A stretch of DNA of 46,368 nt, taken from positions 1-46,368 of the forward strand of contig JACPVZ010000100.1 in assembly GCA_016197305.1 (NCBI GenBank), given 5' to 3'. The notes under the pieces were generated by a model, which ran no database searches, was not told where the DNA came from, and was given only the letters and a program-made list of their open reading frames with translations. This document shows, in pieces, positions 1 through 46,368 of the stretch (position 1 is the first letter of the stretch; each line of letters begins with the position of its first letter). The translations under genes and the position numbers were made by a program. This DNA is from Nitrosomonadales bacterium. GTDB taxonomy: Bacteria > Pseudomonadota > Gammaproteobacteria > Burkholderiales > Gallionellaceae.

Positions 1-226
1 ACGGATCACCCAGAGCATGAACCGTCCGGGCAAGGTAACTGACAATGCGTTCATGGAATCCTTTTTCCATTCCATGAAGTCTGATGTCATTCACGGCAAC
101 ACTTTCACCGAGGACAGTCCGATGCTGTCTGTGCTGCGCAGCTATATTCCTTTCTATAACCGCAGTAGAATCCACTCATCGTTAAACTACGTATCGCCAG
201 CAATGTATGAAAATCAGTTGGCTTAA
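1..226 (+). mobile_element. IS3-family transposase (orfB, integrase core) C-terminal part, truncated by window start
   Basis: Translation ...NRPGKVTDNAFMESFFHSMKSDVIHG...YIPFYNRSRIHSSLNYVSPAMYE is the typical rve/DDE C-terminus of IS3 OrfB (DNAFMESFF...YN..R.HSSL.Y.SP). Confidence 0.85.
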
Positions 227-375
227 TCGGGTGTCAATTTTATTTGGGGAAGATTCGTTGGCAACATTAGCCAAATAGGGGCGAATGCGTTTGTTTATAT
301 CTATTGACAGCTCGCCATTTGGCACAAGACAATACCCATGCAATACAAACTTAATCTTTCAGGAGGGATTTATCG

Positions 376-804
376 ATGCGAAAACTATCTTATATGCCTA
401 TGTTGCTCGCGCTTCTTGGCTTCGTCAGCTTATCTGCTCAGGCAGACGTCACCACTGCTGAACAAGCTGCAAAAGATTACGGCCTCTTTGCAAAACGGCT
501 TAACCCGCAATCGACATTGTCTGCAGAAGCTGGGCGCGCCTTTTTCATCAAGAAGGTGGTCGTTGGCAGCAAGGATCTTTCTTGCGCTGCCTGCCATACC
601 GACAATCCAGCCAATCCTGGCAAGCACAATGAAACCGGCAAGCCGATCAAGCCGATGGCTCCTTCTGTGAATACGCAACGTTTTTCTGATCTCAACAAGT
701 CTGCCATGAATTTCTCGAAGCATTGCCGCGACCTATATGGTAAGGATTGCTCGCCCCAAGACAAGGGAGACTTCATCACTTATCTGCTGACCGTCAAGAA
801 ATAG
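376..804 (+). CDS. DUF1924-type monoheme cytochrome c, periplasmic
   Basis: Signal peptide MRKLSYMPMLLALLGFVSLSAQA; single CAACH heme motif; DUF1924-like sequence; AGGAGG-like RBS upstream. Confidence 0.75.
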   Translation: MRKLSYMPMLLALLGFVSLSAQADVTTAEQAAKDYGLFAKRLNPQSTLSAEAGRAFFIKKVVVGSKDLSCAACHTDNPANPGKHNETGKPIKPMAPSVNTQRFSDLNKSAMNFSKHCRDLYGKDCSPQDKGDFITYLLTVKK

Positions 805-814
805 CTGCAACATC

Positions 815-848
815 AAAAAATGACCCGCCATCATGGCGGGTCATTTTT
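815..848. terminator. Bidirectional intrinsic terminator between convergent cytochrome genes
   Basis: AAAAAATGACCCGCCATCATGGCGGGTCATTTTTT: near-perfect inverted repeat with A-tract and T-tract on either side. Confidence 0.9.
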
Positions 849-1296
849 TTTGTGCTGGTGCATCGCTCTTTCCCGTCGTTTTCACGCTGTCAGAAGCCAG
901 TATCCCCCGCACCATCACTTTCAACTCTGGCTCACTCAACTCGGGATGCGGTGGCATATTCACTCGCCCCCAAACACCAGAGCCACCACGAACGATCTTG
1001 TTCGTCAGATGAACCTCTACGGTGGAGGCCTTATCTTTTTTATATTTTTTGGCGACATCCTTCCACGCCGGCGCGCCTACCTTGTTGCCTGGCAAATGGC
1101 ATGATAGGCAGCGGGCCTCGGTGATGATTTCGTCGAATGATTTGACCTTTTTCGGCAACGGCTTCTCTGGTTCCGTCTGGCTGTCGCAACCCGTAAGCGC
1201 AACAAAGCACAGTGCGAGATTAACGGCCAGCAGCACCTGACAAACGCCACCAAGTGTCATTCCGGAAGCTCCGAGATTATTCTGGGCGCAGCCCAT
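841..1296 (-). CDS. Monoheme class I cytochrome c (c551/c552-like), lipoprotein-like N-terminus
   Basis: MGCAQNN... start preferred to avoid a long overlap with the upstream gene; hydrophobic segment ending LTGC; CLSCH heme motif; MPPHPELS distal Met region. Confidence 0.75.
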   Translation of the reverse strand: MGCAQNNLGASGMTLGGVCQVLLAVNLALCFVALTGCDSQTEPEKPLPKKVKSFDEIITEARCLSCHLPGNKVGAPAWKDVAKKYKKDKASTVEVHLTNKIVRGGSGVWGRVNMPPHPELSEPELKVMVRGILASDSVKTTGKSDAPAQKK

Positions 1297-1306
1297 TCTT
1301 TCATGT

Positions 1307-2956
1307 CTATTTGACCGCATCGCCGCCTCCGTGGAATCGGTGGCAACTGTCGCAAGTGCTACGGACTTTTTCCTTGACGGGCTGATCGCCAACATGGCAT
1401 TCACGACATTTCTCTATGGTTGGCATCGCAATATCCGCACTCGTTTTTGAATTCATCTTGTCATGGCAGGCCGTGCAGTCGGTCGTATCATGTTTTGCAT
1501 GAGAGAAGACGGATTTCGCATGCCAGTTGCGGTTAAGGCGCACTGGCGTAATCTTCCATGGCACCTCGCTGTCATCGGATGCTTCTATTTCATGGCATTC
1601 GGCACACCCGGCATTCTTGCTGAACAATGAAGCTGCGGCATTCCGCTGCGCCAATTCGGCGGCACAAGCCAAAGTTTGCTGGGGCGAATTCTCAGGTTTG
1701 CCATTATGCCCGCACTCCGCCATATTTTCAGGCGCGGCAACCAGCCATTTAGCGTAATAACTGCGCATCCTATTCATCACTTCGCGCTCTGAACCATGCG
1801 GGATCACGCCTTCGACCGGCGCGGTAAAGTCCAGTCCATGGCATCCCGATTGCTGGCAGGTTTTTTTCATGGATATCGGTTCGAAATGAATGCCGGGCTC
1901 GTCGGGTCGATGGCAATCGTGGCAGGACATCACAGTGTCGCCCTCCGGACTTGAGACCCCGTTTTTGTCCAAATGCACTTGATGCGAAAACTTCAAACCC
2001 GGCTGCTCAAGCAGCTTTCCTTTTTGATTCTGCAGAACGCGAATGGCAGGTCGTCCATCCTTGCCATTCTGCACGGTGATACGGAACGGCGGATGATCCG
2101 TGGAAAACTCATGTACGTTGGCCACCGTCGTCTTGGCGCTCCTGGACTTGATGTCGCCATGGCAAGCCACGCAACGCGATGAGTCATGCCGCGTCAATCC
2201 TGCCGCACCCTTGTGGTCAACGTGGCACTCCGTGCAGTGGACATCCTTGAACAGACTGGCATGCAGCGCATCGTCCGTCAGGTGTTTCCCCACTTTTTTA
2301 TGGCATGCGGTACAGGCATCGTCCGAGACGGCACGGAAGGCGCGCTGATGGCACGATGAACATTTCGCCCCAAACACACCATGCCCGCCAGACAATGGCC
2401 CGGGACTCCACGAGTCCGTCAGTGTGACAGGAAGCGATGACTGCCATTTATCCAGTTCGGAAGAAACGCCGGGCAACAAAGGCAGCAGCAGGAAAAAAAA
2501 GAGTATACAGATGGCCAACCCAAAGCTCAGTTTGCGTTTGCTCATTCCCAAGTTCGTCAACGTGACCGGACCAACACGGCGTACCTTTCCCGCGCCATGT
2601 ATGGAAGGCAACTGAACCGTCTCCACCGACAGCGAAATGTAAGGCCCGTTTGACGCCGGATCAACGACCAGCAGGTATGGACCGATCTCCACTCGCGCCC
2701 CAGGCGGTAGTGAGGCATTTTGTTCGACGACACCATTGATCTTAAGGGACGCTTCTCCTTCTGCCTCGATATACAGCTCTCCGTCTTTTGACTGTCTCAG
2801 CGTTGCATGATGCAAGGCAACTCGATGGTCGAACAGACGTATCTTGCAGGCAGCGCCACGGCCAATCTGGATAGACTCGCCGGCAACGGTGCTTTCCTTG
2901 CGTATGGTCACACCCTGCTGATTGCGCGAGACCCGAATTAATAAACAAAAAATCAT
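1307..2956 (-). CDS. FHA-like domain / TM / multiheme (about 10 heme) cytochrome c
   Basis: N-term IQIGRG...VALHHATL...KINGVV resembles FHA; one TM (LSFGLAICILFFFLLLPLLPG); CSSCH, CTACH, CTECH, CVACH, CHDCH, CQQSGCH (CX4CH), CAECH, CTACH, CRECH, CDSCH. Confidence 0.85.
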   Translation of the reverse strand: MIFCLLIRVSRNQQGVTIRKESTVAGESIQIGRGAACKIRLFDHRVALHHATLRQSKDGELYIEAEGEASLKINGVVEQNASLPPGARVEIGPYLLVVDPASNGPYISLSVETVQLPSIHGAGKVRRVGPVTLTNLGMSKRKLSFGLAICILFFFLLLPLLPGVSSELDKWQSSLPVTLTDSWSPGPLSGGHGVFGAKCSSCHQRAFRAVSDDACTACHKKVGKHLTDDALHASLFKDVHCTECHVDHKGAAGLTRHDSSRCVACHGDIKSRSAKTTVANVHEFSTDHPPFRITVQNGKDGRPAIRVLQNQKGKLLEQPGLKFSHQVHLDKNGVSSPEGDTVMSCHDCHRPDEPGIHFEPISMKKTCQQSGCHGLDFTAPVEGVIPHGSEREVMNRMRSYYAKWLVAAPENMAECGHNGKPENSPQQTLACAAELAQRNAAASLFSKNAGCAECHEIEASDDSEVPWKITPVRLNRNWHAKSVFSHAKHDTTDCTACHDKMNSKTSADIAMPTIEKCRECHVGDQPVKEKVRSTCDSCHRFHGGGDAVK

Positions 2957-2962
2957 AGCCGA

Positions 2963-3931
2963 CTACCAATAGAAAAGTATGGCCACGACATGTGCGAGGA
3001 GCGCAGCCAACAAAGCGACGGCCAAGGGCACGTGAAGATAACGCCAGAATTGCAAGCGGGCGTTCAGCTTGATCTCATGCCGCGCCCGCAATACCAGTCT
3101 CTCCTTGCGCAGCAATACGGCATATAGGTCGCGCATCAACTCCGGCTGCTCGTTCTTTATGTATTTCGAGCCAAGTTGCAATATTTGCCGTGCCGCCGAT
3201 ATCGTTGGGCAATTCCGTTGTTTGCCGCTAAGCTGCCGCAACAGGCTGCCACCCAAACGCGTTTCCTGACGCGCCTTCAATACCAACGCATTCACCTCAT
3301 CCGGCAGGCCAAGCGCATGGATGCGCGCCAACTCATCGAGTTCGGCGATCTTATGCAGCAGGTCGTCGAGCGTTTCCTCGCCCATGTTAAGCGTGATCAG
3401 GCGTGGGTAATTCAGGTATGCATACATCCCATAAAAACCACTGGCGATAACCAGCAACATCAATACATAGGACAGCGTATGGACATCCCACCCAAACTGG
3501 AATCCAGTATGCAGTGTAGCCAATACAATCAGCGATGCCCCGAGATAAATGTGCGAGGAAAGCCAACCCTGCAGCGTACCGCCGTGACTCCAGGCATCTT
3601 TGGCCAGGTGCCTGCCGCGATCCTCCCAGCGCCGCAGGGAGAAATCGGGTTGCACGCTGCCGGCTTGCTTGTGCCCGCCGTTTTTTGGGTGCGGCCGCTG
3701 ATACCGGACTCTTGGCGTGCGCCGCCGTGCAATGCCGTACCACAGCAACAACAGCACAATCAATGCAGAAACAATGCCCAGCACATAGCCCAACCAGGTG
3801 CCTCCATATGGCTCGTCTCCGACAGGCGCAAGCACATAAGTCACGATTGCAGCCACCATCAGCATGCTGGACAGCTTGAAATAACGATAATGCATGAAAT
3901 TCAGCACACCAGACCGTTGCGTCGTGTTCAT
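2963..3931 (-). CDS. Integral membrane protein, predicted diheme cytochrome b-like subunit
   Basis: About 5 TM helices; two helices each carry HX13H (HIYLGASLIVLATLH and HVPLAVALLAALLAH), a bis-His diheme b pattern; 4-nt overlap with upstream ORF. Confidence 0.65.
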   Translation of the reverse strand: MNTTQRSGVLNFMHYRYFKLSSMLMVAAIVTYVLAPVGDEPYGGTWLGYVLGIVSALIVLLLLWYGIARRRTPRVRYQRPHPKNGGHKQAGSVQPDFSLRRWEDRGRHLAKDAWSHGGTLQGWLSSHIYLGASLIVLATLHTGFQFGWDVHTLSYVLMLLVIASGFYGMYAYLNYPRLITLNMGEETLDDLLHKIAELDELARIHALGLPDEVNALVLKARQETRLGGSLLRQLSGKQRNCPTISAARQILQLGSKYIKNEQPELMRDLYAVLLRKERLVLRARHEIKLNARLQFWRYLHVPLAVALLAALLAHVVAILFYW

Positions 3932-6360
3932 CCAGGCTCCTTCTGAGAGGGTTTGCTGCCCCTGGCAACCTGGCTAAAAAACCCTTCCGGACTGATCCGG
4001 AATGCGGCCCCGGTCGGACAGGCATTGACACAAAGTGGTCCGCCGCTGATCCCTTTGCACAAGTCGCACTTGACGGCTTTTTTGGACATGGAAGAGCCGT
4101 CCGCATTTTCCTCTGGGCTTGGTTCTCTTCCGCTTGTGCCGAATATGATCTGCCAGATGCCGCGTTGCTCGTGCACATTTTGGGCGGCCATCTGAATCAC
4201 GCCATAAGGGCAATTCTTCTGGCAATTCCCACAGCCGATGCAACTATCGCTGATAAACACTTCGCCGTTGACCGAGCGGTGGATCGCGTCCGGCGGGCAA
4301 TCCTTCATGCAATGTGGATGTTCGCAATGGCGGCATGAAGTCGGCAAATGTATTTGTTCATATGTCGCCCCAGCCGCACGATTCAACCGCGGTATTCCGC
4401 CATGCGCGTCCGCGCAAGCCGTTTCGCAGTTATCGCAACGGATACATCGTGAATAGTCAATCAGCAAAACATCGGTTGCCTCACCCACCCCGTGGGTCAT
4501 CAGGAACTTAACGAGCCCGCTGAATTCATCATCGGGCGGTAGCGCATCAGCGCCGATACGCTCCAGATAACGGCTATCCACCTTGCTGCGTATCGAGGAG
4601 TTGCGCTCCATTACCGCGTTAACGCGCTCAGCCTCAAGCAGGATCGCGTCGGTGGGAGAGGCGGCGCGCACCGTCGCGGAATGCGGCATGTTGGACACCA
4701 GAGCCATTTCACCGACGTAGTTTCCCGCAGAAACGTACGCCAACACGACTTCCTTGCCGGCAATCAGCCGAGACACTACCACCGAGCCGCGTCGGATCAG
4801 ATACAAACCATCGGCCTTATCGCCTTCATTAAAGAGCGTCTCGCCAACTGCGTACTGTTTTAACTTGGCGTCTTGAACGAGGTGTTCAAGCTCACTTTCT
4901 GGAAGCGATGAATCCAGGGAATTCCGCACAATCCGCTTGAGCGCCACCTCGTCCAGCCTGCGCCTCACCCCCGGCACGGAATACAACAACTTGAGCATCG
5001 AACGGCGCGGCGTTTCGACCAGCACGCAGTTATCGCCGGCCACGGCCGTGCCTGAGCGACGGCGTCCGGACAGCAACCCCATCTCGCCGAAAAAATCTCC
5101 GGCGGCAAGCTGAAAGGCTGCAACCGCGCCATCCTTCCCTTCGGTGTTGATCGTAACGCTGCCGGTTAAAATCGAAAAAAAACTGTTGCTGTAATCGTTA
5201 CGCTTGAAGAGCATGTCGCCACAAGGCGGGAGCCATACCGTGCTGTCCAGCATGAACTCACGCAGCTGCAACGTGGTTAACGCAGCGAACAACGGCTGAT
5301 TGCGCCGGATCAGCGCAATGCCTTCGCTGACCGAGCCAACTCCCGGGACGCCGGTAAATTTTGCTTTTAACAGCGCCTCGTCTGCGGGTTCAACCGGATT
5401 CCCCAGGATGTATTCGACGACTTCATACCCCTGATTCATCGCCTGTTTGATCAGCGGGTAGCCAGCCAATGCCCCCACAATGTACAGCCCTTGCACATTC
5501 GACTCATATTGTTCCGACAGCTGCGGTACGGCAGTGGAGTCGCTGTTCGGGAAGCGCACGCCAAAGCTTTCTACCAATTGACGTGGCGGTTTCGCACCGA
5601 GGCGAGCGATAATGCGGTGACATTCAATACGCTCCAGCCCAAGGGGTGTCTGCACCACAAACACCAGCGGAAAATCATTCCCTGTATTTTCTTCGACACG
5701 CTCTGCTCGTGTGCTGACACGGGTTTCGATCCGGCCTTTAGTGACTTCCGCCATCAACAAGTCAAAATTGGCTTTCGTGCAGCTGGTAAATTCTTCCTGT
5801 CGATTGATGAAGATCACCCGATTTTGTTTGGACAGCGCCAGCGCATTCTCCACGCCGGTATCGCCAGCGCCAACCACGACGATCGTTTCACTGTTAAATT
5901 CGTCAGGGTCATCCAGCTGATATTGCACTCTGGGAAAATCTTCGCCCGGTACGCCCAGCTTGCGAATATTGCCCTGGAGTCCGATGGCAAGAACCACAAA
6001 TTCGGCGGTCATCATCTCGCCCGTTGCCAACGTAATCCTGAATGCCCCGCGTTGCCCGGAAATGCCCACAACACCTGCATTCACACGCAAGTTCACCCGG
6101 CATTTGGCAAGCTCCTCTCGCCAATTCTGCAGAATGTCCTCGCGAATTCCAACGCCGAAAGTCATGGTGCTGCGCAAAGGCAGTACCATGGGCTCTGCCA
6201 TTACCAGCTTTCCTTTCTGGTAGTGGTGCATGGTGTTGGCCGCATGAGTCGCAGCCTCCAAAAGGACATGAGAAACGCCTTGCGCAGCGGCTCGCGCAGC
6301 GGCAGACATTCCCGCCGGGCCAGCGCCGATAATTGCGATTTTAAAATTCTCAGTCATCAT
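3928..6360 (-). CDS. FAD/NAD(P) oxidoreductase fused to two cNMP-binding domains and a DmsB-like 4x[4Fe-4S] ferredoxin domain
   Basis: IAIIGAGPAGMSAAAR (FAD) and VVVGAGDTGVENAL (NAD(P)); two CAP_ED-like domains (GDFFGEMGLLSGRRRSGTAVA, GNYVGEMALVSNMPHSATVRA); Cys motifs CIRCDNCETAC, CRHCEHPHCMKDCP, CIGCGNCQKNCP, CDLCKGISGGPLCVNACP. Confidence 0.9.
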   Translation of the reverse strand: MMTENFKIAIIGAGPAGMSAAARAAAQGVSHVLLEAATHAANTMHHYQKGKLVMAEPMVLPLRSTMTFGVGIREDILQNWREELAKCRVNLRVNAGVVGISGQRGAFRITLATGEMMTAEFVVLAIGLQGNIRKLGVPGEDFPRVQYQLDDPDEFNSETIVVVGAGDTGVENALALSKQNRVIFINRQEEFTSCTKANFDLLMAEVTKGRIETRVSTRAERVEENTGNDFPLVFVVQTPLGLERIECHRIIARLGAKPPRQLVESFGVRFPNSDSTAVPQLSEQYESNVQGLYIVGALAGYPLIKQAMNQGYEVVEYILGNPVEPADEALLKAKFTGVPGVGSVSEGIALIRRNQPLFAALTTLQLREFMLDSTVWLPPCGDMLFKRNDYSNSFFSILTGSVTINTEGKDGAVAAFQLAAGDFFGEMGLLSGRRRSGTAVAGDNCVLVETPRRSMLKLLYSVPGVRRRLDEVALKRIVRNSLDSSLPESELEHLVQDAKLKQYAVGETLFNEGDKADGLYLIRRGSVVVSRLIAGKEVVLAYVSAGNYVGEMALVSNMPHSATVRAASPTDAILLEAERVNAVMERNSSIRSKVDSRYLERIGADALPPDDEFSGLVKFLMTHGVGEATDVLLIDYSRCIRCDNCETACADAHGGIPRLNRAAGATYEQIHLPTSCRHCEHPHCMKDCPPDAIHRSVNGEVFISDSCIGCGNCQKNCPYGVIQMAAQNVHEQRGIWQIIFGTSGREPSPEENADGSSMSKKAVKCDLCKGISGGPLCVNACPTGAAFRISPEGFFSQVARGSKPSQKEPG

Positions 6361-6521
6361 TCAGACACACCACGCCGCAAAGCTAGCAAACCCAATATCA
6401 AAATCCCGGTTCCGCGTCCGACCAACACCCTAATATGGCCATCGACCGAAACCAATAGTTGCGCACACTATACGTCAGTGCATGGTTTGGTGTGAATTCT
6501 GCCGATGCGGGAAGGATCGGA

Positions 6522-6758
6522 TTAAAGGCGGGCTTGAGCTTGTTGCAAATACAATTGCTCCACTTTTTTGCGAGCCCACGGTGTTCTGCGTAAGAATTTC
6601 AAGCTGGATTTAATGCTGGGGTCGTGGGTGAAGCAGCGCACTGGCACAGCGGCAGCCATCGCTTCCCAGCCTATGTTCTCGGAGAGTCGCGTGACTATCG
6701 CTTCAAGGGTGATACCTTCCAGGCTGGCAAGGCTTGCGGGTTTTTTAAGAATATCCAT
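6522..6758 (-). CDS. VF530/DUF2132 family small protein
   Basis: LEGITLEAIVTRLSENIGWEAMAAAVPVRCFTHDPSIKSSLKFLRRTPWARKKVEQLY matches the recalled family signature. Confidence 0.85.
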   Translation of the reverse strand: MDILKKPASLASLEGITLEAIVTRLSENIGWEAMAAAVPVRCFTHDPSIKSSLKFLRRTPWARKKVEQLYLQQAQARL

Positions 6759-6894
6759 TTTTTTATTTTACAGGGGATAGCCAGCCCGTGTAGGGTGCAA
6801 TCGTTGATGCACCGAATGGTAACGTCCGGTGCATTTTGTCCGCCAGCGCGGGCGTGGCACAATCGCGACTTGCCTGATTACTGAAGCCAAATCC

Positions 6895-7746
6895 ATGCTG
6901 AGTTACCGCCACGCCTTTCATGCCGGCAATCACGCCGATGTGCTGAAGCACTTTGTCGAGGTGCAGTTGCTGCGCTATCTGATGCAGAAGGACAAGCCGT
7001 TCTGGTACATCGATACCCATGCCGGAGCGGGTTGCTATGCGCTGGATAGCGGCTATGCGATGCAGAACGCGGAATACGAGAGCGGCATCGCGCGGCTGTG
7101 GCAACGCGACGATCTGCCCGCACCGCTTGCCGAATATGTGGCGCTGGTGAAGCGCATCAACCCGGACGGGCAGATGAAGCTGTATCCCGGTTCGCCATTG
7201 GTGGCGCTGGAGCTGTTGCGCGAACAGGACAAGATGCGCCTGTTTGAATTGCATCCGACCGACAGCGAGCTGTTGCAGCAGAATTTTGCCGGGCACGGCA
7301 CGCAAGTGCTGATGCAGGCTGCCGACGGCTTCGGCGCGCTGAAGGCCTTGTTGCCGCCGCCGCCGCGCCGCGCGCTGGTGCTGATCGATCCGCCCTATGA
7401 GGACAAGCAGGATTACCAGCGTGTGGTCACGGCGTTGCGCGAAGGGTTGAAGCGCTTCGCCAACGGGGTATATGCGGTGTGGTATCCGCAGTTGCAGCGC
7501 GCCGAAGCACGCGAGTTGCCGGAACAACTCAAGCAACTGCCGGTGAAAAGCTGGCTGCATGTCGCGCTCAGCGTGCAGGCGCCCGGCGCAGACGGTTTCG
7601 GCATGCACGGCAGCGGCATGTTCGTGCTCAATCCGCCCTGGTTATTGCACGGCGTGCTGCAGCAGGTGATGCCCTATCTGGTGCGGCATCTGGGGCAGGA
7701 TGAACACGCTGCCTATACGCTGGACTATCAGGAAAGCCAAGGATGA
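6895..7746 (+). CDS. rlmJ: 23S rRNA (adenine(2030)-N6)-methyltransferase
   Basis: MLSYRHAFHAGNHADVLKHFV...VLIDPPYE; start ATG at 6895. Confidence 0.93.
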   Translation: MLSYRHAFHAGNHADVLKHFVEVQLLRYLMQKDKPFWYIDTHAGAGCYALDSGYAMQNAEYESGIARLWQRDDLPAPLAEYVALVKRINPDGQMKLYPGSPLVALELLREQDKMRLFELHPTDSELLQQNFAGHGTQVLMQAADGFGALKALLPPPPRRALVLIDPPYEDKQDYQRVVTALREGLKRFANGVYAVWYPQLQRAEARELPEQLKQLPVKSWLHVALSVQAPGADGFGMHGSGMFVLNPPWLLHGVLQQVMPYLVRHLGQDEHAAYTLDYQESQG

Positions 7747-7786
7747 GCATGCTTGTGTGTACCGGCCATACGTTACAATTGAAATT

Positions 7787-8341
7787 ATGAGTAAAGCCTT
7801 TACCCGCGAAACCGACAACGATGACGATGATCTGGAACCATCGGCGCAGTTGCCGCTCGGCGTCAAGAATTACATCACGCCCGCCGGTTACCGCAAGCTG
7901 AAAGAAGAGGCCGAGTACCTGTGGAAGGTGGAGCGTCCCGCGCTGGTGCAGACCATCGCCTGGGCGGCTTCCAATGGCGACCGTTCCGAGAACGGCGACT
8001 ACATCTACGGCAAGAAACGCCTGCGCGAGATCGACCGGCGCGTGCGTTTCCTGCGCAAACGGATGGAGCATGCCGAGGTGGTCGATCCGGCGCAACGCGG
8101 CGCGTGCGACCAGGTGTTTTTCGGCGCGACAGTGACGGTGTGCGATGACAGCGGTTGTGAGAGTGTCTACTGCATCGTCGGGGTGGACGAGGCGGATGTC
8201 GCGCGCGGGCTGATTAGTTGGGTCTCGCCGCTGGCACGTGCGTTGACCAAGTTGCGCGAAGGCGAGGTGGCGATGCTGCGGACCCCGGTCGGCGTCACCG
8301 AGCTCGAGGTGTTGAGCGTTGTCTATCGTGCGCTGGAGTGA
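7787..8341 (+). CDS. greB: Transcription elongation factor GreB
   Basis: NYITPAGYRKLKEEAEYLW...ASNGDRSENGDYIYGKKRLREIDRRVRFLRKRM. Confidence 0.93.
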   Translation: MSKAFTRETDNDDDDLEPSAQLPLGVKNYITPAGYRKLKEEAEYLWKVERPALVQTIAWAASNGDRSENGDYIYGKKRLREIDRRVRFLRKRMEHAEVVDPAQRGACDQVFFGATVTVCDDSGCESVYCIVGVDEADVARGLISWVSPLARALTKLREGEVAMLRTPVGVTELEVLSVVYRALE

Positions 8342-8464
8342 AGTTTCCTCAAATGTTTTGGGGTGTGCGGTGACGATGTCGCGCATGGCCGGTTGTGCTC
8401 GCGGAAGCTTGGCAGGCTGCATGCCTGCCGGGCGCTGATTCGAACTAGGGTGGCCTGATACTTT

Positions 8465-9779
<1,315 letters not shown>

Positions 9780-9865
9780 ATCCCCATTCGGCCCGTTCTC
9801 CACGGGCTGATTTACCCGGCTGCCCGGCATGCGTATAATGCGCGCTTTGCCGAGGGCCGTTTCAC

Positions 9866-11326
9866 ATGCGCATCATTCAAAAAGCACTTACCTTTGACGA
9901 CGTTCTGCTCGTTCCCGCCTACTCGAACGTATTGCCGCGCGATGTCAGCCTGCGTACCCAGCTGACGCGCAATATCAGCCTGAACATCCCGCTGCTGTCC
10001 GCCGCGATGGATACCGTCACGGAAGCGCGTCTGGCGATCGCGTTGGCGCAGGAAGGCGGTATCGGCATCATCCACAAGAATATGTCGGCGTATGCGCAGG
10101 CTGCCCACGTCGCCAAGGTCAAGCGTTTCGAAAGCGGCGTGGTCAAGGATCCCATCACCATTACGCCGGACATGACGGTGCGCAGCGTGCTGGGCTTGAC
10201 CCGCCAGCACAAGATTTCCGGCTTGCCGGTGGTGCAGGGCAAACAATTGGTGGGTATCGTCACCAACCGCGATCTGCGCTTCGAGAACAATCTGGATCAG
10301 CCGATCCAGAACATCATGACGCCGCGCGAGCGGCTGATCACCGTGACGGAGAACGCCAGCCTGGAAGATGCGCGCAGCCTGATGCACATGCACCGCATCG
10401 AGCGCGTGCTGGTAGTTAACGATGCATTCGAATTGCGCGGCCTGATGACGGTAAAGGACATCCTGAAATCGAACGAGCATCCGTTGGCTTGCAAGGATAG
10501 CCTCGGCCATCTGCGTGTCGGCGCGGCGGTCGGCGTAGGCGAGGGCACCGAAGAGCGCGTCGCGCTGCTGGCTGAGGCCGGTGTGGACGTGATCGTGGTG
10601 GATACCGCGCACGGACATTCGCAAGGCGTGCTGGACCGCGTCAAGTGGGTCAAGATGAATTTCCCGAACGTCGAGGTGATCGGCGGCAACATCGCCACTG
10701 GCGGGGCTGCTCAGGCCTTGCTGGACCACGGCGCGGACGGTGTGAAAGTCGGTATCGGCCCCGGTTCGATCTGCACCACCCGCGTCGTCGCGGGGGTCGG
10801 CGTGCCGCAGATCGCCGCGATCCAGAATGTCGCGAAAGCGTTGCAGGGCACCGACGTGCCGTTGATCGCCGATGGTGGCGTGCGTTTCTCCGGTGACATC
10901 GCCAAGGCGATCGCATCGGGCGCTCATACCGTGATGCTGGGCGGATTGTTCGCCGGTACCGAAGAGGCGCCGGGCGAGATCGAGCTGTATCAAGGCCGTT
11001 CTTACAAGTCCTATCGCGGCATGGGTAGCCTGGGCGCGATGCAGCAAGGTTCCAGCGACCGCTACTTCCAGGAAGGCGAAAGCAATCAGGACAAGCTGGT
11101 GCCGGAGGGCGTGGAAGGCCGCGTGCCATACAAGGGTAGCGTGTTGGCGGTGATCCATCAGCTGATGGGCGGACTGCGCGCCAGCATGGGCTATCTCGGT
11201 TGTGCCGACATCGCCACCATGCATGCCAAGGCCGAGTTCGTCGAAATCACTTCTTCCGGTATCCGCGAGTCGCACGTGCATGATGTGCAGATCACCAAGG
11301 AAGCGCCGAATTATCGTATTGAATAA
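9866..11326 (+). CDS. guaB: Inosine-5'-monophosphate dehydrogenase
   Basis: [18 protein letters not shown]..., two CBS domains, [22 protein letters not shown]. Confidence 0.97.
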
Positions 11327-11332
11327 CACAAT

Positions 11333-11425
11333 GGGAAGGGAGAAGGGGGATGAGGGAAGGGTAATGCCGGCGCCTCGCTTCCCTTGAGCGCCGCTGGCGC
11401 GATCCCTTCTCCCTTCACCCTTCCC
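11333..11425. repeat. G-rich/C-rich imperfect inverted repeat in guaB-guaA intergenic region
   Basis: GGGAAGGGAGAAGGGGGATGAGGGAAGGG (left) and CCCTTCTCCCTTCACCCTTCCC (right) are largely reverse complementary. Confidence 0.8.
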
Positions 11426-11438
11426 AGGCTTTGAAACC

Positions 11439-13019
11439 ATGCATAAAAAAATCCTGATTCTCGATTTCGGTTCGCAATACACCCAGCTGATTGCGCGCCG
11501 CGTCCGTGAAACCAATGTCTATTGCGAACTACATCCGTGGGACATGACGACGGAAGAGATCCGCGCCTTCAACCCGGCGGGCATCATCCTTTCCGGTGGC
11601 CCGAACTCGGTCTATGAGGATGAAACGCCCAAGGCGCCGCAGGCGGTATTCGAGCTGGGCGTGCCGGTACTGGGTATCTGCTACGGCATGCAGACCATGG
11701 CCGCACAACTCGGCGGGGCGGTGGAGAGCGGCAAGGTGCGCGAGTTCGGCTATGCGGAGGTTCGCGCGCATGGGCACTCCAAGCTGTTCGCGGGCATACA
11801 GGACAAGACCAACCAACAAGGTCACGGTTTGCTCGATGTGTGGATGAGCCACGGTGACAAGGTGACGGCGCTGCCGCCTGGCTTCTCGGTGATCGCTTCC
11901 AACGAATCTACGCCATTCGCTGCGATGGCAGACGAGGCGCGCCGTTTCTACGCCGTGCAGTTCCATCCTGAAGTTACGCATACCCATCAGGGCAAGGCGC
12001 TGCTCGGCCGTTTCGTGCATGGCATCTGCGGCTGTGCGCAGGACTGGAACATGCCGGATTATATCGGCGAGGCGGTGGAAAAGATCCGCGCTCAGGTCGG
12101 TAACGACGAGGTGATCCTGGGGCTGTCCGGTGGCGTGGATTCCTCGGTGGCGGCGGCGTTGATCCATCGCGCCATCGGCGATCAGCTGACCTGCGTGTTC
12201 GTGGACAACGGCCTGCTGCGCTTGAATGAGGCCGAACAGGTGATGGAGACGTTTGCCGATCATCTGCACATGAAAGTGATCCACGTCGATGCCAGCGTGG
12301 AGTTCCTGCAGCATCTGGCGGGTGTGTCCGATCCTGAGCAGAAGCGCAAGATCATCGGCCGCGAGTTCGTCGAAGTGTTCCAGCGTGAAGCCAAGAAATT
12401 GCCGCAAGCCAAGTGGCTGGCGCAAGGCACCATCTACCCGGATGTGATCGAATCCGCCGGGGCGAAGACCAAGAAGGCGCACACCATCAAGTCGCACCAC
12501 AACGTCGGCGGTCTGCCGGAAAGCCTGCATCTCAAGTTGCTGGAGCCATTGCGCGAATTGTTCAAGGACGAGGTGCGTGAACTCGGCGTGGCGCTCGGCT
12601 TGCCGCACGGCATGGTGTACCGCCATCCGTTCCCAGGCCCCGGTCTGGGCGTGCGCATCCTCGGCGAAGTGAAGAAGGAATACGCCGAGTTGCTGCGCCG
12701 CGCCGATGCGATTTTCATCGAAGAGTTGCATGCCACCAAGGATACTGATGGCAAGTCCTGGTATGAAAAAACCTCGCAGGCCTTTACCGTGTTCCTGCCG
12801 GTAAAGAGCGTCGGCGTGATGGGCGACGGGCGTACCTACGAATGGGTGGTGAGCTTGCGTGCGGTGCAGACACAGGACTTCATGACCGCACATTGGGCGC
12901 ACCTGCCGTATGAGCTGCTGGGCAAGGTGTCCAACCGCATCATCAACGAAGTGCGCGGCATAAACCGCGTGGTGTACGACATCTCCGGAAAACCGCCCGC
13001 CACGATCGAGTGGGAATAA
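11439..13019 (+). CDS. guaA: GMP synthase (glutamine-hydrolysing)
   Basis: [20 protein letters not shown]...GICYGMQ...[13 protein letters not shown]...ending PPATIEWE. Confidence 0.97.
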
Positions 13020-13311
13020 GGCGTAGTTTTAATACCTTGGCAGGTTCCATTTTGAGCTTTGCCTGTGCTCTGATGCTGATGATATCGGTAAGTGGCAGCC
13101 AATTGAGCGGCCGCTTTAAGGAGGTCAGAATGATAATATCGCGTGCAGCACAGTGCTGCGGATTCAACCGGTCGATGCAACATACTAGAATCTGCAGCCA
13201 TAAGCAGTCATTCAAATACGATAACCCTCACAAACGAGATAGAACTCATACTCGTGCTACATTTCTCTCCGTTGCCACCAAAGTTTCTTAGCTACTTATT
13301 TGAAAACAACA

Positions 13312-14853
13312 ATGGCTGGCAAAGAACCTTATAAAGTAATTGACGTTTTCGCAGGCCCGGGAGGGCTTGGAGAGGGCTTTGCTGCCTTGCACCATGGTGC
13401 AGAAAAATCATCATTCAAGCTCGCGCTTTCGATTGAAAAAGACCCGACCGCGCACAGCACATTGCTGCTGCGTAGTTTTTACCGTCAGTTTGATTCCGAA
13501 AAGATTCCGCAGGAATACTGGTCTTATGCCAAGGGGGAGATTACCAAGGCGGCGTTATTTGATTTTTATCCTCAGCAGGCTAAGGCTGCGGCTGAAGAGG
13601 CGCAGTGTATCGAACTCGGCAAGACCCCAGCGCATGAGGTGAAAAACCTCATCAGTCAGAGACTGAATGGCAGTGAAAAATGGGTACTGGTCGGTGGGCC
13701 ACCCTGTCAGGCATATTCACTTGTCGGACGCGCGCGTATGCGGAGTACCAATCCTGATTTTGAGGACGACGTGCGCCATTTCCTTTACAAGGAATATCTG
13801 CGGATCATCGCGGATCACCGGCCACCTGTGTTCGTGATGGAGAATGTGAAGGGAATACTTTCCGCGCAGCATTCCGGCAAAAAAATCATCAAGAGTATAT
13901 TGAGCGATCTGCAAAAGCCTGACATGGCAGTCAATGGCCAGAGTTCCGGCCTCGGCTACAGGCTGTTTTCGCTGGTGGATAACAAGCCTCCTGAGAAATG
14001 TGAGCCGGAAGACTTTCTGGTGAAAGCCGAAAAATATGGCATTCCGCAGGCGCGACACCGCATGCTTATTCTGGGCATTCGGGATGATATTCAACTCACA
14101 CCAAAAACGCTCCAGGAATCGGAAGCGACCACTGTTGCCCAAGCAATCGGCGATCTTCCGAAGATACGCAGCACTGTATCCAAAGAGCCTGACACACTTG
14201 AACTCTGGCGTGAAATTCTTGATTCGATAGCCTCAGAGGCCTGGTATCGCAAGGGGCGAAGTAATGGTCTGTCTCAAACAATCGAAAAAATTGACAACGC
14301 CTTGGCGTCCATACAGAAACGCGAGTTGATGGCAGGTGCAGAAGTCATGAGCTATACCGGCCATCCCAAAATATTCTCAGACTGGTATCGGCATGGCTGT
14401 GTTGACGTGGTGACCAACCATGCAGGCCGAGGCCACATGAGGAGCGATCTGTATCGCTATCTTTTTGTGTCCGCCTACGCGGCAGCTAATGGAAAATCCG
14501 TTCATCTGAGTGATTTCCCGACGGCGCTTCTTCCCGCACACCAGAATGTGCAGGAGGGTGTGCAGAACAGTCATTTTTCAGATCGTTTCAGAGTGCAGGT
14601 CGGTGGGCGACCATCCACTACAATCACTTCCCATATTTCCAAGGATGGGCATTATTTCATTCATTATGATCCGTCCCAATGCCGCAGCCTGACTGTCAGG
14701 GAGGCTGCAAGGCTGCAAACATTCCCAGATAGCTACAAATTCGAAGGTGGCAGAACATCGCAGTATCATCAGGTTGGTAATGCCGTGCCGCCGTTGTTGT
14801 CCATACAGGTTGCTGCAATAGTCCATGACATTTTAAAGCGGCTGAAGATTTAG
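13312..14853 (+). CDS. DNA (cytosine-5-)-methyltransferase
   Basis: DVFAGPGGLGEGF (motif I), VGGPPCQAYSLVGRARM (motif IV), FVMENVKGILS (motif VI), QVGNAVPPLLS (motif X); TTG at 13300 is an alternative start. Confidence 0.93.
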   Translation: MAGKEPYKVIDVFAGPGGLGEGFAALHHGAEKSSFKLALSIEKDPTAHSTLLLRSFYRQFDSEKIPQEYWSYAKGEITKAALFDFYPQQAKAAAEEAQCIELGKTPAHEVKNLISQRLNGSEKWVLVGGPPCQAYSLVGRARMRSTNPDFEDDVRHFLYKEYLRIIADHRPPVFVMENVKGILSAQHSGKKIIKSILSDLQKPDMAVNGQSSGLGYRLFSLVDNKPPEKCEPEDFLVKAEKYGIPQARHRMLILGIRDDIQLTPKTLQESEATTVAQAIGDLPKIRSTVSKEPDTLELWREILDSIASEAWYRKGRSNGLSQTIEKIDNALASIQKRELMAGAEVMSYTGHPKIFSDWYRHGCVDVVTNHAGRGHMRSDLYRYLFVSAYAAANGKSVHLSDFPTALLPAHQNVQEGVQNSHFSDRFRVQVGGRPSTTITSHISKDGHYFIHYDPSQCRSLTVREAARLQTFPDSYKFEGGRTSQYHQVGNAVPPLLSIQVAAIVHDILKRLKI

Positions 14854-14854
14854 C

Positions 14855-15289
14855 ATGGATACGCTGACCTCGGAAAAACGCAGCTGGAATATGTCCCGCA
14901 TCCGAGGAGCGAATACAAAGCCCGAGCTGGCTGTCCGCTCGATGCTGCATCGCATGGGATACCGATTCAGAATTGCGAATAAGACCCTTCCAGGGAGACC
15001 GGATATCGTTCTCCCAAAATACAGGGCTGTAATCTTTGTTCATGGATGTTTCTGGCATCGGCATCAGGGGTGCAAATATGCGTATACGCCGAAATCCCGT
15101 CTGGATTTCTGGGGGCGGAAATTTGAGGGGAATGTCATGCGGGATAAAAATAATCTTTCTCTTCTCAAGAAAACAGGCTGGCTCCCCATTGTCATATGGG
15201 AATGCGAAATCAAACACAATGCTGACGCTGCGCTTGGCAGAGTATCTGGAATTTTGCAGCGACGCCTGAGAAAACTGGTGGTGGCCTGA
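14855..15289 (+). CDS. vsr: Very short patch repair (Vsr) endonuclease
   Basis: SEKRSWNMSRIRGANTKPELAVRSMLHRMGYRFR...LPGRPDIVLPKYRAVIFVHGCFWHRHQGC. Confidence 0.95.
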   Translation: MDTLTSEKRSWNMSRIRGANTKPELAVRSMLHRMGYRFRIANKTLPGRPDIVLPKYRAVIFVHGCFWHRHQGCKYAYTPKSRLDFWGRKFEGNVMRDKNNLSLLKKTGWLPIVIWECEIKHNADAALGRVSGILQRRLRKLVVA

Positions 15290-16767
15290 TGGAAAAATAT
15301 ACTCTTCCGCCGAGAGCAGCCTCGCTTTCCGAATCCATGCGGGATATTGGGTATTCGCTGGAGACGGCCATTGCGGACATTATTGACAACAGCATTGCCG
15401 CCAACGCCACACGCATTGATATATGGATTGATTTCAATACCGGGCAGCCACGGCTCGGTGTCACTGATAATGGCAGCGGCCTCAACCGGCAGGAACTCCT
15501 GGAGGCTATGCGCCACGGCTCAGCGCATCCGCGCACTCTCAGAGCCAAAGATGATCTCGGGCGTTTCGGATTGGGTTTGAAAACCGCCTCGTTCTCGCAA
15601 TGCCGCCAGCTGACGGTCATCAGTAGGAAGAGCGGCGACACTGTAGGTGCCGTGTGGGATCTGGATACGGTCTCGGAAGATGATGAATGGGTGCTGGGTA
15701 TACTGAACCCGGAAGAAATCCAGTCCAGCCCCTACATGGATAAGTTGGGCAAGCATGGAACACTGGTGCTGTGGCAGAAACTGGATAGGCTGTGCGAGGG
15801 AGAGTCAACAGCCGCGAAGCAGGATATGCTTTATGAAAAGATGGAAGCCACGGAAAAACATCTCGCTCTTGTGTTTCATCGCTATCTTTCTGGCGAAGTC
15901 AGGAATCGGAAACTGGAAGTGCATATCAACGGCCACCCAGTTGAGCCTTTCGATCCGTTCTGCCTCAACAATAAGGCAACACAACTACTCCCCGAGGAAA
16001 TCATCAGAATTGCCGGTGAGGAAGTCAGGATTCAGCCTTATATTCTTCCCCATCACAGCAAGCTTACGCCGAAAGAGCATGACTATTATCAGAGCCGCAG
16101 CGAGTTTGTCAGTAATCAGGGGGTATACGTTTACCGAAATAACAGGCTGATGGCCTGGGGAAACTGGTTCCGGCTGGTTCCAAAAGGCGAAGCCACCAAG
16201 CTCGCGCGCGTCAGGATAGATTTTCCCAATGCGCTGGATGAACACTGGACAATTGATATTAAAAAATCCAGAGCCCATCCGCCATACCAGGTGAAAGAAA
16301 AGCTCCGGCAAATCATCAACAGGATCGTGGAGCAGAGCACCCGCGTCCATTCTGGAAGGGGCAGGCGTCTTTTAGATGAGGCTCCAGACCCATTCTGGCT
16401 GAAACACGCAGATCGTGATGGCATACGGTATTCCCTGAACAGGGATCATCCGGTGTTGAACGCTTTCAGACAGATACTGGAAGGTGATGAGCAGCGGTTG
16501 TTTCAGGAAGTGCTGGCCGTCATTGAGGATTCCATTCCCGTAGAAGCTATTTATGCTGACTACTCAATCGCCCCCAAGAGTTTTGATGAAGCGAGGCAGA
16601 TGGAGCCAGAGGAAGTTCGAAGCCGCCTGCTTATGCTGTACCAGATTCTTTCCGCTGAACAACAGCTGGATGAAAATACTTTCCGGGAAACGGTTAACCA
16701 GCTAAAACCATTTAATAATTACCCGCAGGAAATTGAGTGGGTAATCAGGGAGAAAATTCATGAGTGA
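15289..16767 (+). CDS. GHKL (HATPase_c_3 / MORC-like) ATPase
   Basis: Bergerat motifs AIADIIDNSIAA, VTDNGSGL, GRFGLGLKTASF; TGATG overlap with vsr. Confidence 0.85.
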   Translation: MEKYTLPPRAASLSESMRDIGYSLETAIADIIDNSIAANATRIDIWIDFNTGQPRLGVTDNGSGLNRQELLEAMRHGSAHPRTLRAKDDLGRFGLGLKTASFSQCRQLTVISRKSGDTVGAVWDLDTVSEDDEWVLGILNPEEIQSSPYMDKLGKHGTLVLWQKLDRLCEGESTAAKQDMLYEKMEATEKHLALVFHRYLSGEVRNRKLEVHINGHPVEPFDPFCLNNKATQLLPEEIIRIAGEEVRIQPYILPHHSKLTPKEHDYYQSRSEFVSNQGVYVYRNNRLMAWGNWFRLVPKGEATKLARVRIDFPNALDEHWTIDIKKSRAHPPYQVKEKLRQIINRIVEQSTRVHSGRGRRLLDEAPDPFWLKHADRDGIRYSLNRDHPVLNAFRQILEGDEQRLFQEVLAVIEDSIPVEAIYADYSIAPKSFDEARQMEPEEVRSRLLMLYQILSAEQQLDENTFRETVNQLKPFNNYPQEIEWVIREKIHE

Positions 16768-19486
16768 TATTTCGGCGAATTTCGAAGACGCGCTGACGCA
16801 ATCCCTGAAGGGCGTCGAGAATCTGACGTCGCAATACATTGCTGAGTTTGCTGCCAGGCTGGCACCTGTCTATGGAGTCAGCGAAAACAGACTTGCAGAG
16901 GTGGTTAAAAATCTGGAAACCAAGCTTGTTACCACCCAAGGTGCAGGTACTTCCATCGTGGATCAGCATACTGAACATGATGATACATGGCATGAAAGAA
17001 GAGAAGACATCAACTGGGATTACTGGAAGGATTATGAAAAGCAGTTGATTGCAGAAAGTTGGGGGCCGCATGTTGTCAGCACGATGGGAGATGTCACAGG
17101 AAAAATTCTTGGCTTGTTGAAAAATCCAGAGGACGTAGGGGATTGGAAACGCAGAGGGCTGGTAATCGGCCATGTGCAATCAGGGAAAACGGCAAACTAT
17201 ATCGGCCTGATCTCAAAAGCGGCAGATGCCGGGTACAAGTTCATCATCGTCATCGCCGGCATACACAACAACCTGCGCGCGCAGACGCAGCAGCGTGTGG
17301 ATGAAGGGTTTATCGGACGAAGCAGCGATCCAAACAGAAGGGGGAAGCTGCTGGGTGTTGGTATTCTGCATCCGAACCGGCGTTTCCCCGTTACGTTGAC
17401 CACTACGGACAAGGATTTCGACAAGCGCTTCGCCAGCCAGCTGGGCGGCGACTTGCAGGTATATAAGCAACCGGTCATTGTGGTGATCAAGAAGAATGTA
17501 TCCACACTGAAGAGTCTTTATTCCTGGCTGAAGGAATTGAATACACGGGAGTCAGCGGACAAGATTGATAATATCCCCATGTTGATGATTGATGACGAGG
17601 CGGATAATGCGTCTATCAACACCAACAGAGAAGACCTTGACCCCACAGCGACCAACAGGGAGCTCAGGAATATCCTCAGCCTGTTCAGGAAGAGTTGCTA
17701 TGTCGGTTATACGGCTACGCCGTTCGCCAATATATTCATTGATCCAGATACGGATAAAGAGATGCTTGACGATCTCGATCTTTTTCCAAGGGATTTTATC
17801 TATTGCCTCGATGCGCCAACCAACTATTTCGGCCCGCAGAAAGTATTCGTTGATGAGGAGTCGAGTTCGTCCATTCTGAGAACGATAGACGATGCTGAAG
17901 TTATTGTTCCACTCAAGCACAAGAAGGATCATCTCGTCAGCGAGCTGCCGATTTCGCTGAAAAAGGCCATTCACGCATTCATTGTCGGGAATGCCATCCG
18001 CATTGCCAGAGAGCACCGCAACAAACATGCATCCATGATGGTAAATGCATCGCGGTTCGTGGATGTGCAGCGCCAGTTCAGGGCGCATATTTCCCTATAC
18101 ATGAAAGAAATAAAGAATGCCGTGATGTTCAACTATGCGCTGCCAGAGGAGAAGGCGCTTAAAGACACTCACATGCGGGCATTGCGGGAAATATTTGATG
18201 AGGAATTTTCGGGTGGACGCGAATCCTGGCAGGATATTCAGAAAGTTCTGTATGAAGCTGTAGATGCCATAAAAATATTCGTGGTAAACAGCAAATCAGA
18301 TGAAGCGCTCGATTACCGCTGGGCGGAAGAAAATGGTGAATCGCTCACCGCGCTTGCCATTGGTGGGTTGAGCCTGTCACGCGGCCTTACCCTTGAAGGG
18401 TTGATGGTCAGTTACATGTACCGGAATACCAAGATGTATGACACGCTCATGCAGATGGGCCGCTGGTTCGGTTATCGCGCAGGCTATGAGGATTTGTGCC
18501 GCGTCTGGCTGCCGTCAGAGTCGCAGGGATGGTATTCGCATATTGCAGAAGCCACCGAGGAACTGCGCCAGCAGATCAAGCAGATGCGCCGGGATCGCCT
18601 GAGTCCGATAGATTTCGGCCTGTATGTTCGGGCACATCCGGATGCTTTGCTTGTTACGGCGCTTAACAAAATGCGTGACGCAGAGCGCAGGCCATTCAAA
18701 ATTAACCTCAGCGGCACACTGACGGAAACATTTATTGTGCCGTCCGACACAGGCATTGTCAGTGAGAATCAGGAACTGATGAAGAAGCTTTTTGCCGATC
18801 TGCAGCAGCACTATCCTGTCCAGCGGAAACCTGTTGGGAATTCTTACTTCTGGGAGGCTGTTGATTGGGAACTGGCCGAGAAATTTCTCATGGAATTTAA
18901 ATTCCACCGGCAGATTCAGGATAAAAAAACCACTGCCCTCGATTATCTGCGGAAAGTTTCTGATAAATACCCAGCGGTGGATATCGCTTTTATTTCTCTT
19001 GAGAGACCGAAACCCAGCACTACGGATTTTAGAATTTCCGGCATGGATGTTATGTATTGCCAGGAGCGCGCGGTTGGAGCCTCGGCCAAAGGAGGCATCC
19101 GTGAACCTCTTGAGGAAAAAGGCTATTACATCACCAACAAGCAGCGTGTCGCCAGCCGTGGTGCTGAATCAATTGGGCTGGGGGACGACCTGCGGAAAAA
19201 AGCTGAAGCGACCGCTGAGGAAGACGGGATGAACATAGCCGATAAATACTACCGGGAGATGCGTCCACGCCCACTGCTGATGCTGCATGCAGTGAAGCTG
19301 GTGCATAAAATAAAAGAGAAAAACATTGAAGAGCTGTTGCTTGATCAGGTTCCGGCAATGGGTATCAGTTTCCCCGGTGGCGACTATTCAATAACGGTGG
19401 ACTATGTGGTGAACAAAGTCTGGGTGAAGCAGATGCAGGAAGAATCATTCGATGATCCGGATGAGGAAGAGGACTATGACAATTGA
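16760..19486 (+). CDS. Z1 domain-containing SF2-like ATPase
   Basis: GHVQSGKTANYIGLI (Walker A), MLMIDDEADNASIN (Walker B), VGYTATPFANIFID, GGLSLSRGLTLEGL, QMGRWFGYRAGYEDLCRVW; ATGAGTGA overlap with upstream gene. Confidence 0.92.
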   Translation: MSDISANFEDALTQSLKGVENLTSQYIAEFAARLAPVYGVSENRLAEVVKNLETKLVTTQGAGTSIVDQHTEHDDTWHERREDINWDYWKDYEKQLIAESWGPHVVSTMGDVTGKILGLLKNPEDVGDWKRRGLVIGHVQSGKTANYIGLISKAADAGYKFIIVIAGIHNNLRAQTQQRVDEGFIGRSSDPNRRGKLLGVGILHPNRRFPVTLTTTDKDFDKRFASQLGGDLQVYKQPVIVVIKKNVSTLKSLYSWLKELNTRESADKIDNIPMLMIDDEADNASINTNREDLDPTATNRELRNILSLFRKSCYVGYTATPFANIFIDPDTDKEMLDDLDLFPRDFIYCLDAPTNYFGPQKVFVDEESSSSILRTIDDAEVIVPLKHKKDHLVSELPISLKKAIHAFIVGNAIRIAREHRNKHASMMVNASRFVDVQRQFRAHISLYMKEIKNAVMFNYALPEEKALKDTHMRALREIFDEEFSGGRESWQDIQKVLYEAVDAIKIFVVNSKSDEALDYRWAEENGESLTALAIGGLSLSRGLTLEGLMVSYMYRNTKMYDTLMQMGRWFGYRAGYEDLCRVWLPSESQGWYSHIAEATEELRQQIKQMRRDRLSPIDFGLYVRAHPDALLVTALNKMRDAERRPFKINLSGTLTETFIVPSDTGIVSENQELMKKLFADLQQHYPVQRKPVGNSYFWEAVDWELAEKFLMEFKFHRQIQDKKTTALDYLRKVSDKYPAVDIAFISLERPKPSTTDFRISGMDVMYCQERAVGASAKGGIREPLEEKGYYITNKQRVASRGAESIGLGDDLRKKAEATAEEDGMNIADKYYREMRPRPLLMLHAVKLVHKIKEKNIEELLLDQVPAMGISFPGGDYSITVDYVVNKVWVKQMQEESFDDPDEEEDYDN

Positions 19487-20453
19487 CCGCCTTCCTTGGG
19501 GAGAAATCCAGACACCCGTCAGCGAAATAAACCGTCTAAGGGTGGACAGTAGCCATCCTTATGATTTTTTCTGGGGCAAAGATGTATCCGGCCATTGCCT
19601 CCTGGTGCTCAGGTTTGATGCAGCGTTGCTGGATGACATCAAAATCAGAAAAATAATTCTCACCGGCATCACGACAGACATCCGCATCATTCCTGATACA
19701 GCAGATGGCGTATTCCTTATCACACTGCAGAATACCGAAAGCGCGGATATTTTCCTTACTCTATGTGAGGCTCTGGTTAAAAAAACCAGGAATGCTCCGG
19801 ATGTTCACGCGGTCATTGCAGTAATCTATTCCCAATTGGAACGCTGGCGGACTCTGCTGAGCAGTGCAAGACATAATCGCCTGTCAGCACAGGAAGTGCA
19901 GGGGTTGTTCGGAGAACTCCAATTTCTTGAGGAGTGTATTGACGGGCAGCATGTCAGTATTCAAGCTGCCATTGAAGGATGGCAGGGGCCGAAGGGAGCG
20001 CCGCATGACTTCATATTCGGCCAGTCTGCCGTGGAAATAAAATCCATCAGCGGATCATATGCAGACTCGGTGAGAATCTCCACCGAATCCCAGCTGACAA
20101 CGCATCTTGATACGCTGCATCTGCGCATTACATTCCTGACGGTGGATACGGACTGCAAGTCAGGCCTGTCACTGAATGACCTGATAATCCGGCTGACGGA
20201 GAGAATAAAAGACGGCGAGCTCGTCTTCACGTTTGAGGAAAAACTTGTTGCAGCCGGTTACGTTGATATTCCGGAATATGATTTTCCCTGTTTTTCCGTG
20301 ATTCAAACGCAAACCTACGAAGTCAGAGACGGCTTTCCGCGTATTACGCCGGAATCACTGGCACCGGGAATAAGTGATGTTTCCTACTGCATTGCCTTCA
20401 GCAGCATTGCCGGATATATCTGCGACTCGTTCATTCCCGGAGGGGCGAAATGA
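19476..20453 (+). CDS. PD-(D/E)XK motif protein (DUF4420-like), putative nuclease
   Basis: GPKGAPHDFIFGQSAVEIKSIS (D...ExK core); start overlaps Z1 stop; ORF track start 19452 is an alternative. Confidence 0.75.
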   Translation: MTIDRLPWGEIQTPVSEINRLRVDSSHPYDFFWGKDVSGHCLLVLRFDAALLDDIKIRKIILTGITTDIRIIPDTADGVFLITLQNTESADIFLTLCEALVKKTRNAPDVHAVIAVIYSQLERWRTLLSSARHNRLSAQEVQGLFGELQFLEECIDGQHVSIQAAIEGWQGPKGAPHDFIFGQSAVEIKSISGSYADSVRISTESQLTTHLDTLHLRITFLTVDTDCKSGLSLNDLIIRLTERIKDGELVFTFEEKLVAAGYVDIPEYDFPCFSVIQTQTYEVRDGFPRITPESLAPGISDVSYCIAFSSIAGYICDSFIPGGAK

Positions 20454-22522
20454 GCATGGACATAGAAGAATTCTTCCACGATTTCAGGCAGGATTTGCTC
20501 TCAGGTGCGGAAGCCAGAGAGGATTTTCTGGAAGCGGAATTCGCTCTCAGTGCGACAAAGGAACTGGAGGAGTCCGGAGCCATTGAGGGCTTTGAGCCAT
20601 GCCATTACAAAGCGCCGCGTGGCATGCGGGTGGACGGGTACTGGCTCAATGATGACGGTATTTCCATTGACCTATTTATCGTGGATTTTGCCAATAGAGA
20701 GGTACTTGAATCTCTGACGCGCAGTGATGTGGATGCACTGTTTAAACGCATCGAGAATTTTTTTACTGCCTGCTCTTTAAAGGGACTCTACAGCGAACTT
20801 GAAGAAACATCTCTCGGGTATGGTCTGGCGAGAGATATATCTGGCCGTGCAAGCACTTTTGCCAAGGTGAATTTCTATCTGCTCTCGGAACGCCTGCTCA
20901 GTGAGAAGGTGCAGGCTGTCGAGGACAAGCTCCACCAAGGGTGGACTTTTACTTACAACATCTGGGACATTGCGCGCCTCCACCGGATCAAGACTTCCCG
21001 TGGTGCCAAGGAGGAGGTGGTTATTGATTTTGAGTCCATGTTCGGACAAGGCATTCCATGCCTGCCCGCACACATCAAATCTGCTGACTATGAATCCTAT
21101 TTGATGGTCATGCCTGCAACGATTCTAGGCGATCTATATGGCAAATATGGCGACAGGCTATTGGAACAGAATGTTCGCTGCTTTCTGCAGGCGCGGGGCA
21201 AGGTTAATAAGGGAATGCGTTCTACTATTCTCAATGATCCTGAAATGTTTTTTGCCTACAACAATGGGATTACGGCGACAGCCCGTGAGGTGATTGCCGA
21301 ACCCAAGGCGGATGGTATCTATATCAGGGAAATAAAAGACCTCCAGATTGTAAACGGTGGGCAGACCACGGCATCGCTGTTTCATACCAGCAGGAAGGAT
21401 AAAGCCTCTCTCGAAAAGATATTCGTGCAGATGAAGCTCTCCGTGGTGGATAGTGAAAAAGGTGAAGAGGTCATTCCAAGAATTTCCGAATATGCCAATA
21501 CGCAAAACAAAGTTAATGCGGCGGATTTTTTCTCCAACCATCCATTCCATATAAGGATGGAGGAATTTTCCCGGCGTCTCTGGGCACCACCTCAGCAGGG
21601 GGCGCTGCGCGAAAGTAAATGGTTCTACGAACGCGCTAGGGGGCAGTATTCCGATGCACAGGCGAAAATTTCAAAAGCTGAAAAAAAGAAATTTCTTGCA
21701 GAGTTTCCATCATCCCAGATGTTCGCCAAGACTGACCTGGCGAAATTTGAGAATGTATGGGAAGACAAACCGACCTATGTAAATCTTGGGGCGCAGAAAA
21801 ACTTTGCACAGTACGCAAAAAGGATTGGCCAGGAGTGGGCAAAGAATCCCGATAATTTCAATGAGCTCTATTACAAGCGAGCTATCGCGAGGGCGATCCT
21901 ATTCAGGAAAACGGAAAAAATTGTGTCCGTGCAGTCATGGTACAGCGGTGGCTACAGAGCAAACATTGTGGCTTATACCCTGGCTCTGCTTTCCACGCTA
22001 TGCGCTGATATGGGCAAATCATTCGATTTCATGAAGGTGTGGGAAACGCAGGACATTACGGACGTGATGAGAGACGCAATTGAAATAACCGCGAAGGTCG
22101 TGTTTGACAGCATCATGACCCCAATGGCCGGGATTTCAAATATTTCGGAGTGGTGCAAGAAAGAAGCCTGCTGGGATCGCCTTCAACTGAAGGCCGGCGA
22201 ATTAAAGTCTTTACTGCCCAAGCCATTTTTAAGCGGTCTCGTTGATAAAGAAAATATTGTCGAAGAGGTAAAGTCGGCTGCCAAAGTTCAGAAGATTGAC
22301 AACGGAATTGAGGCGCAGAAAAAAGTAATGAGTATTCCCGCTGCAAAATGGCGACAGATTATGGCCGATGGCAATAAGAAAAATATTTTCTCGCCAATGG
22401 AAACAGGGATTCTTCAGGTTGCATCACAGATACCAGCCAAAATCCCATCTGAGAAACAATCGATCATGCTGATTGACGTACTGGCGAAGGCTGCCCTAGA
22501 AGGGATAGTTTCCCCCGGCTAA
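20450..22522 (+). CDS. AIPR (abortive infection phage resistance) family protein
   Basis: FFAYNNGITATAREV...LQIVNGGQTTASLFH...VFVQMKLSVV...ISEYANTQNKVNAADFFSNHPFH; ATGA overlap with upstream gene. Confidence 0.9.
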   Translation: MSMDIEEFFHDFRQDLLSGAEAREDFLEAEFALSATKELEESGAIEGFEPCHYKAPRGMRVDGYWLNDDGISIDLFIVDFANREVLESLTRSDVDALFKRIENFFTACSLKGLYSELEETSLGYGLARDISGRASTFAKVNFYLLSERLLSEKVQAVEDKLHQGWTFTYNIWDIARLHRIKTSRGAKEEVVIDFESMFGQGIPCLPAHIKSADYESYLMVMPATILGDLYGKYGDRLLEQNVRCFLQARGKVNKGMRSTILNDPEMFFAYNNGITATAREVIAEPKADGIYIREIKDLQIVNGGQTTASLFHTSRKDKASLEKIFVQMKLSVVDSEKGEEVIPRISEYANTQNKVNAADFFSNHPFHIRMEEFSRRLWAPPQQGALRESKWFYERARGQYSDAQAKISKAEKKKFLAEFPSSQMFAKTDLAKFENVWEDKPTYVNLGAQKNFAQYAKRIGQEWAKNPDNFNELYYKRAIARAILFRKTEKIVSVQSWYSGGYRANIVAYTLALLSTLCADMGKSFDFMKVWETQDITDVMRDAIEITAKVVFDSIMTPMAGISNISEWCKKEACWDRLQLKAGELKSLLPKPFLSGLVDKENIVEEVKSAAKVQKIDNGIEAQKKVMSIPAAKWRQIMADGNKKNIFSPMETGILQVASQIPAKIPSEKQSIMLIDVLAKAALEGIVSPG

Positions 22523-22553
22523 AGCAGTGGTGTTTTGTCTTTGATCACATAAA

Positions 22554-22582
22554 TTGAGTGCCGCCAGTTTTGCATGTATGAT
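22554..22582 (+). promoter_or_regulatory. Putative sigma70 promoter for the TA pair
   Basis: TTGAGT-N17-TATGAT upstream of the antitoxin start. Confidence 0.45.
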
Positions 22583-22628
22583 GCGCAGCTTATTGCACAA
22601 TATTCTGTAACAGGCAATCGGGGGAATT

Positions 22629-22919
22629 ATGGGGATCTCTGTACGTGACGTAGTGGCGTTTTCTCAGGCGCGTGCCAATCTTTCTGATTTGGCAGATCAG
22701 GTCAAGGCGGGGGCGGAGAAGATAATTACCAAGAACGGCGAAAGTTATGTCGCGCTGATTGATACTGAACGCCTTGATTATTACCACCGGTTGGAACGTG
22801 AGCACATTCATCTGCTGTTGGTTGATGAAATCGGGAAGGGGTTGGATGATGTGGCGGCGGGTCTGGTGAAGGATGCACGCCAGACCATCCAGAAACTCAA
22901 GCGTCGGCGCGCAGCCTAA
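22629..22919 (+). CDS. Type II antitoxin, Phd/YefM family
   Basis: VRDVVAFSQARANLSDLADQVKAGAEKIITKNGESYVALIDTERLDYY. Confidence 0.85.
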   Translation: MGISVRDVVAFSQARANLSDLADQVKAGAEKIITKNGESYVALIDTERLDYYHRLEREHIHLLLVDEIGKGLDDVAAGLVKDARQTIQKLKRRRAA

Positions 22920-22931
22920 GCAGAGGCCAAT

Positions 22932-23309
22932 GTGGCAAGGAAAGCCATTGTCAAACTGACTGCAAACTTCGAGCGTAACCTCGAAGCAATCGAGGTGTTT
23001 CTGGTCAAGGTGGACGCCGCACAAGCTTATGACCGTCTGCTGGATGAGTTGAGCGACACCTTGATTCCCAACCTTGAGCATTTTCCGGCGCTGGGGCGAT
23101 CTTTCCTTGAGCGTCCAGTGTGTTCTGTGGAAGTAGCGAATGCCCTTGCGCGCTTGCAATCGAAATTGCATGACGGTGAATTGCGCGAATACCTGTTTGC
23201 CGATTACCTGGTGCTGTATGCGCAGTTTGGCGATGTCATTTATCTGCTGTCGATCAAACATCACCGTGAGCTTTCGTTTGATTTTCAGTCGCTCTGGTCG
23301 AGAAATTGA
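22932..23309 (+). CDS. Type II toxin, RelE/ParE superfamily
   Basis: VKLTANFERNLEAIEVFL...LFADYLVLYAQFGDVIYLLSIKHHRELSFDF; immediately downstream of antitoxin. Confidence 0.85.
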   Translation: MARKAIVKLTANFERNLEAIEVFLVKVDAAQAYDRLLDELSDTLIPNLEHFPALGRSFLERPVCSVEVANALARLQSKLHDGELREYLFADYLVLYAQFGDVIYLLSIKHHRELSFDFQSLWSRN

Positions 23310-23475
23310 CAAGCATCAAAACGAGCAAGTGTGCATTTCATGCACTGTGTTGCGCTGTTTTTTTAGGGACGTTTTAGTCGGTGAAAGTTTCTTGTGTAGA
23401 TTTTCACCGCGTCCGGATTGACGCTGCCTTGGTTGCTGCACATAATCGGCACAGATTTTTCATATCGGATTTTTC

Positions 23476-24999
23476 ATGACGGTCATCCGCCAGCAGGATT
23501 TCATCGACAGCATCGCGGACGCGTTGCAGTTCATTTCTTATTACCATCCCGCCGACTTTGTCCACGCGTTAGCCGACGCGTATCGCATCGAGCAGTCGCC
23601 TGCCGCCAAGGACGCGATCGCGCAGATACTGGCGAACTCGCGGATGTGCGCGCAGGGGCGCCGGCCGATCTGCCAGGATACCGGCATCGTGGTGGCATTC
23701 GTGCGGGTGGGCATGGCGGTGCGTTGGGATGCGGCGATGGACATTGTCGAAATGGTCAATGCGGGGGTGCGCAAGGCCTACTTGGATCCCGATAACGTGC
23801 TGCGCGCTTCCGTCGTGACCGATCCTGCGGGCAGGCGCAACAATACCGGTGACAACACGCCGGCGGTGGTGCATGTGGAGCTGGTGCAGGGCGATAAGGT
23901 GGAGGTGCGCATCGCGGCCAAGGGCGGCGGTTCGGAGAACAAGGCGGTGCTGGAGATGCTCAATCCGGGCGACGATATCGTCGAGTGGGTGTTGCAGCGC
24001 GTGCCGGAGATGGGGGCAGGCTGGTGTCCACCGGGTATGCTGGGCATCGGGATCGGCGGTACGGCGGAAAAGGCCATGCTGCTGGCCAAAGAGGCGCTGA
24101 TGCAATCCATCGACATGCACGAGCTGAAGGCACGTGGCGCACAGAACCGGCTCGAGGAGTTGCGCATCGAGTTGCACGGCAAGGTGAACGCGTTGGGTAT
24201 CGGCGCGCAGGGCTTGGGCGGGCTGACCACGGTGATGGATGTGAAGATACTCGATTATCCGACCCATGCGGCTTCCAAACCGATCGCGATCATTCCCAAT
24301 TGTGCGGCGACGCGGCATATCCATTTCGAACTGGACGGCAGCGGCGTGGCTGAATTTGCGCCGCCCAAACTTGAAGACTATCCCGATATCGGCTGGCATC
24401 CGGCGCAGGATGCGCGGCGCGTGGATTTATCCACGATAACAAAGGATGAAATTGCGCAATGGCAACCGGGCGAAACAGTGTTACTCTCCGGCAAGCTGCT
24501 GACGGGGCGTGATGCCGCGCATAAACGCATCGCCGAGATGTTGGCGCGCGGTGAAAAACTGCCATCCGGCGTGGATTTTACTGACCGCTTCATTTATTAT
24601 GTCGGGCCGGTCGATCCGGTGCGCGACGAGGTGGTCGGTCCTGCCGGACCGACGACTGCGACGCGCATGGACCAGTTCACAGAAATGATGTTGGCGCAGA
24701 CGGGTTTGATCGGTATGGTCGGCAAGGCTGAGCGAGGCAAGGCTGCTATCGAGTCGATCAGGAAGCACGGCGCGGTGTATCTGATGGCCGTCGGTGGGGC
24801 AGCTTATCTGGTGTCCAAGGCGATACGCAGTGCGAGGGTCGTGGCATTTGCCGATTTGGGCATGGAAGCGATCTACGAATTTGAAGTTGAGGATATGCCG
24901 GTAACGGTGGCAGTGGATGCGCGAGGAATCTCGGTGCATGACACCGGTCCGGCAGAATGGCGCAAACGTATCGGGATGATTCCGATGAAGCGGATTTAA
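23476..24999 (+). CDS. Fumarate hydratase, class I
   Basis: ICQDTGIVVAFVRVG...AKGGGSENKAVLEMLNPGDD...GIGIGGTAEKAM...YVGPVDPVRDEVVGPAGPTTATRMD. Confidence 0.93.
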   Translation: MTVIRQQDFIDSIADALQFISYYHPADFVHALADAYRIEQSPAAKDAIAQILANSRMCAQGRRPICQDTGIVVAFVRVGMAVRWDAAMDIVEMVNAGVRKAYLDPDNVLRASVVTDPAGRRNNTGDNTPAVVHVELVQGDKVEVRIAAKGGGSENKAVLEMLNPGDDIVEWVLQRVPEMGAGWCPPGMLGIGIGGTAEKAMLLAKEALMQSIDMHELKARGAQNRLEELRIELHGKVNALGIGAQGLGGLTTVMDVKILDYPTHAASKPIAIIPNCAATRHIHFELDGSGVAEFAPPKLEDYPDIGWHPAQDARRVDLSTITKDEIAQWQPGETVLLSGKLLTGRDAAHKRIAEMLARGEKLPSGVDFTDRFIYYVGPVDPVRDEVVGPAGPTTATRMDQFTEMMLAQTGLIGMVGKAERGKAAIESIRKHGAVYLMAVGGAAYLVSKAIRSARVVAFADLGMEAIYEFEVEDMPVTVAVDARGISVHDTGPAEWRKRIGMIPMKRI

Positions 25000-25151
25000 T
25001 TTAATTGGTTTTAAAGTTTTACCAACCGTAGCGAGCGACAGGAGAGCAAGGCGCGAATGAAGCGATAAACCGGAATGTGCTTATGCACATGAGGATTTTG
25101 AGCGATTGAGCAACGTAGCTATCGTGGCGCGCAGTAGGTTGGAAATGAATT

Positions 25152-25247
25152 GGCGGGTCTCCCCGCATTGCAGGTTGGTGAACCTGGTCAGATCCGGAAG
25201 GAAGCAGCCACAACTAATTACTGCAAGTGCCGGGGGTAAGGCTCGCC
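25152..25247 (+). ncRNA. ffs: 4.5S / small SRP RNA
   Basis: Core GGTGAACCTGGTCAGATCCGGAAGGAAGCAGCC...GTGCCGGGGGTAAGG with closing helix GGCGGGTC/GGCTCGCC. Confidence 0.93.
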
Positions 25248-25277
25248 TCCTATTGAGAAGTCGTTTGGGGGAAGGCG

Positions 25278-25808
25278 ATGAACAAAACCGGTTGGTTTCT
25301 TGGTGCGCTATTGTTGACAGGCAACGCATGGGCGGTGGATGGCGTTTCCTTTGAGTTGGGTAATGGCGACTATACCGATACCGCGCGTGTCGGGGCGATC
25401 TGGAATTGGGATAAGCAGTGGTTCACCGAGGGGGACTGGCTGGTGACGGGCTTCTGGGAAGCGTCAGCGGGCATGTGGCGCGGCCGTAGCAGCATCGGCA
25501 ACAACCAGACGATCACCGATCTCGGCATTACGCCAGTGTTTCGCTTCCAGCAGAAGCATCCTTCCGGCGTTGCGCCTTATCTCGAAGGCGCAATCGGTGC
25601 CCATCTGATTTCACCGACCTATGTCTATGCCAACCGCAAGTTCGGCAGCGCTTTCCAGTTCGGCGACCATGTCGGATTCGGCGTGCGTTTTGGCGAGCGC
25701 CAGCAGTTCGACCTGGGGTATCGTTTTCAGCATCTGTCGAATGGCGGGATCAAGAAGCCGAACCAGGGCATCAATATCAATCAAGTGCATTTCTCCTATC
25801 TCTTTTAA
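25278..25808 (+). CDS. pagL: Acyloxyacyl hydrolase, lipid A 3-O-deacylase PagL-like
   Basis: Signal peptide; beta-barrel pattern; catalytic-type RFQHLSNGGIKKPNQGIN and C-terminal aromatic HFSYLF. Confidence 0.8.
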   Translation: MNKTGWFLGALLLTGNAWAVDGVSFELGNGDYTDTARVGAIWNWDKQWFTEGDWLVTGFWEASAGMWRGRSSIGNNQTITDLGITPVFRFQQKHPSGVAPYLEGAIGAHLISPTYVYANRKFGSAFQFGDHVGFGVRFGERQQFDLGYRFQHLSNGGIKKPNQGININQVHFSYLF

Positions 25809-25819
25809 CGTGGTGTAAC

Positions 25820-27448
25820 TTGTCGGCCACAACTGTCCTCGCGCGCAAATGGCGTCCTAAAACCTTCGCGCAATTGGCGGGGCAGGAGCACGTCGTCAAG
25901 GCGCTCAGCAATGCACTCACGCAGAACCGTTTGCATCATGCTTACCTGTTCACCGGTACGCGTGGGGTCGGCAAGACCACGATCGCACGTATCTTTGCCA
26001 AGTCGCTGAATTGTCTGTCGGGCATCACCGCCACGCCGTGCGGCGAGTGCAGTGCCTGCAGGGAGATCGACAGCGGGCGTTTCGTCGATCTGATCGAGTT
26101 GGATGCCGCGTCGAATACGCAAGTGGACAGCATGCGCGAGCTACTGGAAAGCGCGCTGTACGCACCGACCAGCGGACGCTTCAAGGTGTACATCATCGAC
26201 GAAGTGCATATGCTGTCCAAATCGGCCTTCAACGCGATGTTGAAGACGCTGGAAGAGCCGCCCGGGCATGTGAAATTTATCCTTGCTACCACCGATCCGC
26301 AGAAGATTCCCGTCACGGTGTTGTCGCGCTGTCTGCAGTTCAATCTGAAACAGTTGCCTCCCGCGCTGATTGCAACGCACTTGCAGTATGTGCTGGGGCA
26401 AGAGCAAATCGCTTTTGAGTCCGGGGCGGTCGCTTTGATCGCCCGAGCCGCTCAGGGCAGCATGCGCGATGCTTTGAGCCTGATGGATCAGGCGATCGCT
26501 TTTTCTGCTGGAAAAGTGGAAGAGGCGGTGGTGCGCACCATGCTGGGCGCGATCGATCAGGGTTACCTGTTTGATTTGCTCGGGGCACTACGTGACCAGA
26601 ACGGCATCGCCCTGCTTGAAATCGCCGATAACATGGCCGCGCGCAGCGTGGCGTTCGATGCGGCTTTGCAGGAACTGGCCACCTTGTTGCATCGCATCGC
26701 GCTGGCGCAGACCGTGCCGCAGGCGATCGCAGACGACGAGCCGGAGCGGGTGCGCCTGCTGGAATTGGCGCAGGCCTTCACGCCGGAAGAAGTGCAATTG
26801 TGTTATCAGATCGCGATCCACGGACGCGATGAAATCGATCTGGCTCCCGATGAATATGCGGGCTTTACCATGACGCTGTTGCGCATGTTGGCTTTCGCGC
26901 CCGCCAAGGGTATCGCGCAGAATACCTCCGTGCCTGCCAAGGGAAAGCCGCAGCCAGCAGCGATCATGCCTGTTGCCGCACAATCAAGCGCGCAACCAAG
27001 CGTGGCAGCCAGAGAAGCTGAGCAAATGGCGGCGACATCCGTTTCAGGTAATGAGGGCAGTTCCGGCCAACCCGATTGGGCGGCATTGCTGGAACATCTG
27101 AATGTGCAGGGCATGGCGCAGCAGTTGGCGAAACATTGCGTGATGCAAAGCTTCTCGGATGAGCAAGTCACCCTGTGCTTGTCGCAGGAGCATAAACATT
27201 TGCAAACCAACAAGATGGCAATAGACAGATTGCAGGCTGCATTAAGCGATTATCTTGCCAAGCCGATGAAGTTGAATATCGTGTTGGGCAGAACTGAAAC
27301 GGCAACCCCTGCCGTCATCGAACAACAGACCAGGCAGCTTAAGCAGCAACAGGCGAGCGACTCGATAGTGCAGGATAGCTTTGTGCGGCAGGCGCAGGCA
27401 GAGTTGGATGCCACGCTGGTGGCAGAATCGATCAAACCGATACAGTAA
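25820..27448 (+). CDS. dnaX: DNA polymerase III subunit gamma/tau (TTG start)
   Basis: [28 protein letters not shown]...[16 protein letters not shown]...CGECSAC...[10 protein letters not shown]. Confidence 0.96.
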
Positions 27449-27467
27449 TAGTCAGGAGGATGTAAAG

Positions 27468-27794
27468 ATGATGAAGGGCGGATTGGGCGGGCTGATGAAG
27501 CAAGCACAGCAAATGCAGCAAAACATGCAGAAGGCACAAGCCGAATTGGCTACCGTGGAAGTCGAAGGGCAGGCGGGAGCCGGTATGGTGAAAGTGATCA
27601 TGAATTGCGCTCATGAAGTGCGTCGTGTGTCGCTGGATGACAGCGTGTTATCTGATGACAAGGAGATGCTGGAGGATTTGATCGTGTTGGCATTGAATGA
27701 TGCGATGAAAAAAGTGGAAGCTGTCACTCAGCAGCGTATGAGCGGCTTTACATCTGGTATGGGCTTGCCGCCCGGGATGAAGTTGCCGTTCTGA
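27468..27794 (+). CDS. YbaB/EbfC family nucleoid-associated protein
   Basis: [27 protein letters not shown]...[12 protein letters not shown]; between dnaX and recR. Confidence 0.95.
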
Positions 27795-28408
27795 TGATGC
27801 ATTCTCACTTGGCGGCGCCATCCCATCTGGACGAATTGATCGCTGCATTGCGTTGCTTGCCGGGCGTAGGGCCGAAGTCCGCGCAGCGCATGGCCTATCA
27901 TTTGTTGCAGCGCGACCGTGCCGGAGCATTGCATCTGGCGAAGTCGCTGGAGCGGGCCACGGTGAACATCACGCATTGTTCCAAGTGCAATAATTTTTCC
28001 GAACAAGAGATGTGCGCCTTGTGCTCGTCACCCAAACGTGATGCGAGTTTGCTGTGTGTGGTCGAAATGCCGGCGGACCTGCTGATGATGGAGCAAACTC
28101 AATGCTATCGCGGGATGTATTTCGTGTTGATGGGCAGGCTGTCGCCGCTGGACGGCATCGGTGCAAAAGAACTGCATCTCGATCGTCTGGTTAAGCGTGT
28201 TCAGGAACACCCTTGCGAAGTGATTCTGGCGACCAACTTTACCGTGGAAGGTGATGCGACGGCGCATTATTTGGCGACCTTGCTGCAATCGCAGGATGTT
28301 AAAGTGTCGCGCATTGCGCGCGGTTTGCCGGTAGGCGGAGAATTGGAACAGGTGGATAGCGGAACGTTGGCGCAAGCCGTGTTGGAACGGCGCGAGGTGA
28401 TGGCATGA
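27794..28408 (+). CDS. recR: Recombination protein RecR
   Basis: [20 protein letters not shown], zinc finger [22 protein letters not shown]. Confidence 0.96.
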
Positions 28409-29382
28409 ACAAGAAAGACAAAGCGGTTCCTCGTAAAGCTTTTGCCGATGACGAAGCGACCGAGGGTCCGTTTCCCGATGAAAGGCTGGACGGGGAAAAA
28501 TTACAGAAGGTGTTAGCCCAAGCCGGTTTCGGTTCGCGCCGTGCGATGGAAGAATGGATCGCTACCGGGCGCGTCAGCGTGAACGGCGAACCGGCCACCT
28601 TGGGGATGCGCGTGAAGGAAGGCGACCTGGTGCGCGCAGATCGCCGTACTATCCGCGTTGGTGAACGGGTTCACGCCGCACGCGTGCTGTTGTACCATAA
28701 GCCGGAGGGCGAGATCGTCAGTCGTGACGATCCGGAAAAACGTGTGAGCGTGTTTGATAAACTGCCCAAGCTGCGCGGACAGAAATGGATCGCCATCGGG
28801 CGGCTGGATTTCAATACCAGCGGTTTATTGATTTTTACCACTTCCGGCGAGTTGGCGAATCGTTTGATGCACCCGCGTTTCGAGGTTGAGCGGGAATATG
28901 CAGTGCGGGTGCAAGGTACGATGACGGAAGAACAGATGACCCAGGTGCTCAAGCAAGGGGTCGAGCTGGAAGATGGCTTGGTCAAGTTCGAAAAGCTGGA
29001 AGATCAAGGTGGCGAGGGCTTTAACCACTGGTATCGCGTGATGCTCAAGGAAGGGCGCAACCGGGTGGTGCGGCGCACCTTTGATGCATTGGGACTGCCG
29101 GTAAGCCGGTTGATGCGCGTGCGCTTCGGTATAATCAACCTGCCGCCGCGACTAAAGCGTGGCATGACTGCTGAACTCGGGGAGGGTGAGGTGGCGCAGG
29201 TGTTGGATTGGGCAGGGATTTTTCTTGATAGCGACGAATTGCAGAAGGACTTGCCAGTTTCTGGCCAGGTCGATCTGACGCAATCCGAGAAGAGCAGGCG
29301 TCGTCCAGCCAGTGCCGCGAAAAATGTTCGGCGCGACGTGCGAACAGGCGGCGGAAAAAGTAAAACTGGTGTAAAAGGATGA
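28405..29382 (+). CDS. rluB: 23S rRNA pseudouridine synthase, RluB-like
   Basis: S4 domain [57 protein letters not shown]. Confidence 0.9.
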
Positions 29383-29473
29383 CTGTCACTAAAATCACAA
29401 TCTATGCATGCGGCCTATGTTGTGTGTGTGGGATGTTGGGATAACGGCGGATACCAAGGTACTGGAAATCTGA

Positions 29474-30781
29474 ATGGAAGATCGCGGCAATAAGACCATC
29501 ATGTGCAGTGTGCTGTTCTTGGATATTGTGGAATATTCCAAGAAGTCGGTGGCCGGGCAAATTTCGCTGAAAGATAGGTTCAATAGCTATCTGTCCACGG
29601 CTATCCGCGATGTGCCAATGACCGATCGGATCATCCTCGATACCGGCGATGGCGCGGCAATCAATTTTCTTGGCGATGTCGAGGACGCGCTGAAGGCGGC
29701 CCTGAGTCTGCGGGAAAGTCTGCTTAACGAAGCTCCCGACCTGGATCAACCCTTGCTGATACGCATGGGGATCAATCTCGGGCCGGTGCGCCTGGTCAGA
29801 GACATCAACGGTCAACCTAACATCGTCGGCGATGGTATCAATGTCGCACAGCGTGTGATGGGGTTTGCAGATGCCAGCCAGATTCTTGTGTCGCGATCTT
29901 ATTACGATGCTGTTTCACGTCTTTCTCCACGATATGCCGAGATGTTCCATTATCAGGGCTCGCGTACCGATAAGCATGTGCGTGAACATGAGGTATACGC
30001 GATTGGCTACCCGGGCGATAAGACGACGCAGCGGGTCGTAAAGGAACAGCCGGTGGTCGAGCCAACGGGTAGCTGGATGGCTGTTGCGTTCGAGCGATCC
30101 GGTAAGGCTTGGCGTTCAGCCGCTGATAGGCTGGATGAGCTTCTTCAGCATTCGATCACCTGTTTCAAGGAGGCGGATTCCAAGCGACGCGCCTTATACA
30201 TTATCGCGATTGTTGCTCCCCTCGTTATCGTTGCGCTGCTGCTGAAGCTGACATACTCAACCGGCGGCGAGGTTAAGGGATCGGCTGGCTTGGGAGCTCA
30301 GGCCGTATTGAACCAGCCGGCTTCGGCGGTAGCTTCAGTGCCGTCACATCAAGCGACATCGTCAGTGGTGGCGACATCACCAACGCCCAAAATTGCGTCG
30401 TCAGTAGCTGCGGCTCCCGCACACCCAGCGGCTTCGGCTGTGGCAGCGCCCAAAACGACTGATAAGACCAAGGAAAAAACCGAGAGTGCCGGCGCAGTTG
30501 CGCATGGAAAGCCCAAGGGGGCGGCTGAGACTAAACGAGAATCTGCGGCTTCAAGGAGCGATTCTCCAGCTATTCTGGTTGTGGAATGCACGGACGGGGC
30601 ATGGGTGCATATTGATGGTTGGCAGAAAGGCCGAATCAGTTCGGGTCAGTTCACTATCACGATGAAACCGGGTAAATATCTCGTCGGCATCAGTGACATG
30701 AGCCTTGGCAAGATTTACTCACAAGACGTCACATTGCTGGCCGGCAGAACCACTCGGGTAAATCCCAGCTTTTGCCATTAG
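29474..30781 (+). CDS. Class III adenylate/guanylate cyclase domain protein with TM, Ala/Ser/Pro-rich linker and C-terminal domain
   Basis: SVLFLDIVEYSKKS, ILDTGDGAAINFLGD, IRMGINLGPVRLV, NIVGDGINVAQRVMGFADASQILVSRS; TM IIAIVAPLVIVALLLKLTY. Confidence 0.85.
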   Translation: MEDRGNKTIMCSVLFLDIVEYSKKSVAGQISLKDRFNSYLSTAIRDVPMTDRIILDTGDGAAINFLGDVEDALKAALSLRESLLNEAPDLDQPLLIRMGINLGPVRLVRDINGQPNIVGDGINVAQRVMGFADASQILVSRSYYDAVSRLSPRYAEMFHYQGSRTDKHVREHEVYAIGYPGDKTTQRVVKEQPVVEPTGSWMAVAFERSGKAWRSAADRLDELLQHSITCFKEADSKRRALYIIAIVAPLVIVALLLKLTYSTGGEVKGSAGLGAQAVLNQPASAVASVPSHQATSSVVATSPTPKIASSVAAAPAHPAASAVAAPKTTDKTKEKTESAGAVAHGKPKGAAETKRESAASRSDSPAILVVECTDGAWVHIDGWQKGRISSGQFTITMKPGKYLVGISDMSLGKIYSQDVTLLAGRTTRVNPSFCH

Positions 30782-30846
30782 ACGCGACGATCTTCAATGG
30801 GCAGGCTTGTCGATGAGAAATATAAAAATAATTATTGGGGTGTGCC

Positions 30847-32091
30847 ATGATTAGCCAGTTGGGACGCTATGAGGTGATCGGGGAGCTCGGCCAAGGCGCG
30901 ATGGGGATCGTCTACAAAGCCAAGGACCCATTGATTGATCGCGTCGTGGCGATCAAGACCATCAATCTTGGCTTGGCACAAGAAGAAAAAGAAGAGTACG
31001 AGGGGCGCTTCTATCAGGAGGCCAAAGCGGCTGGGCGGCTCAATCATCCGAATATCGTAACCATCTACGATGTGGGTAAGAGCGGTGACATAGCCTACAT
31101 TGCGATGGAATTTTTGCAAGGCCGCGAGTTGCGCGACATCATGAGAGATGGCGGGTTGCTGCCGGTCGACCAGGTGTTGGATATCGTGGCGCAGGTGGCT
31201 TCGGGTTTGGCGTATGCGCATGAACACGATATCGTGCACCGTGATGTCAAACCATCCAATATTATGGTGATCCGCGATGGGCACGTAAAAATCACCGATT
31301 TCGGTATCGCACGCATGGCCTCTTCGGCGGTGCGTACCCAGACTGGCATGGTGCTAGGGTCGCCGAAATACATGTCGCCAGAGCAGGTGATGGGCAAGTC
31401 GATCGATCAGCGATCTGACATTTTCTCGCTGGGTGTAATGCTCTACGAGATGCTCACCGGGCAGGCGCCGTTCAATGGCGAGAATGTCAATGCCATCATG
31501 TACCAGACTCTGAATGCCGTGCCGGCGCCACCCAATACGCTCAACCCGGCTGTGCCGGAAATGCTTAACTTCATCGTGGCCAAGGCATTGGCCAAGAAGC
31601 TGGAAGATCGCTATCAGAATGCTAAGGACTTTGCGGTGGATTTGCGTGCTTGTCACGATGGAATGCGGCGCTCCAGCCAGCAACTTGATGTCTCGCCGTC
31701 TGCGAATGGCAGCGAGAAAATACTGCCCGATGCCATTACTGTTACCGGGCCTATGGGTGTTGAAGAGGATGAGGAGGATGCCAAGCTGGCGTCGACGGCG
31801 GGACTGTCTCAGACCTTCGACTCGGCCGCGGCGACGATGCGCCTGGCCGCTTTGACCGCCGCCCCTGAGGACGTTGATGAGTTGTCCAAGACACTCAAGA
31901 TGACGCGACCAAGTGCGCAGACTATCAAGCAATCAGCGCCCAATGTGGTTCGTCCCGCTGCACCATCTTTATCCCGACCAAGCGTGCGCCACGGCCAGAT
32001 GGAATCATCGCCCACGGGCGGCGGCAATTTATTGTTGATTGCCATCGTGGTGCTGGTGCTGTTGGGTATCGTCGCGATTTTTGTTTTCTAG
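30847..32091 (+). CDS. Serine/threonine protein kinase (Hanks type) with C-terminal TM anchor
   Basis: YEVIGELGQGAMGIVYKAKDP, VHRDVKPSNIMV, ITDFGIARM, GSPKYMSPEQV; C-term LLLIAIVVLVLLGIVAIFVF. Confidence 0.93.
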   Translation: MISQLGRYEVIGELGQGAMGIVYKAKDPLIDRVVAIKTINLGLAQEEKEEYEGRFYQEAKAAGRLNHPNIVTIYDVGKSGDIAYIAMEFLQGRELRDIMRDGGLLPVDQVLDIVAQVASGLAYAHEHDIVHRDVKPSNIMVIRDGHVKITDFGIARMASSAVRTQTGMVLGSPKYMSPEQVMGKSIDQRSDIFSLGVMLYEMLTGQAPFNGENVNAIMYQTLNAVPAPPNTLNPAVPEMLNFIVAKALAKKLEDRYQNAKDFAVDLRACHDGMRRSSQQLDVSPSANGSEKILPDAITVTGPMGVEEDEEDAKLASTAGLSQTFDSAAATMRLAALTAAPEDVDELSKTLKMTRPSAQTIKQSAPNVVRPAAPSLSRPSVRHGQMESSPTGGGNLLLIAIVVLVLLGIVAIFVF

Positions 32092-32111
32092 TTGGTTGCT
32101 GCGCCAGTCAT

Positions 32112-32528
32112 ATGCTTAACCGCTTCGATATCAAGTCATCGAGGCGTTTTGTGCTGCTGTTATCGTTGGTTCACTTGTTCGCGCTTTGGTCGATATGGTC
32201 TTCGATCCTGGCTGTGTGGGCGCAGCTAGGCGTTGCGCTACCCGTCTTGCTGAGCCTGTTCTATCACCTTCATCGCCATGCGCTGCTGCTGGGGAAGCAA
32301 TCCTGGCGTACCTTTTCGTTGAACCAGAAACGCGTACTGGTCATCACCCAAAATGGCGAGGAGTTTTCCGGGGAGGTCTCATCTTGGACGGTCGTCACGC
32401 CTTACGTTGTGTTGCTGCGTCTCAAATTGGCCGAGCAACGCCTGTCTGTTTCCCAAGTCATTTTTCCTGATGCGCTGCAAGCCGGGGCATTCCGCGAGTT
32501 ATGTGTACGTCTGAAGCTCGCTCAGTGA
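32112..32528 (+). CDS. YgfX-like small membrane protein
   Basis: Two N-terminal TMs then [41 protein letters not shown], resembling YgfX layout. Confidence 0.55.
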
Positions 32529-34102
32529 TTGCTCGGGGTCAGGATGGTGGGATGGGGGTTCGTGATGGTTTCAGGGTAATCCTTGCTGTAATGCAAGCCG
32601 CGGCTTTCGTGGCGGGACAGCGCGCTTCGCACAATTAATTCTGCGTTCAGTACCAGGTTGCGTAACTCCAGCAAGTCTGAGCTGATATGGAAGTTGGCAT
32701 AATACTCGTTGATCTCGTCCTGCAGCAGCTGGATGCGATGCTGTGCGCGTTGCAGACGTTTGTTGGTGCGTACGATACCCACATAGTCCCACATGAAGTG
32801 GCGTAGTTCCGCCCAGTTGTGCGAGATGACGATTTGTTCGTCTGCGTCCGTCACACGGCTTTCATCCCATGCAGGGAGCGCGAGACCTTCTTCGTGCGGC
32901 TTACTGAGAATATCGCGCACCGCAGCATCGGCAAATACCATGCACTCAAGCAACGAGTTGCTGGCTAGGCGGTTGGCGCCGTGCAATCCGCTGTAGGCGG
33001 TTTCGCCGACCGCATACAAATTCGGCACATCGGTGCGCGCGTGCAAGTCGGCAACGATCCCTCCGCAGGTGTAGTGCGCCGCAGGGACCACCGGGATCGG
33101 TTCTTTGCTGATGTTGATGCCAAGCGACAGGCAGCGCGCATAAATGGTCGGGAAATGTTCCTGCAGGAACTCGGCCGACTGGTGTGATATATCCAGATAG
33201 ACGCAATCCAGCCCGCGCTTTTTCATTTCGTAGTCTATCGCTCGTGCCACTATATCGCGTGGCGCGAGTTCGGCGCGCTCATCGTGCCATGGCATGAAGC
33301 GTGTACCGTCCGGCAGCTTGAGGATGCCCCCCTCGCCGCGCACTGCTTCGCTGATCAGAAATGACTTGGCATGCGGATGATACAAGCAGGTGGGGTGGAA
33401 TTGGATGAATTCCATGTTCGCTACGCGGCAACCCGCGCGCCATGCCATCGCTATACCATCTCCCGTCGCCGTGTCGGGATTGGTGGTGTACAGATACACC
33501 TTGCCGGTGCCGCCTGTCGCCAAAATGGTGTTTTGCGCGGCAATGGTGATGACTTCTCCGCTCAGGCTGTTAAGCACGTAAACACCGTAGCAGCGATTAT
33601 CCTGCCGGCCGAGTTTGTTGCCGGTGATCAAATCAACCGACATGTATTTTTCCAGCACCGTGATGTTCGGGTGCTGAAATACCCGTGCGGCCAGCGTTTC
33701 TTGCACTGCCTGGCCGGTCGCGTCGGCTGCATGAATGATGCGACGCCGGCTATGGCCGCCCTCGCGGGTGAGGTGGTAGCCCATATCGTTGGAGTTGTCC
33801 TTGGTAAACGGGACGCCTTGGGCGATCAACCAATCGATGGCGGCTTTGCCATGTTCTACGACATAGCGGGTAGCGGTTTCGTCGCATAGGCCCGCGCCGG
33901 CGGTCAGCGTGTCCTGAATGTGCGCATCCAGCGAATCCTCTCCGGACAATACGGCAGCGATGCCGCCTTGCGCCCAGCCGCTGGCGCCGTCCAGCAAGGA
34001 CTTCTTGGTGATGAGTCCTACTTTTTGATGGTCGGCCAGTTTAAGGGCCAGTGTCAGTCCAGCCAAGCCGCTGCCGATGATGAGCGTGTCAAATTGCAGC
34101 AA
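32522..34102 (-). CDS. nadB: L-aspartate oxidase
   Basis: [20 protein letters not shown]...GGIAAVLS...[49 protein letters not shown]. Confidence 0.96.
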
Positions 34103-34303
34103 TTCGATTCTCGAAATTTGGGTTGGATTGGGACTATAGCAAAACTGCCGCCTATAAAGAACGCGATTTATTGCCGGGAACCAATTCTCGGTTATGTAGC
34201 CTTATTTGTTCAGAAAAAGCTACGCTGACGCGGCGTGTGGTAGCGGTTATACTTGTCGCCAGCGATAATTAAAAGATTATAAAAATAATTGGAATAGTCA
34301 GGG

Positions 34304-34903
34304 ATGGCAGACCGGGAAGTCGATCAGCAGTTGGTAGAACGCGTTCAACGCGGCGACAAGCACGCCTTCGATTTGCTGGTTTCCAAGTATCAGCGGAAAT
34401 TGGGCAGGCTGATCTCCCGTTTTGTGCGAGATCCGGCCGAAGCCGAGGATGTCACGCAGGATGCATTCATCAAGGCATATCGTGCTTTGCCGGGGTTTCG
34501 CGGCGAGAGTGCGTTTTACACTTGGCTGTACCGTATCGGTATCAATACAGCCAAAAATCACCTGTTGGCGAATAAGCGACGTGCGCCGACCAGCACGCCG
34601 TTCGATGCGGAGGAAGCGGAGTCGTTTGAGGATGCGGGGCTGTTGCATGAAGTAAGTACGCCGGAAAATGAACTCATGAGCAAACAGGTTGTCGATGTGG
34701 TGCAAGCTTCATTGCAGCAATTGCCGGAGGACTTGCGCAGTGCTTTGACTCTGCGTGAAATTGAAGGGCTGAGCTATGAGGAGATTGCCCAAGTGATGAA
34801 CTGCCCGATCGGTACGGTGCGATCAAGAATTTTCAGGGCACGCGAAGCGGTGGCGGAGAATTTACGTCCGCTGTTGGAAACCAGTAAAGGTAACAGGTGG
34901 TGA
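34304..34903 (+). CDS. rpoE: RNA polymerase sigma factor RpoE (AlgU-like)
   Basis: DQQLVERVQRGDKHAFDLLVSKYQRKLGRLISRFVRDPAEAEDVTQDAFIKAYRALPGFRGESAFYTWLYRI. Confidence 0.96.
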   Translation: MADREVDQQLVERVQRGDKHAFDLLVSKYQRKLGRLISRFVRDPAEAEDVTQDAFIKAYRALPGFRGESAFYTWLYRIGINTAKNHLLANKRRAPTSTPFDAEEAESFEDAGLLHEVSTPENELMSKQVVDVVQASLQQLPEDLRSALTLREIEGLSYEEIAQVMNCPIGTVRSRIFRAREAVAENLRPLLETSKGNRW

Positions 34904-35406
34904 TGATGAAGCATAAAATTTCGGTGCTGATGGATGGCGAGTTGTTTGAAGACGAAGCGGAGGTTCTGTTCGATCAAATCAAGCGTGATTCAAGTACACA
35001 TCTAGATTGGGCCACTTATCATCTAATCGGTGATGTGCTGCGCCAGCCTGATTCTATCCATCGCGACATCAGTGCCAGAGTGCGGGAGCGTATGCTGAAT
35101 GAGCCGACCGTGCTGGTGCCGCGCAGTCGTGCGCTGAAACAGAGAGTGCGCACGGTCGCGTTGTCAGCAGCAGCTTCGCTGTTGGCGGTCGGCGTGGTGG
35201 CATGGATGTCGTTGCAGATCAGCCCTGAAGCCGCGCCACAGATGGCGATGCAGCAAGCGGCGTTGCGTCCGGCCAGCCTGCAAATCCAGCCCAAGTCCAA
35301 TGATTATCTGATGGCGCATCAAGAGTTTTCTCCCAGTACCGATTTGAATGGCGGTGCGTCTTATATCCGTACTGTGTCCTATAGCCTAGAGGAAAAGCCG
35401 CAATGA
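34903..35406 (+). CDS. rseA: Anti-sigma-E factor RseA
   Basis: KISVLMDGELFEDEAEVLFDQIK...WATYHLIGDVLR; overlaps rpoE stop. Confidence 0.88.
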   Translation: MMKHKISVLMDGELFEDEAEVLFDQIKRDSSTHLDWATYHLIGDVLRQPDSIHRDISARVRERMLNEPTVLVPRSRALKQRVRTVALSAAASLLAVGVVAWMSLQISPEAAPQMAMQQAALRPASLQIQPKSNDYLMAHQEFSPSTDLNGGASYIRTVSYSLEEKPQ

Positions 35407-36383
35407 GGTTGTGGGTCGGATTCGGTGGCTTGCTTCTGGTGATGAATGCCTTTGCAGCGGAGGGCCAGCCCACCATCGATTGGTTGAAGACTGTTGTTTT
35501 TGCGGGTCACCAAACCGATTACAGCGGAGTGTTCATCTATCAGTACGACAGCCATGTCGAGACTTCGCGTATTACGCATGTCGTTGAAAGCGACAGCGAG
35601 TATGAAAGGTTGGAGAGTCTCGACGGCCCCAAGCGAGAAATCATCCGCCATCATGGTCAGGTGTGGTGTTACATCAACCACAAGATGGTGCAAGTGGACA
35701 GCCAGCAAGGGGGCAGCCGATTCCCGTCGTTGTTGCCAGGGCAGTTGTCTGCACTGAGCGGAAACTATCTGGTCAAAGAAGCCGGTTTGGAGCGTGTCGC
35801 CGGATATAACACCCAAGTTATTATATTTCAGCCCAAAGATAGCTTGCGTTATACCCACAAGATATGGGCACACACCGACACCGGTTTGTTGTTAAAGACC
35901 GCTGTGCTGGGCGACAAGAATCAGGTCGTCGAGCAATATACGTTTACGCAATTGAAAATTGGTGGCGATGTGGATCGTGCCTGGATTGCCTCGAGCAAAG
36001 GCACGGGGGTGTCCAGCAAGCCAACGGGGGCTGTCAGTCGGAACAATCCGGATGTGTCCAAGGCTGGCACGCCGATCAATAGCGGTTGGGTCGTGGACGC
36101 GCTACCAGCGGGCTTCAAAAAAACCATGGAGGTGCACCGGCCGATGCGCGGCAAACATGCTCCGGTGACGCAACTAGTGTTCTCGGATGGGCTGAGCGCC
36201 ATTTCGGTATTCATTGAGCCGTCCGATGCCGATGAGGATGATGTTGAAGGGTTGTCCAGTCGCGGAGCGGTCAATCTCTATCGCAAGGTGGTGGATGGGC
36301 ATTTGTTGACCGTGCTTGGCGAAGTTCCTTCGCGTACCGTGATGCAGGTACTCGATTCAGTACGCTATAACGGCAAACCATGA
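35403..36383 (+). CDS. rseB: MucB/RseB sigma-E regulatory protein
   Basis: DYSGVFIYQYDSHVETSRITHVVESDSEYERLESLDGPKREIIR. Confidence 0.93.
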   Translation: MRLWVGFGGLLLVMNAFAAEGQPTIDWLKTVVFAGHQTDYSGVFIYQYDSHVETSRITHVVESDSEYERLESLDGPKREIIRHHGQVWCYINHKMVQVDSQQGGSRFPSLLPGQLSALSGNYLVKEAGLERVAGYNTQVIIFQPKDSLRYTHKIWAHTDTGLLLKTAVLGDKNQVVEQYTFTQLKIGGDVDRAWIASSKGTGVSSKPTGAVSRNNPDVSKAGTPINSGWVVDALPAGFKKTMEVHRPMRGKHAPVTQLVFSDGLSAISVFIEPSDADEDDVEGLSSRGAVNLYRKVVDGHLLTVLGEVPSRTVMQVLDSVRYNGKP

Positions 36384-36829
36384 CACTGGAAACGCGCGCC
36401 ATTGTCGTGAAGGTCGACAAGCAGTTCGCGCTCGTTCAGGCAAACCAAGGCAACGGGTGCGAGCAATGCAACGGCAAGGGCTGCGGGACGGGCAAACTGT
36501 CCCAGATGTTTTGCAGCAAGCCGCGCCAATTTCAAGTAGACAATCCGATCAATGCCGGCATTGGCGACGAAGTGATCGTGTCTGTCGCCGAGGGCGCAGT
36601 ATTGCGCGGGATAGGTCTGGTCTATCTGTTGCCTTTGGTGTTGCTGGTGGCAGGTGCGATGCTGGCTAGCAGTTGGGCTGCACAACCGTCGCAACGTGAC
36701 GGCTATGCGGCTGCAGGCGCGTTGTTGGGATTGGTTGCCGGTTTCGTTTTCGCCAAATGGCTTTCGTCGCGGCAAGCTCGCCAGCAAAACCAGCCTTACA
36801 TCGCACGCAAATGGAGTGGTGAAAAGTAG
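36380..36829 (+). CDS. rseC: SoxR reducing system RseC family protein
   Basis: GCEQCNGKGCGTGKL Cys cluster, two TMs; position after rseB. Confidence 0.88.
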   Translation: MTLETRAIVVKVDKQFALVQANQGNGCEQCNGKGCGTGKLSQMFCSKPRQFQVDNPINAGIGDEVIVSVAEGAVLRGIGLVYLLPLVLLVAGAMLASSWAAQPSQRDGYAAAGALLGLVAGFVFAKWLSSRQARQQNQPYIARKWSGEK

Positions 36830-36869
36830 TCAGAGGATTGTTAAATTTTTTTGTTGTGGGGAGACATGC

Positions 36870-38264
36870 ATGCCGAGAAAATTTTCTAGTCTATACGCGT
36901 TGTACATGGGTTTGCTTTTGAGCTTGTCGGTTCAGGCCAAGGAGTTGCCTGACTTCACCAACTTGGTGGAAAAGCAGGGGCCGGCGGTGGTCAATATCAG
37001 CACCACGCAAATCATTCGCGATACGCCAGGCTTCCCCAATATCCCTGAAGGCGATCCCTTCTATGAAGTCTTCCGGCGCTTTGCGCCGCAAATTCCGCGC
37101 GAGCAGGAGTCGCAATCACTAGGCTCGGGCTTCATCATCAGTGCGGATGGCTACATCATGACCAATGCGCATGTGGTGGATCATGCCGACAAGATCACGG
37201 TGCGCTTGACCGATAAGCGCGAGTTCAGCGCCAAGGTGATCGGTGCGGACAGGCGTACCGATGTTGCCTTGCTGAAAATCGAGGCGAGCGGTTTGCCGAA
37301 GATCAATGTGGGCGACCCGAACAAGCTCAAGGTGGGCGAATGGGTGGTCGCGATCGGTTCGCCGTTCGGTTTCGACAGCAGCGTGACCGCCGGGATCGTC
37401 AGCGCCAAAGGACGTTCCTTGCCGCAGGACAATTTTGTGCCGTTCATCCAGACGGATGTCGCGATCAATCCCGGTAACTCCGGTGGACCGTTGGACAAGA
37501 TGAATGGCGAAGTGGTCGGTATCAATTCGCAGATCTATACCCGTTCCGGCGGATCGATGGGTTTGTCCTTCGCCATCCCTATCGACGTGGCGACGCAAGT
37601 GACCGAGCAATTGCGCAGTAGCGGAAAAGTGACGCGCGGACGTATCGGCGTGACGATCCAGGAGTTGACACGTGAGTTGGCCGAATCGTTTGGTTTGAGC
37701 AAGCCCAACGGCGCACTGATCAGCAGCGTGGAGAAAGGCGGCGCAGCCGACAAGGCGGGCATCGAGGTCAGCGATGTGATTCTCACGTTCGACGGTAAAG
37801 CCGTGAATAATTCCGCCGACCTGCCGCGCATGGTCGCAGCGGCTAAGCCCGGCAGCAAGGTGGCGATCGGATTGTGGCGTAAAGGTGCAGCCAAGCAGGT
37901 TAACGTGGTGATCGCGGAGATGCCCGAAGATGGCAAGTTGGCGCGCGCGGCCAGAAAGCTGGCGGATGATGTGGCCGAAATGATTTCGCGTCTGGGCATT
38001 GCAGTCAGCGAGTTGAGCCGCGAGCAGTTGCAAGACCTGCAAGTCGGTGGCGGCTTGTTGGTCGAAGACGTCAAAGGCCCGGCTGCGCGTGCGGCCGGTT
38101 TGCAGCATGGCGATGTGCTGCTGGCGATCGGCAATATGCCGATACGCTCGTTGAAGCAGTTCAACGAGATCCTCAAGCAGGTTCCCAAGGGGCGCAATGT
38201 CGCGTTGCTGGTACGACGCGGCGATAACGCTTCCTACGTGGCGATCCGGCTCGACGAGAAGTAA
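36870..38264 (+). CDS. mucD: DegQ/MucD-type periplasmic serine endoprotease (Do family)
   Basis: Signal peptide; SLGSGFIISADGYIMTNAHVV, DVALLKIEA, QTDVAINPGNSGGPL; two PDZ domains. Confidence 0.93.
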   Translation: MPRKFSSLYALYMGLLLSLSVQAKELPDFTNLVEKQGPAVVNISTTQIIRDTPGFPNIPEGDPFYEVFRRFAPQIPREQESQSLGSGFIISADGYIMTNAHVVDHADKITVRLTDKREFSAKVIGADRRTDVALLKIEASGLPKINVGDPNKLKVGEWVVAIGSPFGFDSSVTAGIVSAKGRSLPQDNFVPFIQTDVAINPGNSGGPLDKMNGEVVGINSQIYTRSGGSMGLSFAIPIDVATQVTEQLRSSGKVTRGRIGVTIQELTRELAESFGLSKPNGALISSVEKGGAADKAGIEVSDVILTFDGKAVNNSADLPRMVAAAKPGSKVAIGLWRKGAAKQVNVVIAEMPEDGKLARAARKLADDVAEMISRLGIAVSELSREQLQDLQVGGGLLVEDVKGPAARAAGLQHGDVLLAIGNMPIRSLKQFNEILKQVPKGRNVALLVRRGDNASYVAIRLDEK

Positions 38265-38278
38265 TCACAGTCCTGCGT

Positions 38279-38341
38279 ATCCCGCCTAAATCGGCTAGAA
38301 TTCGCCCTTTGCGAAAACGCCGTTACAGGCGGGATTTTTAT
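38279..38341 (+). terminator. Long-loop hairpin with T-rich tail between mucD and lepA
   Basis: ATCCCGCCT...AGGCGGGAT followed by TTTTATTTTG; inner GCGAAAACGC mini-hairpin. Confidence 0.5.
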
Positions 38342-38351
38342 TTTGAACCCC

Positions 38352-40142
38352 ATGCAGCTAATCCGTAACTTCTCTATCATCGCTCACATCGACCACGGCA
38401 AGTCGACACTCGCGGATCGAATCATTCAATTGTGCGGCGGGCTATCCGACCGCGAAATGGAAGCTCAGGTGCTCGACTCCATGGATCTAGAGCGCGAACG
38501 TGGCATCACCATCAAGGCACAGACCGCAGCATTGAGCTACAAAGCGCGCGACGGCCAGATATACAACCTCAACCTGATCGACACACCGGGCCACGTGGAT
38601 TTTTCCTACGAGGTGTCGCGTTCGCTGTCGGCCTGCGAAGGCGCGCTGCTGGTGGTGGATGCTTCGCAAGGTGTCGAAGCGCAGACCGTGGCGAACTGCT
38701 ACACCGCGCTTGACCTTGGCGTGGAAGTAGTGCCGGTGCTGAACAAGATCGACCTGCCGTCAGCCAATCCAGACAACGCCATCGAGGAAATCGAGGAGGT
38801 GATCGGCATCGATGCGCACGACGCGACGCGCTGTTCGGCCAAGACCGGTGAGGGCGTACAGGACGTGCTGGAAGCCTTGATTGTCAAAGTGCCGCCGCCG
38901 CAGGGTGACCCCGACGCGCCGTTGCAGGCGTTGATCATCGATTCCTGGTTCGACAACTACGTCGGCGTGGTGATGCTGGTGCGGGTCAAGAACGGCACGC
39001 TCAAGCCCAAGGAAAAAATCCTGTTCATGGCGACCGGTGCGCAGCACCTGACCGAGCACATCGGCGTGTTCACGCCCAAATCGCAGCCGCGCGAAACCCT
39101 GAGCGCGGGCCAGGTCGGTTTCGTCATCGCCGGCATCAAGGAGCTGAAGGCGGCCAAGGTCGGCGACACCATCACCCATCTGGTCAAACCTGCCGCCGCG
39201 CCGTTGCCGGGTTTCAAGGAGGTGCAGCCCCAGGTAGTCGCCGGGCTGTTCCCGGTCGAATCCAACCAGTATGAGGCGTTGCGCGATTCGCTGGAGAAGC
39301 TCAAGCTGAACGACGCCTCGTTGCAGTACGAGCCGGAAGTGTCGCAGGCTCTGGGCTTCGGCTTCCGCTGCGGTTTTCTCGGGCTGCTGCACATGGAGAT
39401 CATCCAGGAGCGCCTGGAGCGCGAGTTCGACATGGACCTGATCACCACTGCGCCGACGGTGATCTACGAAGTGGTGCAGCGCGACGGCACGGTGATGAAA
39501 GTGGACAACCCGTCCAAGATGCCGGATCCGTCGAAGATAGACGAAATACGCGAGCCCATTGTCACGGTCAACCTGTACATGCCGAACGAATATGTAGGCG
39601 CGGTGATCACGCTGTGTACCCAGAAGCGCGGCACGCAGATCAACATCAGCTACCACGGCAAGCAGGTGCATCTGGTGTATGAGATGCCGATGGCCGAGAT
39701 CGTGATGGATTTCTTCGACAAGCTCAAATCGGTGTCGCGCGGCTATGCGTCAATGGACTACGAGTTCAAGGAATATCGCGCGGCCGATGTGGTCAAGGTG
39801 GACATGCTGATCAACGGCGACAAGGTCGATGCGTTGGCGGTGATCGTGCACCGCGCCAACAGCCAGTACCGCGGCCGCGAGGTGGCGGCCAAGATGCGCG
39901 AACTGATCCCGCGCCAGATGTACGACGTAGCGATCCAGGCGACGATAGGCTCGAACATCATCGCGCGCGAGAACGTCAAGGCGATGCGCAAGAACGTGCT
40001 GGCCAAATGCTACGGCGGCGACATCTCGCGCAAGAAGAAACTGCTGGAAAAACAGAAGGCCGGCAAGAAGCGCATGAAGCAGGTGGGCAGCGTGGAGATT
40101 CCGCAGGAGGCCTTCCTGGCGATCCTGCGCGTCGACGACTAG
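38352..40142 (+). CDS. lepA: Elongation factor 4 (LepA)
   Basis: [55 protein letters not shown]. Confidence 0.97.
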
Positions 40143-40172
40143 CGCCCGATTACACTGGAATAAAGGATAAAA

Positions 40173-40973
40173 ATGGATTTTGCATTGATTATGTTCGTGT
40201 TGCTGCTGGCCACCGGCGGCATCTGGGTACTGGACATCGCCTTCGGAAAGAAGCGCGGCGCAGGCGAGGCCGAGCCCTGGTGGGTCGAATATGCCAAGAG
40301 TTTTTTCCCGGTGATCCTGGTGGTGTTCTGCATCCGTTCGTTCCTGATCGAGCCGTTCAAAATTCCTTCGGGTTCGATGATCCCGACGCTGCAAGTGGGC
40401 GACTTCATCCTGGTGAACAAGTTCACCTACGGGGTGCGCCTGCCCATCATCGGCAAGACCATCGTACCGCTGAACACGCCGCAGCGCGGCGACGTGATGG
40501 TGTTCCACTACCCGGAAGATCCCACGCTGGATTATATTAAGCGCGTGGTCGGCGTTCCGGGCGATACCGTGGAGTATCATAACAAGCGCCTGTGGATCAA
40601 CGGCGTGGAGCAGGCGCAGCAGCCGGACGGGGATTACAACTATGTCGAGACCGGGCTGAGTTTCGTGCATACCGAGAAGCGTGTCGAAGCGCTGGGCGAG
40701 CGCAAGCACGCGCTGCTGGTCAATCCGGAAAAGCCCACGCTGTACCTGGATTCGGTGGCCCAGTTCCAGGGGCGCGAGAACTGCAGCTATGACGACGAAC
40801 TGGTGCGCTGCAAGGTGCCCGAGGGCCATTATTTCATGATGGGTGACAATCGCGACAACAGCCGCGACAGCCGCTACTGGGGATTCGTGCCGGACGATCA
40901 TATCGTCGGCAAGGCATTTTTTATCTGGATGAATTTTTCCGATTTGAAGCGTATCGGGCTGTCGATCAACTAG
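40173..40973 (+). CDS. lepB: Signal peptidase I
   Basis: RSFLIEPFKIPSGSMIPTLQVGDFILVNKF...GDVMVFHYPEDPTLDYIKRVVGVPGD...MGDNRDNSRDSR. Confidence 0.96.
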   Translation: MDFALIMFVLLLATGGIWVLDIAFGKKRGAGEAEPWWVEYAKSFFPVILVVFCIRSFLIEPFKIPSGSMIPTLQVGDFILVNKFTYGVRLPIIGKTIVPLNTPQRGDVMVFHYPEDPTLDYIKRVVGVPGDTVEYHNKRLWINGVEQAQQPDGDYNYVETGLSFVHTEKRVEALGERKHALLVNPEKPTLYLDSVAQFQGRENCSYDDELVRCKVPEGHYFMMGDNRDNSRDSRYWGFVPDDHIVGKAFFIWMNFSDLKRIGLSIN

Positions 40974-40989
40974 TCGAAGGGGAGGCGAG

Positions 40990-41361
40990 ATGAATCAAGC
41001 AATGCCGGCAACACAACGTGGTATAGGTTTTTCCGGGTTTATTTTCGGTGCGTTCCTGCTGGTCATGGTCAGCATGCTGGCGTTCAAGCTGATTCCGGCA
41101 TACATGGAATACCAGAAAATCAAGAATACCTTCGTCGTGTTGGCGACCGACCTGGAAATGCAGAAGGCCAGCCCGCGCGAGCTTCAGCTGGCGTTCGGCA
41201 AGCGCGCCGATATCGACGACATCCATGCGGTCAAGGCCGAGGATATCGAGATCAGTAACGAGGGTGGCAAGCTGGTGCTCAGCGCCAGTTATTCCGTCAA
41301 GGTGCCGCTGGTGGCCAACATCAGCCTGTTTCTGGACTTCAATCCGAGCAGTGCCAAATAA
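40990..41361 (+). CDS. DUF4845 domain protein
   Basis: Single TM, conserved position between lepB and rnc; GIGFSGFIFGAFLLVMVSMLAFKLIPAYMEY. Confidence 0.85.
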   Translation: MNQAMPATQRGIGFSGFIFGAFLLVMVSMLAFKLIPAYMEYQKIKNTFVVLATDLEMQKASPRELQLAFGKRADIDDIHAVKAEDIEISNEGGKLVLSASYSVKVPLVANISLFLDFNPSSAK

Positions 41362-42034
41362 ACCCCGCAGCGTACTGTGCAAGCAACTGGGGCACGAGTT
41401 TGCGCAGCCCCAGTTGTTGCAGCGCGCGCTCACGCACCGCAGCTATGCGCCCGAGCACAACGAACGCCTGGAATTCCTCGGCGACAGCATACTCGGCTGC
41501 GTGATCGCGAAGTATCTGTACAGCCACTATCCGCAGCTGAGCGAAGGCGAGCTGTCGCGGTTGCGCTCCAATCTGGTCAGGGAGGAAACGCTGGCGCTGC
41601 TGGCGCAGCAACTGGACCTGGGCAGCCATCTGCAGCTCGGCGAGGGCGAGCGCAAGAGCGCCGGATTCCGCCGCCCCTCGATACTGGCGGATGCGATGGA
41701 AGCCCTGATCGGCGCGGTGATGCTCGACGGCGGGTTTGCCGAGGCCGAGAAAGTCATCCTGGGTCTGTTCGTGCCTTACCTGGACAAGGTGGACGCGCAG
41801 ACGCTGGGCAAGGATGCCAAGACCCAGCTGCAGGAATACTTGCAGGCCAAGCGCATCCCGCTGCCGGTGTACAGCGTGGTCGCCACGCAGGGCGAGGCCC
41901 ACGCGCAATCGTTTCAGGTGGAGTGCGCCATACCCTTCCTGGGCATCACCACCAAAGGCGAGGGCACCAGCCGCCGCAATGCCGAACAGCAGAGCGCCCT
42001 TGCCGCCTATCAAATGATCGGAAACAAACCATGA
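41351..42034 (+). CDS. rnc: Ribonuclease III (GTG start)
   Basis: [35 protein letters not shown], dsRBD; overlaps DUF4845 by 11 nt. Confidence 0.95.
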
Positions 42035-42963
42035 CAGAGCACGAACAGCCGGATACGGCGGAACAGGATGCCGGCCACCCGGCCGGATTTCGCAGCGGCT
42101 TCATCGCCATCGTCGGACGTCCCAACGTCGGCAAGTCCACGCTGCTCAACCACCTGATCGGTCAGAAGATCAGTATCACCTCGCGCAAGGCGCAGACCAC
42201 CCGCCACCGCATCCACGGCATCTATACCGACGAGCATGCCCAGTTCGTGTTCGTCGACACGCCCGGCTTCCAGACCAAGCACCTGAATGCGCTGAACCGT
42301 GGCATGAACCGCGTCGTGACCAGCAGTCTGCGCGACGTGCAGGTGGTGATGTATGTGCTGGAAGCGCTGCGCTATGACGAGCGCGACCAGGAAGTGCTCA
42401 AGCTGTTGCCGGACAACCGCCCGGTGTTGCTGGTGATCAACAAGATCGACGAAGTGGAGGACAAGGGGCAATTGTTCTCATTCGCCGAACGTGTCGCAAA
42501 GGATTTCAAGTTTGCCGCGATCGTGCCGGTCAGCGCCAAGCTGGGCAGCAAGCTCGACGAGTTGCGCGAGGCGATCCGCAACCACTTGCCGGAAAGCGAG
42601 ATGATCTACGACAAGGACGACATCACCGACCGCAGCGAGCGCTTTCTCGCGGCCGAGATGTTGCGCGAAAAAGTATTCCGCTTCACCGGCGAAGAGCTGC
42701 CTTATTCGGTCAGCGTCGTGATCGAACAGTTCAAGCTGGAAGGCAGGCTGCGCCGCATCCATGCCGCGATCCTGGTGGACAAGGAAGCGCACAAGGCGAT
42801 GCTGATCGGCAAGAAGGGCGAGAAGCTGAAGGAGATCGCCACCCAGGCGCGCATCGACATGGAAAAACTGTTCGACGGAAAGGTGTTCCTCGAGGTGTTC
42901 GTCAAGGTGCGCAGCGGCTGGGCCGACGACGCACGCGTGTTGCGCACCCTGGGGTACGAATAA
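42031..42963 (+). CDS. era: GTPase Era
   Basis: [40 protein letters not shown] domain C-terminus. Confidence 0.96.
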
Positions 42964-43010
42964 CTCCGCGATACGAATAACCCTGGATCACGAACAGGCA
43001 CGGATTGCGT

Positions 43011-43742
43011 ATGACTGCAGCGAGTCGGCACAACAGGCAACAGGACGAGCCGGCGATCGTGCTGCACAGCTACCCGTTCCGCGAGACCAGCCTGATTCTG
43101 GATGTATTCAGCCGGGCGCATGGCCGGGTGGCGATCGTCGCGCGCGGCGCCAGGCGCCCCAAGTCCAGCCTGCGCGGCGTGCTGATGAATTTCCAGCCGC
43201 TGCTGCTGTCCTGGTTCGGCAAGGGCGAGCTGCGCACGCTGCACAGCGCCGAATGGCAGGGCGGGCAGCCCTATCTGCAGGGCACCGCATTGATGTGCGG
43301 CTTCTATCTGAACGAACTGCTGCTCAACCTGCTGGCGCGCGATGATCCGCATCAGGACTTGTTCGATTACTACCGTGCCACCCTGTACCGTCTGGCGCAC
43401 GAGACCGACCATGCGGCGACGCTGCGCTGCTTCGAGAAGCACCTGCTGCAGCAACTGGGCTATGCGCTGTTGCTGGAGCATGAGGCGGACAGCGGCAAGC
43501 CTATCGCCGCCGATCTCTGCTATCGTTACGTGGTGGAGCGCGGCGCGCTGCCGGACGACGGCGAGCTGCACATCGGCCTGCCGGTGCTGGGCAAGACCCT
43601 GCTCGATATGGACAGGGACGATTATGCCGACCCGGTCAGCGCCCGGCAGAGCAAACAACTGATGCGCGTGCTGCTGAACCACCACCTGGGCGGCAAGACC
43701 CTGCATACCCGTGAATTGATAAAGGACCTGCAAAAAACATGA
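43011..43742 (+). CDS. recO: DNA repair protein RecO
   Basis: [36 protein letters not shown]. Confidence 0.95.
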
Positions 43743-44467
43743 ACACGATCAAACTGGGATTGAACATCGACCACGTCGCCACGCTGCGTCAGGTGCGCGG
43801 CGCGCGCTATCCGAATGTGGTACGCGCCGCGCTGCTGGCCGAATCGGCCGGCGCCGATGCGATCACGCTGCACCTGCGCGAAGACCGCCGCCACATCCAG
43901 GATCGCGATGTCGAGGTGCTGCGCGACATGCTGCAGACCCGCATGAACCTAGAGAGCGCGGTGACCGACGAGATGATCGCCTTCGCGCTGCGCATCAAGC
44001 CGCACGACCTGTGTCTGGTGCCGGAGCGTCGCGAGGAGCTCACCACCGAGGGCGGGCTGGACGTGGTGCGTTATTTCGATGCGATCAAGTCAGCCTGTGC
44101 GCGTTGCGCCGACGCCGGCATCCGCGTGTCGCTGTTCATCGACCCGGATGCCAAGCAGATCGACGCGGCGCGGCGCGCGGGCGCGCCGGTGGTGGAATTG
44201 CACACCGGAAAATATGCCGAGGCGGACAGCGTGCCCGAATATCTGCATGAGCTGGAGCGCATCCGCAGCGCCGCCCAGCACGCCCATGCACAGGGGCTGC
44301 AGGTGAATGCCGGGCATGGTCTGCATTACCACAACGTGCAATCCATCGCCGCGATCCCCAATCTGGTCGAGCTCAACATCGGCCATGCGATCATCGCCGA
44401 ATCGCTGTTCATCGGGCTGGAAGCTGCGGTGAAGAAAATGAAAGCCTTGCTGGCGGGCCAGCAGTGA
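43739..44467 (+). CDS. pdxJ: Pyridoxine 5'-phosphate synthase
   Basis: [30 protein letters not shown]...[16 protein letters not shown]. Confidence 0.97.
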
Positions 44468-44844
44468 TCTTTGGTATCGGCACCGACATCGTCGAATGCG
44501 CCCGAATCGAGCAGATGTTCGTGCGTTATGGCGAGCGTTTTGCGCAGCGGATACTGAGTGAGCGGGAGCTGCCCGAGCTGCATGGTCACGCGCAACCCGA
44601 GCGCCTGCTGGCCAAGCGCTTCGCCGCCAAGGAGGCACTGGCCAAGGCGGTCGGCAGCGGCCTGCGCCATCCGGTTAGCCTGCGCCGCATCTCGGTCACA
44701 CACGACCGGTTAGGCAAACCGGTGCTGCAATTCGACGAACTGCTGCGCAACCATCTGGCGCAGCTCGGTATCAACGGGCATCACCTGTCCATCAGCGACG
44801 AACGCAACATGATCGTCGCGTTCGTGGTACTGGAGAGCAACTAG
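44464..44844 (+). CDS. acpS: Holo-[acyl-carrier-protein] synthase
   Basis: [34 protein letters not shown]...[15 protein letters not shown]. Confidence 0.96.
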
Positions 44845-45063
44845 TCAATTACGGTCAGACTCGAATTAATCCCGTCACCGAAAGAACCACTATGTAAATC
44901 AACCTGAAAAACAGGTTGTTCGCGAAAGGCGCGAAAAATTACGAAAGTATCCGGATAGGGCATTTATGGCAGTATCCCCTGGAGGGCTTGCTGCGGGATT
45001 TCCGGGTTATTTCGTGTTTTTCGTGGATCAGAAAAGATTTTTTAGAATGAGTCGGAGGTAGAG

Positions 45064-45974
45064 ATGGGTTTGGGGCCGGTGATGCTGGACGTGCTGGGTA
45101 CGCAACTGACTGCGGAGGACGAGGTACGCTTGCGCCATCCTCTGGTGGGCGGGGTGATTCTGTTCAAGCGCAATTATGAATCGCCCGGCCAGTTGCGCGA
45201 GCTGACCGCGTCTATCCATGCGCTGCGCAGCCCACCGTTGCTGATCGCGGTGGATCACGAGGGTGGCCGGGTGCAGCGTTTCCGCGAGGGATTCACGAAG
45301 ATCCCTGCGATGCGCGAGCTGGGCAGGATCTGGGACAAGCATCCGCAGCGCGCCCGCCATCTGGCCCAGCAGGCCGGTTATGTGCTGGCTGCGGAGCTGC
45401 GGGCCTGCGGCGTGGATTTCAGTTTCACGCCGGTGCTGGAGATGGACTACGGGCAGAGCAGCGTGATCGGCGCATTCCGGTGGACGAGCGTCCCTATGTG
45501 GATATCGAGCTGGCCGACCTGGTGCCGTTCCGGCAGATGGTCGGTTTCGGCCTGACGGCGGTGATGCCCGCGCACGTGATCTATCCCAGGGTGGATCCGC
45601 GCCCGGCCGGTTTCTCGCCGCTGTGGCTGAAGCGCATCCTGCGCGGTGAGCTGGGCTTCGAGGGGGTGATTTTCAGCGACGATCTTTCCATGGAAGGCGC
45701 GACCGTGGCGGGCGGCATCGTGCAGCGCGCCGAGGCGGCGCTGAATGCCGGCTGCGACATGGTGCTGGTGTGCAACCAGCCGCAGTCCGCCGACGAGCTG
45801 CTGCAAGGGTTGCACTGGGACATGCCGGCCGCGAGTCGTGCCAGGCTGGCGCAGATGCGCGGCAAGTCCGCAGCGGAGTCGCTGGCCGCGTTGCATGAAC
45901 AGCCGGCCTATCTGAAGGCGCTGGGCGAGGTGGCCGAGATCGGCATGAGCAATGCCGAATTGCCGCTGGCATGA
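45064..45974 (+). pseudogene. nagZ: beta-N-acetylhexosaminidase, disrupted by internal out-of-frame deletion
   Basis: N-part ends ...[16 protein letters not shown]; second frame resumes at [16 protein letters not shown]...VIFSDDLSMEGA; the KHFPGHG...DSH segment expected between them is absent. Confidence 0.85.
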
Positions 45975-46070
45975 AGCAGCAAGTCGGCCGGGCGTGAGAT
46001 AATTCGCATGCTTGTGCGAGTTGAAGGTGTGCAAGCGGCAACCGGGAATCTCCATTGGATCCAAGCATTT

Positions 46071-46125
46071 TGTAGGAGCCAGCTTGCTGGCGAAAACACG
46101 CTTCGCCAGCAAGCTGGCTCCTACA
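46071..46125. repeat. REP-like perfect inverted repeat
   Basis: TGTAGGAGCCAGCTTGCTGGCGAA - aacacgc - TTCGCCAGCAAGCTGGCTCCTACA (24-bp perfect arms, 7-nt loop). Confidence 0.9.
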
Positions 46126-46219
46126 TGGCAAAGCCGGCATGAGATAATCCGGGTTGAGCATCAAGCGTTCGATGCAATGTAGTGACGGCTTGTCCGGTAG
46201 ATAGATTGATCGAGGTGGT

Positions 46220-46368
46220 ATGAGTGAATTACAAGCGGCCCTGCTGAGCATCGGTTTGGGCGTGATCGTCGCGGTGTATGTGTATGGCTGGTGGCAGCAG
46301 CGCCAGTACCGGCGCAAGTTCGGCGGGATGTTCAAGGCCGGGCGCGCCGATGCGCTGTACCGGGAAGC
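46220..46368 (+). CDS. N-terminal fragment of a membrane-anchored protein, possibly ZipA-like; truncated by window end
   Basis: MSELQAALLSIGLGVIVAVYVYGWWQQRQYRRKFG: N-terminal TM then basic stretch. Confidence 0.5.
   Translation, partial: MSELQAALLSIGLGVIVAVYVYGWWQQRQYRRKFGGMFKAGRADALYRE

Follow-up and report, generated by a model that had tools for sequence, protein, structure and literature searches.

Do the four closely spaced genes at one end of a 46,368-nucleotide Gallionellaceae contig (the whole of which we call the window) encode an electron path across the inner membrane, as the initial annotation proposed, and if so, which of them belong to it and where would the electrons go? The four open reading frames lie on the minus strand at the places claimed, and the ATGA overlap between the first two genes and the 6-nt gap between the second and third are likewise present. 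The features are:

3928..6360, minus strand: gene A, 810 aa (Pfam, PDB similarity, 16 Cys invariant in 60 relatives)
3928..3931, minus strand: ATGA stop/start overlap of A and B
2963..3931, minus strand: gene B, 322 aa, predicted inner-membrane diheme b protein (alignment, 64/64 conservation, charge distribution)
2957..2962, minus strand: 6-nt spacer between B and C
1307..2956, minus strand: gene C, 549 aa, FHA-like domain, one transmembrane (TM) segment and decaheme c (Pfam, alignment, motifs)
841..1320, minus strand: gene D, 159 aa, monoheme c-type lipoprotein, accessory (GGAGG before the ATG at 1320)
376..804, plus strand: DUF1924 (SHP-like) monoheme c-type cytochrome, convergent, associated and non-core (Pfam PF09086, 114 bits)

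Gene A begins with an FAD/NAD(P) domain of the YpdA/thioredoxin-reductase type (Pfam Pyr_redox_2, 98.8 bits), continues with two cyclic-nucleotide-binding (CNB) domains at about residues 372-470 and 487-600 (cNMP_binding, PF00027, 128.9 bits over two stretches against a cut-off of 27.5), and ends in a four-cluster [4Fe-4S] domain at about 630-790, whose Fer4 domains hold 16 cysteines, every one of them invariant in 60/60 relatives. Its PDB similarities are to PKA regulatory subunits, HycB-like Fe-S proteins and Bdr/YpdA. The phosphate-cassette pair of CNB1, E426/R435, is kept in all 59 relatives having residues at that position; in CNB2, E551 is found in 59/60 relatives and Arg at position 560 in 58/60, and the window copy has His there. 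Judged by its phosphate cassette, CNB1 is complete and the CNB2 of the window only partly so. Two familiar identities were rejected: A scores 114 bits against a cut-off of 339.9 for the YpdA bacillithiol disulfide reductase model (TIGR04018), and neither A nor B has a Pfam match to the ferric-reductase TM or FNR-type flavin domains of NADPH oxidase/ferric reductase.

The motifs of gene B are those that mark the inner-membrane proteins (IMPs) of the hypothetical PCC3 and PCC4 porin-cytochrome clusters, for which WX3HX13H and SGXXG have been defined (PMC5566968), a kinship that the initial annotation overlooked. The first motif occurs twice, on TM3 (W123/H127/H141) and TM5 (W296/H300/H314), with its Trp and His residues present in 64/64 relatives, so that the four histidines predicted to bind the b hemes are indeed invariant; SGXXG lies on TM4 (S164 in 61/64, G165 and G168 in 64/64). 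The distribution of positive charges (positive-inside rule) puts H127/H300 toward the cytoplasm and H141/H314 toward the periplasm. Hydropathy gives four clear segments, with the motif-bearing TM3 under threshold, and AlphaFold (two sequences, those of the window and of locus L009) puts helices at all five TM places; at a pLDDT of 45 and a pTM of 0.25, the modeling does not confirm the heme geometry. No Pfam family is over its cut-off for B, the MFS_1 and DUF202 matches falling below theirs, and PDB searches returned no relative. Weak matches of the B profile at two further loci (L088 and L089) were discarded, as no module is present there.

Gene C consists of an FHA-like domain at about residues 19-100 (Pfam, 28.2 bits against a cut-off of 20.7), one TM segment at about 140-165, and a decaheme c region with nine CXXCH motifs and one CX4CH (CQQSGCH), all ten of which are kept in 64/64 relatives. 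The predicted topology leaves the FHA-like part in the cytoplasm and the decaheme part in the periplasm. At the level of the fold (Pfam, E<=0.01), the FHA match extends to 17/17 C proteins from Gallionellaceae and to 16/19 from distant groups. The Gly-Arg and His of the domain are kept (Arg33 in 59/64); the position of the phosphothreonine-binding Ser is occupied by A, N, E, S or D across relatives and is not conserved. PDB searches found no relative of C, and its assignment as a decaheme of the MtoA/MtrA (DmsE) family was rejected (TIGR03508, 23.0 against a cut-off of 192.2). Taken across the three proteins, the cofactor chain originally proposed, running from FAD through four [4Fe-4S] clusters and two b hemes to ten c hemes, is conserved in relatives, and we found no characterized complex with such a subunit set.

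The arrangement of the genes is as well conserved as their ligands. We compared 64 other loci from 19 proteobacterial families, so the gene order reaches well past close relatives. B is next to C in 64/64, and A lies upstream of B in 60/64, being adjacent in 58 and fused with B in 2, as one ORF of 1118-1123 aa. Where A does not adjoin B (four loci), three of the genomes encode it in full length elsewhere (about 6-13 kb away in G739, on another contig in G669), and G089 has A only as a contig-edge fragment. The B/C spacing is 5 to 7 nt across all 16 Gallionellaceae loci, and the distances of A, B and C correlate with r of 0.93-0.95 over 59 loci, a figure to which species relatedness also contributes. 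By the adjacency counts, the A-B-C order is conserved far above chance, and none of the outcomes that the initial annotation named as counting against it was observed. The majority of carriers found fall outside Gallionellaceae; in one alphaproteobacterial family, which appears to be Sphingomonadaceae, about a third of the genomes sampled have the module, and to our knowledge that family is not widely tied to outer-membrane electron conduits. Openly readable main texts yielded no description of an operon joining FHA or cyclic-nucleotide domains with multiheme cytochromes, and A-B-C, a widespread protein module, is apparently undescribed.

Gene D, by contrast, does not belong to this core. It has a single CXXCH downstream of a lipobox (LTGC), and no Pfam family over its cut-off. 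Its start is most likely the ATG at 1320, with GGAGG five bases upstream, which gives 841-1320 rather than 841-1404; it then overlaps C by 14 nt, through which it is translationally coupled to C, and the window contig ends 840 bp past it. D homologues stand beside C in only 2/16 related loci (L031 and L034), and the DUF1924 gene is close to the module in 7/16 Gallionellaceae loci; since neither is conserved alongside A-B-C, both were rejected as core parts. The four-gene set of the initial annotation therefore holds for A, B and C and fails for D. A literal four-subunit complex, with A gated by a cyclic nucleotide and C by phosphothreonine, would account for the domains, which are present as first described; however, neither D nor the phosphothreonine-binding Ser of the FHA-like domain is conserved, and we consider such a complex very unlikely.

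We propose that A-B-C probably serves a multiheme electron conduit as its inner-membrane module and functions as a transmembrane NAD(P)H:decaheme-cytochrome-c oxidoreductase. The sequence itself shows the domains, the cofactor ligands, the order of the genes and their conserved context; that the three proteins form a complex we infer, with support from the A-B fusion. NAD(P)H would reduce the FAD of A in the cytoplasm, and the four [4Fe-4S] clusters of A would relay the electrons to B. There they would enter at the b heme near the cytoplasm (H127/H300), cross the membrane to the one near the periplasm (H141/H314), and move on to the ten-heme wire of C, itself tethered to the membrane. A periplasmic carrier (e.g., D or an MtoD-like cytochrome) would then take them to an outer-membrane conduit, which may be MtoAB/MtrC in some Gallionellaceae and a barrel-like protein with a ten-heme LVIVD cytochrome elsewhere.

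The motifs of B could also be read differently. Quinone exchange has been proposed for the IMPs, whose HX13H pairs resemble those of the cytochrome b of bc1 (He et al. 2017, PMC5566968), and B, which has the same motifs, might accordingly exchange electrons of the decaheme with the quinone pool, leaving A as a side branch or regulator. However, nearly all loci have A, whose FAD/NAD(P) site is complete and which carries four clusters, and in two of them A is fused to B; no quinone-site motif was identified, and a PCC4-like locus (L087) has a separate NAD-binding 2Fe-2S reductase beside its CNB/Fe-S protein, pointing to NAD(P)H; we regard the quinone-linked reading as unlikely.

The outward direction would be favored by redox potential and by membrane potential, and we see no coupling site that could drive uphill inward flow. 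Counting against this direction, the conduits of iron oxidizers are expected to run inward. The module does occur in iron-oxidizing Gallionellaceae and adjoins mtoAB in one of them (G090), where electrons from Fe(II) could be imagined to enter via MtoAB and C and to move uphill through B and A to NAD(P)+. But by general bioenergetics Fe(II) at neutral pH is insufficiently reducing for NAD(P)+, the electrons would run against the membrane potential with no proton- or ion-coupling element seen, and most carriers lie outside Gallionellaceae, all of which makes inward use quite improbable.

Links to outer-membrane conduits, which the initial annotation also missed, bear on where outward electrons would go. 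In G090, a Gallionella relative, the gene order is A-B-C, a monoheme c, MtoA (TIGR03508, 266 bits), MtoB (TIGR03509, 370) and two OmcA/MtrC-type genes (TIGR03507, 397 and 299), and no CymA was found at that locus; in G042, mto lies 9 kb from the module. Among Gallionellaceae genomes, MtoA is present in 9/17 with B and 15/83 without (Fisher p 0.004, confounded by relatedness), and most B-bearing members have no mto genes beside the module. In many gammaproteobacterial families, the operon continues beyond A-B-C with an HbpS lipoprotein, a protein resembling an outer-membrane barrel and a ten-heme LVIVD cytochrome; G780 has one such barrel/LVIVD conduit with a PCC4-type module on one side and an A-B-C module on the other. 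None of the sampled Gallionellaceae has the LVIVD cytochrome; the one match (in the window genome) was rejected because it covers the LVIVD repeats and not the heme part. Counting against the conduit reading, neither MtoA nor a cytochrome-bearing LVIVD homologue was found in the window's 80%-complete genome, and the 46-kb window showed no gene for a porin or a multiheme outer-membrane protein, including beside the module; porins adjoin it only in relatives.

The same survey contains observations that would suit a purely periplasmic role, in which the module supplies reductant for cytochrome maturation, thiol repair or detoxification, with no extracellular transfer: in 19 sphingomonad loci a TPR gene of the CcmH/CycH type is found close to A, mostly in divergent orientation, most sphingomonad loci show no porin in the stretch examined, and sphingomonads are mostly aerobic. 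Nevertheless, a ten-heme LVIVD cytochrome is near the module in 11/27 f45 loci, the barrel/LVIVD pair is operonic in many gammaproteobacterial families, and G090 ties the module to mtoAB-mtrC, so that periplasmic supply seems to us a rather doubtful explanation.

Within the proposed conduit module, the CNB pair, between the flavin and cluster domains, would be placed to control the first transfer via cyclic nucleotide. A cpdA-like (cAMP-phosphodiesterase-like) gene adjoins C in 21 sphingomonad loci, and CHASE2/class III cyclase genes adjoin the module in L115, L116, L117 and L119 only; a further group (L029, L030, L093 and L102) was rejected as CHASE2 cyclases, since L093 and L030, the two members scanned with Pfam, have GGDEF-EAL. 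Because the CNB binding residues are conserved and phosphodiesterase-like and class III cyclase genes lie nearby, cyclic-nucleotide control is plausible. Of the regulation at both ends claimed initially, the end on A thus has support from its CNB Glu/Arg and such neighbors in relatives, although the window copy has His for the CNB2 arginine, whereas the end on C does not, its phosphothreonine Ser not being kept. It is possible, though we hold this tentatively, that the module represents a third and widespread class of inner-membrane gate serving outer-membrane conduits, in which cyclic nucleotide directly switches NAD(P)H electrons to an extracellular wire; if so, second messengers would control respiration at electron transfer, beyond transcription alone.

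Shewanella and Geobacter apart, the inner-membrane route to porin-cytochrome conduits is unclear for most bacteria that cycle iron. A-B-C is a testable candidate for this route: in a Gallionella relative it has a genetic link to mtoAB-mtrC, and in many gammaproteobacteria to a ten-heme LVIVD/barrel conduit. Such a module would tie the wire to NAD(P)(H) instead of quinol. Its CNB domains, and the cyclase and phosphodiesterase genes near it, suggest that a signal controls electron flow directly, an idea that could be examined in culturable Sphingobium, and the module may thus be a signal-controlled inner-membrane entry for extracellular electron transfer.

Among known systems, the hypothetical PCC4 cluster resembles A-B-C in its CNB/Fe-S protein, IMP motifs and decaheme c; it features a 5-TM IMP with WX3HX13H twice and SGXXG, and a tetraheme c554-like c (PMC5566968). 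Two of our loci (L087 and L142) look PCC4-type, and the B profile matches the L087 IMP at 1.3e-7. Differences from PCC4 are the fusion of a flavin domain to the CNB/Fe-S protein in A, the FHA-like domain of C, and the lack of a porin in the window; the main text of PMC5566968 mentions neither a cyclic nucleotide domain nor FHA. PCC3 also has an IMP with the same motifs as B, although at the sequence level the two are only very weakly similar (E 8e-4). Besides a porin, PCC3 has cytochromes of 21-27 hemes in the periplasm and outside the cell, with no flavin/CNB subunit described; L090, which has a 24-CXXCH cytochrome, belongs to this type. Gene C is almost certainly Cluster 403 in Table 1 of Hoover et al. 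2023 (PMC10734462), listed under "Other" as a "Forkhead-associated protein" with 10 hemes in 27/87 FeOB; the passages of that paper considered here give no operon, partner or function for it. CymA/MtoC of the mtr/mto systems hold the same pathway position, and A-B-C takes the inner-membrane slot by mtoAB-mtrC in G090; CymA, however, is a NapC-type c quinol dehydrogenase, whereas B has no c heme and A would supply NAD(P)H. Finally, the proposed route recalls NADPH oxidase/ferric reductase, where electrons likewise go from NAD(P)H via flavin to two transmembrane b hemes with HX13H ligand pairs, with the differences that A is a separate flavin subunit of the YpdA/TrxR type carrying four [4Fe-4S] clusters and that the acceptor would be a decaheme c.

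The four genes are borne out as tightly spaced on the minus strand, as the initial annotation had described them, head to tail with an ATGA overlap between A and B and a 6-nt gap between B and C:

3928-6360, minus: gene A
2963-3931, minus: gene B
1307-2956, minus: gene C
841-1320, minus: gene D, probable start ATG at 1320
376-804, plus: DUF1924 (SHP-like) monoheme cytochrome, convergent to D
2-226, plus: C-terminal piece of an IS3-type transposase (rve_2/rve_3)
13300-14850, plus: C5 DNA methylase
15289-16764, plus: HATPase_c_3/MORC-like ATPase
16760-19483, plus: Z1 domain protein
between the Z1 and AIPR genes, plus: 333-aa ORF
20450-22519, plus: AIPR abortive-infection protein

D had been drawn as the longest ORF, to 1404; this boundary is uncertain and probably overextended, because the ATG at 1320 is preceded by GGAGG five bases upstream, and with that start C and D overlap by 14 nt. 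Since the transposase piece lies at the contig's extreme end, an insertion sequence marks the assembly break, 840 bp away from D. The window is a 46,368-base contig from a Gallionellaceae metagenome genome whose close relatives are Gallionellaceae, and in 7 of 16 loci from this family a DUF1924 gene lies within a few kb of A-B-C, on varying sides. The plus-strand genes at 13300-22519 form a candidate phage-defence island.

The content first proposed for A, C and D is recovered. A combines a YpdA/thioredoxin-reductase-like FAD/NAD(P) domain, two cyclic-nucleotide-binding (CNB) domains, and a four-cluster ferredoxin domain resembling HycB/HydN/DsrO; C carries an FHA domain (above the Pfam cut-off), one hydrophobic helix, and ten c-heme motifs; and D is a lipoprotein with one heme. 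B matches no family above cut-off and contains two HX13H pairs. Because loop charges suggest that its N-terminus and two long loops are inside, H127/H300 would hold the heme near the cytoplasm and H141/H314 that near the periplasm. Across the aligned loci of relatives, all cluster cysteines, c-heme motifs, and b-heme ligands are invariant, including the histidines originally predicted in B.

Counting strong matches alone, a B profile finds 17 of 100 Gallionellaceae genomes, about 17/369 at class level, about 15/399 at phylum level, and 51 of the 151 sampled from one alphaproteobacterial family, most likely Sphingomonadaceae, as the closest named plasmid matches all come from Sphingobium and share this gene order. 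The proposed order is kept across 19 families: C directly follows B in all 64 fetched loci, and A precedes B in 60, including fused cases (a single A-B ORF, in two genomes that share a genus). Where A is not adjacent, a full-length copy lies about 6-13 kb away (two loci of genome G739) or on another contig (G669), or a fragment sits at the contig edge (G089). For A, B, and C, pairwise distances show correlations of 0.93-0.95, as would be expected of a unit travelling together, with shared ancestry of the species contributing.

Mainly because of its neighbors in relatives, we read A-B-C as probably the module that serves outer-membrane electron conduits at the inner membrane. In a genome of the window's genus (G090), one strand carries A-B-C, a monoheme c gene, MtoA, MtoB, and OmcA/MtrC, then a second OmcA/MtrC, with MtoA, MtoB, and both OmcA/MtrC proteins above curated NCBIfam cut-offs; in genome G042, 9 kb separate the module from an mto operon that has a NapC/CymA-type gene of its own. 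MtoA occurs in 9/17 B-positive vs 15/83 B-negative Gallionellaceae genomes (p 0.004, kinship ignored). In many gammaproteobacterial families, A-B-C shares an operon with genes for an HbpS-like lipoprotein, a barrel-like protein (590-740 aa, without a Pfam family, weak NCBIfam porin match) that reads as an outer-membrane barrel, and a ten-heme cytochrome with LVIVD repeats (1260-1390 aa, weak ExtM similarity), in some cases with a tetraheme c554-like gene after it. This conserved set (L140 5812-13549; L143 2-7284; also L141 and L142) is apparently an outer-membrane electron conduit without a published name; a literature search combining LVIVD with multiheme found no paper. In one genome (G780), a single such barrel/LVIVD cluster is flanked by a PCC4-type module on one side and by A-B-C on the other. 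Against this background, a purely periplasmic role for the module seems unlikely.

From domain content, ligands, gene order, and context, we infer a path in which electrons would pass from NAD(P)H to the FAD of A, through its four [4Fe-4S] clusters to the two b hemes of B, on to the ten c hemes of C, and finally to an outer-membrane conduit, with the CNB domains controlling the first transfer; quinone exchange at B is a less likely alternative. We prefer outward flow, as no other component of the chain is as reducing as NAD(P)H and the membrane potential assists the exit of electrons. The reverse route, from Fe(II) inward to NAD(P)+, would face two uphill steps with no coupling device visible, and we consider it very improbable.

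Cyclic-nucleotide control at A is plausible. The phosphate-cassette Glu and Arg of the CNB domains are conserved among relatives of A, except in the window's second domain, where residue 560 is His; the phosphate-binding Arg is present in 58/60 relatives, and L028 shares the His change. In 21 sphingomonad loci, C is followed by a gene like those for class III cyclic-nucleotide phosphodiesterases (annotated cpdA in Sphingobium sp. TomTYG72; resembling SpdA and CpdA models, below both cut-offs). Four gammaproteobacterial loci (L115, L116, L117, L119) have a CHASE2/class III cyclase gene next to the module, some with TPR and FecR genes beside it; in L117 this cluster leads into A without a change of strand. 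Upstream of A, two Gallionella loci carry homologous GGDEF-EAL genes (L029, L030), with an HDOD gene next to that of L030. The FHA-like domain of C has Gly-Arg and His conserved, without conservation of the phosphothreonine-contacting Ser, so phospho-gating there is doubtful. The cluster itself is confirmed by ORFs, domains, and conservation, and its interpretation as a redox operon gated at both ends is supported in part: the A-B-C cofactor set and order are conserved, while gating is plausible on the A side and doubtful on the C side.

A ten-heme "Forkhead-associated protein", reported without a function in 27/87 iron oxidisers (Hoover et al. 2023, PMC10734462), is almost certainly C. The nearest published systems are PCC3 and PCC4, hypothetical porin-cytochrome clusters from a study (He et al. 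2017, PMC5566968) whose main text makes no mention of cyclic nucleotide or FHA domains. Their inner-membrane proteins have five TM segments, SGXXG on TM4, and WX3HX13H on TM3 and TM5, and B satisfies every sequence motif. Among the remote matches to the B profile are a PCC3-like locus (L090, 24 CXXCH) and PCC4-like loci (L087, L142). In L087 the PCC4-like Fe-S protein also bears CNB domains (three stretches by Pfam), and that of L142 (1485-3206) matches the A profile. In both PCC4-like loci, a flavin-less CNB/Fe-S protein precedes the inner-membrane protein and a decaheme, and in L087 an NAD-binding reductase bearing a 2Fe-2S domain is encoded separately alongside, whereas A has the flavin domain fused on; by this architecture, A-B-C is a third branch. 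We therefore regard A-B-C as a variant of PCC3/PCC4-type systems, themselves hypothetical, that merits biochemical work.
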